In this document: piece after piece, positions 1-64,000 of the stretch | Position numbering within the stretch: position 1 is the stretch's first letter | Layout of the letters: every line of letters begins with the position of its first letter | Source of the DNA: Desulfohalovibrio reitneri | Lineage (GTDB): Bacteria > Desulfobacterota > Desulfovibrionia > Desulfovibrionales > Desulfovibrionaceae | Direction: 5' to 3' | Assembly: GCF_000711295.1 (NCBI RefSeq) | Contig: NZ_JOMJ01000004.1 | Coordinates: 434,001 to 498,000 of the forward strand | DNA: 64,000 bases | Program-made: the position numbers and the translations under genes | The notes under the pieces: model-generated | Databases searched by the model: none | Told to the model about the DNA's origin: nothing | The model's input: the letters and a program-made list of their open reading frames with translations, nothing else

Positions 1-780
1 GTCACCGTCTCCTCCCTGGGCGACGCCGAAAGCCTCTTCGGCGGCACCCTGCTCATGACCCCGCTCAAGGGCGTGGACGGCCAAGTATACGCCGTGGCCC
101 AGGGCGCGCTGACGCTGGGCGGTTTTTTGGCCCAGGGCGAGGCGGCCCAGGCGCAGAAGAACTCCACCACCGTGGCCCGCATCCCCAACGGGGCCACCGT
201 GGAGCGGGGCGTGCCTTTTGAATTCAACGACATGGACACCATGACGGTGAACCTCAACATGGCCGATTTTTCCACCACCATGCAGGTGGTGCGCTCCATC
301 AACCGCAGCCTGGGCGGCGAGTTCGCCTCCGCGAGGGACATCTCCACCATCGACGTGGATGTTCCAGACCGCTTCAAGGGCAAGCTGGTGCCGCTCATGG
401 CCTCCCTGGAGAACCTGCGGGTGCGTCCCGACGGCAAGGCCAAGGTGGTGGTGGACGAAAAAACCGGCACGGTTGTGCTGGGCCAGAACGTCCGCCTGGG
501 CACCGTGGCAGTGGCCCACGGCAATCTGGAAGTGGTCATCGCCGAGAGCGCCGAGGTCTCCCAGCCGCGCGCCTTCGCCGAGGGCGAGACAGTGGCCGTG
601 CCGGAGACCGAACTGGGCGTGGAGGAGGAGAACAACCGCCTTATCCTCATGGAGGGGGCCACCCTGCGCGAGCTGGTGGACGGCCTCAACGCCATCGGGG
701 CCACCCCGCGCGACCTCATCTCCATCCTGCGCACCCTCAAGCAGGCCGGCGCGCTCATGGCGGAACTGGAGGTTATCTAG
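1..780 (+). CDS. flgI: Flagellar P-ring protein FlgI (5' end outside window)
   Basis: The reading frame is open from base 1, so the gene begins upstream and 259 C-terminal residues are visible of roughly 350-370 in the family. FlgI is secreted to the periplasm and polymerises into the P ring around the flagellar rod. The visible part starts in the conserved stretch [20 protein letters not shown] and ends in the typical C-terminal pattern [20 protein letters not shown] followed by [12 protein letters not shown]. It is followed without any gap by a rod-binding gene, then flgN, flgK and flgL, as expected for the tail of a Desulfovibrio rod/hook operon. Confidence 0.96.
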
Positions 781-1500
781 ATGCCCAGCTTCATCGGTGC
801 GGGCCTGTCCCCCAACCTTCCCGGCGGCGAGGGCACGGACACGGAATTCGCCGTGCGCCAGGCGCGCATGACCCAGCTCAAGGACAAACTGGAGCAGGGC
901 AAGGCGAGCAAGGCGGAGTTGCAGGAGGCCTGCAAGGACTTCGAGGCCATCTTCATCAACAAGCTGTGGAACCAGATGCGTTCCACCATCCCCAAGGAGG
1001 GGTACCTCCACTCCAAGTACGAGGACAAGTACCTCTCCATGTTCGACAACGAACTGTCCAAGAAGTTCGCCAACTCGGGCGGCATCGGCCTGGCCGACAT
1101 GCTCTACGAGCAGCTGGCCACCCGGCTCAAGCAGGAGGCCTCCCCGCAGGAGGCTGACGTGCGCTCCCTGGCCGGACCGGACCGGCTGGGCGGGCTGCCC
1201 TCCCTGGACGACGTGCCGGGCGTTCCCGGCGGCGGGGGGGAAAACCACGTCAACCCGGCGGACCTCAGCCGCGAGGAGGTGCGGCGGCGGGTGGATGAAC
1301 TGGCCGGACGGATAGCCGCCGAGGCCGGTTCGGCGGACGGCTCTGGCAAGAGCCTTGCAGATTCTCCTGAAAACACCCCGCCCGGCGGCAGAAACGACCG
1401 CCCCGGGGCCCGGCCGGAAAACTGGGCCTCGGACGGACTGGCCAGGGCATCCCAGGCCACGGACGGTGCGGGGAACGCGGATGAGGAGAAGACCACATGA
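781..1500 (+). CDS. flgJ: FlgJ-like rod-binding protein without muramidase domain
   Basis: The start codon directly follows the flgI stop. Of 239 residues, about 25-115 form the rod-binding domain of FlgJ (CKDFEAIFINKLWNQMRST, then FDNELSKKFANSGGIGLADM). Enteric FlgJ carries a C-terminal peptidoglycan hydrolase; here the C-terminal half is instead a low-complexity tail rich in Gly, Ser, Asp and Pro with no enzyme motif. The protein probably caps or scaffolds rod assembly, and wall opening must come from another enzyme. The end overlaps the flgN start (ATGA), indicating translational coupling. Confidence 0.85.
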   Translation: MPSFIGAGLSPNLPGGEGTDTEFAVRQARMTQLKDKLEQGKASKAELQEACKDFEAIFINKLWNQMRSTIPKEGYLHSKYEDKYLSMFDNELSKKFANSGGIGLADMLYEQLATRLKQEASPQEADVRSLAGPDRLGGLPSLDDVPGVPGGGGENHVNPADLSREEVRRRVDELAGRIAAEAGSADGSGKSLADSPENTPPGGRNDRPGARPENWASDGLARASQATDGAGNADEEKTT

Positions 1501-1970
1501 TCGAGACGGTTCAGTCCAATCTGCATCGCCAGCGTGGCGCCCTCGGCACCCTGCGGCAGCTTCTCGAGGAAGAATTTTCCTATCTCAAGGCGGGCGAGCC
1601 CGGCCGGGTGACAGGCGTGGAGATGTCCATCCAGGAGCTCATGCGCCAGATCGCGGCCGAGCGCGTGGAACTGAAAATGACCCTGCAGAAGCAGGGCATG
1701 GAGCGCCTGCTCGGCTGGATCGACACCCTTCCGGCCGAATCGGCACAGCCCCTGCGCGACCTGACGCGGGACATCGACCTCGCGGAACAGGAGTGCGCCC
1801 GCCAGGCCGACCGCAACAACAAGCTGGCCCTGGCCCTGTACGACCAGTCCAAGGAACTCATCGAGTTCCTGCACGACCAGGTCAAGCCCAAGCGGCAGGA
1901 CGTCTACGCGCGCAACGGCCGCTACGCCGGGGGCAAGTCCGGCCCCTCCCTGCTCCGCGGGAGGTACTAG
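1497..1970 (+). CDS. flgN: FlgN family flagellar export chaperone
   Basis: A 157-residue, mostly helical, charged protein with no signal peptide or membrane segment. It starts in an ATGA overlap with the rod-binding gene and stops immediately before flgK. FlgN chaperones the hook-filament junction proteins FlgK and FlgL for type III export, and both follow directly here. Heptad-like segments run from about residue 5 to 130 (for example QLLEEEFSYLKAGE and DQSKELIEFLHDQVKPKR). Position and size support the call more than any sharp motif, since the family is weakly conserved. Confidence 0.8.
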   Translation: MIETVQSNLHRQRGALGTLRQLLEEEFSYLKAGEPGRVTGVEMSIQELMRQIAAERVELKMTLQKQGMERLLGWIDTLPAESAQPLRDLTRDIDLAEQECARQADRNNKLALALYDQSKELIEFLHDQVKPKRQDVYARNGRYAGGKSGPSLLRGRY

Positions 1971-4082
1971 ATGCCCGGCATCAACTCCCTTCTGGATCTC
2001 GGCCGAGGTGGGCTGTTCGCCTCGCAAACGGCCATCGAGACGACGGGCAACAACATTGCCAACGTCAACACGGAAGGGTACCGCCGCCGCACGGTCCGCC
2101 TCGAAGAGGCCATATCCATTGATTACAAGCCGGGGCAGATAGGCACCGGCGTCAACGCGGCCGAAGTGGTCCGCCACTTCGACTCCTTCATCGAAAGCTC
2201 CTACAACGACAAGGCCAGCAAGCGGGAGCGGTGGCAGAACCTGCACGAGCAGTTGCGCGGCATCGACTCGCTTTTCAACGAGTCCGACGGCAACGGCCTC
2301 AACCAGGCCATGTCCGACTTCTTCACCTCCTGGGACAACCTCGCCGCCAACCCGGATTCCTACCCCTCCCGCGAGTCCCTGCTCTCGGAGACGCAGAACC
2401 TGTTGAGCATCATGGGATCGGCCGACCAGCAGATGGACCTGTTGCAGGAGCAGGCCGGTAAATACATCCAGCAGGACGTCACCGAAGCCAACGAGATCAT
2501 CGCCAACATCGCTCAGATCAATAAGCAGATCAACGAGCGCGAGGTGCCCGGGCAAAACAATCCCAACGAGCTGTACGACCGCCGGGACAAGCTGGTGCGC
2601 CAACTGGCCGAGAAGATGGACATCAAGACCATCGACAACGGCGGCGGCGACTACACCGTGCTGACCCACGCCGGACATGCCCTGGTGGACGGGCAGGAAA
2701 CCTACTCCCTGAAGTACGAGGCCTCCAAGAGCTTCGAGATGCTCTCCCCCGGCTCCGACTTCGACGGCGAGATCAATTTTTCCGGCTCGGACGAGTTCGA
2801 GTACACCTTCGAGGTGGTCAAGTCCGGCGACGTCTCCAGCGGTTCCTCGGCCGCCCAGATGCGCGTCTCCCTGGACGGCGGCCAAACCTTCCTCAAGGAC
2901 GAAAGCGGCGACGACCTGCTCATCTCCGCGCGCCCCGAGAGCGACCGCGTGACCGTTCGCGGGCTGGACATCTGGTTCGGCCAGCAGGGCGACCCCCAGT
3001 CCGCTCCCACGACCACCATGCAGGCGGGGGACAAGTTCCAGGTGGTGCCCAAGGAAGGGCTGTACTGGTACCGCGACACCTCCTCTGCCGAGAACATCAC
3101 CCCGCAGCTGCGCTTCAACGGCACCGAGAACGAGCGCCGCCTCACCGGCGGGTCGCTGACCGGCTACTTCAATTTCCGCGACGACTACATCGGCCGCTAC
3201 CGCGACAAGCTGGACACCCTGGCCGAGACCCTGGTCTGGGAGACCAATCGTCTGCACTCCCAGGGCGCGGGCCTGGAGCACTTCGAGGCGGCCACCGGCA
3301 CGTATTCGGTGAACTCAAACACCACCGCGCTGGGGTCCGACTCCTCGGGGCTGGACTACCGTTCCCGGCTGTCCTCCGGCTCGGCCATGATGCACGTCTA
3401 CGACAAGACCACCGGCAACATCGCTTCCAGCGCTTCCCTGAACTTCAGCGGCAACGGCGCGTTCGATCCCTCCACGCACAGTCTGGAAGATGTGCGCGAC
3501 GCCATCAACAACACCTTCAGCGGCTCGCTCTCCGCCTCCATCGTCAACCACGAGTTGAAGATCGAGGCCGAGGACGGCTACGAGTTCGAGTTCGGCCAGG
3601 ACACCACCGGACTGTACGCCGCTCTTGGACTGAACAGCTTCTTCCAGGGCTCCTCCGCCCGCGACATGTCCATGAACCCCAACGCCGTGGAAAACATGGC
3701 CCACATCAACTCGGGCCACGTCAACGGCGCGGGCGAGGCCAACCCGGGCGACAACACCACGGCCCAGGGCATCGCCGGACTGTCAACCTCCAAAGTCACC
3801 ATCTCCACCCTACACGCGGGCACGGTCAACGAGAGCATGGGCAGCTTTTACAACTCCCTGGTGGCCGAGGTGGGCGCGGATACGGACAACGCCGAGTTCA
3901 ACTTCACCTACCAAAAGGCTCTGTCAGACGACCTTGACCAGCGACAGCAGGAGGTTTCCGGCGTCAACCTGGACCAGGAAATGAGCGAGTTGATCAAGTT
4001 TCAGCATTCCTACACCGCGGCGGCCAAGCTCATCACCACCGCCGACCAGATGCTGCAGACCCTGTTGGGCCTGAAGCAATAG
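1971..4082 (+). CDS. flgK: Flagellar hook-associated protein 1, FlgK
   Basis: 703 residues, larger than the roughly 550 of enteric FlgK. It joins hook to filament. The N-terminal rod-type signature is clear (TAIETTGNNIANVNTEGYRR, about residues 22-41), and the C-terminal D0 helix has the expected GVNLDQEMSELIKFQHSY followed by AAKLITTADQML. The middle (about 200-560) is a variable Gly/Ser/Asp-rich surface region. A good ribosome site (GGAGGT) lies just upstream. The gene follows the flgN stop with no gap and precedes flgL by 16 bases. Confidence 0.95.
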   Translation: MPGINSLLDLGRGGLFASQTAIETTGNNIANVNTEGYRRRTVRLEEAISIDYKPGQIGTGVNAAEVVRHFDSFIESSYNDKASKRERWQNLHEQLRGIDSLFNESDGNGLNQAMSDFFTSWDNLAANPDSYPSRESLLSETQNLLSIMGSADQQMDLLQEQAGKYIQQDVTEANEIIANIAQINKQINEREVPGQNNPNELYDRRDKLVRQLAEKMDIKTIDNGGGDYTVLTHAGHALVDGQETYSLKYEASKSFEMLSPGSDFDGEINFSGSDEFEYTFEVVKSGDVSSGSSAAQMRVSLDGGQTFLKDESGDDLLISARPESDRVTVRGLDIWFGQQGDPQSAPTTTMQAGDKFQVVPKEGLYWYRDTSSAENITPQLRFNGTENERRLTGGSLTGYFNFRDDYIGRYRDKLDTLAETLVWETNRLHSQGAGLEHFEAATGTYSVNSNTTALGSDSSGLDYRSRLSSGSAMMHVYDKTTGNIASSASLNFSGNGAFDPSTHSLEDVRDAINNTFSGSLSASIVNHELKIEAEDGYEFEFGQDTTGLYAALGLNSFFQGSSARDMSMNPNAVENMAHINSGHVNGAGEANPGDNTTAQGIAGLSTSKVTISTLHAGTVNESMGSFYNSLVAEVGADTDNAEFNFTYQKALSDDLDQRQQEVSGVNLDQEMSELIKFQHSYTAAAKLITTADQMLQTLLGLKQ

Positions 4083-4098
4083 TGGAGGGCCTTTCGCC

Positions 4099-5667
4099 AT
4101 GATGCGCGTTACCCAGCAACAGCTCTTCACCAACTTCATAAACAACATGAATCGGTCCCTGACCGATCTCATGGAGTCCAACATGCAGGCCTCCAGCCAG
4201 AAGCGGATCAACCGCCCTTCGGACGACCCCGTGGGCACCGCGCGCGTGCTGGATCTGCGTTCCTCGCTGCAGGGCATCAAGAACTTCCAGAAGAACATCG
4301 ACACGGCCAAGGGCTGGCTGGGGCTGGCCGACGAAACCCTGATCCAGACTTCGACCATCATCACCCGGGCCAAGGAATTGGCCGAGCAGGCCTCCACCGG
4401 CACCCTGACCAAGGAGAACCGCGAGGAGATTTCCTACGAGGTGCGGCAGATCTTCGAGCAGGTGGTGGGGCTGGCCAACACCTCCTACGACGACCGCTCC
4501 ATTTTCGCCGGTCACAAGGTGGACCAGCCGGCCTACAGGGAGCGGCTGTGGCTCATGGCCAACGACTTCACCCTGGACAACACCGCCTTCAAGGTCACAG
4601 GCCAGGCGGACCGCACCATGCTGGTGCAGTTCACCGACACCGCCAATCCCGGCGGCGGCACCAATCTCCAGCTCGACGACCCCAACCTTGAAGTGCGCTA
4701 TTCCACCGACGGAGGCGATACCTTCAAGACGGCTTCGGTATCCAGCTCCGGCGGGCAGGCCACCCTGGACCTGGGTACGGCCCAGGTGACTCTGGACCAG
4801 ACCACCGAGGTCACAACCACCGACCAGGCGAACACCAACGACACCGACGGCACCTGGTTCTACGTGCGGCCCACGGCGGAATACATGGGCGACGACGGCG
4901 ACGGCGTGGACATCAACGCCTTCGGCCCGGACGGCAACGCCCAGGCCAGCGCGGCCGGGGTCTTTTCCTCTTCGGTGGCCGTTCGCATCGACTCCGCGAC
5001 CACCCTGTCCAACGTTTCCTACTCCTACAGCGTGGACGGCGGAAGCAGCTGGAAGAGCGGCAATACCTTCAACGGAACGGCCGCCTCCAACGCCACCCTG
5101 GACATCCCGGGCGGAGTGCTCCATCTGGGGTCCAACGGCGGCATCCCCTCGGCCGGGGCGCAGTTCGTCATCAATCCGCGCACCGCGGACATCGACCTGC
5201 AGATTTTCCAGAACCAGAAAGTGACCATCAACAACGTGGGCACTGACATTTTCGGCGGGGTCTACGCCGACCCCTCAACCATCAGCAACGCCAACCCGAA
5301 CGGCAGCCCGGCCGTCGCATTCGCCGACGACGTGGGGCGCAACCTTTTCGAGGCCATGGGCAAGTTGGTGGCCTACACCGAGACCAATAACCAGGACGGC
5401 ATCCAGCAAGTGCTGGAGGATTTGAAGAAGGCCCACAACCAGGTCATGAACCAGACCGCCTCGGTGGCCGGGCGCGAGAACCGTCTGAGCATCTCCGAGA
5501 GCATCCTCGACGGGCTGAAGGTGGACGAGGAGGAGCGCATAAGCGAGGTGGAGGACGCGGACGTGGGGGAACTCATGACCAGGCTGGCCCAGCAGCAAAT
5601 CGCCTACGAGTCGGTGCTGAAGAGCTCCAGCATGATCATGAAGATGACCCTGGTGAATTTCGTGTAG
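4099..5667 (+). CDS. flgL: Flagellar hook-associated protein 3, FlgL
   Basis: 522 residues, with the flagellin-like N-terminal helix (MRVTQQQLFTNFINNMNRSL, then RINRPSDDPVGTARVLDLRS) and C-terminal helix (about 470-522, ending AYESVLKSSSMIMKMTLVNF). The long middle domain (about 150-400) is Gly/Asp/Thr-rich and makes the protein bigger than enteric FlgL (about 317). It forms the filament end of the hook-filament junction. Ribosome site TGGAGGG lies 8 bases upstream. It is the last gene of the flg run, and csrA follows after 99 bases with its own candidate promoter. Confidence 0.94.
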   Translation: MMRVTQQQLFTNFINNMNRSLTDLMESNMQASSQKRINRPSDDPVGTARVLDLRSSLQGIKNFQKNIDTAKGWLGLADETLIQTSTIITRAKELAEQASTGTLTKENREEISYEVRQIFEQVVGLANTSYDDRSIFAGHKVDQPAYRERLWLMANDFTLDNTAFKVTGQADRTMLVQFTDTANPGGGTNLQLDDPNLEVRYSTDGGDTFKTASVSSSGGQATLDLGTAQVTLDQTTEVTTTDQANTNDTDGTWFYVRPTAEYMGDDGDGVDINAFGPDGNAQASAAGVFSSSVAVRIDSATTLSNVSYSYSVDGGSSWKSGNTFNGTAASNATLDIPGGVLHLGSNGGIPSAGAQFVINPRTADIDLQIFQNQKVTINNVGTDIFGGVYADPSTISNANPNGSPAVAFADDVGRNLFEAMGKLVAYTETNNQDGIQQVLEDLKKAHNQVMNQTASVAGRENRLSISESILDGLKVDEEERISEVEDADVGELMTRLAQQQIAYESVLKSSSMIMKMTLVNFV

Positions 5668-5693
5668 TCCCCCGGGTGGAATTCGTTTCCGGC

Positions 5694-5722
5694 TTGACGC
5701 CTCGGGCTCGCCGGTCCATTAT
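5694..5722 (+). promoter_or_regulatory. Candidate sigma-70 promoter for csrA-fliW
   Basis: TTGACG (5694-5699), a 17-base spacer and CATTAT (5717-5722) lie 44 bases before the csrA start. The match to the -35 and -10 consensus with ideal spacing is good. It would let csrA-fliW be transcribed apart from the flagellar operon upstream. Confidence 0.5.
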
Positions 5723-5766
5723 CCGCCCTTCCGGCCACAGCGGCCACAAGGACACAACGAGCGCGC

Positions 5767-6003
5767 ATGCTGATTTTGACTAGGCGTCCGGGGGAATCCA
5801 TCCATCTGGGCGACGACACAAAGATTACCGTCCTCAGCGTCAAGGGCAAGCAGATCAAGATCGGTCTGGAAGTGCCCGAGGACGTGCCGGTCTACCGGGA
5901 AGAGCTCTACGTCAAGGTCAAGGAGCAGAACCGGGAGGCCCTTGAGGCGCTGGACAACGACCTCTTGGCGGCGGCGGAGCTATGGCCGGGAAAAACGAAA
6001 TAG
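5767..6003 (+). CDS. csrA: Carbon storage regulator CsrA
   Basis: 78 residues with the full CsrA fold: [20 protein letters not shown], then [20 protein letters not shown] and [14 protein letters not shown]. CsrA is an RNA-binding dimer that blocks translation of target mRNAs by covering their ribosome sites. It is followed by its antagonist fliW, whose coding region overlaps the last 22 bases of csrA. In bacteria with this pair, FliW binds CsrA and is itself displaced by flagellin, so flagellin translation is tied to filament export. The C-terminal tail after about residue 60 is longer than in E. coli, as is usual for FliW-regulated CsrA. Confidence 0.96.
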
Positions 6004-6464
6004 TCGTGCGGACTCGCCTGGGCGAGCGGACGGTGGAGCGCGAGCGCGTCATCACCTTCCCCAAGGGCCTCATCGGATTCGAGCGCAAGCGCGATTTCGC
6101 GCTCCTGAAGATTCGCGATGACTCGCCCTTCATGCTGCTGCAATGTTTGGGCGACTCCAAGCTGGGGCTGGTGGTCACCGACCCCTACGCCTTCTTGGAA
6201 AACTACGAGATCCACATCGGCGACGCGGAGCAGCGCATCCTGCGCATCGACTCCCTGCGCCAACTGGCCGTTCTGGTGACGGTCTCCATTCCCCAGGGCA
6301 AGCCCGAGGAGACCACCCTCAACCTCACCGGCCCGGTCCTCATCAACTCCGCCTCGCGCATCGGCCTGCAGGTCCCGCAGACCGACCCCCGCTTCCCCAG
6401 CCACTACCGGCTGCCCAAGGAAGACCTGGAAAACGCGCCGGGCGGCGACCCGGACAACATCTAG
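5982..6464 (+). CDS. fliW: Flagellar assembly factor FliW
   Basis: 160 residues. The conserved FliW features are present: [20 protein letters not shown], a middle block ending [14 protein letters not shown], and a C-terminal block [19 protein letters not shown]. FliW sequesters CsrA allosterically and is released from it when it binds flagellin. The start lies inside csrA (22-base overlap), so the two are translationally coupled. Only 42 bases separate its stop from the convergent fcl stop, with no clear terminator between them. Confidence 0.95.
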
Positions 6465-6506
6465 GGCGGATACTCCCGCGCTTCCCCCGCCGCGGCTCGC
6501 GGCTCC

Positions 6507-7460
6507 TCAGCCCCGGATGTTTCCGGCGCCCAACTCGTTCAGATACCACTCGTAGGTGGAGCGAAGGCCTTCCTCGAGGCTGACGGACGGCCGCCAGCCC
6601 AGGCCGAAGAGGCTGGAGCAATCCAGCAGCTTGCGCGGGGTTCCGTCCGGCTTGGTGTCGTCGAAGACGATCTCGCCCGCGAATCCCGTCACGTCCTTGA
6701 GCAGTTCCGCCAGTTGGCGGATGCTGACTTCCTCGCCCGTGCCCACGTTGACGTGCTCGTCGCTCTCCCAGTTGTCCATGAGGAAGAGGGAGGCGTCGGC
6801 CAGGTCGTCCACGTGCAAAAACTCCCGCAGGGGCGAGCCCGTGCCCCAGACCACGACCTTGTCCGCCCCGGTTTCCTTGGCCTCGTGAAAGCGGCGCATG
6901 AGCCCGGGGATGACGTGGGAGCCCTCGGGATCGAAGTTGTCACCCGGCCCGTAGAGGTTGGTGGGCATGAGGGAGACCACGGGCAAACCGTACTGCACCT
7001 GCATGGCCTGGCCAAGCTTGAGTCCGGATATCTTGGCCAGGGCGTACCACTGGTTGGTGGGCTCCAGGGGGCCTGTGAGCAGGGCGTCCTCGGGAATGGG
7101 CTGGGGCGCGTGCTTGGGGTAGATGCACGACGACCCCAGGAAGAGCACCTTCTCGCAGCCCTCGCGCAGGGCGGCGTCGAGGATGTTGGTCTGGATGAGC
7201 AGGTTGTCGCGCAGGAATTCCACGGGGTAGGTGTCGTTGGCTTTGATGCCGCCGACTTTGGCAGCGGCAAGAAAGACGTAGCGCGGCCTGGTTTCCCGGT
7301 AAAATTCCCGTACCGCGGCCTGCTCCGTGAGGTCCAGCTTCGCGTGGGTGCGCAGGATGAGGTTTTCCGCGCCGCGGTCGCGCAGGGCGCGCACCATGGC
7401 GGAACCCACCAAGCCCTGGTGTCCGGCCACGTGGATGGGGGCGGAAAGGTCCATGCTCAT
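6507..7460 (-). CDS. fcl: GDP-L-fucose synthase (GDP-4-keto-6-deoxy-mannose epimerase/reductase)
   Basis: 317 residues with an N-terminal Rossmann motif ([19 protein letters not shown]), the SSCIYP block, the YALAK catalytic Tyr/Lys pair and the family block [20 protein letters not shown]. It converts the product of Gmd to GDP-L-fucose using NADPH. The start chosen overlaps the gmd stop (ATGA); longer upstream in-frame starts would lie inside gmd. The gmd-fcl pair sits between the csrA-fliW and flgM flagellar genes, so the sugar could serve flagellar or surface glycans, which is inference. Confidence 0.94.
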
Positions 7461-8542
7461 CCCAGGTCGTTGTAAGGCTTGTAACCGCTGCGCAGGCACA
7501 GGTCCTCGCGCTCGGCCTCGCGCAGGTCGGCCCGCATCATCTCCGCCACCAGCTCGCCGAAGCGCACCTTGGGGCTCCAGCCCAGCTTCTCCTTGGCCTT
7601 GGTCGGGTCGCCCAGCAGGGTTTCCACCTCGGTGGGGCGGAAGTAGCGGGGATCGACTTCAACCATGAGCTTGCCGCTGCGGCGATCGTAGCCCTTCTCC
7701 TCCACGCCTTCGCCGCGCCACTCGATGTCGTAGCCCACCTCGGCCGCGGCCAGTTCCACGAATTCCCGCACCGAATGCTGCTCGCCGGTGGCGATGACGT
7801 AGTCCTCGGGCTCCTCCTGCTGCAGCATCAGCCACATCATCTGCACGTAGTCGCGGGCGTGGCCCCAGTCGCGCTTGGCGTCGAGGTTGCCCAGGTAGAG
7901 CCGCTCCTGCAGCCCCAGCTTGATGCGGGCCAGGGCGCGGGTGATCTTGCGGGTGACGAAGGTCTCGCCCCGGATGGGGGACTCGTGGTTGAAGAGGATG
8001 CCGTTGCAGCCGAAGATGTTGTACGCCTCGCGGTAGTTGGTGGTGATCCAGTAGGCGTACAGCTTGGCCGCGGCGTAGGGCGAGCGGGGATGGAACGGGG
8101 TGTTCTCGTTTTGCGGCGACTCCACAACTTTGCCGTACAACTCGGAGGTGGAGGCCTGGTAGAACCGGGTCTTGTCCGTGAGGCCGAGGATGCGGATGGT
8201 CTCCAGCAGGCGCAACGCGCCCATGGCCACGGTGTCGGCCGTGTACTCCGGCGTCTCGAAGGAGACCTTGACGTGGCTCTGGGCGGCCAGGTTGTAAATC
8301 TCGTCCGGCCGCACCTGCTGCACCACCCGGATGAGGTTGGTGGAGTCGGTCAGGTCCCCGTAATGGAGGATGAGCCGCCGCTCGGGGTCGTGCGGATCCC
8401 TGACCATGTGGTCGATGCGGTCGGTGTTGAAGAGGGAGGCGCGGCGCTTGATGCCGTGCACCTCGTACCCCTTCTCCAGCAGCAGCTGGGCCAGATAGGC
8501 GCCGTCCTGGCCGGTGACGCCGGTGATGAGTGCTTTCTTCAT
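7457..8542 (-). CDS. gmd: GDP-mannose 4,6-dehydratase
   Basis: 361 residues. The start [19 protein letters not shown] carries the NADP-binding glycine motif (GxxGxxG at about 8-14). Other features are STSELYGKV, the [12 protein letters not shown] active-site Tyr/Lys block, and the [19 protein letters not shown] stretch typical of Gmd. It dehydrates GDP-mannose to the 4-keto-6-deoxy sugar used by Fcl. An in-frame upstream extension reading through the flgM terminator was rejected because family similarity starts at this methionine. The GDP-mannose could come from the manC product encoded about 28 kb away. Confidence 0.95.
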
Positions 8543-8623
8543 GTCTGACTCATGGTTGATGGTGGTCGCTCGGGCCGAAAAAAATGACATGAAAGCCAGA
8601 ACCGGGCAAGCCGAGGGGGCCAT

Positions 8624-8661
8624 GAAAAAGCCTCGCCCCCGTGGTCGCGGGGGCGAGGCTT
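8624..8661 (-). terminator. Rho-independent terminator after flgM
   Basis: A perfect 14-bp stem (arms 8628-8641 and 8648-8661) with a 6-base loop is followed on the minus strand by a run of T (8625-8629 complement). It ends the flgM transcript and separates it from gmd-fcl. Confidence 0.85.
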
Positions 8662-8711
8662 CAGGCAAGGGGGAAGGCGGGAGGAACGGATACCCCCCGT
8701 TAGTGACGGAA

Positions 8712-9017
8712 CTAGAAGAGGAGGTCCAGGTCTTCCTTGACCAGGTTTTCAGCTATCTTCTGGTTGTCTGGCTGGTAGGTGCCCTCGCTGATCTGCTTCT
8801 TGAGCATGGCCACTTTCTCGGCCCGTACATCTTCGGCGGACTGGGCCTCGCGCATGGCCTGGCTGCGCAGGGTGGCCTCCTCGGAAAGATTGATGCGGTC
8901 GCCCTTGCCGGAGGAATCGGCCTTGCGGGTTTTCTCCGCTCCTTCGGGCTTGTCCGGCTTGTCGACCTTCTTGGTCTCGTACGGGGTGTTCCCGATGAGA
9001 AGATTCTTGATGTGCAT
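8712..9017 (-). CDS. flgM: Anti-sigma-28 factor FlgM
   Basis: 101 residues. The C-terminal half matches Flg[20 protein letters not shown], then [20 protein letters not shown] and [14 protein letters not shown]. FlgM holds FliA (sigma-28) inactive until the hook-basal body is complete and FlgM is exported. The N-terminal part (about 15-45) is Lys/Asp/Pro-rich and unstructured, as expected for an exported protein. A sigma-28-like promoter lies 46 bases upstream, giving the usual autoregulatory loop. Confidence 0.92.
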
Positions 9018-9062
9018 TGGTTCCGTCTCCCCGGAGCGGGTTCCTTCCGCTCCTTGCCAGTC

Positions 9063-9090
9063 TTATCGACCCGGCCGCTTCCACTCTTTA
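9063..9090 (-). promoter_or_regulatory. Candidate sigma-28 (FliA) promoter for flgM
   Basis: Read on the minus strand: TAAA (9090-9087), 16 bases, then GTCGATAA (9070-9063). The FliA consensus is TAAA-N15-GCCGATAA, so the -10 differs at one base and the spacer by one. The flgM start is 46 bases downstream. A similar site with the same 16-base spacer precedes the chemoreceptor near 58.6 kb. Confidence 0.6.
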
Positions 9091-9124
9091 TAGTACATTC
9101 GGACGCGGCTGTCAGGGGGGTGCC

Positions 9125-9541
9125 TCAGAGCATGGTCTCGTCCACCTTTTCGATGGTCAGTCCCCACAACTCCGAGAGCACGTCCTGCATCTCGCCGGGC
9201 CCGAGGCGGACGGGGCCATCCTCGGTTTCCTTGAATATTTGCAACTCCTGTTCCATAAACGGGTACTCGAACACGAGGCGATGCTCGAAGCGCCGCTCAA
9301 GTTCCTGGCGGATTTCGTCCACCACCGGATTTTCCGCGCCGGCCACCAGCAGGTTGTCGATGATTTCCCTGGCCACTTTCTCCACCAGGGCGCGGCGTTT
9401 GGCTTCGCGGGAAATGCTGATCTGGTCGTCCACAGGCGCACCCCGCATCTGCCGCTGGAAACGGGCCAGGCGACGGGCGTTCACGAGCTGCTTGCCGTAG
9501 GTGCGCAGCATGTGTTTGACCTGATACGGGTTGACCAGCAT
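9125..9541 (-). CDS. DVU0524-type FlgM-associated protein
   Basis: 138 residues, soluble and helix-rich, with no signal peptide. The sequence opens MLVNPYQVKHMLRTYGKQLV and continues with charged helices (SREAKRRALVEKVAREIIDN). From memory, a family of this size and position directly upstream of flgM in Desulfovibrio is named after D. vulgaris DVU0524; its biochemical role is not established. It is separated from flgM by about 107 bases that contain the sigma-28-like site, so flgM may also be read from an independent promoter. I infer a role in regulating or chaperoning late flagellar gene expression from context only. Confidence 0.7.
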   Translation of the reverse strand: MLVNPYQVKHMLRTYGKQLVNARRLARFQRQMRGAPVDDQISISREAKRRALVEKVAREIIDNLLVAGAENPVVDEIRQELERRFEHRLVFEYPFMEQELQIFKETEDGPVRLGPGEMQDVLSELWGLTIEKVDETML

Positions 9542-9685
9542 GTGTACGAACCCCTTTCGCAGGCTTTATCGGATCGGGCGGGTTGAATCTTTAGGCTGGG
9601 GCGAAAAAAAATCATGTTCGCAAAGGCCCGCCGCGCGGCGGGTTCGGCTTGAACCCGGGCAGGCAATCTACTACATCTTCAAGCC

Positions 9686-10537
9686 ATGCCACAAACCGTG
9701 CGACGCGTCATGATGGTGGTCCGCGAAGGCCGCGAGGAGGCCCGGAGCCTGGCCGCCGAGGTAGGATATTGGCTTTCCGGCCGAGGGGTGGAGTCCTCCA
9801 TCATGATCCACCGCCGGCGGGAGGCGCACGACCCGGAGATGAATGGGGAGCGGCCGGACCTGGTTCTGGTGCTTGGCGGCGATGGCACCTTCATTTCCGC
9901 CGCGCGCTCCATGCTCGGACTGGACCTGCCCATGCTGGGCGTGAACATGGGACGGGTGGGATTCCTCACCGAGGTCTGCCCCAGCCGCTGGCAAGACGAG
10001 CTCGACTGCCTGCTGTCGGGGGGGTACTTCGTGGAGGAGCGGCTGGCGCTGGGCTACTCGGTGACGCGCGGCGGCGAGACAGTCCACAGGGGCAGGGCGG
10101 TCAACGACCTGGTTCTCGGCCGGGGGCGGATGGCGCGGCTCATCCATGTCGGGGTTCGCTTCGGCGGGGAGAAGATCGCCTCGGTGCGAGCCGACGGCCT
10201 CATCGTTTCCACCCCCACCGGGTCCACGGCCTACGCGGTTTCAGCGGGCGGCCCGCTCATCCATCCAGAGGTGCAGTCCTTCTGCCTCACTCCGGTCTGC
10301 CCCTTCCGAAATTACTTCAAGTCCATGCTCCTGCCGCCGGACCGCGAGGTGGGGCTGTGCAGCGAGGAGCCCTCCTGCGACGTTTTTCTGACGGAGGACG
10401 GCCAGGACGCCCTGCCGGTTCGTCCCGGCGACGAGGTGCGCATCCGCCGGTCCAGCCATCCCCTGCGACTGGTGCGGCTGCACCGCAACACCTATTTCTC
10501 CACCCTGGTGGACAAAGGCTTTCTGAGGGAGTTCTAG
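9686..10537 (+). CDS. nadK: NAD kinase
   Basis: 283 residues. It phosphorylates NAD to NADP with ATP or polyphosphate. The catalytic GGDG motif sits in LVLVLGGDGTFISAARSM, followed by GVNMGRVGFLTEV, and the NAD-binding block DGLIVSTPTGSTAYAVSAGG is intact. Size is normal. It is the first gene of a plus-strand run; the next gene starts (GTG) directly after its stop codon, implying coupling to the DUF89-like protein. Confidence 0.95.
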   Translation: MPQTVRRVMMVVREGREEARSLAAEVGYWLSGRGVESSIMIHRRREAHDPEMNGERPDLVLVLGGDGTFISAARSMLGLDLPMLGVNMGRVGFLTEVCPSRWQDELDCLLSGGYFVEERLALGYSVTRGGETVHRGRAVNDLVLGRGRMARLIHVGVRFGGEKIASVRADGLIVSTPTGSTAYAVSAGGPLIHPEVQSFCLTPVCPFRNYFKSMLLPPDREVGLCSEEPSCDVFLTEDGQDALPVRPGDEVRIRRSSHPLRLVRLHRNTYFSTLVDKGFLREF

Positions 10538-12286
10538 GTGCGCGACTTCACCAATGTCACCAGCCCGGAGCGGCTGCATTTCGGCCATTCCCCCGGCCTG
10601 GACGCATGGCTTCTGCACTTCACCACGGAAAACGGGCTGGAGTACGGCGTTGATCCGCAGAAGAACGCTTCCCCGGAGCAGCTTCGCTTCATGGTGGTGC
10701 TGGGCGAGGAGGAATTCTACTCCCCGTGCTCGGACCGCATGTTGGGGCTTTTGCTCAACAACTGGCTCGATCCGGAGCTGACCTCGGAGTACGTTTCCAA
10801 GTGGAAGACGCTGGTGCTCCTTCTGCGCGAGAACGTGCCGGACCGGGAAACCCGCCGCCGCATCCTGGGCTTGTGCCGCCACAAGTACCGCATGGTGAAG
10901 GCCTCGCCCATCATCATCCCCTCGCGGCTCATGAAGCGGTTCGTGACCATGTTCCTGACCCTCAGCGGCCAAGTCGATCCCTACCGCGAACGGCGGCAGG
11001 AGGCCAACGAGCGAGCCTTCCGCGCCCTGAAGACCGAGCGCATGGAGCGGGTCCTGGGCGAGTGCCCGGAGACCCTGCCGGCCTGCGAGTCCATTTCCTC
11101 CATGCGCTTCGAGCTGGACATGCTGGAGCTTGCCCGGCTCATGTCCCTGTCCACCCGCCAGGCCATTTGGCGGGACGGCGAGGCCCCCTCCCCGGACGAG
11201 GTGCGGCGGGAAGTGACCCAGGAGCGTTCCTGTTTCAAGGAGCTGCGCGACCTCTTCGGCTCGGACCAGAACCGGGAGCTGCGCATCCTCTTCCTGCCGG
11301 ACACATCCGGCGGGCTCATCCTGGACTTGCTGGTGATACGCGCCCTGGTGCGCCAGGGGCACAAGGTCATCATGGCGGTCAAGGAGGGCTTTCACTTCCT
11401 CTCGCCCGCCTTCTGGGACTGGGATCAGGACCCGGTGCTTGCCGGACAGCTTCGCCAAGCCCGCTTTCTTCCCGAGCCCAGGATGAGCAAGAACGAACTG
11501 CTGGCGGAACTGCGCGCGCACAGCTTCCTGGTCATCTCCGACGGCACACGCGAGGAATTGAACCTCTATCGCACCTCTGTGACCTTCGCCCGGGCCTGGA
11601 AGGAATGCGACCTGGTCATGGCCAAGGGCGACTCCCATCGCCGACGCCTGCTGGACACCCACACCAGCTTCACACGCGACATCCTCTGCTATCGTCGCGA
11701 TGACGACGGCGTCTTCCGTCTGGACTACCGGCCCAAGCCGGAGCACGTGCACAAGTTCTCCGAGTCCTCCCTGGCGGCCATGGCCCGCTCCATCATCTCG
11801 GAAATGCGCGGGGCCAAGGAGCGGGGCAAGACGGTCATGTTCTACTCCGCGGTCATCGGCTCCATCCCCGGCCAGACCAAGATCGCTCTGGAAGTGCTGG
11901 ACACCTTCGTGGACTATCTGCGCCGCCGCCTGGACAACGTCTACATCATCAATCCGGGCGAGCATTTCGTGGAAGGCATGGACGCCGACGACCTGATGTA
12001 TATGTGGGAGATGGTGCAGCGTTCCGGGCTCATCGACGTCTGGCGGTTCCAGACCGTGGAGGACATCGAGAAGAGCTTCGAGCTCATGGGCCGCAAGGTG
12101 CCCCCCTTCTGGACCGGCAAGGACGCCACGTACTCCACGGGCTGCACCAAGGAAATGCAGATCGCCCTGGACATGCAGAAACGCCATCCCGAAATGCAGA
12201 TCATCGGGCCCAGCCCGGACAAGTTCTTCCGGCGCCGCGAGTACGGCGTGGGCAAGTTCTGCGATTCGGCCATCGACTGCGAGTGA
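10538..12286 (+). CDS. Large DUF89/ARMT1-like protein, possible metal-dependent phosphatase
   Basis: 582 residues, starting GTG directly after the nadK stop. The C-terminal half resembles the DUF89/ARMT1 fold: an early core strand [20 protein letters not shown], then a core block [14 protein letters not shown] and the hallmark [15 protein letters not shown], which corresponds to the 'DLVI(A/S)KG' segment of that family. Known DUF89 proteins are metal-dependent phosphatases proposed to clear damaged phospho-metabolites. The canonical Asp-Asn of the first block reads Asp-Thr here, so activity is uncertain. The first 250 residues are helical, with no motif I recognise. No signal peptide or membrane segment. 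Confidence 0.6.
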
Positions 12287-12288
12287 TC

Positions 12289-13512
12289 ATGACGCGACGA
12301 TTCGTTCTTCCCCTGCTTCTTTGCCTGGCCCTGCTGGCCGGGTGCGCGCCCACTCCCAAGCCGCCCGAGGTGGAGCCGCCCGAGCGCGAGGGCTTCATCC
12401 GCATGTCCCAGCGCAAGGCCGCCAGCTTCGTGAAGCGCATGGACCCGGCCGATCAAAACATGGACTCCTGGGCCGAACTGCGCCAGCCGTTGCGTGCCTC
12501 TCTGAAGTACGTGCGCTCCAAACCGTCGGACGAGACGGCCGTGGACCGCGAGGGGCTGCGCCTGACCTGGAAGCAGATGGAGGCCACCCTGGCCCACCTG
12601 CTGACAGTGCTGCCGGTGCTCGAGCACGACCCGCAGGTGCTCTCGCGCGGATTCGTCTGGTACGAGCTTGCCCCGGAGCCGCTCATGACCGGCTACTATT
12701 CGCCGGAGGTGGAGGCCGCGCTCAAGCCGTCCGGCGAATACGAATACCCCATCTACGGCAAGCCGGACGACCTGCGCACCCTGAAGCTGGGCGATTTCCA
12801 TCCCCGCTGGGAGGGACAGCGGCTGGCCTACCGCATGGAGGACGGCCGCCCGGTGCCGTACTACGACCGCGAGGCCATCGACCTGGGGGGCGCGCTCAAG
12901 GGCCGGGACCTGGAGTTGGCCTGGGCCAAGCATCCCTGGGACATCTATCACCTGCAGGTGCAGGGCTCCGGCTTCCTGCGCCTGCCGGACGGCTCCCGCA
13001 AGCCCATCCTCTACGCGGGCAAGAACGGCCGCCAGTTCGACTCCTCCACGCACAAGCTGCTGGAGCGGGGCCTCATCGACCGGGGCCAGGTGCACCGCGA
13101 CGGCATCCGCGACGCGCTGGACGCCATGGGGGAGGAGGCCATGCGCGAAATCCTGGCCGAGAACCCCTCCTACGTCTTTTTCCACCTGGCCGAGAAAATG
13201 CCCACGGGCAGCTTCGGCGCGCCGGTCACCCCCATGGTCTCCCTGGCCACCGACCCGGAGCTGCTGCCCCTGGGCTCGGTGCTGCCCTTCACCGTGGACC
13301 TGCCAACCGGCCCGGACATGCCGCGCCGGCGCGTCTTTTCCCTGGGGCTGGCGCAGGACACCGGCGGAGTCATCAAGGGCCGCCGCCTGGACTACTACAT
13401 CGGCTCGGGCGAGCTGGCCGGATACCGCGCCTTCCGCATCAAGAACCCGGCCCGGACCTACCTGCTGGTCAGCAGGACGGCCGAGCCGCCAACCATTACC
13501 GAGGAACGATGA
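12289..13512 (+). CDS. mltA: Membrane-bound lytic murein transglycosylase A (lipoprotein)
   Basis: 407 residues. The N terminus is a lipoprotein signal with lipobox LLAGC, Cys at about residue 19. MltA signatures follow: [16 protein letters not shown], a middle beta domain ([19 protein letters not shown]), and the C-terminal 3D-type domain with [20 protein letters not shown]. It cleaves peptidoglycan glycan strands, forming 1,6-anhydromuramyl ends, from the inner face of the outer membrane. Longer in-frame starts upstream would overlap the previous gene and lose the signal peptide. It overlaps the next gene by ATGA. Confidence 0.92.
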
Positions 13513-14138
13513 CTTCCAAGGAAATAGCCGACCTGCTGACCCAAGCGGCCGACGCCCAGCTTGAAAATACCGCCGTGTGGCACCACATGGAACCCTCCGA
13601 CGGCGAATGGGAGACTGGCGGGGGCCCGGGGCCGGAATTCCTGGGGCTGGCCATGCGCCAGCACTGGACCAACTTCCAACTGTGGCACGTGGAGGACGAG
13701 GCCCGCCGCACCGATGTGGACGACACGGTCATCGCCGACTGCAAGCGGCGCATCGACCGCCTCAACCAACAGCGCAACGACCTCATCGAGGCCATGGACG
13801 AGCGGCTGGTGATCCTCATGAACGACATCCTGCCCCCGGACGCGGCCCACCGGCACAACACCGAGACGCTGGGCAGCGTCATGGACCGCCTGTCCATCAT
13901 CTCCCTGAAAATTTTTCACATGCGGGAGCAGACCGAGCGGACAGGCGTGAGCGAGGAACACCTGCGCTCCTGTCGGGAAAAGCTGGCCGTGCTGCAGGAG
14001 CAGCGCGGCGACCTGCTGGCCGCGGGCCGCGACCTAGTGGGGGAGTACGAGGCGGGGCGCAAGCGGCCCAAGGTCTACTTCCAGTTCAAGATGTACAACG
14101 ACCCGACCCTCAACCCCGCCCTGTACGGCAAAGGTTGA
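13509..14138 (+). CDS. DUF4254 family protein
   Basis: 209 residues, soluble, strongly helical. The centre carries the pattern I associate with DUF4254: [16 protein letters not shown], then [20 protein letters not shown] and later [14 protein letters not shown]. No function is established. In Bacteroidetes and Desulfovibrio such genes often lie near envelope sugar genes; here the partner is mltA, whose stop overlaps its start. It is the last gene of the nadK run, 54 bases before gatB. Confidence 0.7.
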
Positions 14139-14192
14139 GAAAGGGGCGTCCGGCGGGTATGACTGCCGGCACCGATATTTCAAGGAGTCCGT

Positions 14193-15623
14193 ATGCCCGA
14201 TTTTGAAGCGGTCATAGGGCTTGAGGTCCACGCGCAACTGCTGACGCGGACCAAGCTCTTCTGCGCCTGCTCCACACGTTTCGGCGAGGAGCCCAACAGC
14301 AACGTCTGCCCCGTCTGCTCCGGCATGCCCGGCGTGCTGCCCGTCATGAACGCCGGGGCAGTGGAATACGCCTGCAAGATGGGACTGGCCACGGATTGCA
14401 CCATCAATCCCGTGTCCACCTTCGAGCGCAAGCAGTACTTCTACCCGGACCTGCCCAAGGCCTACCAGATCTCCCAGTACGCCGAGCCGCTGTGCGAGCA
14501 CGGCCGGGTGGAGATCGAGGTGGAGGGGGAGCGCAAGACCATCGGCCTGACGCGCATCCACATGGAGGAGGACGCGGGCAAGCTCATCCACTCCCCGGGC
14601 GAGGGGGCCTCCTACGTGGACCTCAACCGCTGCGGCACCCCGCTCATCGAGATCGTCTCCGAGCCGGACATCCGCTCCTCGGAGGAGGCGGTGGCCTACC
14701 TCAAGGCCCTGCGCTCCATCTTGGTCTACCTGGGCATCTGCGACGGCAACATGGAGGAGGGGTCCTTCCGCTGCGACGCCAACGTCTCCATCCGCCCGCG
14801 CGGGCAGAAGGAGTTCGGCACCCGCACCGAGCTGAAGAACATCAACTCCTTCCGCAACGTTGGCAGGGCCATCGAGGCGGAGATAGCCCGCCACCAGGAC
14901 TGCCTGGAGGACGGCGAGGAGATCGTGCAGGAAACCCGCCTCTACGACGCGGACAAGGACATCACCGTGTCCATGCGCGGCAAGGAGGAGGCGCACGACT
15001 ACCGCTACTTCCCCGACCCGGACCTGCTGCCGGTGACGGTGGAGGAGTCGTGGCTGGAGCGCTGGCGGGGCGAACTGCCGGAGCTGCCCATGGCCAAGCG
15101 CGACCGCTTCAAGGAGCGGTACGGCCTCTCCGAGGAGGACGCCTCCCTGCTCACGGCGGAGCGCGACGTGGCCGAGTACTACGAGGCGGCCGTGGGCGTG
15201 TACGACGCGCCCAAGAAGATCGCCAACTGGGTCATGGGCGAGCTGCTGCGCGAGCTCAAGGACTGCGAGACGAGCCTGGCCGGGTGCAAGATGGAGCCAG
15301 CCCATCTGGCCGAGCTGGTCCGCATGGTGGAGAGCGACGAGATTTCCGGCAAGATCGGCAAGAAAATCTTGCCGGAGCTGTTCAGGACCGGCAAGACCCC
15401 GACCCAGGTGGTGGAGGAGCAGGGCCTGTCCCAGATCTCCGACACCAGCGAACTGGAGTCGGTGGTGGACGAGGTGCTGGCCGCCCACCCGGGCGAGGTG
15501 GAGCGCTACCAGGGCGGCGAGAAGAAGCTGACCGGCTTCTTCGTGGGCCAGATCATGAAGCGCACCAAGGGCCAGGCCAACCCCAAGCTGGTCAACCAGC
15601 TCATCGCCAAAAAATTGGGATAA
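14193..15623 (+). CDS. gatB: Asp-tRNA(Asn)/Glu-tRNA(Gln) amidotransferase subunit B
   Basis: 476 residues, full length. GatB is the kinase/transferase subunit that, with GatA and GatC, amidates Glu-tRNA(Gln) or Asp-tRNA(Asn). It starts [20 protein letters not shown], has the zinc-site Cys pairs (FCACS and CPVCSG), the block [15 protein letters not shown] and the C-terminal tRNA-binding YqeY-like tail ending [20 protein letters not shown]. Ribosome site AAGGAG precedes it. gatA and gatC are not in the window. Confidence 0.97.
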
Positions 15624-15625
15624 TC

Positions 15626-16687
<1,062 letters not shown>

Positions 16688-16785
16688 CGCGGCCTAAAGA
16701 GGCGGCGGGACGGCTTCCGGCTTGATGCCGAAGCCATCCTGCCGTATCCCAGGGCATCGCCAGGGGCGCGCCCGCCCCTGAAAAC

Positions 16786-16874
16786 GGAGGGATGGCCGAG
16801 CTGGTCGAAGGCGGCTGTCTTGAAAACAGCTGGCCCGCAAGGGCCCGGGGGTTCGAATCCCTCTCCCTCCGCCA
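16786..16874 (+). tRNA. tRNA-Ser (anticodon UGA)
   Basis: Acceptor arm GGAGGGA (16786-16792) pairs with TCCCTCC before G-CCA at the 3' end, so CCA is encoded. The anticodon stem GCTGT/ACAGC encloses loop CTTGAAA, anticodon TGA. A long variable arm (GGCCCGCAAGGGCC type) and the T arm GGGGGTTCGAATCCCTC are typical for serine tRNA. Confidence 0.97.
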
Positions 16875-16885
16875 GATTTTGAAAT

Positions 16886-16922
16886 GACAAAGCCCCCGGC
16901 TCATTGAGCCGGGGGCTTTGTC
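16886..16922. terminator. Bidirectional hairpin terminator between tRNA-Ser and the glycosyltransferase-like gene
   Basis: A 16-bp perfect stem (arms 16886-16901 and 16907-16922) with a 5-base loop. The outer stem is A/T-rich (ACAAAG/CTTTGT), so it can act for the tRNA on the plus strand and for the minus-strand gene ending at 16949. Confidence 0.75.
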
Positions 16923-16948
16923 GTCCAAGAGAGATGTTGTCGCTGTCT

Positions 16949-17575
16949 TCACGCCGCCTCGAACGGCTCGACCACCCCGCCGAAGCCAGTGCGCGCCCGG
17001 GCGCGGTAGAGGGCGTCGTCTTCGGGGTGGTTGGGGCGGGTGTGTTTGTCGTAGTCCACTTCCAGCAAAATGCAGCCGGGGTTGTAGATGATCTGGTCCT
17101 GGGCTGTGGCGATGGCGGAGAGTTCGGTGTCGCCGAAGTGGCGCTGGTAGCCGGGGAAGAAGAGGCAGTTGCGGTAGAGGCCTTGCACCCAGAAGCGCCG
17201 CGCCAGGCCGAAAACCGCCAGGGTGCCGTGGAAGCGGCCGTCGCTGAAGGGCAGCAGGGACTTGCCGCTCTTCTCCAGCATGTCCACCCCGCATTTCAGC
17301 CAGCCGTCGCCGGGAAAGACGTCCTGGGCCAGGTAGCCGAAATACTTGGACGACGACTTGGCGAAGATCAGGTTGGCCACCTTGGTGAAGCCGATGCGTT
17401 CGGTGTCGTCCACCAGCACCAGCAACCCCGGATGCAGCGCCCGCCTTTGCAGCACCGGCGCCAGCCGGTCCACCTGTTCCCGGTCGATGTGCGGCAGCAC
17501 CAGCACGGTTGATTCATGCTCGAAGCGGGTTTCCCCGCCGATGTCCGTGACGTCGAGATAGACGGTTTCCAGCAT
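16949..17575 (-). CDS. Putative GT-A type glycosyltransferase
   Basis: 208 residues, soluble. It lacks a sharp signature but reads like a short family 2-type glycosyltransferase: an early strand ending LLVLVDDTERIGFTKVANLI, a middle Asp-rich turn AQDVFPGDGWLKCG, and a later WVQGLYRNCLFFPGYQRHFG with GDTELS and NPGCILLEVDYDKHTRPNHP. The N-terminal sugar-nucleotide half seems reduced compared with usual family members. The methionine used follows an upstream in-frame stretch that looks non-coding. It stands alone, in its own transcript between two terminators. Confidence 0.45.
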   Translation of the reverse strand: MLETVYLDVTDIGGETRFEHESTVLVLPHIDREQVDRLAPVLQRRALHPGLLVLVDDTERIGFTKVANLIFAKSSSKYFGYLAQDVFPGDGWLKCGVDMLEKSGKSLLPFSDGRFHGTLAVFGLARRFWVQGLYRNCLFFPGYQRHFGDTELSAIATAQDQIIYNPGCILLEVDYDKHTRPNHPEDDALYRARARTGFGGVVEPFEAA

Positions 17576-17692
17576 GGCGTCCCCGGTTTTGGGTTTCTCC
17601 ACGCCGATTGGGATACATGCCCTCGCGCGGGCTGGCAACGCGGGGTGGAAGGGCGACCCGGCGGCCAGCATCGCCCCATTCCTCTCGAAACG

Positions 17693-17724
17693 AAAAAGCC
17701 CCGGCTCCTGGCGGAACCGGGGCC
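17693..17724 (-). terminator. Rho-independent terminator after the di-heme peroxidase gene
   Basis: Read on the minus strand, the stem GCCCCGG/CCGGGGC is followed by TTTTTCG, 20 bases past the peroxidase stop. Confidence 0.75.
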
Positions 17725-17744
17725 GTTTAAGCGCGGGCCGCCGC

Positions 17745-19202
17745 CTACAGCATCCGCATGAAGGCCACCAGTGCGGCCTTTTCCTCTTTGGTCAGATCGA
17801 CTCCGGTGACCAGGTTGAAGAACTCCACGGTGTCCTCCAGGGTCAGGAGGCGGCCGTCGTGCAGGTACGGCGGGGAGTCCTTGATGCCCCGCAGGGTGAA
17901 GGTCTTGATGGGACCGGTGGCGTGCACGAACTGGCCGTTGATCATGTCCTCCTTGTGGTAACGCTCCACCTTGAGGTCGTGCATGGTCTGGTCCATGTAG
18001 TAGGGCGCGGGGTGGCAGTCGCCGCACTTGCCCTTCTCGAAGAAGACCTTTTGCCCCTTCAGTTCCTGCTCGGTGGCCTTGTCCTCGTCCAGCTTGCCGA
18101 AGACGTTCAGCTTGGGCGCGGGCGGGAAGTCGAACATGTTCTGCATCTGTGCCATGAGGGCCACCTGGCTGGTGCGGTCGGGCAGGTGCACGCCCTTCTT
18201 CTGGGCGGTGACCTGGTCGCCGTCGAAGTAGGCGGTGCGCTGCTCGAACTCGGTGAAGTCCTCGATGGAGCGCAGGGACCGCTTGGAGCCGTGGATTTGC
18301 TGGGCGAACATGCCGCGCAGGCTGACCGTGTCCAGGCGCAGCCGGGCGATGTGCGGCCGGATGTCCGGGTTGAGGTGGAAGGCGGCGTTGGTGTGCCCAT
18401 TGGTGTGGCAGTCCAGGCAGCTCACGCCCAGGCTGGGTTCGTCCGACTTGCGATCGTCCGTCTGGTTGAACTGCTGCTGCGGGAATGGGGTCAGCAGCAG
18501 GCGCAGCCCTTCCATCTGCACCGGGGTGAGGATGCCGTCCATGATGTCGTGGTAGTTCTTGATGGACAGCACCTTGCCCTGGGACACGTCGCCCAGGTCG
18601 GGGCGGGATTGCAGGTAGATGGGCGGCGGGAACTCGGGGATGAGGTGCTTGGGCAGGTCGAACTCCACGTCGAACCGCTCAAGGTCCCTGTGCTCCATTT
18701 CCTTGATGGCCTTGATGTGGTCCTCGGGGAAGACTTGGCCGCCGGTTTCGTGCTTGACGTGCGGCAGCGGCAGGAACCCCCGGGGGAAGAGGCCCTTCTC
18801 CTTGATCTCCGAGGGCTTCATGGAGGCCAGCTCGTCCCAGGTAACGCCGTCCGGCAGCTTGACTCGCACCCCCTGCTGCACGGGCTTGCGCCCGGCGGAC
18901 ATCATCACGTCCGAGGGGGTGTCGGAGAGGTCGTAGCGGCGCTCGAGCAGATTTTGCTGGCGCTGCATAAACTTGTCCTTCTCCTTGACGTCCTTGGCCC
19001 GGATTTCCTCGAACTCCGGGGTGACCACGTTGATGTAGGTCTTGTGGATGGGGTCCACGCCTTCGGGGATGCCCATGCGCTCGTTTTCGGTCATCTCGTG
19101 CTGCATGGCGCCGGACAATGCGGGGCCGCCGAGCAGCAGGGCGGACACGGCCAGGACGGCTGCGGCCAGGCCCAGTCGAGCGTTTCTCTTGCCTCGTATC
19201 AT
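17745..19202 (-). CDS. Exported di-heme cytochrome c peroxidase family protein
   Basis: 485 residues. A signal peptide (about 1-32, hydrophobic LGLAAAVLAVSALLLGG) sends it to the periplasm. Two heme c sites are visible, CLDCH at about 262-266 and CGDCH at about 393-397, and the C-terminal block TFTLRGIKDSPPYLHDGRLL with LEDTVEFFNLVTG is typical of the CCP/MauG family. It probably reduces hydrogen peroxide with electrons from periplasmic cytochromes. About 240 residues precede the first heme site, longer than in classic CcpA. Ribosome site GAGGAGG precedes the start. MauG-like oxidase activity is an alternative. Confidence 0.85.
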   Translation of the reverse strand: MIRGKRNARLGLAAAVLAVSALLLGGPALSGAMQHEMTENERMGIPEGVDPIHKTYINVVTPEFEEIRAKDVKEKDKFMQRQQNLLERRYDLSDTPSDVMMSAGRKPVQQGVRVKLPDGVTWDELASMKPSEIKEKGLFPRGFLPLPHVKHETGGQVFPEDHIKAIKEMEHRDLERFDVEFDLPKHLIPEFPPPIYLQSRPDLGDVSQGKVLSIKNYHDIMDGILTPVQMEGLRLLLTPFPQQQFNQTDDRKSDEPSLGVSCLDCHTNGHTNAAFHLNPDIRPHIARLRLDTVSLRGMFAQQIHGSKRSLRSIEDFTEFEQRTAYFDGDQVTAQKKGVHLPDRTSQVALMAQMQNMFDFPPAPKLNVFGKLDEDKATEQELKGQKVFFEKGKCGDCHPAPYYMDQTMHDLKVERYHKEDMINGQFVHATGPIKTFTLRGIKDSPPYLHDGRLLTLEDTVEFFNLVTGVDLTKEEKAALVAFMRML

Positions 19203-19672
19203 GCCAACCTCCTCGGGTTGCGGAAGCTCTCGCCCTGAGCGGGGAGCGGCGGAGGCGCTTCTGGTTCATTCCGCCGGAATATGGGCAATTCCATGCTGGC
19301 AACCGGTGGAGCGAGAAAAAAGACGGGACGCGCCCGACCGGTTCATGGGGGTTCGCCCATGAAGGCAACAGTAAGTGAACGGTGTTCCGTGCGGCAAGTA
19401 TCGGGCCGGGGAAGTTCCGGGTAAATATCGGCGGACCGGCTGAAGGCGGTCTCGGGGAAACGGTACGATTCGTTGAGCATCCCGCCGTGGCGGCGGCTCA
19501 CCATCGGGTACGGGGGTTGTACGGAGGGCGGGAGGGAGCGCCGTCCTGCCGCGTCCATTTCCTCCTTGCCCTAGCCCGGTCATTTTGTGCTACATATTCT
19601 GTTGCATAAGATCGTTTCCCCGGAAGCGGCCACGGCCGTTCGCGGAAGCGGAACCGAATCAGGAGAGACCGC
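19203..19672. other. 470-base divergent intergenic region with no convincing gene
   Basis: The region separates the peroxidase (minus) from transketolase (plus). It must hold both promoters and the ribosome sites GAGGAGG (peroxidase) and GGAGAG (transketolase). The short reading frames in it have no ribosome sites or protein-like composition. An A/T-rich patch near 19585-19610 (TTGTGC, ATAAGA) may be part of the transketolase promoter, but I cannot fix boxes with confidence. Confidence 0.5.
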
Positions 19673-21520
19673 ATGCCAGATATCGCCAGGCTGCAAGGCA
19701 TGGCCCGACTGCTCAGATACTGGATTCTGACCGCCACCACGCAGGCGGGTTCGGGGCACCCCACCTCGTCCCTTTCCGCAGTGGAACTCATGGCCGGGCT
19801 GCTGTGGGGGGAGAAGGGCGGCCGCCGCTTCTTCCGCTTCGATCCCGAGGAGCGCGACCATCCGGCCAATGACAGGCTCATCTTTTCCAAGGGCCACGCC
19901 TCACCGCTTTTCTACTCCCTGTGGGCCGGGGCGGGGCAGGTGGATGAGGATGAACTCATGACCTACCGCCATTTCGGCAGCCGCATGGAGGGCCATCCAA
20001 CGTCCTCATTCCCCTTCACCGAGGCGGCCACCGGCTCGCTTGGGCAGGGGCTGGCCGTGGGCCTGGGCATGGCCCTGGACGCCAAGCGGGTGGACGGACT
20101 GCCCGCCAATGTTTTCGTGTTGCTGGGCGACAGCGAGATGGCGGAGGGATCGCAGTGGGAGGCCATGCAGCTCGCGGCCCACTACGGGCTGGACAACCTT
20201 GTGGGTGTGCTGGACGTCAACCGGCTGGGCCAGCGCGGCGAGACCATGCACGGGCACGACCTGGCCGTGTATGAGCGCAAGGTCGGCGCCTTCGGCTGGG
20301 AGGCGGTCGTCGTGGAGGACGGCCACGACCTGGAGCAGGTGGCCGACGCCTACGCCCGCGCCCTGGAGGCCGACCGCCCGGCCATGCTCATCGCCCGCAC
20401 TGTCAAGGGCAAGGGAGTGGCCGAGGCCGAGGACAAGAACGGCTGGCACGGCAAGGCCCTGGACCAGGAAGCCTGCGACCGGGCCGTGGCCGACCTGGGC
20501 GAGGTGGACCGGGACCTGCGGCTGGAGCTTGCTCCCCCCGAATACCGCCGCCCGAACCGCCGCTCTCCCGGCGGGATCGAGCCGCCCGAGTATGGGATGG
20601 GCGACAAGGTGCCCACCCGCAAGGCTTACGGCAACGCCCTCAAGCGCATTTTCCCCGCCCACCCGGAGATGGTGGTGCTGGACGGCGAGGTGAGTAACTC
20701 CACCAAGGCGGCCGCCTTCAAGGAAGCCCATCCGGAGCGCTTCTTCGAGATGTTCATCGCGGAGCAGGCCATGGCCGGGGCCGCCCTTGGTTTCGCCGCC
20801 AAGGGCAAGCGGCCCTTCGCCTCCACCTTCGCCGCCTTCTGGTCGCGGGCCAGCGATTTTATCCGCATGGCCCAGTATTCGGAGCCGTCCATGGTTTTCT
20901 GCGGCTCCCACGCCGGGGTGTCCATCGGCGAGGACGGGCCGTCCCAGATGGGGCTGGAGGACATGGCCTTCTTCCGAACTTTGCTTGGTTCTGCCGTGCT
21001 CTACCCCTCGGACGCCATGTCCTGCGAGCGGCTGGTGGAGGAGGCGGCCGGTTTTGAGGGCATGGCCTACATCCGCACCACGCGCGGCGGCACGCCGGTC
21101 ATCTACGGACCGGAGGAAACTTTTCCCATAGGCGGCTGCAAGGTGCTGCGCCGCACCGCCGCGGACAAGGCCGCCCTGGTGGCCGCCGGGGTGACGCTGC
21201 ACGAGGCCCTGGACGCGGCCGCCGAACTGGCGGAGGAGGGGATTTCCGTGCGGGTCATCGACCTGTACTCAGTCAAGCCCGTCGACCGGGACACCCTGCT
21301 GGAGACGGCCGGGGAGGTCGGGGCGATCATCACCATCGAGGACCATTACGCCGCCGGCGGGCTGGGCGAGGCGGTGCTCTCCGCCCTGGCCGGGCATCCC
21401 TGCCCGGTGCATTCGCTGGCGGTGACCAAAAAGGCGCGCAGCGGCCCCTCGCGGGAGCAGCTGGAGCACCAGGGGCTGTCCAAGGACGCCATCATCCGGA
21501 AAGTAAAGGAGGTCGCATGA
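19673..21520 (+). CDS. tkt: Transketolase (single-chain, compact)
   Basis: 615 residues, shorter than the roughly 660 of E. coli TktA but with both halves in one chain. The thiamine-diphosphate motif is GDSEMAEGSQWEAMQLAAHY (about 152-171). The substrate His block is TTQAGSGHPTSSLSAVELM (about 22-40), and the pyrimidine domain has EMFIAEQAMAGAALGFAAKG and FCGSHAGVSIGEDGPSQM. It shuttles two-carbon ketol units in the non-oxidative pentose phosphate pathway. The stop overlaps the next start (ATGA), pairing it with transaldolase. Confidence 0.95.
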   Translation: MPDIARLQGMARLLRYWILTATTQAGSGHPTSSLSAVELMAGLLWGEKGGRRFFRFDPEERDHPANDRLIFSKGHASPLFYSLWAGAGQVDEDELMTYRHFGSRMEGHPTSSFPFTEAATGSLGQGLAVGLGMALDAKRVDGLPANVFVLLGDSEMAEGSQWEAMQLAAHYGLDNLVGVLDVNRLGQRGETMHGHDLAVYERKVGAFGWEAVVVEDGHDLEQVADAYARALEADRPAMLIARTVKGKGVAEAEDKNGWHGKALDQEACDRAVADLGEVDRDLRLELAPPEYRRPNRRSPGGIEPPEYGMGDKVPTRKAYGNALKRIFPAHPEMVVLDGEVSNSTKAAAFKEAHPERFFEMFIAEQAMAGAALGFAAKGKRPFASTFAAFWSRASDFIRMAQYSEPSMVFCGSHAGVSIGEDGPSQMGLEDMAFFRTLLGSAVLYPSDAMSCERLVEEAAGFEGMAYIRTTRGGTPVIYGPEETFPIGGCKVLRRTAADKAALVAAGVTLHEALDAAAELAEEGISVRVIDLYSVKPVDRDTLLETAGEVGAIITIEDHYAAGGLGEAVLSALAGHPCPVHSLAVTKKARSGPSREQLEHQGLSKDAIIRKVKEVA

Positions 21521-22383
21521 GGCCGGAAGGACTGACAACGCAGATATTCGTGGACGGAGGCGACCCGGAGGAGACCCGCCGGGTGAAGGACAAACTGGGC
21601 TTTCTGGACGGCCAGACCACCAACCCCAGTTTCGTGGCCAAGAACCCGGAGGCCAAAAAGCGGCTGGAGAAAGGCGAGCGGTTCAGCGAGAAGGAACTGC
21701 TGGCCTTCTACCGCGACACCATCGTCAAGGAAATCGAGAAGGTCATCCCCGGCCGCTCCATCTCCATCGAGGTGCACGCCGACGACTCCACCCCGGCCGA
21801 GCGCATGCTGGAGCAGGCCAGGGAGATGGCCACCTGGACGCCCAACGCCCAAATCAAGTTCCCCACCACCACCACGGGCATCGAGGCGGCCGTGCGGGCG
21901 CTGCAGGAGGACATCCCCGTGAACATGACCCTGTGCTTCCAGCAGGCCCAGGCCGCCGCGGTGCATTCCGCCACGCGCGGGGCCAAGAAGGGGGACGTGT
22001 TCGTCTCGCCCTTTGTGGGGCGGCTGTACGACCGGGGCGAGAACGGCATGGACCTCATCGCCAACATCCGCCGCATGTACAACAAGGTGGACAGCCACGT
22101 GCTGCTGCTGGCCGCCAGCCTGCGCGACCTGGACCAGCTGCTGCAGTCCATCCTGCTGGGCGCGGATATCGCCACCTGCAAGCCGGAGACGCTCATGCAG
22201 TGGGCGGACGAAGGCATGCACATGCCTCCCCAGGATTTTTCCGTGGCCTATGAGGGGGCCAAGGCCATCCCCTACCAACACCTGGACCCGGAAAAGGACT
22301 GGCGGAGCTTCGACCTGAGCCACCCCAAGCTGGACGAAGGGCTGGAGAAGTTCAGCGCCGACTGGACCAAGCTGCTGAAATAG
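21517..22383 (+). CDS. tal: Transaldolase
   Basis: 288 residues, TIM-barrel. It opens with the strand TQIFVDGGDPEETRRVKDKL and DGQTTNPSFV. The Schiff-base lysine is in NAQIKFPTTTTGIEA (about residues 109-123), and the block VNMTLCFQQAQAAAVHS with GDVFVSPFVGRLYDR follows. The length lies between the short Fsa-like (about 220) and the E. coli TalB type (317). It transfers three-carbon units and works with the transketolase encoded just upstream. Confidence 0.92.
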   Translation: MRPEGLTTQIFVDGGDPEETRRVKDKLGFLDGQTTNPSFVAKNPEAKKRLEKGERFSEKELLAFYRDTIVKEIEKVIPGRSISIEVHADDSTPAERMLEQAREMATWTPNAQIKFPTTTTGIEAAVRALQEDIPVNMTLCFQQAQAAAVHSATRGAKKGDVFVSPFVGRLYDRGENGMDLIANIRRMYNKVDSHVLLLAASLRDLDQLLQSILLGADIATCKPETLMQWADEGMHMPPQDFSVAYEGAKAIPYQHLDPEKDWRSFDLSHPKLDEGLEKFSADWTKLLK

Positions 22384-22400
22384 CCTGGACTCTTGCCGAG

Positions 22401-22443
22401 AACGAAAAAGGGGGCGCGGTTCAACCGCGCCCCCTTTTTCGTT
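22401..22443 (+). terminator. Rho-independent terminator after tkt-tal
   Basis: A 20-bp near-perfect stem (22401-22420 with 22424-22443) with a 3-base loop. The 3' arm ends in TTTTTCGTT. It sits 18 bases after the transaldolase stop. Confidence 0.9.
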
Positions 22444-22553
22444 GGCGGGAACGGCCGCGCCAAAAGGGATACCCCCTTTATCCCTTTTCCGTCCCCTTGG
22501 TCTCGACCGGGTTTCCTTTAACGGTGGCATGAGTGAAAAACTCTGGAGTTCCC

Positions 22554-23873
22554 ATGACCCGAGGGACGGCTCTCATTCTCGTCTACATCCTTCTGGCTGT
22601 TCTGCCCGCCACCCTGGCCGTCTTTCTGGTGGAGCAGCCCTATCCCATCTTCCTGCGGGAGCTCGCCAAGATGCTGGCCCTGACCGGGGCGGCCATCCTC
22701 ATGCTGCAACCCGTGCTGGCGGCCCGATTCCACTTTATCGAGCGGCCCTTCGGCCTGGACATGGTGCTGCGTTTCCACCGCAACATGGCCGTTCTGGCGC
22801 TGGCCATGCTGCTGGCGCATCCGGTGCTCATCGCCCTCAGCGGGGCTGGCTGGCGGCTGCTCTATTCCCTGGACCTGCCCTGGTACATCTGGACCGGCAA
22901 GATCGCGCTGGCCCTCCTGGTCCTCAACGGCTTGGCCAGCCTGCTTTTTTCCCGGCTGCCCCTGTCCTGGGAGAACTGGCGGCTTGTCCACGATCTTCTG
23001 GGCCCGGCCATCCTGCTGCTCGTCGTGCTGCACGCCCCCATCCTGGGCGCGGATTTCAACGAAACGCCCCAACAGGCCGTTGCCTGGCTCGTTTTCCTGA
23101 CCGCGGCCGGGGTGTTCGTTTGGCACCGGTTCGTCCGGCCTTCCAGGCTGCGGTCCAGGCCGTGGAGCGTGACCTCGGTCACCGAGGAGACGCCGGACGT
23201 CTACACCGTGGAAGTATCCCCGCCCAATGGGGATGCTCCCCAGCCCCACGATCCCGGCCAGTTCCAGTTCGTCACCTTCCTGCGCGACCGTGGGCTGCCG
23301 CGCGAGGAACACCACTGGACAATCTCCTCCTCCCCGGAACGCCCCAACGCCCGCGCCTGCACCATCAAGAAGTCCGGGGACTTCACCGCCACCATCGACC
23401 AGATCCGCATCGGCGACAAGGCCATGGTGCACGGCCCCTTCGGCCGTTTCTCCCACGTCCATCACCAGGGGGAGAAGCTGGCCTTCGTGGCGGGCGGCAT
23501 CGGCATCACGCCGCTGATGTCCATGCTGCGGGCCATGCGCGACCGGGGGGAGCGGCGGGACGTGGTGCTGCTCTACGCCAACAAGACCCTGCATGACGCG
23601 GTGTTCGCCGAGGAACTGGCGGCCATGGCCGGGGATGGACAGCAGCCCAGCCTGGAGTTGGTTCATGTCCTCTCCCGTCCCGACAAGGGGTGGGATGGTG
23701 AAAGCGGCCGCATCGATGCCGACATGCTCCGGCGGCGGGTGACTGACCATGCCGAGCGGCGCTGGTTCCTGTGCGGCCCCAAGGGGATGGTGGACGCGTT
23801 CGTTCCCGCGTTGCGCGCCATGGGCGTGCCGGATAGCAACATGCATCGAGAAATATTCACCTTCCTGGACTGA
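22554..23873 (+). CDS. Ferric-reductase-like transmembrane flavoprotein
   Basis: 439 residues. About 1-190 hold five to six membrane helices of the ferric reductase-like family with paired heme-ligand histidines (LRFHRNMAVLALAMLLAHPV, then WRLVHDLLGPAILLLVVLHA). About 205-310 is an FAD-binding ferredoxin-reductase domain (HHWTISSSPERPNARACTIK), and about 315-439 an NAD(P) domain with FVAGGIGITPLMSML and WFLCGPKGMVDAFV. It likely moves electrons from cytosolic NAD(P)H across the membrane through b hemes. The ATG chosen has GGAG 5 bases upstream; a GTG seven codons earlier is possible. A 30-residue membrane ORF and a P460 cytochrome follow. Confidence 0.85.
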   Translation: MTRGTALILVYILLAVLPATLAVFLVEQPYPIFLRELAKMLALTGAAILMLQPVLAARFHFIERPFGLDMVLRFHRNMAVLALAMLLAHPVLIALSGAGWRLLYSLDLPWYIWTGKIALALLVLNGLASLLFSRLPLSWENWRLVHDLLGPAILLLVVLHAPILGADFNETPQQAVAWLVFLTAAGVFVWHRFVRPSRLRSRPWSVTSVTEETPDVYTVEVSPPNGDAPQPHDPGQFQFVTFLRDRGLPREEHHWTISSSPERPNARACTIKKSGDFTATIDQIRIGDKAMVHGPFGRFSHVHHQGEKLAFVAGGIGITPLMSMLRAMRDRGERRDVVLLYANKTLHDAVFAEELAAMAGDGQQPSLELVHVLSRPDKGWDGESGRIDADMLRRRVTDHAERRWFLCGPKGMVDAFVPALRAMGVPDSNMHREIFTFLD

Positions 23874-23884
23874 CGGAGGCCGCC

Positions 23885-23977
23885 ATGCGCAGCACCCTGC
23901 TCAAACGCACGTCCATTTTGACCGCCCTGGTCCTTGTCGTCTGGTGCCTTGTCCTGGCCCTGATCCGGGCTGGGTGA
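23885..23977 (+). CDS. Small single-span membrane protein (30 residues)
   Basis: A 30-codon frame eight bases after the reductase stop, with a strong ribosome site (GGAGG, 5 bases before ATG). It encodes a basic N terminus (MRSTLLKRTS) and one membrane helix (ILTALVLVVWCLVLALIRAG), a layout typical of small subunits of membrane redox complexes. Its place between a membrane flavoprotein and a heme protein suggests an accessory role. No family recognised. It is below the usual gene-calling length, so it is easily missed. Confidence 0.55.
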   Translation: MRSTLLKRTSILTALVLVVWCLVLALIRAG

Positions 23978-24028
23978 GGAGTACATGGAAATGAACCAAG
24001 CAACCTTCAAACCATTGGAGAGGCCGAA

Positions 24029-24607
24029 ATGAAAATCACCCCAACCCGCCTGACCGCGTTGACGGCGCTGTTTCTGGCGATCCCCCTGCTCATGGGCATG
24101 TTCCACGGCGACCATGATAAAGACCTCATGCGCGAACTGGAACAGGGACGGGCCTACACCGCCTGGGAACTGTGGCCGGGAACCGAAAAGATGTACGAGG
24201 GGCAGCATCCGCACGGCGCGTATCTGACCACCTACGTCAACGACACCGCCATGCAGGCCATCAAGCGCATGGACGTCCCGCTGCCCGCAGGCTCCATCAT
24301 CGTCAAGGAGAACTACAACAAGGACAAGAAGCTCATGGCTGTGACCGCCATGGAGAAGATGGACGGCTTCGCCCCGGACTCCGGCGACTGGTATTACATC
24401 AAGTACACCTCGGACGGGGAAATCCAGGCCTCCGGCGACGTGGAGTCCTGCCGCACCTGCCACGCCCAGGCCTCGCACCACGACTACCTTTTCTCCTTCG
24501 GCAAGATGGACATGAAAGAAATGAGTCACGACCAAATGGAGCACATGAAGGACAAGGGCGAAGAGATGCGGGAGGACATGATGGAGGTCAACGGCTTGGA
24601 GGAGTAG
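24029..24607 (+). CDS. Exported cytochrome P460 family protein
   Basis: 192 residues. The signal peptide is about 1-25 (TRLTALTALFLAIPLLMG). The body matches the P460-like fold (YTAWELWPGTEKMYEGQHPH, then AGSIIVKENYNKDKKLMAVT and GDWYYIKYTSDGEIQASGDV), with one heme c site SCRTCHAQASHHDYLFSF. Unusually, a Met/Lys/Asp/Glu-rich tail (about 165-192) follows the domain. Family members include hydroxylamine-oxidising P460 and related NO-binding cytochromes c'-beta. Activity here is unknown, and the linked membrane flavoprotein could be its electron partner. Ribosome site GGAGAGG. Confidence 0.8.
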   Translation: MKITPTRLTALTALFLAIPLLMGMFHGDHDKDLMRELEQGRAYTAWELWPGTEKMYEGQHPHGAYLTTYVNDTAMQAIKRMDVPLPAGSIIVKENYNKDKKLMAVTAMEKMDGFAPDSGDWYYIKYTSDGEIQASGDVESCRTCHAQASHHDYLFSFGKMDMKEMSHDQMEHMKDKGEEMREDMMEVNGLEE

Positions 24608-24634
24608 AGTCCGGAGTAAGCCGCGCATGATTGT

Positions 24635-24665
24635 CGGGCCGTGGGAATTCCCCACGGCCCGTTTT
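24635..24665. terminator. Bidirectional terminator between the P460 gene and the acyl-activating gene
   Basis: An 11-bp perfect stem CGGGCCGTGGG/CCCACGGCCCG (24635-24645 with 24651-24661) is followed by TTTTC on the plus strand. It lies between converging genes. Confidence 0.75.
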
Positions 24666-24674
24666 CATTGCGCC

Positions 24675-27335
24675 TCAGCCAGCCGCTTCCATCCTGGCTC
24701 GCAACCCGTGCAGAATTCGCTCAGCCTCGTCGTTTCCTTCGCCTTCATCGGCCAGGTGGCTGGATTCCAAGGCCGGGCCCAGGCGCAGGCTGACCTTGGC
24801 GGGCCGGATGAGCGCCGAGCCGGGCGGCATGGCCTGGTGCGTGCCGTGGATGCGTGCCGGGACCACCCGGGCGGGCTGGGCGGCCAGGATGCGGCCCAGT
24901 CCGGGCTGGAAGGGCTGCAGGCTGCCGTCGCGCGAGCGGATGCCCTCGGGGAACCAGACCAGGGCGCGGCCCCGGGCCAGCACACCCGCGCCCAATGCCA
25001 GGCTGACGCCGGGGCGGCGTGCCGGGTCCACGGGAAAGGTCTGCCCGGCCCGGGAAACGAAGCCGAATACCGGATTGGCGAAGGCCGCCCCGGTCCAGCC
25101 AGCGAAGTGGGTCCGCCGCAGTAGGGAAAATGGCAGGGCGGCGTCCAGCACGAAGGCGTCAAGGTAGCTGAGGTGGTTGGAGGCGATGACCAGCGGCCCC
25201 GAATCCGTGGGCAGGTTCTCCAGCCCTTTGACCTCCAGCCGGAAATAGGCCGTGAAGGCCGCCCGCAGCAGGCCGCGCCCGGCGCGGTGGAATCCCCGCT
25301 GCAATCCGTTGGCTGGCTGTATCCAGGCCAGTTCTTCCTCCGTGAGGTACTCAAGCGGCTCCCGCACCGGGTCCGCGCCGCGTCCCCCGCCTTTGGCGGA
25401 GGCCACTTCGCGCAACAGGTCGCGCACGGTCTCGAGCCGGGCGATGGCGTCCTCGTCCAGGCTGGTTCCGGTGCGCTGGGACAATTCCAGGGACAGGTCC
25501 AGCCAGGCCAGGGAGTCCAGCCCCAGTTCCCCGGCCAGGTCGGAGTCAGGGCGCAGGCCGCGCTTGGGGAATCGTTCGGCCAGCAGGTCCCAGGCGGCCC
25601 TGGCGCGGCCGTCCTCCAGCAATTCTCTGTCGGCCGGGTCCATGTCCGCGGGGTCCATGGGCGTCAGATCGGCCCCGGCGTCCTCCCGCCCGGCCTCCTC
25701 GAACCGTTCTTCCAGCTTGTGCCGCCGTATCTTGCCCAGCCGGGTGCGCTCCAGGGGGCGGGTGGTGACGCGGTACTCCGTGGGCCGGTGGTGGGAGGGC
25801 AGGTCGCGGGCGGCTTCCTGGGCCGAACTGCGGGCGATCTTCTCCAGGTCGGGGTCGCCGCCCTGGCGGATGGCGGGCGCGTCCGCCACCAGCAGCGCCT
25901 TGATGGCCCCTTCGTGCTCCAGGACGCCTGATTCCTTGATGAGGCGGTGACGGTCCAAAGCGGCCTCCACCGTCTCCGGCTGCACGTTCTCCCCGCCCGG
26001 CGTGACCAGCAGGGTGGAGGCCCGACCGGCAAGCGACAGCCAGCCGTCCTCCAGGCGTCCCAGGTCGCCGGTGCGGTACCAGCCGTCCCCGGTGAACGCC
26101 TCGCGCGTTTTGTCCGGCAGGTTGCGGTACCCGGAGAACACCCCCGGCCCTTTGGCCTGCACCTCGCCAGCGCCCTTCGGGGCGTCCGGCGCGCGGCCGA
26201 TGCGCAGGGAGGTTTCCTCCAGGGGGCGGCCCACGGTGCGGAAGCGCCCCGCGCCCGGCGGGATGACGGTCAGGATGGGCGAGGTCTCGGTCAGGCCGTA
26301 GCCCACCACCACCTTCCAGCCCAGCCCCTCCAGCCGCCAGGCGGTTTCCTCCTCCAGCGGCGCGCCGCCCGAGGCGGCGATGGAAACGCCGGGGCCGATG
26401 CGCCGGTGCAGGGGGTAGAGCAGGGCCTTGCCCAGGCGCGGGCCGCCAGCCCGGCGCACGCGGGTGGAGAGGGACCACGCCCCGCGCAGCAGCCAGCCCA
26501 CGGGAAAGGGCATGGCCGCCAGCCGGGAGTCCAGCCCGGAGAGCAGGGCCTGGTAGAGCCGGGGCACGCCGATGATGATGTTGGCCCCGCCCTCGCGCAC
26601 GGCCCGCACCACCTCCTGCCCGGTCAGCCCGCCGGGCAGGATGACCGGTAGCCCCAGGGCCAGCGGGGTGAACACCCCCACCACGAAAGGATAGACGTGG
26701 TGCAGGGGCAGGGGCAGCAGCATGCGCAGGCCGGGCCGCACAAGCTGGGCCCGGATGAGGGCGCGCTGCTGGTAGGCGAGGTTGGCGTGGGTCAGCGGCA
26801 CCCCTTTGGGCGGGCCGGTGGTGCCGGAAGTGTAGAAGAGGGCGGCCGTGTCCCCGGGCGAGACGCGGGGCAGGTCGCGCTCCGCCTCGCCGTCCCGCTC
26901 AAGCTCGGCCCAGGAGCCCTCGCCGCCGGTGTCCGTGCGCAGCGTTTCCGCCTCCGGCGCGGGGTCCAGGTCGGCCACGCGGGCGGCCTGGTCCTTGTTG
27001 GCCAGGATGAGGGAGGGCGCTCCGTCGCGCAGCACGTGGACCAGGGTGTCGCCGGAAAGCTGCGGGTCCACGGGCATGGCCACCGCCCCGCACAGCGTGG
27101 CCGCCAGGACCAGCAGCACCGTCTCGGGCGCGTTGTCCGCGAACAGGGCCAGCCTGTCGCCGGGCCCCATTCCCCGCGCGGCCAGTCCCCGGGCCAGCTT
27201 CTCGGCCCGTTGGAGGCCCTTGGCGCAGGACAGGGCGTTCTTGCCGTCCCGGTCGAACCAGACCAGCATGTCCCGCTCCCTGGCCTCGCCCAGGGCGCGC
27301 ACAAGCTCCGGCAGCGTCTCGAAATCACGGCTCAC
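24675..27335 (-). CDS. Fused acyl-CoA/acyl-ACP synthetase, carrier domain and PlsC-type acyltransferase
   Basis: 886 residues. Domains: an AMP-forming adenylation domain (about 1-540, with [17 protein letters not shown] near 168-184, GYGLTETSP near 345-353 and a late lysine in [11 protein letters not shown]); a phosphopantetheine carrier-like domain (about 560-650, GLDSL with Ser near 608); and a 1-acylglycerol-phosphate acyltransferase domain (about 700-886, HLSYLD near 721-726 and [10 protein letters not shown] near 795). It resembles the Aas idea (acyl activation plus acyl transfer) with a carrier in between, so it may reacylate lysophospholipids or load an exotic lipid. The GTG start is chosen because GGAGGT lies 5 bases upstream. 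Confidence 0.85.
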
Positions 27336-27401
27336 GGGGCACCTCCATCCCGCAGGGTACGGCAAAACGGGCGGCGCGTACAGGAGGGCGCGGAAATACG
27401 G

Positions 27402-28388
27402 CTAGAGGTACTTGTCCAGCCGTTCGCGGTAGTAGTCCAGGGTGCGGGAGAGGCCTTCCTTGAGGTCCACCCTGGGCTCCCAGCCAAGCTCGTCGCGAAT
27501 CCTCTCGAAGCTGGAGTAGTAGTCGCCGATGTCGATGCGCTTGCGCTCGGGCGGAAACTCCTTGATGGCGTACTCCGCACCGGAAAGCTCCGCCAGCATG
27601 TCCGCCAGCTCCCGCAGGCTGACCACGGGCTGCCCGCCCAGGTTGTAGACCTGTCCCCGCGCCTCGTCGCGCACGGCGCACAGCAGCATGGCCTCCACGC
27701 AGTCGTCCACGTAGGTGAAGTCGCGCAACTGCTCCCCGCCCCACACCTCGAAGGGCTTGCCCTCCAGGGCCAGGCGGATCCAGATGCCCACGAAGGTCTG
27801 CCGGGCGTCCTTGACCCGCATGCCGGGGCCGAAGGTGTTGGTCAGCCGCAAGGCGCAGGCCGGGATGTCGTACACGTTATTGTAGAGGATGTGGTACCAT
27901 TCCCCGGCCATCTTGTTCACGCCGTTGACGTCCGTTGGGCGCAGGAGGTGCTTTTCGTCCACCGGCAGGTAGTCCGGGCGGCCGTATATCTGCCTGGTGG
28001 AGGCGAAGACCAGCCGCACCGAGGGATTGGCCCGGCGGCAGGCCTCCAGGATGGCCAGCTGGGCGCGGCAGTTGATGTCGAGGTCGGTGAAGGGGTCGGT
28101 CATGGAGTCCAGGTGGGAGGTCTGCCCGGCCAGGTTGAAGAGGTAGTCCTGCCCCTGCACCAGGTACTCCATGGCGTGCTCGTCGCGAACGTCGGCGATG
28201 TTCAGCCGCACCATCTCGCCCAGATCCTCGATGTTGGCCAGGTTGCCGCCGTACTCCGGAATGAGGCTGTCCACCAGGGTGACGTACGCACCCAGCCCGG
28301 CCAGCCGCCTGGCCAGGTTGGAGCCAATGAACCCCGCGCCGCCGGTGACCAGCACCCGCTTGCCCTGGAAATAAGGCCCGTATTCCAT
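27402..28388 (-). CDS. NAD-dependent epimerase/dehydratase (UDP-sugar 4-epimerase-like)
   Basis: 328 residues, extended SDR family. It has VLVTGGAGFIGSNLARRLAG (about 12-31), the SSRQIYG-like serine block ASTRQIYGRPDY, and a catalytic YxxxK equivalent near NGVNKMAGEWYHILYNN, where the Tyr is not in the usual YGxSK context. The C-terminal part ends WEPRVDLKEGLSRTLDYYRE. The most likely role is nucleotide-sugar conversion for surface glycans. The start at MEYGPYFQGK has the ribosome site AAAGGAG 5 bases upstream; a longer frame runs antisense through der and was rejected. It lies divergently from der. Confidence 0.8.
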   Translation of the reverse strand: MEYGPYFQGKRVLVTGGAGFIGSNLARRLAGLGAYVTLVDSLIPEYGGNLANIEDLGEMVRLNIADVRDEHAMEYLVQGQDYLFNLAGQTSHLDSMTDPFTDLDINCRAQLAILEACRRANPSVRLVFASTRQIYGRPDYLPVDEKHLLRPTDVNGVNKMAGEWYHILYNNVYDIPACALRLTNTFGPGMRVKDARQTFVGIWIRLALEGKPFEVWGGEQLRDFTYVDDCVEAMLLCAVRDEARGQVYNLGGQPVVSLRELADMLAELSGAEYAIKEFPPERKRIDIGDYYSSFERIRDELGWEPRVDLKEGLSRTLDYYRERLDKYL

Positions 28389-28491
28389 GCGTTCTCCTTT
28401 CCCCTTGCGCTCGGCCGGTCTTTCGGGTAGCCAGACCGACCCCGCTTGCTCTACACTTGCTTGCCCGCAAAGGCAAAGGACCCAAGATACC

Positions 28492-29826
28492 ATGCCAGCC
28501 ACAGTGGCCATAGTCGGACGCCCCAACGTGGGCAAGTCCACCCTCTTCAACCGCCTGCTGCGCCGCAGTGCGGCCATCACCCACGACCGCGCCGGGGTGA
28601 CGCGCGACCGCCTGGCCTCCCTGGCCCGCCTGGAGGACCGCGAGGTGCTCTTCATCGACACCGGCGGCCTGGAGATGGAGGGCGGCGACGAGATCGACCA
28701 GGGCATCATGGCCCAGGCGCGCGAGGCCGTGACCGAGGCCCAGGCCATCCTCCTTGTGGTGGATGGCCGAGAGGGCCTGACAGGCCTGGACGAGCGGGTG
28801 GCCGAGCACATCCGCTCCTCCGGCAAGCCCACCCTCATTGCGGTGAACAAGGTGGACGGCCCGGAGAAGGAAGCCGAGCTGACCGCCGAGTTCCACGCCC
28901 TTGGCTTCGAACTGGCCCCGGTCTCCGCGGCCCACGGCTACGGCATGCGCGACCTGCGTTTCCGCCTGGTCAACGAGCTGCTGGCGGACATTCCCGGGGA
29001 AAAGGAGCCCGAGTACGAGCAGGGGCTCCGCCTAGCCATGCTGGGCCGCCCCAACGCGGGCAAGTCCAGCCTCATCAACCGCCTGGTGGGGGCCGACCGC
29101 CTCCTCGTCTCCGACCAGGCGGGCACCACCCGCGACGCCGTGGACGCCACGCTGGTGCGGGGGGAGAAACGGTACACCTTCGTGGACACGGCCGGGGTGC
29201 GCCGCCGCGCCAAGGTCACCGATTCCCTTGAGCGGTTCTCGGTCATGCGGGCGCTCAAGAGCGCCGCCCGGGCGAACGTTTCCGTGCTGGTGCTGGACGC
29301 CGGGCAGAGCTTCTCCCAGCAGGACAAGAAGCTGCTGGCCTATCTGGAGAAGGAGAAGGTTCCCCTGATCATGGCCGTGAACAAGACCGACCTGGTGCCC
29401 AAAAAGGAGCGCAAGCGATTCGAGCGGGCCGTGCGCGAGGAGTTGCGCATCGCCTCCCACGTGCCGGTGGTATTCACCTCCGCCCTGTCCGGCGAGGGGG
29501 TGGACCGCATCCTGCCCATGGCCGAGAAGATCATGGAGGAGACACGCATCCGCATCTCCACGGGTAAGCTGAACCGGGTCATGCACGAGGTGCTGACCCG
29601 CCACCAGCCGCCGCAGGTCAAGTACCGCCGGGCCAAGTTCTACTACCTGACCCAGACGGAGACCGAGCCGCCCACCTTCGTCTTCTTCGTCAACCAGCCC
29701 TCCCTGGTGAAGGAGTCCTACAAGCGGTACGTGGAGAACCAGCTCCGCAAGCAGTTCAACATCCCCCACGCGCCCATGCGCATCCACTACCGGGCCAGCC
29801 GCGACTCGCAGCAGAAATGGGGCTGA
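28492..29826 (+). CDS. der: Ribosome-associated GTPase Der (EngA)
   Basis: 444 residues with two tandem GTPase domains: P-loops GRPNVGKST (about 8-16) and GRPNAGKSS (about 184-192), switch/G3 blocks DTGG and DTAGV, and NKVD and NKTD guanine motifs. A C-terminal KH-like domain follows (PQVKYRRAKFYYLTQTETEP). Der is essential for 50S ribosome assembly. The ATG was chosen because the first G domain starts three residues later; the longer frame has no ribosome site. Confidence 0.97.
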   Translation: MPATVAIVGRPNVGKSTLFNRLLRRSAAITHDRAGVTRDRLASLARLEDREVLFIDTGGLEMEGGDEIDQGIMAQAREAVTEAQAILLVVDGREGLTGLDERVAEHIRSSGKPTLIAVNKVDGPEKEAELTAEFHALGFELAPVSAAHGYGMRDLRFRLVNELLADIPGEKEPEYEQGLRLAMLGRPNAGKSSLINRLVGADRLLVSDQAGTTRDAVDATLVRGEKRYTFVDTAGVRRRAKVTDSLERFSVMRALKSAARANVSVLVLDAGQSFSQQDKKLLAYLEKEKVPLIMAVNKTDLVPKKERKRFERAVREELRIASHVPVVFTSALSGEGVDRILPMAEKIMEETRIRISTGKLNRVMHEVLTRHQPPQVKYRRAKFYYLTQTETEPPTFVFFVNQPSLVKESYKRYVENQLRKQFNIPHAPMRIHYRASRDSQQKWG

Positions 29827-29902
29827 GCCTTGCCTTGACAGCCAAGGCGGTGCAAATTAGAGGGACTGTTCCTTCGTTCCGGGCAGGGGCGGATCGACAT
29901 AC

Positions 29903-29994
29903 GGAGAGATGGCCGAGTTAGGCTGAAGGCGCACGCCTGCTAAGCGTGTAACGGTTTACACCGTTCGAGGGTTCAAATCCCTCTCTCTCCGCCA
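29903..29994 (+). tRNA. tRNA-Ser (anticodon GCU)
   Basis: Acceptor GGAGAGA (29903-29909) pairs with TCTCTCC before G-CCA, so CCA is encoded. The anticodon stem CACGC/GCGTG surrounds CTGCTAA, anticodon GCT. A long variable arm (ACGGTTTACACCGT) and T arm GAGGGTTCAAATCCCTC follow. A second serine tRNA lies at 16786-16874. Confidence 0.97.
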
Positions 29995-30000
29995 TTTTCC

Positions 30001-30034
30001 AGGGCCGGTTCCCGCACGGGAGCCGGCCCTTTCT
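30001..30034 (+). terminator. Terminator after tRNA-Ser(GCU)
   Basis: A 13-bp stem AGGGCCGGTTCCC/GGGAGCCGGCCCT with one G-T pair and a GCAC loop is followed by TTCTC. Confidence 0.75.
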
Positions 30035-30122
30035 CATTCCCTCTCCTTCTTTTCTTTTTCCCCATGGCACCCCCGGGCCGGGCGTGGTAGAGTTCGATAT
30101 GTCCATACAAAGGAGCGCAGCC

Positions 30123-30863
30123 ATGATTCGACGTTACCTCTCGTCCGCACTCGTCCTTGTGGTTCTGTTGCTGGCCGCCAGCGCCTGGGCGGGGTGGATG
30201 GACAAGCTCAAGGAGGCTGGCGAGGAAACCGGGCTCATCGAGAGCGCGGGACTGTCCACCGAGGAGACCGTGGAGGGGCTGAAGGAGGCCCTGCGGGTGG
30301 GAGTGGACAGGGCCGTGGGCTTTCTGGGGCAGCCCGGCGGCTACCTCAACCACGAGGACGTGCGCATCCCCATGCCGGACAGCCTGCAGAGCGCGGCCGA
30401 CGTGGCCCGCACCATGGGCAAGGACGAGGTGGTGGACGAGTTCGTGGTGAGCATGAACCAGGCGGCCGAACGGGCCGTGCCCGAGGCGGTGGACGTCTTC
30501 ACCGACGCCATCAAGCAGATGACCTTCGACGACGCCAAGAAGATTCTCAAAGGACCGGACGACGCGGCCACGCGCTACTTCGAGCGCACCTCCAGCGACG
30601 ACTTGACCGCCCGCTTCCTGCCCATCGTGGACGAGGCCACGGATGAGGTGGGCGTGACGCGCAAGTACAAGAACTTCACTGAGAGCCTGGGCCCGGCCAC
30701 CAGCCTCATGGACATGAAGGCCCTGGACCTGGACGGGTACGTCACGGAGAAGGGGCTGGACGGGCTGTTCCTGACCCTGGCCCGCGAGGAGAAGAAAATC
30801 CGCGAAAACCCGGCCGCCCGCACCACGGAGATTCTGAAGAAGGTCTTCGGCTCCAAGCAGTGA
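30123..30863 (+). CDS. Exported DUF4197 family protein
   Basis: 246 residues. A signal peptide (about 1-23, SSALVLVVLLLAASAWA) indicates periplasmic location. The mature part is all-helical with the DUF4197 hallmarks GLKEALRVGVDRAVGFLGQP, GGYLNHEDVRIPMPDSLQS and a C-terminal GLDGLFLTLAREEKKIRENP. Function unknown. The start has ribosome site AAAGGAG 9 bases upstream; an upstream in-frame ATG would spoil the signal peptide. It is a single-gene unit, and the GC content drops sharply about 40 bases after its stop. Confidence 0.8.
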   Translation: MIRRYLSSALVLVVLLLAASAWAGWMDKLKEAGEETGLIESAGLSTEETVEGLKEALRVGVDRAVGFLGQPGGYLNHEDVRIPMPDSLQSAADVARTMGKDEVVDEFVVSMNQAAERAVPEAVDVFTDAIKQMTFDDAKKILKGPDDAATRYFERTSSDDLTARFLPIVDEATDEVGVTRKYKNFTESLGPATSLMDMKALDLDGYVTEKGLDGLFLTLAREEKKIRENPAARTTEILKKVFGSKQ

Positions 30864-31009
30864 GCCGGTGTGGTCCGATTGGGGTAGGGGGATTGCGGGG
30901 CCGATTAAGCTAATATTCCGAAATTAATAGAACATCGGCAGTAATATGTTCTGAAAAATTGTGCGAAAAATGAGGACATCTGTGGATTAATGGGAAGTAT
31001 ACGTACAAA

Positions 31010-31534
31010 TTAGTCAACGAATGATTTTGAGAGAAGCGTAGAGAGAAGCTTTTCAATCTCTTCATTTATCAATTTGTACTTGTTCAGGTGTCTTTGTTTC
31101 AAATTGTTTGAGTTCTTAATTAAGTCCCACGATCTTTTTATTTGGTCACAATTTTTTTCCTTGTTTTTGTTCAGTTCATCTAGTTTAGTCTTTTCTGATT
31201 GTATCGTGTCTTCAAGCCTCCCCATTTCAAATTTTAAAAAAGTAATTTGAGCAGTATATGCGTTCAACAGGTTTGCCTTGTCTTGTTGTTCCTTCTGTTC
31301 TTTTAGGGCAGTATATTGATCAATTTGGGCTTTGGTCGATTCTTTTAGTTCCTTTCCTTGTATCAAAACAGCTACTAATCCCAAGACAATTGCCAACGAT
31401 GAGAACAATCCATCAATGATGGCAATTGAGTCGCCGAGTTCGCTTGTGCTCTCAGGAAGGGATAGCTCGCTGATATACTTAGTCGGCCCTGAAAAACATC
31501 TATGACACTGAAAAGAATTAACAAAGTGTAGCAT
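31010..31534 (-). pseudogene. AT-rich membrane/coiled-coil gene with 5' end displaced by an IS
   Basis: 174 residues as read. Base and codon use (Lys, Asn, Ile rich) differs sharply from all neighbours, indicating transfer. From about residue 20 onward there is LGDSIAIIDGLFSSLAIVLG, a membrane helix, then a long coiled coil (LKESTKAQIDQYTALKEQKE onward to the end). This 'GD-LFSSLA-helix-Q-coil' layout resembles small phage or island membrane proteins of unknown role. The first 19 codons lie inside the left end of the IS at 31479, so the native start is lost. Across the element (minus strand, near 34086-34130) the frame continues as LAQEIIIHHEND, with TTG as the only visible start, consistent with a split gene. 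Confidence 0.6.
31479..31496 (+). repeat. Left inverted repeat of the IS5-type element
   Basis: TTAGTCGGCCCTGAAAAA; its inverted partner at 34064-34081 differs at one base. Confidence 0.8.
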
Positions 31535-31609
31535 TCAATGTATCATTCTCGACCAGGAACTGTAGTGATTCTGCAAGAAACCGGTCGCGCCGTCACCGGT
31601 TCGGGAGTG

Positions 31610-32869
31610 ATGATGAAGGCCAAGCCAGCCAAAAGCGATCAGGGCAATTTCCTCTACGAGGACCTCATCGATCAGCTCAATCCCAAGGACCCGCTGCTCA
31701 AGCTTGCAGCGAACATCCCCTGGGAAAGGTTCGAGCAGGAGTTTTCTAGCCTCTATAGTGAGTATGGTCGTCCAGCAAAGCCCATCAGACTCATGGTCGG
31801 GCTCATGATCCTCAAGCAGCTTGAAAATCTGAGCGACGAGCGTGTCATTGAGGCTTGGGTCCGGAACCCCTACTATCAGGCCTTCTGCGGTGAGACGCAT
31901 TTCCGGTGGAGGCTTCCTTGTGACCCCACGGACTTGGTTTATTTCCGCAAACGCATCGGCGAGGGTGGGGCGCGTTTGATCTTCGAGGTCTCGGTGGGTC
32001 TGCACGGCGACGACGCCATGGAGCGGGAGATCGCCGTGGACACCACGGTCCAGGAGAAGAACATCACCTTCCCCACTGACGTGAAGCTTCTGACCAAGGT
32101 CATCAAGCGATGCAGGGCCATCGCCGAGTTCGAAGGAATCAGCTTGCGCCGCAGTTTCCGCCGTGAATTGCCAGGCCTCCTGCGCCAGCGATTCAAGAGT
32201 CGCAAGATCATCAAACGCATTCGGACCATGGCTGGCGTCCTGATCCGCGAACTTGAGCGCAAACTGCCCAGGGATTCGTTGGCCAGGCACAGGGAAGCTA
32301 TGCAGCTCTTCCGCCGGGTCCATGACCAGAAACGTACCGACAAGAACAAGATCTACAGCCTGCACGAACCGGACGTGCTTTGCATCGGCAAGGGCAAAGA
32401 GCACAAAAAGTACGAGTTCGGACGCAAGGCCTCCATCGCCTGGACCAAGACCACCGGTGTGATCGTAGGAGCCATGTCCTTCAAGGAGAACGTTTTCGAC
32501 GGTCACACCCTGCCGGATGTTCTGGAGCAAGTTTCGCAAATCACGGAATCCTGCCCCGAGGCGGCCATCTGTGACCGGGGTTACAGGGGGCGCAAAAAAG
32601 TCGGTGACACGAGCATTCTGATTCCGGGCCGGCCGAAGAAAAGCGACACGCCCTACCAGAGACGAAAGGCCAGGCAACGTTTTCGCAGACGCGCTGGCAT
32701 CGAGCCGGTGATCGGACATCTCAAACACGACTTCCGCATGGCCAAAAACTTCCTGAAAGGGGCCCTCGGTGATGCGATCAACCTGCTGATGGCCGCAGCC
32801 GCGTTCAACTTCAAGAAGTGGATGCGGGGACTGATATCCTGCCCCCAGTTTGAAACAGCCTTGATTTAA
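31610..32869 (+). pseudogene. IS5-type transposase with C terminus replaced by IS3 insertion
   Basis: 419 residues as read. DDE residues are visible: Asp near 144 (EIAVDTTVQEKN), Asp near 322 (AICDRGYRGRKK) and Glu near 365 (RRRAGIEPVIGHLKHDF). The N-terminal block GRPAKPIRLMVGLMILKQLE is typical of the IS5/IS1182-like groups. After KKWMRGL the frame runs 11 codons into the inner IS3 element and stops. Removing that element and one CTGA copy restores a natural tail (KHFLSLFAPWLCFGTWS, then stop at 34045-34047). The catalytic core is intact, so loss of activity is not certain. Start at MMKAKP was chosen over upstream codons lying in the IS end. Confidence 0.85.
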
Positions 32870-32908
32870 GTGGAAGTCCGTGGCTTCTCAACAGGCAGGA
32901 GGTTTGCC

Positions 32909-33181
32909 ATGAAGCGACGGAAGTGGACCCCGGAGCAGAAGACTCGGGTCGTCCTCGAAGGCCTTCGAGGACGACCCGTGGGCGAAGTGTGCGCCGAGTA
33001 CGCCATCTCGCAGAACCAGTACTACAAGTGGCGCGATCAATTCCTTGCCCAGGCGCACAAAGCGTTCGAGACCGAGCACGGCGCACAGCGTACGGCCAAG
33101 CTTGAGCGCGAGAACATGAAGCTCAAAAGCCTGATCGGTGAGTTGACCATTGAGCTAAAAAAAAGCGGGCCGTTCGGATGA
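32909..33181 (+). CDS. IS3-family OrfA (helix-turn-helix protein)
   Basis: 90 residues. An N-terminal transposase_8-type helix-turn-helix (RKWTPEQKTRVVLEGLRGRP, then VCAEYAISQNQYYKWRDQFL) binds the IS ends. The C-terminal leucine-zipper-like helix LERENMKLKSLIGELTIELK mediates multimerisation. Ribosome site CAGGAGG precedes the start. Near the end (about 33154-33161) an A8 run followed by G lies in the right place for -1 slippage to make the OrfAB transposase. orfB also has its own ATG overlapping the orfA stop. Confidence 0.93.
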   Translation: MKRRKWTPEQKTRVVLEGLRGRPVGEVCAEYAISQNQYYKWRDQFLAQAHKAFETEHGAQRTAKLERENMKLKSLIGELTIELKKSGPFG

Positions 33182-33954
33182 AGCGTGGACCATATGCAAA
33201 GGTCGCCGAGCGCAACGCCGACCTCCTGGCCCGCATTCGCGGCATCAAGGCCGACCATCCGTTCTGGGGATACCGTCGGGTCTGGGCGTTTCTGCGCTTC
33301 GTGGACGGCGTAGTCGTCGGCAAAAATCGCGTCTACCGGCTCATGAGCGAGCATGACCTCACGGTGAAGCCCAACCTGCGACTCAAGGCCAAACGCAGGC
33401 CGACCGGCGTCAAGCCCCGGCCCACGCGACCCAACGAGTGGTGGGGTATCGACATGACCAAAATCAAGATTGACGGCTACGGCTGGCTGTACGTGGTCAT
33501 TGTGCTTGATTGGCGCACCAAGAAGGTCGTCGGCCATTACGCCGGCGACCAGGCCAAGGCGTGGCATTGGCTCTCGGCGCTCAACGCGGCTGTCGGCAGG
33601 CAGTTCCCCGAAGGCGTGCGCGACGGCGGTCTTCATCTCATGGCCGACAACGGCTGCCAGCCGACCTCGGCGAGCTTCATGAAGGCTTGCCGCGTCATGG
33701 ACATCAAACTCGCCTTCACCAGCTACAACAACCCAAAAGGCAATGCCGACACCGAGCGCTTCATGCGCACCATGAAGGAAGAGCTGGTCTGGATTAATGA
33801 ATGGCGTAGCCCGACGGCCTTTTGCCAAGCCTTGGGCTCCTGGATCGAAGAATACAACCAAGGCTACCTGCACTCGGCGCTGGGGTATAAAACCCCGGTG
33901 ACAACCGAGCAGGAACTGATCAACTCGCGGACTCTCTTAAAAAAGGCTTGCTAA
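33178..33954 (+). CDS. IS3-family OrfB (DDE integrase-type transposase)
   Basis: 258 residues with an HTH_21-like N terminus (HPFWGYRRVWAFLRFVDG) and an rve integrase core. Catalytic residues: Asp92 in WWGIDMTKI, Asp157 in LMADNGCQPTS and Glu193 in GNADTERFMRTMKEELVW. All are intact. The ATG overlaps the orfA stop (ATGA), and the -1 frame is open back to the A-run, so both separate and fused OrfAB products are possible. Stop lies 15 bases before the right IS end. Confidence 0.93.
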   Translation: MKRGPYAKVAERNADLLARIRGIKADHPFWGYRRVWAFLRFVDGVVVGKNRVYRLMSEHDLTVKPNLRLKAKRRPTGVKPRPTRPNEWWGIDMTKIKIDGYGWLYVVIVLDWRTKKVVGHYAGDQAKAWHWLSALNAAVGRQFPEGVRDGGLHLMADNGCQPTSASFMKACRVMDIKLAFTSYNNPKGNADTERFMRTMKEELVWINEWRSPTAFCQALGSWIEEYNQGYLHSALGYKTPVTTEQELINSRTLLKKAC

Positions 33955-33973
33955 ACCGGGGGCAGTACACTGA

Positions 33974-34081
33974 AGCACTTTTTGTCTCTTTTCGCCCCTT
34001 GGCTCTGCTTCGGAACCTGGAGTCGGGGCAGACTAAAGTACGCCTGATTCAATCTGAAAGGCCTTTTTCAGGACCGACTAA
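33974..34081 (+). other. Displaced 3' end of the IS5-type element
   Basis: This holds the original last 24 or so codons of the outer transposase (frame continuing KHFLSLFAPWLCFGTWS to a TGA at 34045-34047) and the right inverted repeat (34064-34081). From 34082 to the lhgO stop at 34174 the DNA is AT-rich, with no gene beyond the possible lost 5' end of the 31010 gene. Confidence 0.75.
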
Positions 34082-34173
34082 TATAGTCGTTTTCATGATG
34101 AATAATAATTTCCTGTGCAAGTTTTGGCAAAGAGGTACATTTTCAGATCATAATTCAGATGTCAATATAGACA

Positions 34174-35361
34174 TCATGCGGCTATGCTTTCCAGCCGGTC
34201 GGCGATGTCTCTGGCCGTGGCCATGGAGGAGGTGAAGGCCGGGGAGATGGCGTTGAGCACGTGCAGGGAGGTCTCGGCCTCCTCCATGACGAAGTCCATG
34301 ACCAGTTCGTTGGTGCGTGTGTCCACCAGTTGCGGGCGGATGCCAAACTTGGCGCTGGGTTCGACGTCCTCCGGCCGCAGGGACGGCACCAGCTTCTGGG
34401 CATCCCGCAGGAAGAAGCGGGTGAGGTACTTGCGCGGTTCGGCCAGGGCCACGGCCCGGAAGCGGGGATTGACCGCGAACAGCCTGGCTTCCCTGGCCAG
34501 GATGGAGACCGCCTCCGCGCCGGGGCTGCCCCCGGCCTCCCGCGTCAGGCAGGGCAGGGCGGTGGGGCCCAAATAGACGTCCCCGTCCACCGAGCGGGTG
34601 AAGTGCACGCCCAGGAAGGGGTTGCGGATGTCCGGCACCGGGTAGATGGAGGAGCGGCAGAACTTTTCCCGCCCGGAGCGCAGCTTGCGGTAGGTGCCCT
34701 TGAAGGGCAGCACCCGGTACTCCCGCCCCGCGCCGAAGAGGTGGGCCAGCTTCTCCGCAAAGGCCCCGGCGCAGTTGATGAGAAGGTCGAACCCCACCAG
34801 CTCTCCGTCGGCCAAGCGCAGGCCGGTGTCCCCCCGCCTGTCCGCCACCCTGGCCCCGTGGCGGATGCGCCCGCCCATGGCCTGGATGTCTCCGGCCAGG
34901 CTGTGCAGGATGGCCTTGGGCGAAACCACGGCCGTTTCGCGGGAGTGCAGGGCCCGGTCCGTTGTCACGGCGTGGGGCTCCAGTTCGGCCAGCTCCGCCT
35001 CGTCGATGGCGGCCACGTCCGCGCCGCAGGCCAGGGCGCGGCGGTGCAGTTCGTCCAGCACGTCCAGCTCGGCCTCGCCGGAGGCCACGATGACCTTGCC
35101 GGATTCCTCCAGCGGCAGCCCTTTCTCCCGGCAATACCGCTTCATCAGCCGGTTGCCGCGCAGGCAGGTGGACGCCTTGCGGGAGTCCGGGGCGTAGTAG
35201 ATGCCCGCGTGCAGCACCCCGGAGTTGCGGCCCGAGGCGTGGACGCCGAGGCCGCCCTCTTTTTCCAGGACCAGCACGTCCCGGCCCCTGCCGAGCAGTT
35301 CCCGCGCCAGGGTCAGCCCCAGGATTCCCCCGCCGACGATGACGATTTCCGAGTTGCTCAT
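34174..35361 (-). CDS. lhgO: FAD-dependent L-2-hydroxyglutarate oxidase/dehydrogenase family protein
   Basis: 395 residues. The N-terminal FAD motif is EIVIVGGGILGLTLARELLG (about 5-24), then GVHASGRNSGVLHAGIYYAP, the block typical of LhgO and mammalian L2HGDH, and NCAGAFAEKLAHLFGAG. The C-terminal half has GVHFTRSVDGDVYLGPTALP. The enzyme oxidises L-2-hydroxyglutarate to 2-oxoglutarate and feeds electrons to the quinone pool. An upstream in-frame extension rich in Arg and Pro was rejected. Its 3' end borders the AT-rich island directly, and it diverges from rfbC. Confidence 0.88.
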   Translation of the reverse strand: MSNSEIVIVGGGILGLTLARELLGRGRDVLVLEKEGGLGVHASGRNSGVLHAGIYYAPDSRKASTCLRGNRLMKRYCREKGLPLEESGKVIVASGEAELDVLDELHRRALACGADVAAIDEAELAELEPHAVTTDRALHSRETAVVSPKAILHSLAGDIQAMGGRIRHGARVADRRGDTGLRLADGELVGFDLLINCAGAFAEKLAHLFGAGREYRVLPFKGTYRKLRSGREKFCRSSIYPVPDIRNPFLGVHFTRSVDGDVYLGPTALPCLTREAGGSPGAEAVSILAREARLFAVNPRFRAVALAEPRKYLTRFFLRDAQKLVPSLRPEDVEPSAKFGIRPQLVDTRTNELVMDFVMEEAETSLHVLNAISPAFTSSMATARDIADRLESIAA

Positions 35362-35494
35362 GACAGGTGTTTGCAGTACACCCGGCCGCCTCGTCCGTCG
35401 AGTCCCCCGGGCCGCCCGGCGCGGTGTCCGCGTTGACGCCCGTTCGGGCATGGGATAGACCCGGGCGAGTCCTTGAGGAATCGGGTCCGCCAGC

Positions 35495-36067
35495 ATGCAA
35501 GTCGAACCGACAGATGTACCCGGCCTGTTGCGGATTACCCCACGGGTATTCCGCGACGAACGGGGCTTTTTCCTGGAAAGCTACAACGCCGAGGCCTTCG
35601 CCGAGGCGGGCGTGGACGCTCGCTTCGTGCAGGACAACCACGCCAAGAGCGCCCCGGCCGGAGTGCTGCGCGGTTTCCATTTCCAGGCTCCGCCCAACGA
35701 CCAGGCCAAACTGGTCTGGGTGGTGCGCGGGGCTGTCTTCGACACGGTGGTGGACCTGCGGGAAGGGTCGCCCACTTTCGGCCAATGGCGCGGCTTCGTC
35801 CTCTCGGAAGAAAACTTCCTGCGGCTTTTCATTCCCCGCGGCTTCGCCCACGGCTACCTCACCCTGCGGCCGGACACCGAATTCATGTACAAGGTGGACG
35901 CCACCTACGCCCCGAAAAGCGAGGGCGGCCTGCGCTGGAACGACCCCGACCTGGCCGTGGACTGGCCACTGAGCGAGTTGCCGGACGACGGCCCCATCCT
36001 CTCGGAAAAGGACGAGGGACTGCCCCTGTGGCGGGAGTTCGAAACGCCCTTCGGGTTCGCGGGCTGA
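35495..36067 (+). CDS. rfbC: dTDP-4-dehydrorhamnose 3,5-epimerase
   Basis: 190 residues, a RmlC cupin. It has VFRDERGFFLESYNAEAFAE, the active-site histidine block GVLRGFHFQAPPNDQAKLVW, VVDLREGSPTFGQW and FIPRGFAHGYLTL. It makes dTDP-4-keto-L-rhamnose for surface polysaccharide. The other dTDP-rhamnose genes (rfbA, rfbB, rfbD) are absent from the window. It is followed after 37 bases by manC. Confidence 0.93.
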   Translation: MQVEPTDVPGLLRITPRVFRDERGFFLESYNAEAFAEAGVDARFVQDNHAKSAPAGVLRGFHFQAPPNDQAKLVWVVRGAVFDTVVDLREGSPTFGQWRGFVLSEENFLRLFIPRGFAHGYLTLRPDTEFMYKVDATYAPKSEGGLRWNDPDLAVDWPLSELPDDGPILSEKDEGLPLWREFETPFGFAG

Positions 36068-36104
36068 AGGCCCTGAACCCCGGACATTTTTCCATTTGGA
36101 ATCC

Positions 36105-37544
36105 ATGAACGAACAGCACGACACCTGCTCCCCCGGCTACGCCATCATCCTGGCAGGCGGTTCGGGAACCCGCCTGTGGCCCCTGTCCCGCACCCTCATG
36201 CCCAAGCAGCTCATGCCCCTGGGCGGCGACCTCTCGCTTTTGCAGCAGACCGCCGCCAGGACGCTGGAGGCCTTTCCCTCGGAGCGGGTGCTGGTGGTGA
36301 CCAACGAGGAACACGTCTTCGAGGTGCGCAAGCAGCTGGCCGAAGTGGACTCCGGTCTGCCTGACAACGTGCTGGCGGAGCCGCTTGGCCGCAATACCCT
36401 GCCCGCGGTGCTTCTCGCCCTGACCAGGGTTGACGAGCCCGGCGCCCTGGCAGCTGTCTTTCCCTCGGACCATCTGGTGGGGGACAACGGCGGCTGGAAG
36501 CATGGTCTGGGGAAAGCCTTCGATCTGGCCGAAAAGGGCTGGTTCGTCACCTTCGGCATCGAACCGAACACCCCGGAGACAGGGTACGGTTACATCCACC
36601 ACGGCCGGGAGCTGGATGACGGGGCCTTCGAGGTGGAGGGCTTCCGCGAGAAACCGGACCTGGGCACGGCCAAGGAGTACTTGGCCTCGGGCGATTATTT
36701 CTGGAACTCCGGCATGTTCGTCTTCTCCAGGGAGACTTTTCTCGAGGCGGTCGCCGAGCACCAGCCGGAGCTGGCGGCGTGGTTCGAGTCCGTGGACCCT
36801 GCCAATCCCACCGAGGACTACGCCGCCCTGCCTGACATCAGCCTGGACTACGGCATAGCCGAGAAGATCGGCCGCCAGGCGGTGGTCAAGGCCCCGTTCA
36901 ACTGGGACGACCTTGGCAACTGGGAGGCCATCTACCGCCTCTCGGACAAGGACGAGCAGGGCAACGCCACCAGCGGCGAGGTGCTGCAAAAGGGTTGCTC
37001 CGGCAGCATGCTCTTTTCCCGGGGCGGCATGCTGGCGGCCGTGGGCGTGGAGAACCTGATTGTCGTCCAGACGCGCGACGCCACCCTGGTCTGCTCCATG
37101 GACCAGGTGCAGCGCGTGCGCGAGGTGGTGGACGAACTCAAGGCGCGGGGCTCCCAGCTGGTGGAGGCGCACGTCACCGTGCACCGCCCCTGGGGCAGCT
37201 ACACCGTGCTGGAGGAGCATCCCGGCTACAAGGTCAAGCGGCTGACCGTGCTGCCCGGCGCCAGGCTGTCCGAACAGATGCACCACCACCGCAGCGAGCA
37301 CTGGGTGGTCATCCGGGGCACGGCCAAGGCCGAGGTGGACGGCGTGGAGCACCCGCTGGTGGAGAACCAGTCCATCGACATCCCCAAGGGCGGACGCCAC
37401 CGGCTGTCCAATCCCGGGAAAATGGAGGTGGAGATCATCGAGGTGCAGTCCGGCCCGTACCTGGAAGAGGACGACATCGTCCGCTTCGACGACATCTACG
37501 GCCGCACCGGCAAGGACGATGGGGAGGGGGAAGGCGGGGCCTGA
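36105..37544 (+). CDS. manC: Mannose-1-phosphate guanylyltransferase/mannose-6-phosphate isomerase
   Basis: 479 residues, bifunctional type II form. The nucleotidyltransferase domain (about 1-340) begins AIILAGGSGTRLWPLSRTL and has FREKPDLGTAKEYL and WNSGMFVFS. The C-terminal cupin isomerase domain (about 350-460) has RPWGSYTVLEEHPGYKVKRL, MHHHRSEHWVVIRG and IDIPKGGRHRLSNPG. It makes GDP-mannose, the substrate for the Gmd-Fcl pair encoded near 7 kb and for mannose-containing polysaccharides. A TTG three codons upstream is an alternative start. Confidence 0.94.
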   Translation: MNEQHDTCSPGYAIILAGGSGTRLWPLSRTLMPKQLMPLGGDLSLLQQTAARTLEAFPSERVLVVTNEEHVFEVRKQLAEVDSGLPDNVLAEPLGRNTLPAVLLALTRVDEPGALAAVFPSDHLVGDNGGWKHGLGKAFDLAEKGWFVTFGIEPNTPETGYGYIHHGRELDDGAFEVEGFREKPDLGTAKEYLASGDYFWNSGMFVFSRETFLEAVAEHQPELAAWFESVDPANPTEDYAALPDISLDYGIAEKIGRQAVVKAPFNWDDLGNWEAIYRLSDKDEQGNATSGEVLQKGCSGSMLFSRGGMLAAVGVENLIVVQTRDATLVCSMDQVQRVREVVDELKARGSQLVEAHVTVHRPWGSYTVLEEHPGYKVKRLTVLPGARLSEQMHHHRSEHWVVIRGTAKAEVDGVEHPLVENQSIDIPKGGRHRLSNPGKMEVEIIEVQSGPYLEEDDIVRFDDIYGRTGKDDGEGEGGA

Positions 37545-37749
37545 GACAGCGGCCCGGCTTTCCGACGGTGCGGATGTTTTTTTGGTTTCCGGCCGGAAAG
37601 AACTGCCTTTCCCTCCTTGCCAGGGGGGACAATGGGGAATAGAGCCGGGCGGGTAGGCGCGGGGACGCGAAACGGTCGCTGCCAGACCGGACGTTTCGCG
37701 CGACAGGGCCGCGCTTGACCTGCCAGGTCGCACCAGGGCGAATCCGACG

Positions 37750-39024
37750 ATGAAGATTCTATTTCTCTCATTCTACTTTCCGCCGTTCACCGCGCCGGGC
37801 TCGGTCCGGGCGGGGAAGATGGCGGAGTATTTTCATCGTCGCGGCCACGACGTGCGGGTGGTTACGGTGAATTCCATTCCGCTGCGCCCATCCCTGTCCA
37901 CGGACCTGCCCGAGGAGCGCTGCCTGCGTACGCCGTGGCTGGATGTCAACGCGCCCTACCATCTTTTTCGCCGGGATAGCGGCGCATCCGCCTCCGGCCC
38001 CGCGTTTGAGGGACGCGGTCTCCTGGGCCGCGTGGCCTCGGCCGGACTGGCCGCGTACAAGAAGCTGGTGCATTTTCCCGATGCCCAGGCAGGCTGGCTG
38101 CCGTGGCTTTTGAGCCGGGGCGGAGCGCTCATTGACTCCTTCCAGCCGGACTTGCTCTACGCCAGCTCTTCGCCGCCCACGTCGCTGCTGGCGGCCGCAC
38201 GCCTGACCAGGGGCAGGAACCTGCCCTGGGTGGCGGAATACCGAGACCTGTGGACCGCCAGCCATTACCATGACCGCCCCTGGCCCCTGAGCGTCCTGGA
38301 GCGGCGCATGGAGGACCGCGCCGTGTCCACCGCCTCCGGGCTGGTCAGCGTGTCCGACGACCTCACCCGCTTTCTGGCGAATCGCTACGGCAAGCCGGCG
38401 GTGACGGTTATGAACGGTTTCAGCCGGGAGGACTACCCGGACCCCGCGCCCGAGGCCAGAGCCGGACCGGACACCCTGCGCATCGTCTACACCGGCATCA
38501 TCTACCGCAACAAGCGCGACCCCTCGCCGCTGTTTGAGGCCATTAACCTGCTGGACGAAGACGAACGGAGCAGGGTGCGGGTGGATTTTTACGGCCACCG
38601 CCTGCCAGGGCTGCGGGAACTGGTCGAAAACCACGGACTGAACGGCCAGGTCTCCATCAACCAGCAGGTCTCCCACAGGGAGTCCCTGCGCATCCAGCGC
38701 GAGGCGGACGCGCTGCTGCTTTTGCTGTGGAATACCCCGGAGGAACGGGGCGTTTACACCTCCAAGCTGTTCGAGTACCTCGGCGCTCGCCGGCCCATTC
38801 TGCAAGTGGGACTGGAGCGGGGCGCGGCCGCGGACCTCATACGCGAGCGCGACGTGGGGGCGGTGAGTTCCGACCCCACGGCCATCGCGGACCTGCTGCG
38901 CGAGTGGCTGCACCGCAAGCGGGAGGGCGGCCTGCCGGACCTGCCTGAAGAGAAGGTGGCCGATTTTTCGCGGGAGAGCCAGTTCCACGTGCTGGAAGAT
39001 TTTCTCGAGGGATTGCAGGGCTGA
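37750..39024 (+). CDS. Glycosyltransferase family 4 type protein
   Basis: 424 residues with GT-B organisation: N-terminal MKILFLSFYFPPFTAPGSVR and RRGHDVRVVTVNS, a linker VAEYRDLWTASHYH, and a C-terminal half with LRIVYTGIIYRNKRDPSPLF and YTSKLFEYLGARRPILQVGL, the nucleotide-sugar site. The acceptor and donor cannot be read from the sequence. A 205-base leader separates it from manC and contains an inverted repeat (GCGAAACG/CGTTTCGC, 37667-37699). The stop overlaps the next start (TGATG). Confidence 0.85.
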   Translation: MKILFLSFYFPPFTAPGSVRAGKMAEYFHRRGHDVRVVTVNSIPLRPSLSTDLPEERCLRTPWLDVNAPYHLFRRDSGASASGPAFEGRGLLGRVASAGLAAYKKLVHFPDAQAGWLPWLLSRGGALIDSFQPDLLYASSSPPTSLLAAARLTRGRNLPWVAEYRDLWTASHYHDRPWPLSVLERRMEDRAVSTASGLVSVSDDLTRFLANRYGKPAVTVMNGFSREDYPDPAPEARAGPDTLRIVYTGIIYRNKRDPSPLFEAINLLDEDERSRVRVDFYGHRLPGLRELVENHGLNGQVSINQQVSHRESLRIQREADALLLLLWNTPEERGVYTSKLFEYLGARRPILQVGLERGAAADLIRERDVGAVSSDPTAIADLLREWLHRKREGGLPDLPEEKVADFSRESQFHVLEDFLEGLQG

Positions 39025-40397
39025 TGCCCCAGGGCTTTTTGTCCAATACCTGTACTGGAAGCGAGGCCCGGGGGGTGTCCGGGGCCGTTCATCGCGATGC
39101 AGCGGCTGGGGACTGGCGGTCCCTGGCGCTGCTGCTTGCGCTGGCCCTGGGACTGCAGGTCCTCGTGACCCTGCCTGTGGGCCTCTCGGGTCTGCGTGTG
39201 GCGGCTTCCGACCTGGCGCTGCCGTTCGTGGCGGCAGCCTGCGCCACGTGGGCCTGGGCGTGGGGAAGGCCTTTGCCCCGCCTGGAAAGTCCGGCGATCT
39301 GGCGTTGGTTCATCGGCGCGGGGTGCGTGCTGACTCTTGGTCTGGTTATCTCCTGGTGGCGGCTGGATGAGTTGATCCCATGGGCGCTGTGGAACCGCTG
39401 GATCGGTTTCGGCGTGCTCGTGGTCTATTTTCTCGCCGGGGCCTGGATGGGCAACCTGTTCCAGCGGTCAACCCTGCGGAACGGCCTCCGCGTGCTTCTT
39501 CTCTTCGCGGCAGTTAGCGTGATTTGGTCCTCGGTGCCGTACGTGGCCTACATCTTGGAAATGAAGAATGGTCTTTTTAGAATGCAGGGTTGGCTGGTCA
39601 ACCCAAACGCCTTCGGCTGCGCCCTGGCCTTCTTCGCCCTGCTGCATCTTGCTTTCCGGGGAAAGGAACGGCTGTTCCCCCGTTGGCTTGATTTCTCGGT
39701 TTCCGCCGTCCTGCTGACCGGCGTTGTCCTAAGCGGATCCAGGAGCGCCTGGCTTGGGCTGGCGGCCGGGGCGGTCTTCCTTCTCTGCGCGCGGTTTTCC
39801 GGCCGGATGCTGCTGCGGCTGGCCGTCTCGGGGCTGCTTGGCGGAATCCTGGTGCTGGGGCTGCACGTGGTTCCCAACATGGCGGGAAAACAGCAGCAGG
39901 ATGATGACGCCGGCGGAAAGATGGGCATTTCCCGAAGCGACGGCAGGGCGGTCTACATCACCCGGGGCGGTATCGTTTTCGACGGCGGGGTGCGGCACAG
40001 GCTACGTCTCATGAGCAAGGCGATGAACTATTGGCGGAAAGCTCCGCTACTGGGCAATGGGCTGGGGTATTTTCTGGCCAGGGAGCGTCAAGGTCGGGAC
40101 GACACCCCGAACACCCTGCACAACACAGCGCTTTGGCTGATCACTGAACTCGGGCTTGTGGGGCTGACGGTCTTTCTCGGTCTGTTCGTCCAGGTGGTGC
40201 GTGTGCTCCTGGCCAAGGGAAGGGAACCACCCAGCTTCGATTCCCATCTGGCGCTTGGCGCGGCCGCCGCCGTGGTGTGCATGGCCGCGGCCAGCGCAGG
40301 CACCGACCTGCTTTACCAGCGCCATTTGTGGTGGCTGGCCGGGCTGGCCCTGGCCGTTCCGGCCGCGAGGCTTTCCACCAGGCCGGAAATCGGCTAG
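39024..40397 (+). CDS. O-antigen ligase/polymerase family membrane protein
   Basis: 457 residues with about 10-12 membrane helices and the Wzy_C/WaaL pattern: a long periplasmic loop (about 290-350) and then NTLHNTALWLITELGLVGLT, the characteristic His block. Such proteins ligate O-polysaccharide to lipid A core or polymerise repeat units; sequence reading cannot decide which. It overlaps the glycosyltransferase stop and precedes a flippase by 45 bases. Confidence 0.8.
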   Translation: MPQGFLSNTCTGSEARGVSGAVHRDAAAGDWRSLALLLALALGLQVLVTLPVGLSGLRVAASDLALPFVAAACATWAWAWGRPLPRLESPAIWRWFIGAGCVLTLGLVISWWRLDELIPWALWNRWIGFGVLVVYFLAGAWMGNLFQRSTLRNGLRVLLLFAAVSVIWSSVPYVAYILEMKNGLFRMQGWLVNPNAFGCALAFFALLHLAFRGKERLFPRWLDFSVSAVLLTGVVLSGSRSAWLGLAAGAVFLLCARFSGRMLLRLAVSGLLGGILVLGLHVVPNMAGKQQQDDDAGGKMGISRSDGRAVYITRGGIVFDGGVRHRLRLMSKAMNYWRKAPLLGNGLGYFLARERQGRDDTPNTLHNTALWLITELGLVGLTVFLGLFVQVVRVLLAKGREPPSFDSHLALGAAAAVVCMAAASAGTDLLYQRHLWWLAGLALAVPAARLSTRPEIG

Positions 40398-40442
40398 TCG
40401 GCTGCCGAGGGGCGGATCGCAGGCCCCGCAGCGAGTCCGTAC

Positions 40443-41720
40443 ATGTTTCGCATAATGCGCTTCGCCCAGCAGCAGATCGCCGCCCTGCCTTTCGGCACCA
40501 TGCCGGTGCTGCTCTGCACCATGGGGGCGCAAGCCCTGCTGCTGCTGGGCACGCCGCTTCTTACCCGTCTCTACACCCCGGCTGAATACGGCGGCTTCGC
40601 CATCTTCCTCTCCCTGACCGGCGTTCTGGGCGTGGCCTCCTGCCTGCGCCTGGAGCAGGCGGTCATGCTGCCCCGCTCTCCGCGAAGGCTTCGCGGCCTC
40701 ACGGCCGCCTCGTCGGTCCTTTGCCTGGCCGTCGCTTGCCTGGTGCTGGCCGGGGTGGCGTTGCTGACTGTTGCTGCCGAGTGGCGAACCTGGTTTTGGC
40801 TACTGCCGGCCGGGGTGCTGCTGCGTGGGCTGACGCAACTGCTGCAAGTCATGGCCAATCGCCGCAGGCTGGTTCGCCTGATGGGCATTTCCCGCATGGG
40901 CATGGCTGTCGCAACCCTGGGGTCCCAGGCTGTGTTGGCCTTGACGGGGCTGGGCGCGATGGGCTTGGCGGGAGGGTATGTTGCAGGGCAGGCCCTCGGC
41001 GTCGGGGTGCTCTGCCTGGGGGTGGGCGGGGAACTCATCCGCGCCCTGGCGGCCTCGAACCGGCTCGGCATGCTGGCGGCGGTGCGGCGCTACCGCCGCT
41101 TCGCGCTCCTGGAGGCACCTGGCGCGCTTCTGAACGCCGCGGCCGTGGAGATCCCAGTCATCCTGGCGGCGGCCTTCTTCGGCGATTCCCAGGCCGGTCA
41201 ATACGCCCTGGCCGCGCGCGCATCCACTTTCCCCGCGGGCCTGCTTTCCATGAGCGCCGGGCAGATGTTCTACCGCGAGGCGGTGGCGGACGTCAGGCGC
41301 ATGGGGCGCATCGGCCAGCCTCTCTTCCGCATGGTGCGGTTCAGTCTTGTGGTCGGCGTTCCCGGCTATCTGCTGCTCGCCTTGCTGGCTCCGTGGCTGT
41401 TCGGCCCGGTCTTTGGGGCGGAATGGACCGAAGCGGGGCGGGTCACGGCAGTGCTGGCCCCGGCCTGTCTGCTGATGTTCGTGGCCGGTCCAGTATCCAC
41501 CAGTTTCGCCGCTTTTGAGCGGCAGGACCTGCTGCTGCGCTACCATGGGGCGGCAGTACTGGTCGCCCTTGTTGGTTTCGGGGCGGGACAGTACATGGGC
41601 GGACTGCTTTGGGCCACGGCCCTGTTTTCCGCGTTCCAGGCCATGCGCTACGCGGCCATGCTGGTTTCCATCCGCAGTCTTAACCGAACCGGAGCGAACG
41701 AAGAAAGGAAAGTGGGATGA
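40443..41720 (+). CDS. Wzx-like polysaccharide flippase
   Basis: 425 residues with about 12 membrane helices. The N-terminal block LLLLGTPLLTRLYTPAEYGG, followed by FAIFLSLTGVLGVASCLRLE, is the signature of MOP-superfamily polysaccharide exporters. It likely flips undecaprenyl-linked repeat units to the periplasm, acting with the O-antigen ligase/polymerase upstream and the WecA-type transferase at 48 kb. It overlaps gmhB by ATGA. Confidence 0.85.
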   Translation: MFRIMRFAQQQIAALPFGTMPVLLCTMGAQALLLLGTPLLTRLYTPAEYGGFAIFLSLTGVLGVASCLRLEQAVMLPRSPRRLRGLTAASSVLCLAVACLVLAGVALLTVAAEWRTWFWLLPAGVLLRGLTQLLQVMANRRRLVRLMGISRMGMAVATLGSQAVLALTGLGAMGLAGGYVAGQALGVGVLCLGVGGELIRALAASNRLGMLAAVRRYRRFALLEAPGALLNAAAVEIPVILAAAFFGDSQAGQYALAARASTFPAGLLSMSAGQMFYREAVADVRRMGRIGQPLFRMVRFSLVVGVPGYLLLALLAPWLFGPVFGAEWTEAGRVTAVLAPACLLMFVAGPVSTSFAAFERQDLLLRYHGAAVLVALVGFGAGQYMGGLLWATALFSAFQAMRYAAMLVSIRSLNRTGANEERKVG

Positions 41721-42286
41721 GCGGAGAGAAATCACAAGGGCAGGGGTGCCTGAAGCTTTTTTTCACCGACCCCGGGGGCGCGGCGCGTCCGGCCGCCTTT
41801 CTGGATCGCGACGGCGTGCTCAATGAGGACACCGGCTACGTGCACCGCCCCGAGGACTTCCAGTGGAAACCGGGGGCGCGGGAGGCGGTCCGCCTGCTCA
41901 ACCAGCGCGGCTACTGGGTGCTGCTGGTGACCAACCAGTCCGGCATCGCCAGGGGGTATTACGGGCCTGAAGAATTGATCGAGTTAAGCCGCTGGATGCA
42001 GGATGAGCTGGCCGCGGCCGGGGCCCGCCTGGACGCTGTCTACGCCTGCCCGCACCACCCTGAAAAGGGCAGGGGAGACTATGGCCGGGTGTGTTCCTGC
42101 CGCAAACCGGGTCCAGGGCTTCTGCGGGAAGCGATGACCGATTATCCTATCGATCCCACGGGAAGCTTCCTGGTGGGGGACTCCGAGCGCGACCTTGAGG
42201 CGGCGCGAAACGCCGGAGTGGCGGGCTTCTTGTATGAAGGGGGGGACGTGGAGAGTCTTGTGCTGGCCTGCCTGTCAAGCGTATGA
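41717..42286 (+). CDS. gmhB: D-glycero-D-manno-heptose 1,7-bisphosphate phosphatase
   Basis: 189 residues, HAD-IIIA. The nucleophile motif is FLDRDGVLNEDTGYVHRPED, then LLVTNQSGIARGYYGPEEL. The zinc loop is CPHHPEKGRGDYGRVCSCRK, and FLVGDSERDLEAARNAG completes the Mg site. It removes the C7 phosphate in ADP-heptose synthesis for lipopolysaccharide core. About 25 extra residues precede the catalytic domain. It closes the polysaccharide operon. Confidence 0.9.
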   Translation: MSGEKSQGQGCLKLFFTDPGGAARPAAFLDRDGVLNEDTGYVHRPEDFQWKPGAREAVRLLNQRGYWVLLVTNQSGIARGYYGPEELIELSRWMQDELAAAGARLDAVYACPHHPEKGRGDYGRVCSCRKPGPGLLREAMTDYPIDPTGSFLVGDSERDLEAARNAGVAGFLYEGGDVESLVLACLSSV

Positions 42287-42395
42287 CGGCCTTGCGCGCG
42301 GGACCGGTCAGGGGGCTGTTTTCGGCCAATATACCATACCGTTTTTTTTGGAAATACACCCTCGCCGCACAGCCTGTGAAAAATTTCCTAAGACC

Positions 42396-42423
42396 TTGAC
42401 ACCCTTTTCGCCTTGAGGATAAG
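42396..42423 (+). promoter_or_regulatory. Candidate sigma-70 promoter for the qrc operon
   Basis: TTGACA (42396-42401), a 16-base spacer and GATAAG (42418-42423) lie 61 bases before the qrcA start. The -35 is perfect and the -10 has 4 of 6 consensus bases. Confidence 0.5.
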
Positions 42424-42484
42424 AGGGTCCTGGTTTTACGCGGATGGACCTCCTGGATTTCACGTTCGACAACGAGGCGAGGGT

Positions 42485-43045
42485 ATGGACCGTTCAAGAC
42501 GATCTGAGCAGGGGGGAATCGCCTTCCTCCTCCTGGGGCTGTTGCTGGGCCTGGGATTCGGCTGGTTCGTCTTCCCGCAACTGCTGTTTAGCGAGGAGAC
42601 GCAGCCGGTCCAATTCAGTCACCGTGTCCACATGGAAGATGTGGGCATGGCGTGCGACGAGTGCCACTATTACCGGGAGGACGGCTCCTTCAACGGGTAC
42701 CCCTCCAACGAAGAGTGCGCCATGTGCCACTTCGCGCCCACTGGTGGCGACAGAGAGGCCGATAAGGCCATCGACCACTTCGTCACCGAGTACTACGAAA
42801 AAGGCGTCGAGGTGCCCTGGGTCACCTACCAGGAACAGCCAGACAATGTGTACTTCTCGCACATCGCCCATGACGGCTGGGACTGCGCCGAGTGCCACCC
42901 GGACATAGGCAACGCGGACGATTCCCCGAAGGCCTACCGCAATCGGCTGACCGGCTACACCAAGACCACCATGAAGATGTGGGAGTGCGAACGCTGCCAC
43001 GCCCGTAGCGGCGTCAGCAACGCCTGCTACGTCTGCCACAAATAG
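42485..43045 (+). CDS. qrcA: QrcA, multiheme cytochrome c subunit of menaquinone reductase
   Basis: 186 residues with an N-terminal signal-anchor (about 11-37, GIAFLLLGLLLGLGFGWFVF) and five visible CxxCH heme sites (CDECH, CAMCH, CAECH, CERCH, CYVCH). In sulfate reducers the Qrc complex takes electrons from type I cytochrome c3, reduced by periplasmic hydrogenases and formate dehydrogenases, and passes them to menaquinone. QrcA is the entry point. D. vulgaris QrcA is described as six-heme, so one heme here would need a non-standard site or is missing. Start chosen at MDRSRRSEQ, with GAGGG upstream. Confidence 0.93.
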   Translation: MDRSRRSEQGGIAFLLLGLLLGLGFGWFVFPQLLFSEETQPVQFSHRVHMEDVGMACDECHYYREDGSFNGYPSNEECAMCHFAPTGGDREADKAIDHFVTEYYEKGVEVPWVTYQEQPDNVYFSHIAHDGWDCAECHPDIGNADDSPKAYRNRLTGYTKTTMKMWECERCHARSGVSNACYVCHK

Positions 43046-43056
43046 GGGGCTGCACC

Positions 43057-45201
43057 ATGAGCGTTACTCGCAGAGCCATCCTCTTCGCGCTGGGCGCTGG
43101 GGCGGGCGTGACCTTCAGCCCCCTTGCCTGGAAGCTGACCGACGACATCTCCATCTGGACCCAGAACTGGCCCTGGATCCCCCGCCTGCAATACGGCCCC
43201 ATCGGAGAGAAACCCGCCCTGTCCAAGCTGATCCAGTCCGGCGCGCCCATCAAGGTGGCCACTGCCGGGGAGCGGCCCATTACGGTCAAGGGCAACCCCG
43301 ACAATCCGCTTTCCAAGGGAAGCATTCCCTCGCTGCCCGCCTCCGAGGTGCAGATGCTCTACAAGCCCGCCCGCGTGCAGGGGCCGTTGAAAAAGAGCGG
43401 CGAGGGCTTCGAGTCCATCTCCTGGGACGAGGCGGAGAAGCTCCTGGCCGACAGGATGCGCAAGGCCGGGGCTTCCACGGCCATGATCTCCGGCGACGAA
43501 ACCGGCACGGCCAACGAGGTCTTTTCCTCGGTGGTGCGCGGGTTGGGCTCGGACGACTACTACGTCATGCCCAGCGAGCATCACTTGGCGGCCGTGGCTT
43601 GGCACAGGCACATGGGAGGGCGGGGACACCCCGGCTTCGACATCGACAACGCCGACCACGTCCTCTTCCTGGGGCCCGACGCCCTGGAGTGCTGGGGCAC
43701 CCCGACCCGCACCGCCAGCGCCTTTGAATCGAGCCATCCCACCGCGCACAAGCCCACCGCCGCGTGGGCCTACTGCGGTCCGGTCAAGAACCGCACCGCT
43801 TCGGTCTGCGATGCCTACCACCCCGCGCCTCCGGGAGCCGAGGCCGCCGTGGCCATGGGCATCGCCTATCATCTCATGGAGATGGGCCGCAGTGTGGACG
43901 CCCCCGACTTCGGCGCCTTCCGCTCCCTGGTCATGAGCAAGTTCACACCCAGCCAGGTGGAACGCTCCACCGGGGTCTCCGCCGACACCCTCAAGAAGGC
44001 CGCGCAGTCCCTGGCCCGCGCCCGCAGGCCCCTGGTGGTCATGGGCAGCGTCACCGGCCAAGGCGGCGAACCCGCGGCCTTCGTGGCCGGCATGGCCGTG
44101 AACCTGCTGCTCGGCAACCTGGGCAAGCCCGGCGGCCTGCGGCCTGTGCCGGAACAGCCCGCGGTGGTGCCCGGCGGCATGACCCGCTCCGAGTTGATGG
44201 CCACAGACGTGGTGGCTTGGCTGAAACGGGTGGGCAAGGGCGAGAAGCCCGCGCCGGAGTTGCTGCTGGTCTACGAGGCCAACCCCCGTTACGCCCTGCC
44301 CGAGGCCGAGGCCATGGGCGAGGCGCTGGACAAGGCGGGCTTCACCGTCAGCTTCTCCTCCTTCATGGACGAGACCGCGGCCAAGGCGGACCTCATTCTG
44401 CCCAACCCCATGTCCCTGGAGCGTCAGGACGACCTGATGACCCCTTACGGTTCGGCCTTCGCCTCCTACACCCTTGGCCGTCCCGTGACCGCTCCGGTGA
44501 AGGATGCCAAGCCGACCACCGACCTCTTCCTCTCCCTGGCCGGCAAGTTGGGGCAGAATCCCGGGTTCAAGGACTTCGCCGCCGTTCTCGCGGGCAGGGC
44601 CGAATCCCTGGGCGCCATGGGCGGCTACATCTCCGGCGGGAAAGACCCGGCCGAGGCCATCATGGCCGGTTCCCAGCCCTCCGGCGGCGATCTGGCCAAG
44701 GGGCTGGAAGCGGGAAGGGCCTGGCTGCACACGGCCCCGGTCGCCCAAACCGGCCTCTCCCTGGCGACTGACGTTCTGGCCGAGGGCGCGGCCTACACCA
44801 AACCCTCTGGCGGTTCGCTGGCCCTGGCTCCGCAGAAGCACCTCAACGTGGGCACCGGTTCCATGGCCATCCCCGGATTCAACCTGCCCACCCTCCGCGA
44901 TGAAGAGTTGCAGAACGGCAAAATGGCCGTCTTCATGTGTTCGGAAACGGCCAAGCTGGCCGGCGTCACCAAGGGCGACCCCGTCACCCTGTCCAACGAC
45001 GCCGGCTCCGTCAGCGGCTACGCGCTCATAGACGAAACGGTCATGCCCGGCGTGGTCTCCGCCCCCTTGGGCTTCGGCCACACCCACTGGGACGAGTTCT
45101 CCGCTGGCCGCGGCGACAACGTGAACAAGGTGCTCACGGTGTCGGAGGCCAACGGTCTGACCTCCTGGAACCGGGTGTCGGTCAAGGTTGCGAAAAGCTA
45201 A
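43057..45201 (+). CDS. qrcB: QrcB, molybdopterin-oxidoreductase-like subunit
   Basis: 714 residues of the DMSO-reductase superfamily. The N terminus (SVTRRAILFALGAGAG) has a twin-arginine-like pair and a hydrophobic stretch, fitting Tat export or membrane anchoring. The body has VQGPLKKSGEGFESISWDEA and the C-terminal MopB domain (PTLRDEELQNGKMAVFMCSE and FGHTHWDEFSAGRG). In described Qrc complexes this subunit lacks molybdenum and Fe-S cofactors. Consistently, I see no N-terminal Cys cluster here. It lies 11 bases after qrcA. Confidence 0.93.
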   Translation: MSVTRRAILFALGAGAGVTFSPLAWKLTDDISIWTQNWPWIPRLQYGPIGEKPALSKLIQSGAPIKVATAGERPITVKGNPDNPLSKGSIPSLPASEVQMLYKPARVQGPLKKSGEGFESISWDEAEKLLADRMRKAGASTAMISGDETGTANEVFSSVVRGLGSDDYYVMPSEHHLAAVAWHRHMGGRGHPGFDIDNADHVLFLGPDALECWGTPTRTASAFESSHPTAHKPTAAWAYCGPVKNRTASVCDAYHPAPPGAEAAVAMGIAYHLMEMGRSVDAPDFGAFRSLVMSKFTPSQVERSTGVSADTLKKAAQSLARARRPLVVMGSVTGQGGEPAAFVAGMAVNLLLGNLGKPGGLRPVPEQPAVVPGGMTRSELMATDVVAWLKRVGKGEKPAPELLLVYEANPRYALPEAEAMGEALDKAGFTVSFSSFMDETAAKADLILPNPMSLERQDDLMTPYGSAFASYTLGRPVTAPVKDAKPTTDLFLSLAGKLGQNPGFKDFAAVLAGRAESLGAMGGYISGGKDPAEAIMAGSQPSGGDLAKGLEAGRAWLHTAPVAQTGLSLATDVLAEGAAYTKPSGGSLALAPQKHLNVGTGSMAIPGFNLPTLRDEELQNGKMAVFMCSETAKLAGVTKGDPVTLSNDAGSVSGYALIDETVMPGVVSAPLGFGHTHWDEFSAGRGDNVNKVLTVSEANGLTSWNRVSVKVAKS

Positions 45202-45219
45202 GCAAGGACAGGGCAGAAC

Positions 45220-46023
45220 ATGGCTACCAAACGAGACTTCTCCATCCTCTGGGGGATGGCCATCGACCTGGACAAATGCACCGGCTGCGGCGCCTGCGTG
45301 GTGGCCTGCCAAGTCGAGAACAACAACGCCCCCGACAAGAACAATCCCGACAAACTGCACACCACGCAGTGGCTGAGCGTTTACCGCCTGGAAAACGGCA
45401 AGAAGTTCCCCGACGCGGACGTTGCCTATCTTCCCAGGCCCTGCATGCAGTGCGGCAACCCCTCCTGTGTGCCGGTCTGTCCGGTCGTGGCCACGGAGAA
45501 GGGCGAGGAGGGAGGCATCGTCTCCCAGATCTACCCTCGCTGCATCGGCTGCCGGTACTGCGCGGCCGCTTGCCCCTACCACGTGCGGGTATTCAACTGG
45601 TTCGACCCAGTCTGGCCCGAGGGCATGGAAAAGACCCTCACGCCCTTCACCTCCACCCGGCCCCGCGGCGTGATCGAGAAGTGCCACTTCTGCCACCACC
45701 GCTGGAACATGGCCAGGGAGCAGGCGCGGGCCAACAACGAGGACCCCTACGAGTTGCCCGAGGATGCTTACCAGCCCGCCTGCGTGGAGCTCTGCCCCAC
45801 CGGCGCCCTGGTCTTCGGCGACCTGAAGAACCCCGACCACAAGGTCCACAAGCTGGCCAAGAGCCCGCATGCCAAGCGGCTCCTGGAAAAGCTGGGCGGC
45901 GATCCCCAGGTCTACTACCTGAGCCGCCGCCAGTGGGTGCTGCAGCAGCTGGACAACCACCTGCCCGGTGAGGAAGCCCACGGGCACGGAAACACCAACG
46001 CCCATGGAGGAAGCCATGGCTAA
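45220..46023 (+). CDS. qrcC: QrcC, iron-sulfur subunit of menaquinone reductase
   Basis: 267 residues, a DmsB/NrfC-like ferredoxin. Four Cys clusters are visible: 20/23/26/30 (CTGCGACVVAC), 75/78/83/87 (CMQCGNPSCVPVC), 108/111/114/118 (CIGCRYCAAAC) and 155/158/188/192 (CHFC and CVELC). It wires QrcA to QrcD. No signal peptide is seen, so export probably occurs with the Tat-type QrcB, as known for such pairs. A His/Gly-rich tail ends the protein. The stop overlaps the qrcD start. Confidence 0.95.
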   Translation: MATKRDFSILWGMAIDLDKCTGCGACVVACQVENNNAPDKNNPDKLHTTQWLSVYRLENGKKFPDADVAYLPRPCMQCGNPSCVPVCPVVATEKGEEGGIVSQIYPRCIGCRYCAAACPYHVRVFNWFDPVWPEGMEKTLTPFTSTRPRGVIEKCHFCHHRWNMAREQARANNEDPYELPEDAYQPACVELCPTGALVFGDLKNPDHKVHKLAKSPHAKRLLEKLGGDPQVYYLSRRQWVLQQLDNHLPGEEAHGHGNTNAHGGSHG

Positions 46024-47266
46024 GGCGCAGCCCATCGACCATCCACTGTTCCCCGAGGGGGCCGAGCGCTGCTCCCTCTTCCAGTTCGTGCTCTGGCTCG
46101 GCTTCTGGGGCGCGCTGTTCCTGGCCGGCGTCTATGCCGCCTACGTGGTGTTCGCCAACGGCCTGGGCGTGACCGGCCTGAACAACTACTTCGCCTTCGG
46201 GCTGTACATCACCTTCGATCTGGCGATCATCGCCTTGGGCGCGGGGGCCTTCTTCTCCGGCCTGTTGAAGTACATCCTCAAGGTGGACGAGCTGAAGAAC
46301 ATCATCAACCTGGCCGTCATAGGCGGTTTCTTCTGCTACTCGGGCGCCATGCTCATTCTGACCATGGAACTCGGCCAGCCGCTGCGCTCCTGGTTCGGCT
46401 TCTGGCACCCCAACGTCCACTCCATGCTTACGGAAGTCATCTTCTGCATCAGTTGCTACCTCCTGGTCCTGACCATCGAGGTACTGCCCATGGTCATGGA
46501 GCAGAAGCAGCTGAACAGGATTCCCTTCCTGCATCACTTCGCCCACAACATGCACGTGTTCATGCCGCTCTTCGCGGGCATCGGCGCGTTCCTGTCCACC
46601 TTCCACCAGGGCTCCCTGGGCGGCATGTACGGCGTCATGTTCGCCCGCCCCTTCGCCTTCCGCGAGGGTTTCTTCATCTGGCCGTGGACCTTCTTCCTCT
46701 TCGTCATGTCAGCCGCCGCCTCCGGGCCCTGCTTCACCCTGCTCATGTGCAAGATCATCGAGAAGCTTTCCGGGCGGAAAATGACCACCTGGAAGACCAA
46801 GCAGGTCTTCGGCAAGATCGCCGGAGCCATGCTCTCGCTGTATCTCTTCTTCAAGATTATGGACACCTTCGCCTGGGGCACCTGGACCCTGCCCTCCCTT
46901 GGGCAGACCTTCTCGGAGATGTTCTCCGGCCCGGCCATCTACGGCCTGTGGCAGTTCATCTTCGAGATCGGCGTCTTTGGCATCATCCCGGCGGTCATCC
47001 TGCTGTCCAAGCCGCTCAGGAACAACGAGCCGCTCTTCTGGACGGCCTGCATATTCAACTGCCTGGGCATCTCCTTGAATCGCTACGTCATGACCGTGCA
47101 TTCCCTGGCCGCGCCGGTCATGCCCTTCGATACCTGGGAAATCTACGTGCCCGCCTGGACCGAGATACTGCCCTCCATCATGGTCATCGCCTACGGCGTC
47201 ATCGTGGTCTCCCTGGCCTACCGCTATCTGCCCCTGTTCCCGCAGGAGAAGGAACTCAACTCCTAG
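46016..47266 (+). CDS. qrcD: QrcD, NrfD/PsrC-like membrane subunit
   Basis: 416 residues, about ten membrane helices, NrfD family. Landmarks: FVLWLGFWGALFLAGVYAAY, GAMLILTMELGQPLRSWFGF and SLGGMYGVMFARPFAFREGF. It is the quinone-binding subunit that reduces menaquinone. The ATG chosen has GGAGG 5 bases upstream and overlaps the qrcC stop; an ATG four codons earlier is possible. The operon ends in a strong terminator. Confidence 0.94.
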   Translation: MAKAQPIDHPLFPEGAERCSLFQFVLWLGFWGALFLAGVYAAYVVFANGLGVTGLNNYFAFGLYITFDLAIIALGAGAFFSGLLKYILKVDELKNIINLAVIGGFFCYSGAMLILTMELGQPLRSWFGFWHPNVHSMLTEVIFCISCYLLVLTIEVLPMVMEQKQLNRIPFLHHFAHNMHVFMPLFAGIGAFLSTFHQGSLGGMYGVMFARPFAFREGFFIWPWTFFLFVMSAAASGPCFTLLMCKIIEKLSGRKMTTWKTKQVFGKIAGAMLSLYLFFKIMDTFAWGTWTLPSLGQTFSEMFSGPAIYGLWQFIFEIGVFGIIPAVILLSKPLRNNEPLFWTACIFNCLGISLNRYVMTVHSLAAPVMPFDTWEIYVPAWTEILPSIMVIAYGVIVVSLAYRYLPLFPQEKELNS

Positions 47267-47292
47267 GAACCACGGGCAAACCCTGTCCCTCC

Positions 47293-47325
47293 AGCCCGGC
47301 GGCCTCTGGCCGCCGGGCTTTTTTT
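47293..47325 (+). terminator. Rho-independent terminator of the qrc operon
   Basis: A 12-bp perfect stem AGCCCGGCGGCC/GGCCGCCGGGCT with a 3-base loop is followed by seven T, 27 bases after qrcD. Confidence 0.9.
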
Positions 47326-47717
47326 GTTCCGGGGGGATGTGTGTCTTTGCTGAATAAGACCTGCCGCAAACCGGGCGTGTGGAACTGTTCGAGCCGAACT
47401 TTTAATCAGAAGGAGTGGTGGAGGACTTGCCTTGGCGCAGCTTAGGCCGAATCCCTCTCCTGCGAGTTGTCGCCGTGCGGAGTCCACACCCGGGAGCGGC
47501 GTGAAGAATACAGCCTGAGAGTCTCTACGCGCAAAGTTCCCCGGCTTTTCCTCAAGCCGGGTTGATCTGGCTGCGCCATCGGGGTGACCGCTCCACGGGA
47601 CGAAGTCCGGGGGAAGTACATCCCACAGACGGTACAAGGCGAATGTTTGGATGCGTGAGCGAAAAAGAAGTTTCGTGATGAGGGAAGGGGAGAGTGACTT
47701 GCCCGGGGCCCGCCGGT
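47326..47717. other. 392-base region between converging genes, no gene assigned
   Basis: It lies between the qrc terminator and the end of the WecA-type gene. Base composition is less GC-rich than the neighbours. It contains a hairpin CCCGGCTT-TTCCTC-AAGCCGGG (47550-47571) and several short complementary stretches. I find no plausible protein frame with a ribosome site and no tRNA, 6S, SRP or RNase P signature I could align by eye. A structured RNA or a decayed gene is possible. Confidence 0.4.
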
Positions 47718-48710
47718 TCAGCCCCTGGTGAAGGGCACCTTGCGGCGGGCGCAGCGGATTTCCGCGGACAGCAGACCGGCAAGGCAGACGGCCGCTGCGG
47801 CGAGGGCACCGGGCGCATTCCAGGCGGAAGCAAGGCTGCCGCAGAGGGCGGTCAGCAGGATGTAGAGGGAGCTGACCCGTCGGTGGGGCAGGCCGGAGCG
47901 CATCAGGCGCTGGTAGATGTGGCTGTGGTGGGCTCGGAAGATGTTTTCCAGGCGCAGGGTGCGCCGAATAAGGGTGTATACCGCGTCGCCATACAAGGGG
48001 AGCAGGGGGATGAGGTGGTGGGCCTGGAGGCTGCCATTGTCCAGTCCCAGAAGCAGGGCGCAGGCCAGCAGCAGTCCCAGTGGAGTGGAGCCCGCGTCGC
48101 CCATGAAAATCTTGGCAGGTGGCCAGTTCCAAAAGAGGAATCCGGCCAGGGCCGCCGCCAGGAACCACCACGCGGGCTGGCCGCACCACACGGCCAGGAA
48201 AGCGAAGCAGACGGCGCAGACCCCGCCCACAAAGCCGTCCATGCCGTCCATGAAATTGGTGAAGTTGATGAGGGCGGTGACGGCCACCACCAGTCCGGCC
48301 GCACCCGCCAGCAGCCAGGCCAGCGGCCAAGCGGCCCATTGCTGCGGCAGCCCCGCCCACCACAGCAGCCCGGCGCTGCACAGCACCTGCACCGCGTAGC
48401 GGGGGAGAGCCCCTAGTCCCTTGCGGTCGTCCAGATAGCCCGTTCCGGCCAGGGGGAGGCACAGCACGAGCAGCAGCCCGGGCGAGGCGCGGCCCAGATC
48501 GGGGAGCAGATACACCGAGGGCCAGGCGACGAGGAAGAAGGCGGCCAGGAATCCCAGCCCGCCCCCCGTGGGAGTGGCCCGGGTGTGGGAACTGCGGGCG
48601 TTGGGCTCGTCCAGCAGTCCCAGACCGTCAGCGTTGCGAAGCACCTTGCCGGTGAGGACGAGGGAGAGAAGAAACGCTGCCAGGGCGATCCCGGCGGTGG
48701 CCCAGCCCAT
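47718..48710 (-). CDS. WecA-type undecaprenyl-phosphate sugar-1-phosphate transferase
   Basis: 330 residues, about nine to ten membrane helices, GT4/MraY-WecA family. Motifs: SSHTRATPTGGGLGFL near the N terminus, the Asp-rich loops YLDDRKGL and NFMDGMDGFVGG, KIFMGDAGSTPLG and the His loop RAHHSHIYQRLM. It primes O-antigen-like glycans on undecaprenyl phosphate, linking it functionally to the flippase and ligase genes at 39-42 kb. Donor sugar (GlcNAc, or others as in WbpL/WbcO) is unknown. The start has GGAGG 6 bases upstream; a longer frame was rejected. Confidence 0.88.
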   Translation of the reverse strand: MGWATAGIALAAFLLSLVLTGKVLRNADGLGLLDEPNARSSHTRATPTGGGLGFLAAFFLVAWPSVYLLPDLGRASPGLLLVLCLPLAGTGYLDDRKGLGALPRYAVQVLCSAGLLWWAGLPQQWAAWPLAWLLAGAAGLVVAVTALINFTNFMDGMDGFVGGVCAVCFAFLAVWCGQPAWWFLAAALAGFLFWNWPPAKIFMGDAGSTPLGLLLACALLLGLDNGSLQAHHLIPLLPLYGDAVYTLIRRTLRLENIFRAHHSHIYQRLMRSGLPHRRVSSLYILLTALCGSLASAWNAPGALAAAAVCLAGLLSAEIRCARRKVPFTRG

Positions 48711-48959
48711 GTCAGCCTCCGTGGCGGGGCGCGGCCTGGGGCCGCGGGGTGGTGTGAGAAGGAGCGGGCATGCGGCCCGCGTATCCCGGCTGGCCGAATG
48801 GATAGCCAAAGCGCGTGGGGCAGTCAAACGAAAGGGCAGTTTGGGAAAGGGTTTGGACTTCCCCCGGCGGAGAAGGTACAACCAAGAGGCCGAAAAGACC
48901 GGGTGATATGAGCGCCCGTTCCACAAACCGCCCCGGCCGGGCGTGACGCGAGCGACCGC

Positions 48960-51479
48960 ATGGCCTCAGATTCAGAAACGCCAGTCACCAAGCGCTCACT
49001 CTACTCCTGGGTCAAGCAGAGCGACATGCGCCTGCAGATCCTTTTGCTGGTTGTCATCATCATCACCGTGGGAGCGCGGGTGCTTCCGCTTGAGCTGCAG
49101 AAGCTCATTATCAACCAGGCCATCTCCCAGCGCAAGATCGACCTGCTCTTCATGTACTGCGGCTACTACCTGGCGGCCGTGGTGCTCGCCGGCGGGCTGA
49201 AATACGTCATCAACATCATCCAAACCATGCTCGGCCAGCGGGCCCTGGCGCAGATTCGCCGCTCCCTGTACGCCCACGTGCTCACCCTTCCCCTGTCCTA
49301 CTTCCGCAAGACGCAGGCGGGCATGGTTGTTTCCTCCCTGGTCACGGAAATCGCCCCGGCCGGCGAGTTCGTGGGCATGGCCCTGGCCGTGCCGGTGACA
49401 AACCTCCTGACGCTTTTCGCCTTCGCCGGATACCTGTTCTACCTCAACTGGGTCATGGCCTGCGTCACCCTGGCCATCTATCCCATCATCGTCATCATCG
49501 TGCCCAAGCTGCAGCGGCGCACCAACCGGGCCAACAAGAAGCGGGTGGACGCCACCCGCGAGATGTCCTCCAAAGTGGCCGAAGCGGTTACGGGCGTGCA
49601 CGAAATCCACGCCAACGGCGCCTACTCCATCGAGAACGCCAAGTTCGGCGAACTGGTGGACAAGCTGATGCGCATCCGCATCGTCTGGAATCTCTACAAG
49701 CTCGGGGTCAAGGCGCTGAACAACTTCATCGTCAACCTCGCGCCCTTCGTGCTCTTCCTGGTGGGCGGCTACCTCATCATCCAGGGCCAGTTCAACCTGG
49801 GCGCGCTGGTGGCCTTCCTCTCGGCCCAGGAGAAGCTCTTCGAGCCCTGGAAGGAACTCATGGAGTTCTACCAAGTCTACCAGGACTCCACCGTGCGCTA
49901 CTCCCGCACCATGGAGTACTTCGACTTCGCCCCGGAGCACCGGCTGGTGGTCGAGGGGCGCGACCCACTGCGGTTGGAACCCCGGGTCGAAATCGAGAAC
50001 ATGGGCTTCACCGTGGAGGGGAACATCCAGCTTCTGCGCAACATAAACCTGGAGCTGGGACCCGGGGAGCATCTTGCGCTGGTGGGCTTCTCCGGCAGCG
50101 GCAAGTCCACCCTGGCCCTGTGCCTTGGGCAACTCTACAAGTACACCACAGGCCACGTGAAGCTGGGCGGCGAGGAGGTGGCCGACCTGTCCAAACAGGA
50201 CATTGTGGAAAACATCGGCTTCGTCTCCCAGGCGCCGTTCATTTTCACCGGCACAATTCGCGAGAATCTGCTCTACGCCTGCCGGGCCGCACTGCACGGG
50301 GCGGAGCCGGTGGAGGGCGGGAACATGCCCACCCTGGACGACCAGATCGCCGTGCTGCAGCAGTCGGGCATCTTCGTGGATGTGTTGCGCTTCGGCCTCA
50401 ACGCGGTGCTGGACGACGACGGGCAGCACGACCTGCGCCAGCGCATCGTCCGGGTGCGGGCCAGCTTCCAGAAGGAGTTCGGGGACGATCTGGCCGAATA
50501 CGTGGAGTTCTTCAACCCGGATTCCTACCTGCGCCACTCCAGCGTGGCCGCCAACCTCACCTTCGGCAGCCCCAACCTGGAGGAGTGGAGGACGGAGAAC
50601 CTGCCGTCCAATCACAGGTTCCGCGAGTTTCTCGACGAAATGCAACTGACCAGGCCGCTTTTGACCCTGGGCGCGGAGATCACGCGCTCCACCGTGGACA
50701 TCCTGGGCAACATGCCCAGGGACGCAGTTTTCTTCGAGCAAAGCCCCATCCCGGCGGACGAGTTCGAGGAGTACGTCGACCTGGCCCGCCGACTGGAGCA
50801 GCACAAGGTGGGCGAGCTGCGCCGGGAAGAACGGGAGAAGCTGCTGCGGCTGGCCCTCAATTTCATTCCCGGCCGTCACAAGATGGTCGGCTTGCCGCAG
50901 GTGCTCGAGGAGATGCTCCTGGAGGCCAGGAGCAGATTCCGCCGGCGCATCGAGAAGGACAACCCGGAGGCTTTCTCCTTCTACAGGGCCGACGAGTACA
51001 TCTTCTCCCAGACAATCCTGGACAATATTCTCTTCGGCAAGGCCAAGAGCGAATCCCCGCAGGCGCAGGAGAAGATTTCCCAGTCCATCATCCAGCTCCT
51101 CATCGAGGAGGACCTGCTGGAGTCCATTGTGGGCATCGGACTGGAGTTCGACGTGGGAAGCAAGGGGGACAAGCTCTCCGGCGGCCAGCGCCAGAAGCTG
51201 GCCATCGCCCGTTGCTTCCTCAAGGACCCCAGGCTGCTTCTCATGGACGAGGCCACCAGCGCCTTGGACAACAAGTCCCAGACCAGGGTGCAAAACGTTC
51301 TGGAAAGCCACTTCCGGGGCCGCTCCACGCTCATTGCGGTGGTGCACCGCCTTGACATCATCAAGAACTACGACAAGGTGGCTGTAATGAAGGCGGGCAA
51401 GATCATAGAGATCGGGGGCTACCAGGAACTCATGGACAAGAAGGGGGCATTGCATGAGCTCGTCCACGGAAAACAATGA
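48960..51479 (+). CDS. ABC exporter with an ATPase domain split by a ~240-residue insertion
   Basis: 839 residues versus about 580 for a usual half-transporter. About 20-315: six-helix exporter domain. About 340-440: first part of the ATPase with Walker A GFSGSGKST (376-384) and Q-loop Gln424 (GFVSQAPFIFTGTIRENLLY). About 441-680: an acidic, helical insertion. About 681-839: signature LSGGQ (739-743), Walker B LLLMDEA (759-765) and switch His near 796. The stretch after the Q-loop occurs three times in degraded form: IFTGTIRENLLYA (428-440), SSVAANLTFGSP (527-538) and IFSQTILDNILFGK (681-694). All catalytic motifs are present once. The next gene overlaps its end by 26 bases. Confidence 0.85.
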   Translation: MASDSETPVTKRSLYSWVKQSDMRLQILLLVVIIITVGARVLPLELQKLIINQAISQRKIDLLFMYCGYYLAAVVLAGGLKYVINIIQTMLGQRALAQIRRSLYAHVLTLPLSYFRKTQAGMVVSSLVTEIAPAGEFVGMALAVPVTNLLTLFAFAGYLFYLNWVMACVTLAIYPIIVIIVPKLQRRTNRANKKRVDATREMSSKVAEAVTGVHEIHANGAYSIENAKFGELVDKLMRIRIVWNLYKLGVKALNNFIVNLAPFVLFLVGGYLIIQGQFNLGALVAFLSAQEKLFEPWKELMEFYQVYQDSTVRYSRTMEYFDFAPEHRLVVEGRDPLRLEPRVEIENMGFTVEGNIQLLRNINLELGPGEHLALVGFSGSGKSTLALCLGQLYKYTTGHVKLGGEEVADLSKQDIVENIGFVSQAPFIFTGTIRENLLYACRAALHGAEPVEGGNMPTLDDQIAVLQQSGIFVDVLRFGLNAVLDDDGQHDLRQRIVRVRASFQKEFGDDLAEYVEFFNPDSYLRHSSVAANLTFGSPNLEEWRTENLPSNHRFREFLDEMQLTRPLLTLGAEITRSTVDILGNMPRDAVFFEQSPIPADEFEEYVDLARRLEQHKVGELRREEREKLLRLALNFIPGRHKMVGLPQVLEEMLLEARSRFRRRIEKDNPEAFSFYRADEYIFSQTILDNILFGKAKSESPQAQEKISQSIIQLLIEEDLLESIVGIGLEFDVGSKGDKLSGGQRQKLAIARCFLKDPRLLLMDEATSALDNKSQTRVQNVLESHFRGRSTLIAVVHRLDIIKNYDKVAVMKAGKIIEIGGYQELMDKKGALHELVHGKQ

Positions 51480-51993
51480 GGCCGAGGCCTGCCGGAGCCC
51501 GAACTGCGAGTTCCAGCAGAATCTCGACAACCTCCGCCACATTTCCATTTTCTCCAGCCTGCCGCTGGAGTCGCTGAAGGTGCTGGCCTATTTAGCGGTG
51601 CGGGAAACGTACCACGCAGGAGACCTGCTCTTCCACCAGGGCGAGTCGGACGGCCAGGCCTTCTCGATCCTCTCCGGGCGGGCCACGCTGCTGCGCGAGC
51701 ATAACGGCGTGGAAACGGAGCTGAATTCCTACGAGGCCGGCGACTTCCTGGGAGGGCTGTGCCTGCTCGGCGAAATGCGCCGCCTCTTTTCGCTGCGCGC
51801 GGATATCGAGGTGGAGGCACTGGTGTTGACGCGCGAAAAGTTCGTCAAGACCGTGGAGCAGTTCCCTGACGTCCTGCCGCGCATCATGGAGGCCGTGGTG
51901 GACGAGGTGCGCAAGTGGGAAAAACGGTTTTTCTTCGAGCACGCCGAAAGTTGCGACGCCTGCGTGCGCAAGGTCGGCGTGAGCCTGGTATGA
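51454..51993 (+). CDS. Cyclic-nucleotide-binding-like domain protein
   Basis: 179 residues. About 25-150 form a cNMP-binding beta barrel (RHISIFSSLPLESLKVLAYL, then AGDLLFHQGESDGQAFSILS and SYEAGDFLGGLCLLGEMRR). The phosphate-binding cassette lacks the clear FGE..AL..R consensus, so ligand binding is uncertain. There is no DNA-binding domain; instead the tail has a Cys pair (ESCDACVRKVG), and another Cys pair lies near the N terminus (CRSPNCEF). The start lies inside the ABC gene (26-base overlap), so it is probably a regulatory partner of the transporter. Confidence 0.75.
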   Translation: MSSSTENNEAEACRSPNCEFQQNLDNLRHISIFSSLPLESLKVLAYLAVRETYHAGDLLFHQGESDGQAFSILSGRATLLREHNGVETELNSYEAGDFLGGLCLLGEMRRLFSLRADIEVEALVLTREKFVKTVEQFPDVLPRIMEAVVDEVRKWEKRFFFEHAESCDACVRKVGVSLV

Positions 51994-52004
51994 AGGAGGA
52001 GGCC

Positions 52005-52619
52005 ATGCGAAAGCCCCTTATTCTTTTCTTCCTGCTGCTGGCATTCTCGCCGGTGTGCGCCCTTGCCGCGGACAACGGGCCGCGGACCATCGCCGGCATC
52101 ACCCTCGGCGAGGACATTTCCACAGCCAAGGACAAGGTCAACATGGCCTCGGCTTCCAGCACTTGGTCCCACCCCTACCTCACCCGGGTGGAGGTGCCGG
52201 ACTTGCCGGGCTTCAAGTGGGGCTACATCACGTACGGCAACTGCGCCAAGCCCGGGCGTATCGTGCGTATCAAGCTCAAGTACGAGAACGAGTCCCTGGA
52301 TTTCTTCAAGCGGTTGCTGGCTGCCTACAAGAAACGGTTCGGCGGCAGCCCGCAATGGCGCGGCAACGCATTCGGCACCTTGCGAACCTGGAAGTGGGGC
52401 TTCGATGACGGCGATATGGGTGACATCAGCCTGATCCTGCAGCACTACTCCGGGGACGACGATACGTATTCCGACGGCAACACCGTGCGCCTGGCCGCGC
52501 GAGACCGCATGGTCGAGGAGCGGGAGTGCTGGCTGAAGAAGCAGAAGGAAGCGGGCGGCCGCGGGGACCATGAGGCCGGGGAATGGACCGGCGACATCGA
52601 GGACCTCCTGCCCCGGTAG
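52005..52619 (+). CDS. Exported protein of unknown function
   Basis: 204 residues. A clear signal peptide (about 1-21, PLILFFLLLAFSPVCALA) predicts periplasmic location. The mature part has one GITLGEDISTAKDKVNM repeat-like start often seen in small periplasmic proteins, a single Cys in the middle (YGNCAKPGRI), an aromatic-rich core (NAFGTLRTWKWGFDDGD), and an acidic end. I do not recognise the family. The start has a strong ribosome site (GGAGGAGG) and lies 12 bases after the cNMP-domain gene, so it belongs to the same operon. Confidence 0.7.
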   Translation: MRKPLILFFLLLAFSPVCALAADNGPRTIAGITLGEDISTAKDKVNMASASSTWSHPYLTRVEVPDLPGFKWGYITYGNCAKPGRIVRIKLKYENESLDFFKRLLAAYKKRFGGSPQWRGNAFGTLRTWKWGFDDGDMGDISLILQHYSGDDDTYSDGNTVRLAARDRMVEERECWLKKQKEAGGRGDHEAGEWTGDIEDLLPR

Positions 52620-52625
52620 CCGGAA

Positions 52626-53054
52626 ATGGACGAGTTCGTCTTCACCCTGGAAAACCGCCTCTCCGAGTTGGAGACGCTCAGGCACAGGCTGGAGGAGTTC
52701 GCGGCCATGCACGGCTTGACCTGCTCCTGCCTGTTCCGGGTCAATCTCGCCCTGGACGAGGTGGTGACGAACATCGTCAGCTACGGCTTCGAGGAGGAGG
52801 GCGGACACCTCGTCGAGGTGCGCCTGCGTCTGGAGGGGGGCGTCCTCACGGTGGAGATACGGGACGACGCCCCGCCTTTCGATCCCACCACGGCTCCGAT
52901 GCCCAAGCTGGAGCTGCCCCCGGAGGATCGCCCCGTGGGGGGGCTGGGCCTGCACCTGGTGCGCAACGTGATGGATGGCGTGGAATACGTCCGGCGCGAC
53001 GGAATCAACGTGCTGATACTGACCAAGACACTCAGCGAGGAAGGGAGTTCGTAA
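52626..53054 (+). CDS. RsbW/SpoIIAB-like anti-sigma serine kinase
   Basis: 142 residues with a GHKL-type ATPase fold: N box VNLALDEVVTNIVSYGFEEE, G1 VEIRDDAPPFDP and G2 GGLGLHLVRNVMDGVEY. Such kinases bind and phosphorylate STAS antagonists, and some bind sigma factors. Its stop overlaps the start of a STAS gene (TAATG), making a classic partner pair. No sigma factor or PP2C phosphatase gene is adjacent, so the regulated target is unknown. Confidence 0.85.
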   Translation: MDEFVFTLENRLSELETLRHRLEEFAAMHGLTCSCLFRVNLALDEVVTNIVSYGFEEEGGHLVEVRLRLEGGVLTVEIRDDAPPFDPTTAPMPKLELPPEDRPVGGLGLHLVRNVMDGVEYVRRDGINVLILTKTLSEEGSS

Positions 53055-53389
53055 TGCAGGTCAACGAGTCCACTCAAGGGGACGTGGCCGTCCTGGCCGT
53101 CTCGGGCAGGCTGGATTCCAACACGGCCCCGGAGTTCGAAAAGCAGCTCATGGGCATGATAAAGGACGGCAAGACCAGAATCGTGCTGGACTTCGGCCCC
53201 CTGGAGTATATCTCCAGCGCCGGGCTGCGGGTGCTGCTCAAGGCCACGCGGGAACTGAAGAACAGCGACGGCAAGCTGGTCATCTGCTCGGTCAAGGACT
53301 ACATCCAGGAGGTATTCGACCTCTCCGGCTTCTCCAGCGTATTCCCCATGGCGACAGACACCGAGGCGGCCATGGAAAAGTTCGACTAG
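53054..53389 (+). CDS. STAS-domain anti-sigma factor antagonist
   Basis: 111 residues, SpoIIAA/RsbV-like. It has VAVLAVSGRLDSNTAPEFEK and the phospho-acceptor loop LDFGPLEYISSAGLRVLLKA, with Ser54/Ser55 in the usual place. It would be inactivated by phosphorylation through the RsbW-like kinase encoded just upstream. It is the last gene of the ABC-transporter operon. Confidence 0.9.
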   Translation: MQVNESTQGDVAVLAVSGRLDSNTAPEFEKQLMGMIKDGKTRIVLDFGPLEYISSAGLRVLLKATRELKNSDGKLVICSVKDYIQEVFDLSGFSSVFPMATDTEAAMEKFD

Positions 53390-53461
53390 CCGCCAGCCGC
53401 CTCCGCCGCATCGGCGACGGATCGCGGCGGCTTGCTCCCGGCGGGTTCGCCGGGAGGGGGG

Positions 53462-53500
53462 AAACGGCCCCGGCGCGCCTGGAGCGTGCCGGGGCCGTTT
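53462..53500. terminator. Inverted repeat, probable terminator between converging genes
   Basis: A 13-bp stem AAACGGCCCCGGC/GCCGGGGCCGTTT (53462-53474 with 53488-53500). T-runs are short on both strands, so termination strength is uncertain. Confidence 0.55.
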
Positions 53501-53519
53501 GCGCGTCGGGCCGCGTTTT

Positions 53520-53948
53520 CTAGCGGCTTATGTCCACCACGTCGTAATAGATGATGCCCAGCACGGCGCTCCAGCCAACGCCGTGGAAGAGGATGTTGCC
53601 GGTGGCGTCCAGGGAGGTCTCGATGGTGTTGAGCACGGCGCTGATGAGGAATACCGAGCTGGCCAGCAGCACAACGGCCAGCAGGTGGCAGGCCCAGTAC
53701 ATGGGCGCGTTCTTTTGCTCGCGGTAGCTGATGGATGTCCACATCTGCATCATGGTGGCCCAGATGATGGGGATGGCCACGAAGAATAGCAGCAGGTTGT
53801 TCTCGCCGGGCAGCCTGAAATCGAGATGGAACTCGAAGTACCAGGTCCCAACGATGAAGATGAGTAGATCCCTGACCAGGACGAACAGGGGCATGCGGTT
53901 GCCCCCGGACGACCTGGGGGACTCGTTCGCTCCGGGTTTACGGCCCAT
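53520..53948 (-). CDS. Small four-helix membrane protein
   Basis: 142 residues. About four hydrophobic segments are visible (LFVLVRDLLIFIVGTWYFEF, LLLFFVAIPIIWATMMQMW, HLLAVVLLASSVFLISAVL and VGWSAVLGIIYYDVV). No family recognised. It starts 8 bases after the apgM stop with GAGG upstream, so it is the second gene of that transcript. A methionine 18 codons later could also be the start. Confidence 0.65.
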   Translation of the reverse strand: MGRKPGANESPRSSGGNRMPLFVLVRDLLIFIVGTWYFEFHLDFRLPGENNLLLFFVAIPIIWATMMQMWTSISYREQKNAPMYWACHLLAVVLLASSVFLISAVLNTIETSLDATGNILFHGVGWSAVLGIIYYDVVDISR

Positions 53949-53956
53949 GCTTCGCC

Positions 53957-55144
53957 TCAGCTCCGTCCGCCCAGCCGCCGCAGGGCCCAGCCAAGCATGT
54001 CGTGTCCCGGCTCAACCAGCAGCCCGGAGGCGGCTGCAGCGTCCTCGGTGAAGGCCTCCGCGCCGGGGCCCTCCAGCCCCGGACTCCACAGGAGAAAGGG
54101 GACCGGGTCGGGGTGGTGGGTGCGCAGGGTCAACGGGGTGAGGTGGTCGCAGGTCACCAGGAAAGCCGTGTCGTCCAGGGATTCCATCAGCGGCGCGACG
54201 ATCCGCTTGTCGAAGCGGCGCACGGCCTCGCGCTTGTCCTCGGCCACGCCGGAGTGGCCGCACTCGTCCGGGGCCTCCACGTGCAGATAGACGAACTCCC
54301 CCCCCCGGTTCAGAAAATCCAGGGCCGCGTCCACTTTGCCCTGGTAGTTGGTGTCCAGCAGGCCGGTGGCGCCCGGCACCTCCAGCACCTCCATGGAGCA
54401 GGCGCGGCCCAGCCCGCGCACCAGGTCAACGGCGGAGATGACCGCCCCGCGCAGACCGAAGGCCTCGGCGAAGGGGGGCAGCGCCAGGGGACGTCCCTGG
54501 CCCCAGGGCCAGACCGCGTTGGCCGCGACGCCCGCACCGCGCATGATCTCATTGGCTCGTTCGACGAACCGGAGCATTTCCGGCGCCTTGGCCCATTCCT
54601 CAAGGTCCGGGCCGATGGGCTGGTCGGTGATGTCGTGGGGAGGCCGGGCATCCACGTTCGCGGCCGGGGTGGAGGCTCCCCCACGCTGCACCAGCAGGTG
54701 GCGGTACTGCACCCCTGGCACGGGCTCCAGGCCCAGCCCCTCGGCCGCTTCGGCCAGCCGCCGCACCAGTGGCGCGGCCTCCGCGGTGGAGATGTGCCCT
54801 CCGGCGTAGTCGCGCATGATTCCGTCCGGGCCGAAATTGTCGGCGCGCACCAAGTTCATGCGCCAGATGAGGTCGTCCGGTCCGGCCTCGATGCCCTGGG
54901 CGGCCGCCTCGATAGGGCCGCGCCCGGTGTGATGGACGGACGGGTCGAAGCCAAGCAGGGCCATGTTGGCCACGTCCGAGCCGGGCGGCATACCCTTGGG
55001 GACCGTGCGGCACAGTCCAAGCGTCCCCCGCGCGGCCAGCCGGTCCATGACAGGTGTTTCCGCCGCTGCCAGCGGGGTTTTGCCGCCCAGTTCCTCCACG
55101 GGCCAGTCGCCCATGCCATCGGCTACCAGCACCACCAAACGCAT
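53957..55144 (-). CDS. apgM: Cofactor-independent phosphoglycerate mutase, archaeal type
   Basis: 395 residues. It belongs to the alkaline-phosphatase superfamily: VVLVADGMGDWPVEELGGKT at the N terminus, GMPPGSDVANMALLGFDP with the nucleophile Ser, and the C-terminal metal sites in FVYLHVEAPDECGHSG and VTCDHLTPLTLRTHHPDPVP. It interconverts 3- and 2-phosphoglycerate. The start follows AAGGGGG; the longer open frame upstream is antisense to the GGDEF gene. Confidence 0.92.
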   Translation of the reverse strand: MRLVVLVADGMGDWPVEELGGKTPLAAAETPVMDRLAARGTLGLCRTVPKGMPPGSDVANMALLGFDPSVHHTGRGPIEAAAQGIEAGPDDLIWRMNLVRADNFGPDGIMRDYAGGHISTAEAAPLVRRLAEAAEGLGLEPVPGVQYRHLLVQRGGASTPAANVDARPPHDITDQPIGPDLEEWAKAPEMLRFVERANEIMRGAGVAANAVWPWGQGRPLALPPFAEAFGLRGAVISAVDLVRGLGRACSMEVLEVPGATGLLDTNYQGKVDAALDFLNRGGEFVYLHVEAPDECGHSGVAEDKREAVRRFDKRIVAPLMESLDDTAFLVTCDHLTPLTLRTHHPDPVPFLLWSPGLEGPGAEAFTEDAAAASGLLVEPGHDMLGWALRRLGGRS

Positions 55145-55345
55145 GTATCCCCCTTTGGTTTCACGACCAGATAGCACCGGCTTGGCTGGAGGGGAAGAGC
55201 CGAGGGTTTCTCGCTCGGATGTGGCGAGGTTTTTTCCGTTCCGTGCCAAAGACCCAAGATGACTCAAAATCCATAATTCTGAAAGGGCCCTTTTTTCTTG
55301 ACCTGAACATGGGTTCGGTTCATCCTCGGCCCGGAGGAGGGTGCA

Positions 55346-57130
55346 GTGTCCGATCGGGTTGAAAACGGGGCCGGAACGGCCTCTCTTTCCCGAGCGCTCA
55401 GCCGCCTGGACGCCGAAGGGCTCGGGAGACGCTTCATGGAGGTGCTGGACGGGTTGCCGGTGCATGTGGCCGTGCTGAACCCGAAGGGCGTCGTCGAGGA
55501 GGCGAACGCGGCCTGGCGCGGCTTCGAGGAGCCCGGATGGAACGGTGTTCCCACCCGCCCGAGGGTGGGGGAACCCTTCCGGGGCGTGGGCGTGCGTGAC
55601 GCCTCGGGCGAATTCTGGCTGGGCGAGGCGGAAACCGGGGAGGTGCTGTCCGGCGGCCGCGACTGCTTCCAGGCCGAGTACTGCCTGCACCTGCCCGGGG
55701 GGCGCCGCTGGTTCACCATGCGCGTGGAGCGGCTGCCCGAGGGCGGGGCCGTGGTCTGCCACCAGGAGGTCTCCCGCACCAAGGAACTGGAAGAACAGAT
55801 CAACCACAACGCTCTGCACGATCGCCTCACTGGCTTGCCCAACCGGGCACTCCTTCTCGACCATCTGTCCATGGCCCTCAAGCGGGCCAAGCGCAATCCC
55901 GGCTATTCCTTCGCCCTCATCTACATCGACATCGACCGCTTCAACATGTTCAACGAGAGTCTGGGGCACGTGGCGGGAGACCACCTGCTCATGGCCATCG
56001 CCAACCGGCTTTACGGCCAAGTGCGCGACGTGGACACCCTGTCCCGCTTCGGCGGTGACGAATTCGTGCTGCTTCTGGACGACTGCTGCGGCGAGGAGGA
56101 GGCCATCCGCGTGGCCGAGCGCATCACCGAGGAGATGGCCCGCGCCTTCCGCATTCGCCGCCGCGAGGTCTATCTCAATCTCTCCCTGGGCATCGTGGTG
56201 GGTTCGGGCGACTACAACAACGCCGGCGAGGTGCTGCGCGACGCGGATACTGTGCTGCACCGGGCCAAGACGCGGGGCGGCAACAGCTATGAGTTGTTCT
56301 CCGCGGCCATGCGTGCCCTGGCCCGCAAGCGGTTGCGTCTGGAGATGGACCTGCGCAAGGCGGTGGCGGAAAATTCCCTGGAACTGCACTACCAGCCCAT
56401 CGTTTCCCTGGCCTCGGGGGAAATCAAGGGCTTCGAGGCCCTGGCCCGCTGGCGGCACGAGGAACTTGGCATGGTCTCGCCCATGGAGTTCATCCCAGTG
56501 GCCGAGGAGACGGGCCTGATCATCCCCTTGGGAAGCTGGGTGCTGCGCAAAGCGGCGGAGAAGCTGGCCGCCATGCAGCGCAACCATCCCGGCTTCGAGG
56601 GCGCCACAATGAGCGTCAATATTTCCGGGGCACAGTTCATGCGGCCCGGCTTCGTGGACGAGGTGGACCACCTGCTGCGCTCCACCGGTGCGGAGCCCGG
56701 GAGGCTGACCCTGGAACTGACCGAGAGCGTCATCATGTCCGACGCGGAGCGGGCGGTGGAGGTCATCAGCCAACTTCGTGACCGGGGGCTGCGGGTGGTC
56801 ATCGACGACTTCGGCACGGGATATTCCTCGCTCTCCTACCTGCAACGCTTCCCGGTGCACAGCCTCAAGGTGGACCGCAGCTTCGTGCTGAACATGGACG
56901 GCGCCTTCGAGAACAAGGAGATAGTCAAGACCATCATCAAGATGGCTCATTCCCTGGGACTGGAAGTGGTGGCCGAAGGCGTGGAGCAGCATTCCCACAT
57001 GACGGCCCTGGCCAACCTCCGTTGCGAGTCCGGCCAGGGGTTCCTCTTTTCAAAACCCCTCGCGGAAAGCGAACTGGACAGGCTGGTGGCGGACAGCGCC
57101 ACCGGGTACACGGTTTCCCCGGCCTGCTGA
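55346..57130 (+). CDS. PAS-GGDEF-EAL cyclic di-GMP turnover protein
   Basis: 594 residues, cytosolic. About 30-145 is a PAS-like sensor (LDGLPVHVAVLNPKGVVEEA); about 155-320 a GGDEF domain with intact SRFGGDEF (236-240); about 330-580 an EAL domain with FEALARWR (EAL at 364-366) and IDDFGTGYSSLSYLQRFPV. Both catalytic cores look complete, so it could make and break c-di-GMP. The GTG start has GGAGG 5 bases upstream. Confidence 0.93.
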   Translation: MSDRVENGAGTASLSRALSRLDAEGLGRRFMEVLDGLPVHVAVLNPKGVVEEANAAWRGFEEPGWNGVPTRPRVGEPFRGVGVRDASGEFWLGEAETGEVLSGGRDCFQAEYCLHLPGGRRWFTMRVERLPEGGAVVCHQEVSRTKELEEQINHNALHDRLTGLPNRALLLDHLSMALKRAKRNPGYSFALIYIDIDRFNMFNESLGHVAGDHLLMAIANRLYGQVRDVDTLSRFGGDEFVLLLDDCCGEEEAIRVAERITEEMARAFRIRRREVYLNLSLGIVVGSGDYNNAGEVLRDADTVLHRAKTRGGNSYELFSAAMRALARKRLRLEMDLRKAVAENSLELHYQPIVSLASGEIKGFEALARWRHEELGMVSPMEFIPVAEETGLIIPLGSWVLRKAAEKLAAMQRNHPGFEGATMSVNISGAQFMRPGFVDEVDHLLRSTGAEPGRLTLELTESVIMSDAERAVEVISQLRDRGLRVVIDDFGTGYSSLSYLQRFPVHSLKVDRSFVLNMDGAFENKEIVKTIIKMAHSLGLEVVAEGVEQHSHMTALANLRCESGQGFLFSKPLAESELDRLVADSATGYTVSPAC

Positions 57131-57192
57131 CCTTTGCCAAAACGCTGGTCACGAGCTAGCATGGCCCCGGCGATATCCTGGATGGAGAAGCC

Positions 57193-58125
57193 GTGAAGCA
57201 GTCCGTCCGCAAGTACGTCTACGTCTCATTGGCCGCGTCCCTGCTGGGCCTCGGGCTCAAAGTGGCCGCCTGGCTGCTGACCGATTCCGTGGGGCTGTTT
57301 TCCGACGCCGCGGAAACCGTGGTCAATCTCTCCGCCGCGCTCATGGCCTTGTGGGCCGTGAGCGTGGCCTTCACGCCGCCGGACAAGCGGCATCCCTTCG
57401 GCCACGGCAAAGCCGAGTATTTCTCCAGCGGCATGGAGGGAGTGCTCGTCCTGGTCGCCTCGGTTGGCATCGCCTGGGCCGGGGTGGCCCGCTTCCTCGA
57501 TCCGCGCCCGCTGTCCTCGCTGGGGTTGGGCCTGGGCGCCGCCCTGACCGCGGCGGCCATCAACTGGGGAGCCGCCAAGGTCATGCTTCGGGCGGCTAGG
57601 GAGTACGATTCCATCACCCTGGAGGCGGACGCCAAGCATCTGCTTACCGACGTCTGGACATCGGGCGGCATCGTGGCCGGATTGACCATCCAGCATTTTC
57701 TGCCGCCCGCCTTCACCATTCTCGACCCCCTCATGGCCCTGGCCATGGCCGTGAACATCGCCTTCACCGGCGCTGGCCTGCTCAAACGTTCGGTGGGCGG
57801 CCTCATGGACCGCTCCCTGCCGGAGGAGGAGGTCGACGCCTTGACCGAAGCGGTCAACCGCGTGGCTCCGGATGCCAGCGCCATCCACGCCCTGCGTACC
57901 CGCAAATCAGGCAACCGCCGTTTCGCGGAGTTCCATCTGCTGTTGCCGGGGAGCACCTCGGTGAAGGAAGCGCACGACGTGACCCTGCGCATGCAGGAGT
58001 GCGTGGCCGAGGAGCTGCCGCGAATGAGCCTGCTCATTCATGTGGAGCCGCTGGAGGAGCAGGACGGCGAACGCCACGGTGACCCGAACAGGGCGCGCAA
58101 GGGCTGCCGCGAGGATGGGGACTAG
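57193..58125 (+). CDS. Cation diffusion facilitator metal exporter
   Basis: 310 residues, about six membrane helices (first: VSLAASLLGLGLKVAAWLLT). Metal-site motifs are TDSVGLFSDAAETVVNLSAA and HPFGHGKAEYFSS in the first half and LEADAKHLLTDVWTSGG later. The C-terminal cytosolic domain is MTP1-like (VGGLMDRSLPEEEVDALTEA). Metal specificity (Zn, Fe, Co) is not readable. GTG start with GGAGAAG upstream. Its stop overlaps the stop of the converging response regulator. Confidence 0.92.
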   Translation: MKQSVRKYVYVSLAASLLGLGLKVAAWLLTDSVGLFSDAAETVVNLSAALMALWAVSVAFTPPDKRHPFGHGKAEYFSSGMEGVLVLVASVGIAWAGVARFLDPRPLSSLGLGLGAALTAAAINWGAAKVMLRAAREYDSITLEADAKHLLTDVWTSGGIVAGLTIQHFLPPAFTILDPLMALAMAVNIAFTGAGLLKRSVGGLMDRSLPEEEVDALTEAVNRVAPDASAIHALRTRKSGNRRFAEFHLLLPGSTSVKEAHDVTLRMQECVAEELPRMSLLIHVEPLEEQDGERHGDPNRARKGCREDGD

Positions 58126-58541
58126 GCGGACTCCGCCGGGGGGATGATGTCCAGGTCGCGCAGCCGGCGCAGCAGCGTGTCCACCCGGATGGGCTTGGCG
58201 AAGTAGCCGGTGGCCAGGCCGTCGAAGTGGGCCCGCCAGATGTTGTCCGGGTCGTCCAGGGCCGTGGTCATGAAGGCCGTGGCCCGCTTGTCGTGCACCA
58301 GGCCCAGTTCTTCCTCGACATCTCGTATGGCCTTGAGGGCCTCCTGTCCGTCCATGATCGGCATCATGATGTCCATGAGCAAGAGGGCGTGCGGGGCGCC
58401 GTCCTCGGCCCGGTCGCGAAAGAGGCTCACAGCTTCCCTGCCCGTGACCACCCGGTCACAGGTTCCGTATCTGGAAAGCGCCCTGGACAGGTAGAGGGCG
58501 GCGTCGTCGTCGTCTTCGGCGATGAGGATTCGCATGGTCAT
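58122..58541 (-). CDS. Single-domain response regulator
   Basis: 139 residues, a receiver domain only: acidic pocket ILIAEDDDDAALYLSRAL, phospho-acceptor Asp in LLLMDIMMPIMDGQEAL, a Thr/Ala-type switch (FMTTALDD) and the conserved Lys in GYFAKPIRVDTLL. No output domain, so it probably works in a phosphorelay or by protein contact. The stop codon shares bases with the CDF gene stop (CTAG). A longer upstream frame was rejected. Confidence 0.88.
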   Translation of the reverse strand: MTMRILIAEDDDDAALYLSRALSRYGTCDRVVTGREAVSLFRDRAEDGAPHALLLMDIMMPIMDGQEALKAIRDVEEELGLVHDKRATAFMTTALDDPDNIWRAHFDGLATGYFAKPIRVDTLLRRLRDLDIIPPAESA

Positions 58542-58633
58542 GGATATGTTTGCCCGGACTCTATGATGATTTCGCGGAGAAGGAAAGTCGTGGGCGGGGA
58601 ATCGTACTGAATGCGTCTCAATACGCTTTTTTC

Positions 58634-58661
58634 TAAGGAAAAAGGCGCAGGGAGCCGAAAA
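58634..58661 (+). promoter_or_regulatory. Candidate sigma-28 (FliA) promoter for the chemoreceptor
   Basis: TAAG (58634-58637), 16 bases, then GCCGAAAA (58654-58661), against consensus TAAA-N15-GCCGATAA. The start codon follows 34 bases later. The spacer matches that of the flgM site. Confidence 0.55.
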
Positions 58662-58695
58662 GATGCAGCAGGAAGGCTGCAAAAAGGGGGGATTG

Positions 58696-61017
58696 ATGAA
58701 ATTCGCCAGTATAAACGGCCGATTGCTCACGGTGGTGACTCCGGTCATCGTGCTCAGCATGGCCGGGATCCTGATCTACGTGCAAGGAACGTCCAGCCGC
58801 ATGGCCCTGGAGATGCAAAAGGACGCCATCGAGCAATTGGGCCAAAACACGGCCCAGTCACTGGACAATTATCTCGAGGGCGCGGTCAGCTTGGCCACCT
58901 CCCTCTCCAAACAGCGCAACGTCAAAAACGTTTTTTATGGCGGGCTTTCCCGTAAGCCGCACCCAGCGGGTTTTCGAAGATTTTCTGGAAGCCTACCCCG
59001 ATTACTGGGCCATGTTCGTTTTCGACCGCACCGGCAAGGTCTTGGCCGGGGGGAACGCCAAGGGCACCGACCTGACCGGGGCGGACCGGGCGGGACGCAA
59101 CTACGTCCAGGCCATCGTGGAAGGCGCGGACACCTTCGTCACGCCAACTGTGCTCAAGAGCAAGAGCGGCGGGGGCATCCATATCCTCGGCGCGGCCGCG
59201 GCGGTCAAGGACACATCCGGCTCAAACATGGGCGGGGTGGCCGTGTTTCCCAAGTGGGACATCTTCACCGAGCGCTTTATTGATCCAATCACCATAGGCG
59301 AGACCGGCTACGCCTTCGTTTTCAACTCAAAAGGCAGGCTCATGGCCCACAGCCGCGACCGGGACCTGGTGCTGGAGGATCTCGGCGACCTTGGATTCGT
59401 GCGGGAGGCCCTGGAAAAGAAAGACGGTTTCGTGGACTACCTCTGGGAGGGGCGCGAGAAGATCATGGGCGTCACCCGGGAGGAACGCACCGGCTGACTG
59501 GTCTGCGTCTCGGCCTACGTCTCGGAGCTTGAGGCCACGGCCAACGAGCAGTTCAACCGGCTGTTGGTGGCCGGTGTGCTCGCTGTTCTGCTGGCCGCCG
59601 GAGCCATCGGCTGGATCAGCCGCCGCATGATCACCAAGCCCGTGGAACAGATCGAGGACTTTTCCCGCAGGGTGGCGGGGGGCGATTACTCCACGCGCCT
59701 CGAGGGAAGCTTCAAGTTCGAGCTCGGGCAGCTGGCCGATCATCTGCGAGACATGGTCGAGGCCTTCAAGCGCGGGTTGGGCTTTTCCCGGGGCTTGCAG
59801 AGCAGCCTGACCACGGCCTGCCTGTTCATGGACCGCCACGAGAAGCTGACCTTCGTCAACCAGGAGTACCTGGATCTGTTCGGCAAGCCGGGCAAGCCCG
59901 AGGACTACCAGGGCATGACTCTGGCGGAGCTGTTCTACGGCGACGCGAACAAGGAAACGGTGGCGGGCAAGGCCATGAGCCGGAACCGCTCCTTCCGCGA
60001 CATGGAGATGGAAACGAAAGCCCAGGATGGATCCGAGGTCTTCGTGCGCTACGACGTCGCCCCCTGCAGGATCTGGACGGCAACCTCATCGGCGCTTTCG
60101 CCATGCTCTACGACCTGACCACGGTGAAGGCCAATGAAAAAGCCCTGGCCGAGAAGAACGAGGTCATTGCCGAAGCGGCCAAGCGGGTGGACGATGTCTC
60201 CAACCAGATTGTCTCCGGGGCGGAGGAGTTGGGCAGGCTCCTGCAGGAGGCATCGGAAGGTGCCGAGAACCAGCGCGGCCTGGCCGACTCCACGGCCACG
60301 GCCATGGAGGATATGAACGCCACGGTCATGGAGGTCGCCAAGAACGCCTCAGGCGCGTCCGAGCTGGCCCAGAGCGCCATGGACAAGGCAAGGAACGGAT
60401 CGGACGTGGTTTCCCAGGTCGTCTCCGAGATCAAGGAGCTCAACACCAGTTCCAAGGAGCTTGCCCGCGAGATGGGCGAGTTGGGCGAGCAGGCCGAGGG
60501 CATCGGCCAGATCATCGACGTCATCAACGACATCGCCGACCAGACCAACCTGCTGGCGCTCAACGCGGCCATCGAGGCGGCCCGCGCGGGGGATGCCGGG
60601 CGCGGCTTCGCCGTGGTGGCCGACGAGGTGCGCAAGCTGGCCGAAAAGACCATGGACTCCACCAAGCAGGTGGCGGAGTACATCCAGGCCATCCAGAACA
60701 GCGCCAAGCGCAACATCCAGGCCACCGAGTCGGCCATCCAGCGCATCGAGGGCGCGGCGGACAAGGCGGACGAGTCCGGCAAGTCCCTGGAGGAGATCGT
60801 GGACATGGTGGAGCGCACGGCCGACCAGATTCAGGCCATCGCCGCCTCTTCGGAACAGCAGTCCGCGGCTTCCGAGGAGATCAACCGCTCCACGGACGAA
60901 GTCAACCGCATCGCCGGAGAGACGGCCGAGTCCATGAACCGGGCGCGGCAGTCGGTGGAGGACCTGGAACGAGTGGCCACGGAGTTGCGCGAGGCCATGG
61001 ACTCCATACGGTCCTGA
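58696..61017 (+). pseudogene. Methyl-accepting chemotaxis protein gene with two frameshifts and one stop
   Basis: Read across three lesions, the product has a membrane helix (LLTVVTPVIVLSMAGILIYV), a periplasmic Cache-like sensor, a second helix ([20 protein letters not shown]), HAMP, a PAS domain and a full MCP signalling hairpin ([20 protein letters not shown]). Lesions: an extra base, best explained by the T6 run at 58931-58936; TGA at 59495-59497 where Trp is expected (ERTG-stop-LVCVSAYV); and a missing base in the C5 run at 60060-60064. The frames before and after join naturally once repaired. It may be a true pseudogene or, for the two homopolymer indels, a sequencing error. Start has GGGGGG upstream. 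Confidence 0.85.
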
Positions 61018-61043
61018 CGGACTGTGTCGCGGCAAGCACAAAG

Positions 61044-61077
61044 AAAAGGCCGGGGGGCGAACCCTCCGGCCTTTTTT
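61044..61077. terminator. Bidirectional terminator between the chemoreceptor and hom
   Basis: Stem AAAAGGCCGG/CCGGCCTTTT (61044-61053 with 61066-61075) followed by T on the plus strand; the A-rich 5' arm gives T on the minus strand. Confidence 0.8.
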
Positions 61078-61100
61078 CATGGTCGATACGGGAAAGGGGA

Positions 61101-62390
61101 TCAGAGTATGCGGTAGCGCACCGTGGGGGCGTTGATGAACTCCATGGCGTCGATGTCCGCCAGGGCCGCCCGCACGTCCGCGCCGCGCGCTTGGTGGGTG
61201 ATGATGACCAGGGAAACGTCCTCATCCGCCTCGGCACCCTTCTGGTTGGCCTGGGCGATGGAGATGCCCCGCTCGGCCATGACGCGGGTGATGGCCGCCA
61301 TGACCCCCACCTGGTCGCGCACCTTGAAGCGGAAGTACCACTGGCTGCGCGATTCGTCCGGGGGCAGGATGTCCGCCACCGGGAGGGGGCATTCGGGGTA
61401 CCCGGTGTTGTTGGGCGCGCTGCCCTCTTTGGCGATGGCCATGATGTCGGCCAGCACGGCCGAGCCGGTGGGCAGGTCGCCCGCTCCCTGGCCGTGCAGC
61501 ATGATGGGCCCGCAGGCGTTGCCCTCCACGCGCACGGCGTTGTAGTTGCCGCCCACGCGGGCCAGCAGGTAGGTGTACTTGACCAGCGCCGGAAAGACCC
61601 CGGCCTCCAGTCCGCCGTCCACCTCGCGCACCTGGCCGATGAGCTTGACCCGGTAGCCGAACTCGCGGGCGAACTCGATGTCCGCCACCTCCACGTGGCG
61701 GATGCCCTGCACGGCCAGCTTTTCCAAAGGATAGTGGCGTCCGTAGGCCAGCCGGGTGAGCAGCACCAGCTTGTGGGCCGCGTCGATGCCGTCCACGTCG
61801 AAGGAGGGATCGGCCTCGGCGTAGCCCAGGTCGGTGGCCTCGGCCAGGGCGTCGTCAAAGGACATGCCTTCGGTGGACATGCGGGAGAGGATGAAGTTGG
61901 CCGTGCCGTTGAGGATGCCGGTGAGCTTGAGGATGCGGTTGGCGGCCAGGGACTCCTTGAGGGTCTGGATGACCGGCACCCCGCCCACGCAGGAGGCCTC
62001 GTAGTAGAGGGCCCTGCCCGCTTCCTCGGCCAGGCTGAATAACTCTTGGCCCCGCTCGGCGAGGAGGTGCTTGTTGGCCGTGACCACGTGTTTGCCCGAG
62101 GACAGCGCGCGGGAGACCAGCTCGAAGGCGGTGTCCAGCCCGCCCATGAGCTCCACCACCATGGAGATGTCCGGGTCCTCCACCAGATCGGACCACTTGG
62201 TGGTCAGCTCCGCGCCCGGGGGCAGGGGGGCCTGCCGCGTCTTTTCCGGGTCGCGCACCAGTACTTTCTTGACGCGGATGTCCCGGCCGATGCGGCGGCG
62301 AATCCACTCCTCGTTGTCGGTCAGGATGCGGGACAGGCCGGTGCCCACGGTGCCGTAGCCGGCCAGCCCGATGACTATGGGCTCGCTCAC
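61101..62390 (-). CDS. hom: Homoserine dehydrogenase
   Basis: 429 residues. N-terminal NAD(P) motif IVIGLAGYGTVGTGLSRILT, then VTANKHLLA, LTGILNGTANFILSRMS and DVDGIDAAHKLVLLTRLAYG, all typical. The C-terminal ACT domain (about 350-429, YFRFKVRDQVGVMAAITRVM) probably senses threonine. It reduces aspartate semialdehyde to homoserine for threonine and methionine. The GTG start has GGAGG 6 bases upstream and lies one base after the aminotransferase stop. Confidence 0.95.
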   Translation of the reverse strand: MSEPIVIGLAGYGTVGTGLSRILTDNEEWIRRRIGRDIRVKKVLVRDPEKTRQAPLPPGAELTTKWSDLVEDPDISMVVELMGGLDTAFELVSRALSSGKHVVTANKHLLAERGQELFSLAEEAGRALYYEASCVGGVPVIQTLKESLAANRILKLTGILNGTANFILSRMSTEGMSFDDALAEATDLGYAEADPSFDVDGIDAAHKLVLLTRLAYGRHYPLEKLAVQGIRHVEVADIEFAREFGYRVKLIGQVREVDGGLEAGVFPALVKYTYLLARVGGNYNAVRVEGNACGPIMLHGQGAGDLPTGSAVLADIMAIAKEGSAPNNTGYPECPLPVADILPPDESRSQWYFRFKVRDQVGVMAAITRVMAERGISIAQANQKGAEADEDVSLVIITHQARGADVRAALADIDAMEFINAPTVRYRIL

Positions 62391-62391
62391 C

Positions 62392-63666
62392 CTAGCCTCC
62401 GAGAATGCTCTTGATGCCGCGCACGGCTTGATTGATGCGGTGGCGGTTCTCCACCAGGGCGAAGCGAACGTGGTCGTCGCCATAGTGGCCGAAGCCCAGG
62501 CCGGGGGCCACCGCCACCCGCGCCTTCTTAAGCAGCATCTTGGAAAACTCCACCGAGCCCATGTCCTTGAATTGCTCCGGAATCTTGGCCCAGACGAATT
62601 GCGTGGCCGTCGGCTTCTCGATCTCCCAGCCCACCCGGTTGAGGCCGTCGCACAGGGCGTCGCGGCGGTCCTGGTAGGTGTCCATGATCTCCCGCACGCA
62701 CTCCTGGGGACCGTTCAGCGCCACGGTGGCGGCGATCTGGATGGGCTGGAAAATGCCGTAGTCCAGGTAGGACTTGATGCGGGTCAGGGCCTGGACCATG
62801 GCCTCGTTGCCGCAGCAGAATCCCACCCGCCAGCCGGGCATGGAGTAGGACTTGGACAGGGAGAAGAACTCCACGCCCACGTCCTTGGCGCCCTTGGCCT
62901 GGAGGAAGGAGGGGCAGGTGTAGCCGTCGAAGGTGAAGTCGGCGTATGCCAGGTCGTGGATGACCCAGACGCCGTTCTCCTTGGCCCAGTCCACGATGGC
63001 CTGGAAGAAGTCCAGGTCTGCCAGCTCGGTGGTGGGGTTGTGCGGGTAGTTGATGACCAGCAGCTTGGGCTTGGGCCAGGTCTGGTGGGTGGCCACGGCC
63101 AAGTCCTTGAAGAAGTCGCGGTCCTTGCCGATGGGGATACGGCGGACGTCCGCCCCCGCGATGATGGCGGCGTAGGGGTGGATGGGGTAGGCCGGGTCCG
63201 GGGTGAATACCACGTCGCCAGGGGAGAGCATGACCAGCATGAGGTGGGACATGCCCTCCTTGGCCCCCATGGTGACCACGCACTCCTGATCGGAATCCAG
63301 CTCCACGCCGTACCGGTTGAGGTACCAGTTGGCGATGGCCAGCCGCAGGCCCTTGATGCCCTTGGAAGCGGAGTAGCGGTGGTTGACCCCTTTGTGGGTG
63401 GCCTCGCAGAGCTTGTCCACGATGTGCTGGGGGGTGGGAATATCCGGGTTGCCCATGCCGAGGTCGACGATGTCTTCGCCTTGACGGCGCATGCGCATCT
63501 TCAGGTCGTTGACCTGGGCGAAAACGTAGGGGGGGAGCCGATGCACCCTGGCGAACTGTTCCACAGCCTGCTCCTGCTGGGACTTGAAAGTGAATTTGGT
63601 CGAGGGAATGTAGCCCTTGCCTCCGGCAACGTCAAAGGACTTGCTCTTTTCTCCGGATTGGTACAT
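62392..63666 (-). CDS. AlaC-like class I aminotransferase
   Basis: 424 residues, PLP-dependent fold type I. It has [54 protein letters not shown] and the Schiff-base lysine in [20 protein letters not shown]. This set is typical of AlaC (glutamate-pyruvate transaminase) and the related LL-diaminopimelate aminotransferases. Location before hom fits alanine or aspartate-family metabolism. The N terminus has an extra 35 or so residues before the usual start; methionines at 63678 and 63687 are also possible. Confidence 0.85.
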
Positions 63667-63699
63667 GGAGCCACCCATATCGACCATGCGAGGTAAAAC

Positions 63700-64000
63700 G
63701 TGACCAACGCTCCCGTACCAGGCGGATTCAGCCTGTCCGTGCTGGAAAAGTACCTGCTGCGCCGGGGCTTCGCCGTGCGCGACCGCTGCCTGCGCGACGG
63801 AACCGTGCTCAGCATCGCCGCCCACTCGTTCCTGGGCGAGGTGGTCTATCCCAACCCCTTCTATCACTACCTGGAACGCGACCGCGCCGAGGACACCCGG
63901 CGAGCCGCGGAGGAAGCGGCCGTTCTGCTGGACATGGAAGCGGGAGAACTGCGCGGGGCCGCCCTGGCCGGGTATGCCCGCACCCCGGCTGGTTTCGCCT
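63700..64000 (+). CDS. Unrecognised protein, N-terminal part only
   Basis: A GTG with GAGGT 7 bases upstream opens a frame that runs off the window; 100 residues are visible. It starts [20 protein letters not shown] and continues [20 protein letters not shown], with later [20 protein letters not shown]. It is soluble-looking and charged, with no family I recognise. It diverges from the aminotransferase gene with only about 33 bases between starts, so the two must share or overlap promoters. Confidence 0.6.

Follow-up and report, generated by a model that had tools for sequence, protein, structure and literature searches.

A Desulfohalovibrio reitneri ABC exporter with an apparently triplicated Q-loop-to-signature segment and an adjoining cNMP-binding-type gene

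The window analysed here is a 64,000-nucleotide stretch of contig NZ_JOMJ01000004.1 of Desulfohalovibrio reitneri. An ABC exporter gene from its open reading frame list occupies nt 48960–51479 on the plus strand, as do all features of the exporter described below, and encodes 839 residues that could be aligned with 68 homologues over more than 700 residues. The transmembrane domain (residues 28–294, nt 49041–49841) matches PF00664 with an E value of 1.5e-31, so the protein carries the ABC_membrane domain of a type IV half-transporter. PF00005 matches the NBD in two separate stretches. Walker A, GFSGSGKS, lies at residues 376–383 (nt 50085–50108), the signature LSGGQ at residues 739–743 (nt 51174–51188), and Walker B, LLLMDE, at residues 759–764 (nt 51234–51251). 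K382 of Walker A, the Q-loop Q424, LSGGQ, D763/E764 and H796 are all intact, in keeping with the preliminary description of this DNA, which had judged the catalytic motifs undamaged.

Matches of NCBIfam exporter models to the protein are likewise split into two stretches. For the best stretch shown, the MsbA model ends at residue 501, and the CydC and CydD models begin at 676–678. MsbA (TIGR02203) is the highest-scoring NCBIfam model, at 326.7 bits, far under its cut-off of 602. The window exporter shares the order of transmembrane domain and NBD with MsbA and other type IV exporters (PF00664 followed by PF00005). They have one Q-loop-to-signature segment, whereas the window exporter has three and a cNMP-type partner.

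The distance from Q424 to S740 is 316 residues in the window exporter and 57 in an ordinary exporter, L100, an excess of about 260 residues. The preliminary description had put the two spacings at about 240 and about 70; the kind of difference stands, and the exact figures do not. An ordinary-length, single helical subdomain is therefore not what this protein has. The insert is present in all 68 full-length homologues (L098, whose match was too short, was left out before counting), which answers the question of conservation raised earlier, and the spacing varies from 313 to 356 across the 69 family sequences.

The insert and its borders can be divided into three modules. R1 (residues 415–511, nt 50202–50492) holds the true Q-loop with Q424, helices, and a degenerate equivalent of the signature helix with Arg 500. 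R2 (residues 512–667, nt 50493–50960) is an extra, decayed helical module that has neither the Gln nor LSGGQ and is about 60 residues longer than the other two. R3 (residues 672–755, nt 50973–51224) has lost the Gln and kept the true signature. The Q-loop Gln is thus found in R1 only and LSGGQ in R3 only. The two echoes of the Q-loop region that had been pointed out are where they were placed, SSVAANLTFG at 527–536 and SQTILDNILFG at 683–693. Each module has one Asn after its Q-loop-like strand (N436, N532 and N689) and one Arg in its signature helix or the equivalent (R500, R657 and R751), and all six positions are invariant in 76 of 76 sequences. We interpret the region as a row of three folded helical modules, of which R2 contains about 60 additional residues.

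The modules were compared as profiles built from the alignment of the window protein and its 68 homologues, with the segments R1 (412–517), R2core (512–610) and R3 (664–770). In hhalign, R2core matched R3 at 96.9% (E 1.8e-10, score 57.2; best of 200 column shuffles, 22.7), R1 matched R3 at 93.9% (E 1.6e-7, score 43.2; best shuffle of 200, 24.5), and R1 matched R2core at 84.5% (E 7e-6, score 33.8; best shuffle of 200, 21.2). The real score was reached by none of 200 column shuffles in each of six profile comparisons. The degenerate tail of R1 (475–517) matched the tail of R2 (628–674) at 85.4% with E 5.9e-6, and at 56.5% with E 1.1e-4 when the segment bounds were different. Pairs in which a non-repeat segment took part, and which had no residues in common, did not exceed 1.2%, apart from the N-part against the C-part of the NBD at 9.4%; the residue-sharing pairs R2-R2b, R2b-R3, R3-NBDC and TMDb-TMDc were set aside, and beyond the shared part R2b did not match R3 (0.3%).

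The same segments were compared with ordinary exporters, in a profile of 12 sequences from 17 candidates; the other five (L009, L103, L109, L110 and L112) were not recovered by the motif filter. R1 matched the ordinary Q-loop-to-Walker B profile at 98.2% (E 5e-14), R2core matched at 86.8% (E 4.3e-6), and R3 at 99.9% (E 1.5e-31). The transmembrane controls did not exceed 0.6%, and the tail of R2 alone did not match this profile (0.7%). At the level of sequence profiles, these comparisons show the Q-loop-to-signature segment to be present three times in the window exporter. We read the copied unit as the whole segment, more than the tail of the Q-loop, because the signature helix or its equivalent, with an invariant Arg, is found in every copy. 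The duplication of the helical subdomain that had been proposed earlier is upheld by the matches among the copies and by that of R2 to ordinary exporters, with weaker support from the structural comparison of the insert model described below; the signature-helix equivalents in each copy carry the reading further than that proposal.

A full-length structure model from 10 sequences had a pLDDT of 77.4 and a pTM of 0.65, with confidence below 50 at residues 515–542, 667–679 and 692–699 among others, that is, around the echoes. Its NBD aligned with the TAP1 NBD over 248 of 251 residues at 1.9 Å and Z 30.9. Thus the model places a complete, ordinary NBD core fold beside the insert. The insert was also modelled in isolation (residues 441–702, 6 sequences, pLDDT 79.5, pTM 0.66), and here the echoes of R2 and R3 were both predicted as strand, helix, strand. 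A Foldseek search with the insert model had no hit at E 0.001 or below. In a VIA comparison with the 956 chains ranked highest by Foldseek, 30 reached Z 2. The first six of these 30 rows are ABC exporters (TAP chain B, TAP chain A and IrtAB chain A), the best being TAP chain B with Z 4.8 over 73 residues at 3.1 Å, between residues 519 and 663 of the window exporter; the next row is unrelated, at Z 3.3. Since these Z values are low, the match of the modelled insert to ABC NBDs is support for the duplication, not proof.

Pfam gave no match to the insert alone. A PDB profile search with the insert returned three sequences with a best E value of 0.27, of which two are ABCB19 entries and one is an unrelated enzyme; the R3 echo matched the Q-loop regions in both NBDs of the ABCB19 entries. 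An unrelated known domain within the insert, which the preliminary description had named as part of the grounds for giving up the duplication, did not appear with significance in Pfam, the PDB profile search, Foldseek or VIA.

Directly downstream lies a gene for a cNMP-binding-type partner of 179 residues (nt 51454–51993, plus strand; PF00027, E 2.2e-14). Its first ATG precedes the stop of the exporter gene, and its PF00027 score of 53.6 bits is above the cut-off of 27.5. TIGR03896 (cyc_nuc_ocin) scores below its cut-off of 161.05 bits, at 15.3 for the window partner and 40 for L056. A cNMP-binding-type gene follows the exporter directly on the same strand in 60 of the 68 homologous loci, by a profile count that supersedes an earlier tblastn count of 23 out of 26. 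Of the eight others, L048 has no downstream DNA, and seven have the insert and no partner gene, namely L050 and the six loci from genus g203 (L080, L082, L083, L085, L087 and L089). The search covered about 2.5 kb downstream of the partner-less loci, and 6.8 kb for L050. In the genome of L050 a partner adjoins the second paralog, L053, and the six g203 genomes have only weak matches elsewhere, at E 1.8e-6 or worse, in longer frames. The flanks of two Methylobacterium members likewise hold no partner. Three exporters, those of Ruegeria (L114), Azospirillum (L115) and Sulfitobacter (L117), carry a PF00027 domain as a C-terminal fusion. These fusions and the adjacency in two phyla suggest that exporter and partner work together, and they do not indicate the site of contact.

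Classical binders of cAMP and cGMP have a Glu and an Arg in the phosphate-binding cassette. The cassette of the window partner reads GGLCLLGEMRRLF, in which the Arg is retained and the Glu is replaced by Gly, so that it departs from the classical pattern. Among 65 domains compared, a set that omits the L081 partner found only in the later profile count, 8 keep both residues: seven of nine alphaproteobacterial domains and one of the 56 others (L049). As the Glu is missing from the cassette of the window partner, the ligand may be something other than cAMP or cGMP, and in the window lineage it is probably not classical cAMP, judging from these residues. The partner of L053 keeps the Glu and not the Arg.

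The phylum sample of 297 genomes, which includes the window's own, yielded 20 with the insert, and the family sample of 199, which includes it too, yielded 73; thus most sampled genomes do not have it. Named relatives include Desulfatibacillum, the source of L001, as well as Halodesulfovibrio and a Desulfosoma MAG. Plasmid records with the insert numbered 245 when the window insert was the query and 263 with a Rhizobium segment, the latter mostly from Rhizobium (144) and Sinorhizobium (80); others include Ruegeria, Sulfitobacter, Azospirillum and Methylobacterium. A scan of viral contigs found no relative. The insert was not found in 199 genomes from the phylum of G485 or in 149 from that of G487, absences that are weak, as neither set had a positive control. 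Second insert-bearing paralogs (L048, L047, L051 and L053) are seen in genomes G135, G276, G161 and G088. The insert is the mark of a family with members in Thermodesulfobacteriota and alphaproteobacteria; among open-licence PubMed Central papers, a description of this family was not recognised.

The alphaproteobacterial members have a different NBD. The eleven examined (L056–L059 and L114–L120), all reached through the plasmid collection, include two near copies, L056 and L059, that are 98% identical, and one partial frame, L120. In 11 of 11, other residues (or, once, a gap at E764) take the place of K382, Q424, S740, G741, E764 and H796, all six of which are kept in 65 of 65 other members; G742 is retained in 3 of the 11. 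An alignment-free pattern check detected Walker A, LSGGQ and Walker B in none of the eleven, and in the other members Walker A in 65 of 65, LSGGQ in 65 of 65 and Walker B in 63 of 65. The window protein and 64 other members outside the alphaproteobacteria have an intact Walker A (K382 in 65 of 65 against 0 of 11), Q-loop, signature, Walker B and H-switch. The six Asn and Arg positions of the modules are unchanged in all eleven alphaproteobacterial proteins.

In a tree of 66 rows made with the insert left out, which omits 19 of the 76 family rows including L059 and L120, eight of the nine members with dead ATPase motifs form one clade (99) beside the Thermodesulfobacteriota clade. L119 sits on a branch of 6.85; it is very divergent and may be a decaying gene. 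Support is weak (24) for the branch between the nine outgroup exporters and the insert-bearing rows as a whole. A second exporter half was not annotated in the flanks of the eight annotated loci, whose tables are partly incomplete. The ABC ATPase gene beside the Azospirillum member, of 589 residues, was considered as such a half and rejected: it has importer-type domains, with two ABC_tran stretches, an oligo_HPY tail and no ABC_membrane domain. Because this branch lost the tested ATPase motifs and kept the modules and usually a cNMP-type domain, the conserved job of the modules is probably structural or regulatory and not catalytic.

We consider the following model rather probable. A tandem triplication inside the NBD of a type IV, MsbA/P-glycoprotein-like exporter would have copied the segment that begins with the Q-loop strand and ends with the signature helix. 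In the window organism two half-exporters, by analogy a homodimer, would dimerise and hydrolyse ATP in the normal way, and the extra helical modules would form a platform on the NBD where the small downstream partner docks, tying transport to a signalling ligand. That the modules are a docking and coupling platform for a sensor-type partner is the most likely use for them, given that adjacency to the partner is conserved, that fusions occur, and that the modules persist where the ATP chemistry is gone. The seven loci with the insert and without a partner gene count against docking. They also favour an alternative that we find doubtful, in which the copies are true copies, the insert stabilises the NBD or mediates oligomerisation, and the partner works at another place, the transmembrane domain for instance, or regulates genes; the C-terminal fusions in three alphaproteobacteria and the adjacency in two phyla, which suggest joint work, speak against it.

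Two other explanations concern the origin of the insert. The extra copies could be remnants of whole NBDs fused in tandem, the Walker A halves of which were later lost. R2 and R3 begin at a Q-loop-like strand, as fragments of an NBD could, yet only a few residues separate each signature-helix equivalent from the next Q-loop-like strand, which leaves no sign of a Walker A half, and the overall spacing stays within the 313–356 residues noted above in all 69 sequences; we regard such an origin as unlikely. It is far less credible that the insert is an unrelated helical domain with convergent echoes. The lack of a Pfam match for the insert alone and the low fold-search scores would fit such a domain; the shuffles that never reached the real score in any of the six comparisons, the match of R2 to ordinary exporters and the ABC NBDs in the best structural rows do not.

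A bolder reading of the alphaproteobacterial branch, which we regard as quite unlikely, goes further. There the exporter may no longer use ATP, and the triplicated modules would hold the NBD pair as a scaffold moved by the fused or adjacent cNMP domain, giving a cyclic-nucleotide-gated, ATP-independent channel, flippase or receptor with the fold of an ABC exporter. The reciprocal pattern, in which rhizobia combine dead ATP sites with an intact cassette and nearly all of the Thermodesulfobacteriota members compared combine live ATP sites with a degraded one, would then be an exchange of the driving ligand.

An ABC NBD is generally regarded as having a single helical subdomain, through which ATP is coupled to transport. 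A family with three subdomains, one branch of which has lost the ATP chemistry and retained all three, separates the mechanical role of the subdomain from catalysis, and coupling becomes testable. A sensor-type domain on an exporter, separate or fused, also opens regulation by small ligands to direct study. Insertions between the Walker A/Q-loop half and the signature half of an ABC ATPase are known in SMC/Rad50 and UvrA, where they are coiled coils or other modules; in contrast, the insertion of the window exporter consists of copies of the host segment. HetC resembles the window system as an ABC exporter working with a CRP-like ligand domain: the available text of its study reports that the cNMP-type domain is required in vivo and that it binds ppGpp in vitro (PMC10986499). 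As described there, that domain is N-terminal and accompanied by a C39 peptidase, whereas the insert family has a separate downstream gene or a C-terminal fusion. A C39 peptidase domain is not among the Pfam matches of the window exporter up to E 1. Loss of catalytic residues in ABC exporters is known in the form of one degenerate nucleotide site, according to the available text of PMC7756269; the alphaproteobacterial members examined differ in having lost every tested NBD motif.

An envelope lipid or glycan is our guess for the substrate, from the resemblance to MsbA and the neighbouring glycosyltransferases in some loci. Glycosyltransferase genes lie upstream in Rhizobium L056 (several), Sulfitobacter L117 (several) and L001, and not generally. 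Ten upstream neighbours in Thermodesulfobacteriota loci were picked mechanically as the longest nearby open reading frame; one is a glycosyltransferase (L001) and three have no Pfam match, so we rejected the idea that the exporter generally belongs to a glycan-export operon. The plasmid of the Rhizobium locus carries an O-antigen biosynthesis gene, pRL110056, which the available text of a rhizosphere study gives as needed for root colonisation (PMC11103875). In Rhizobium sp. CC-CFT758, an adenylate/guanylate cyclase gene (nt 9183–11405 of L120, minus strand) is found near the cNMP-type partner.

Several other genes follow the partner in the window. A putative secreted protein with no Pfam match is encoded at nt 51996–52619 (plus strand), and relatives of it occur near the module in L001, L037, L051 and L053. 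On the minus strand, nt 53520–53948 encode a putative membrane protein of 142 residues, with only sub-threshold Pfam matches and none in NCBIfam. Between these two lie an RsbW-like HATPase_c_2 gene (PF13581, nt 52626–53054, plus strand) and a STAS gene (PF01740, about nt 53057–53389, plus strand), which may form a partner-switching regulator tied to the exporter-partner module. The HATPase gene recurs shortly after the partner gene in L001, L036, L037 and L041, and in L050 it lies downstream of the exporter gene.
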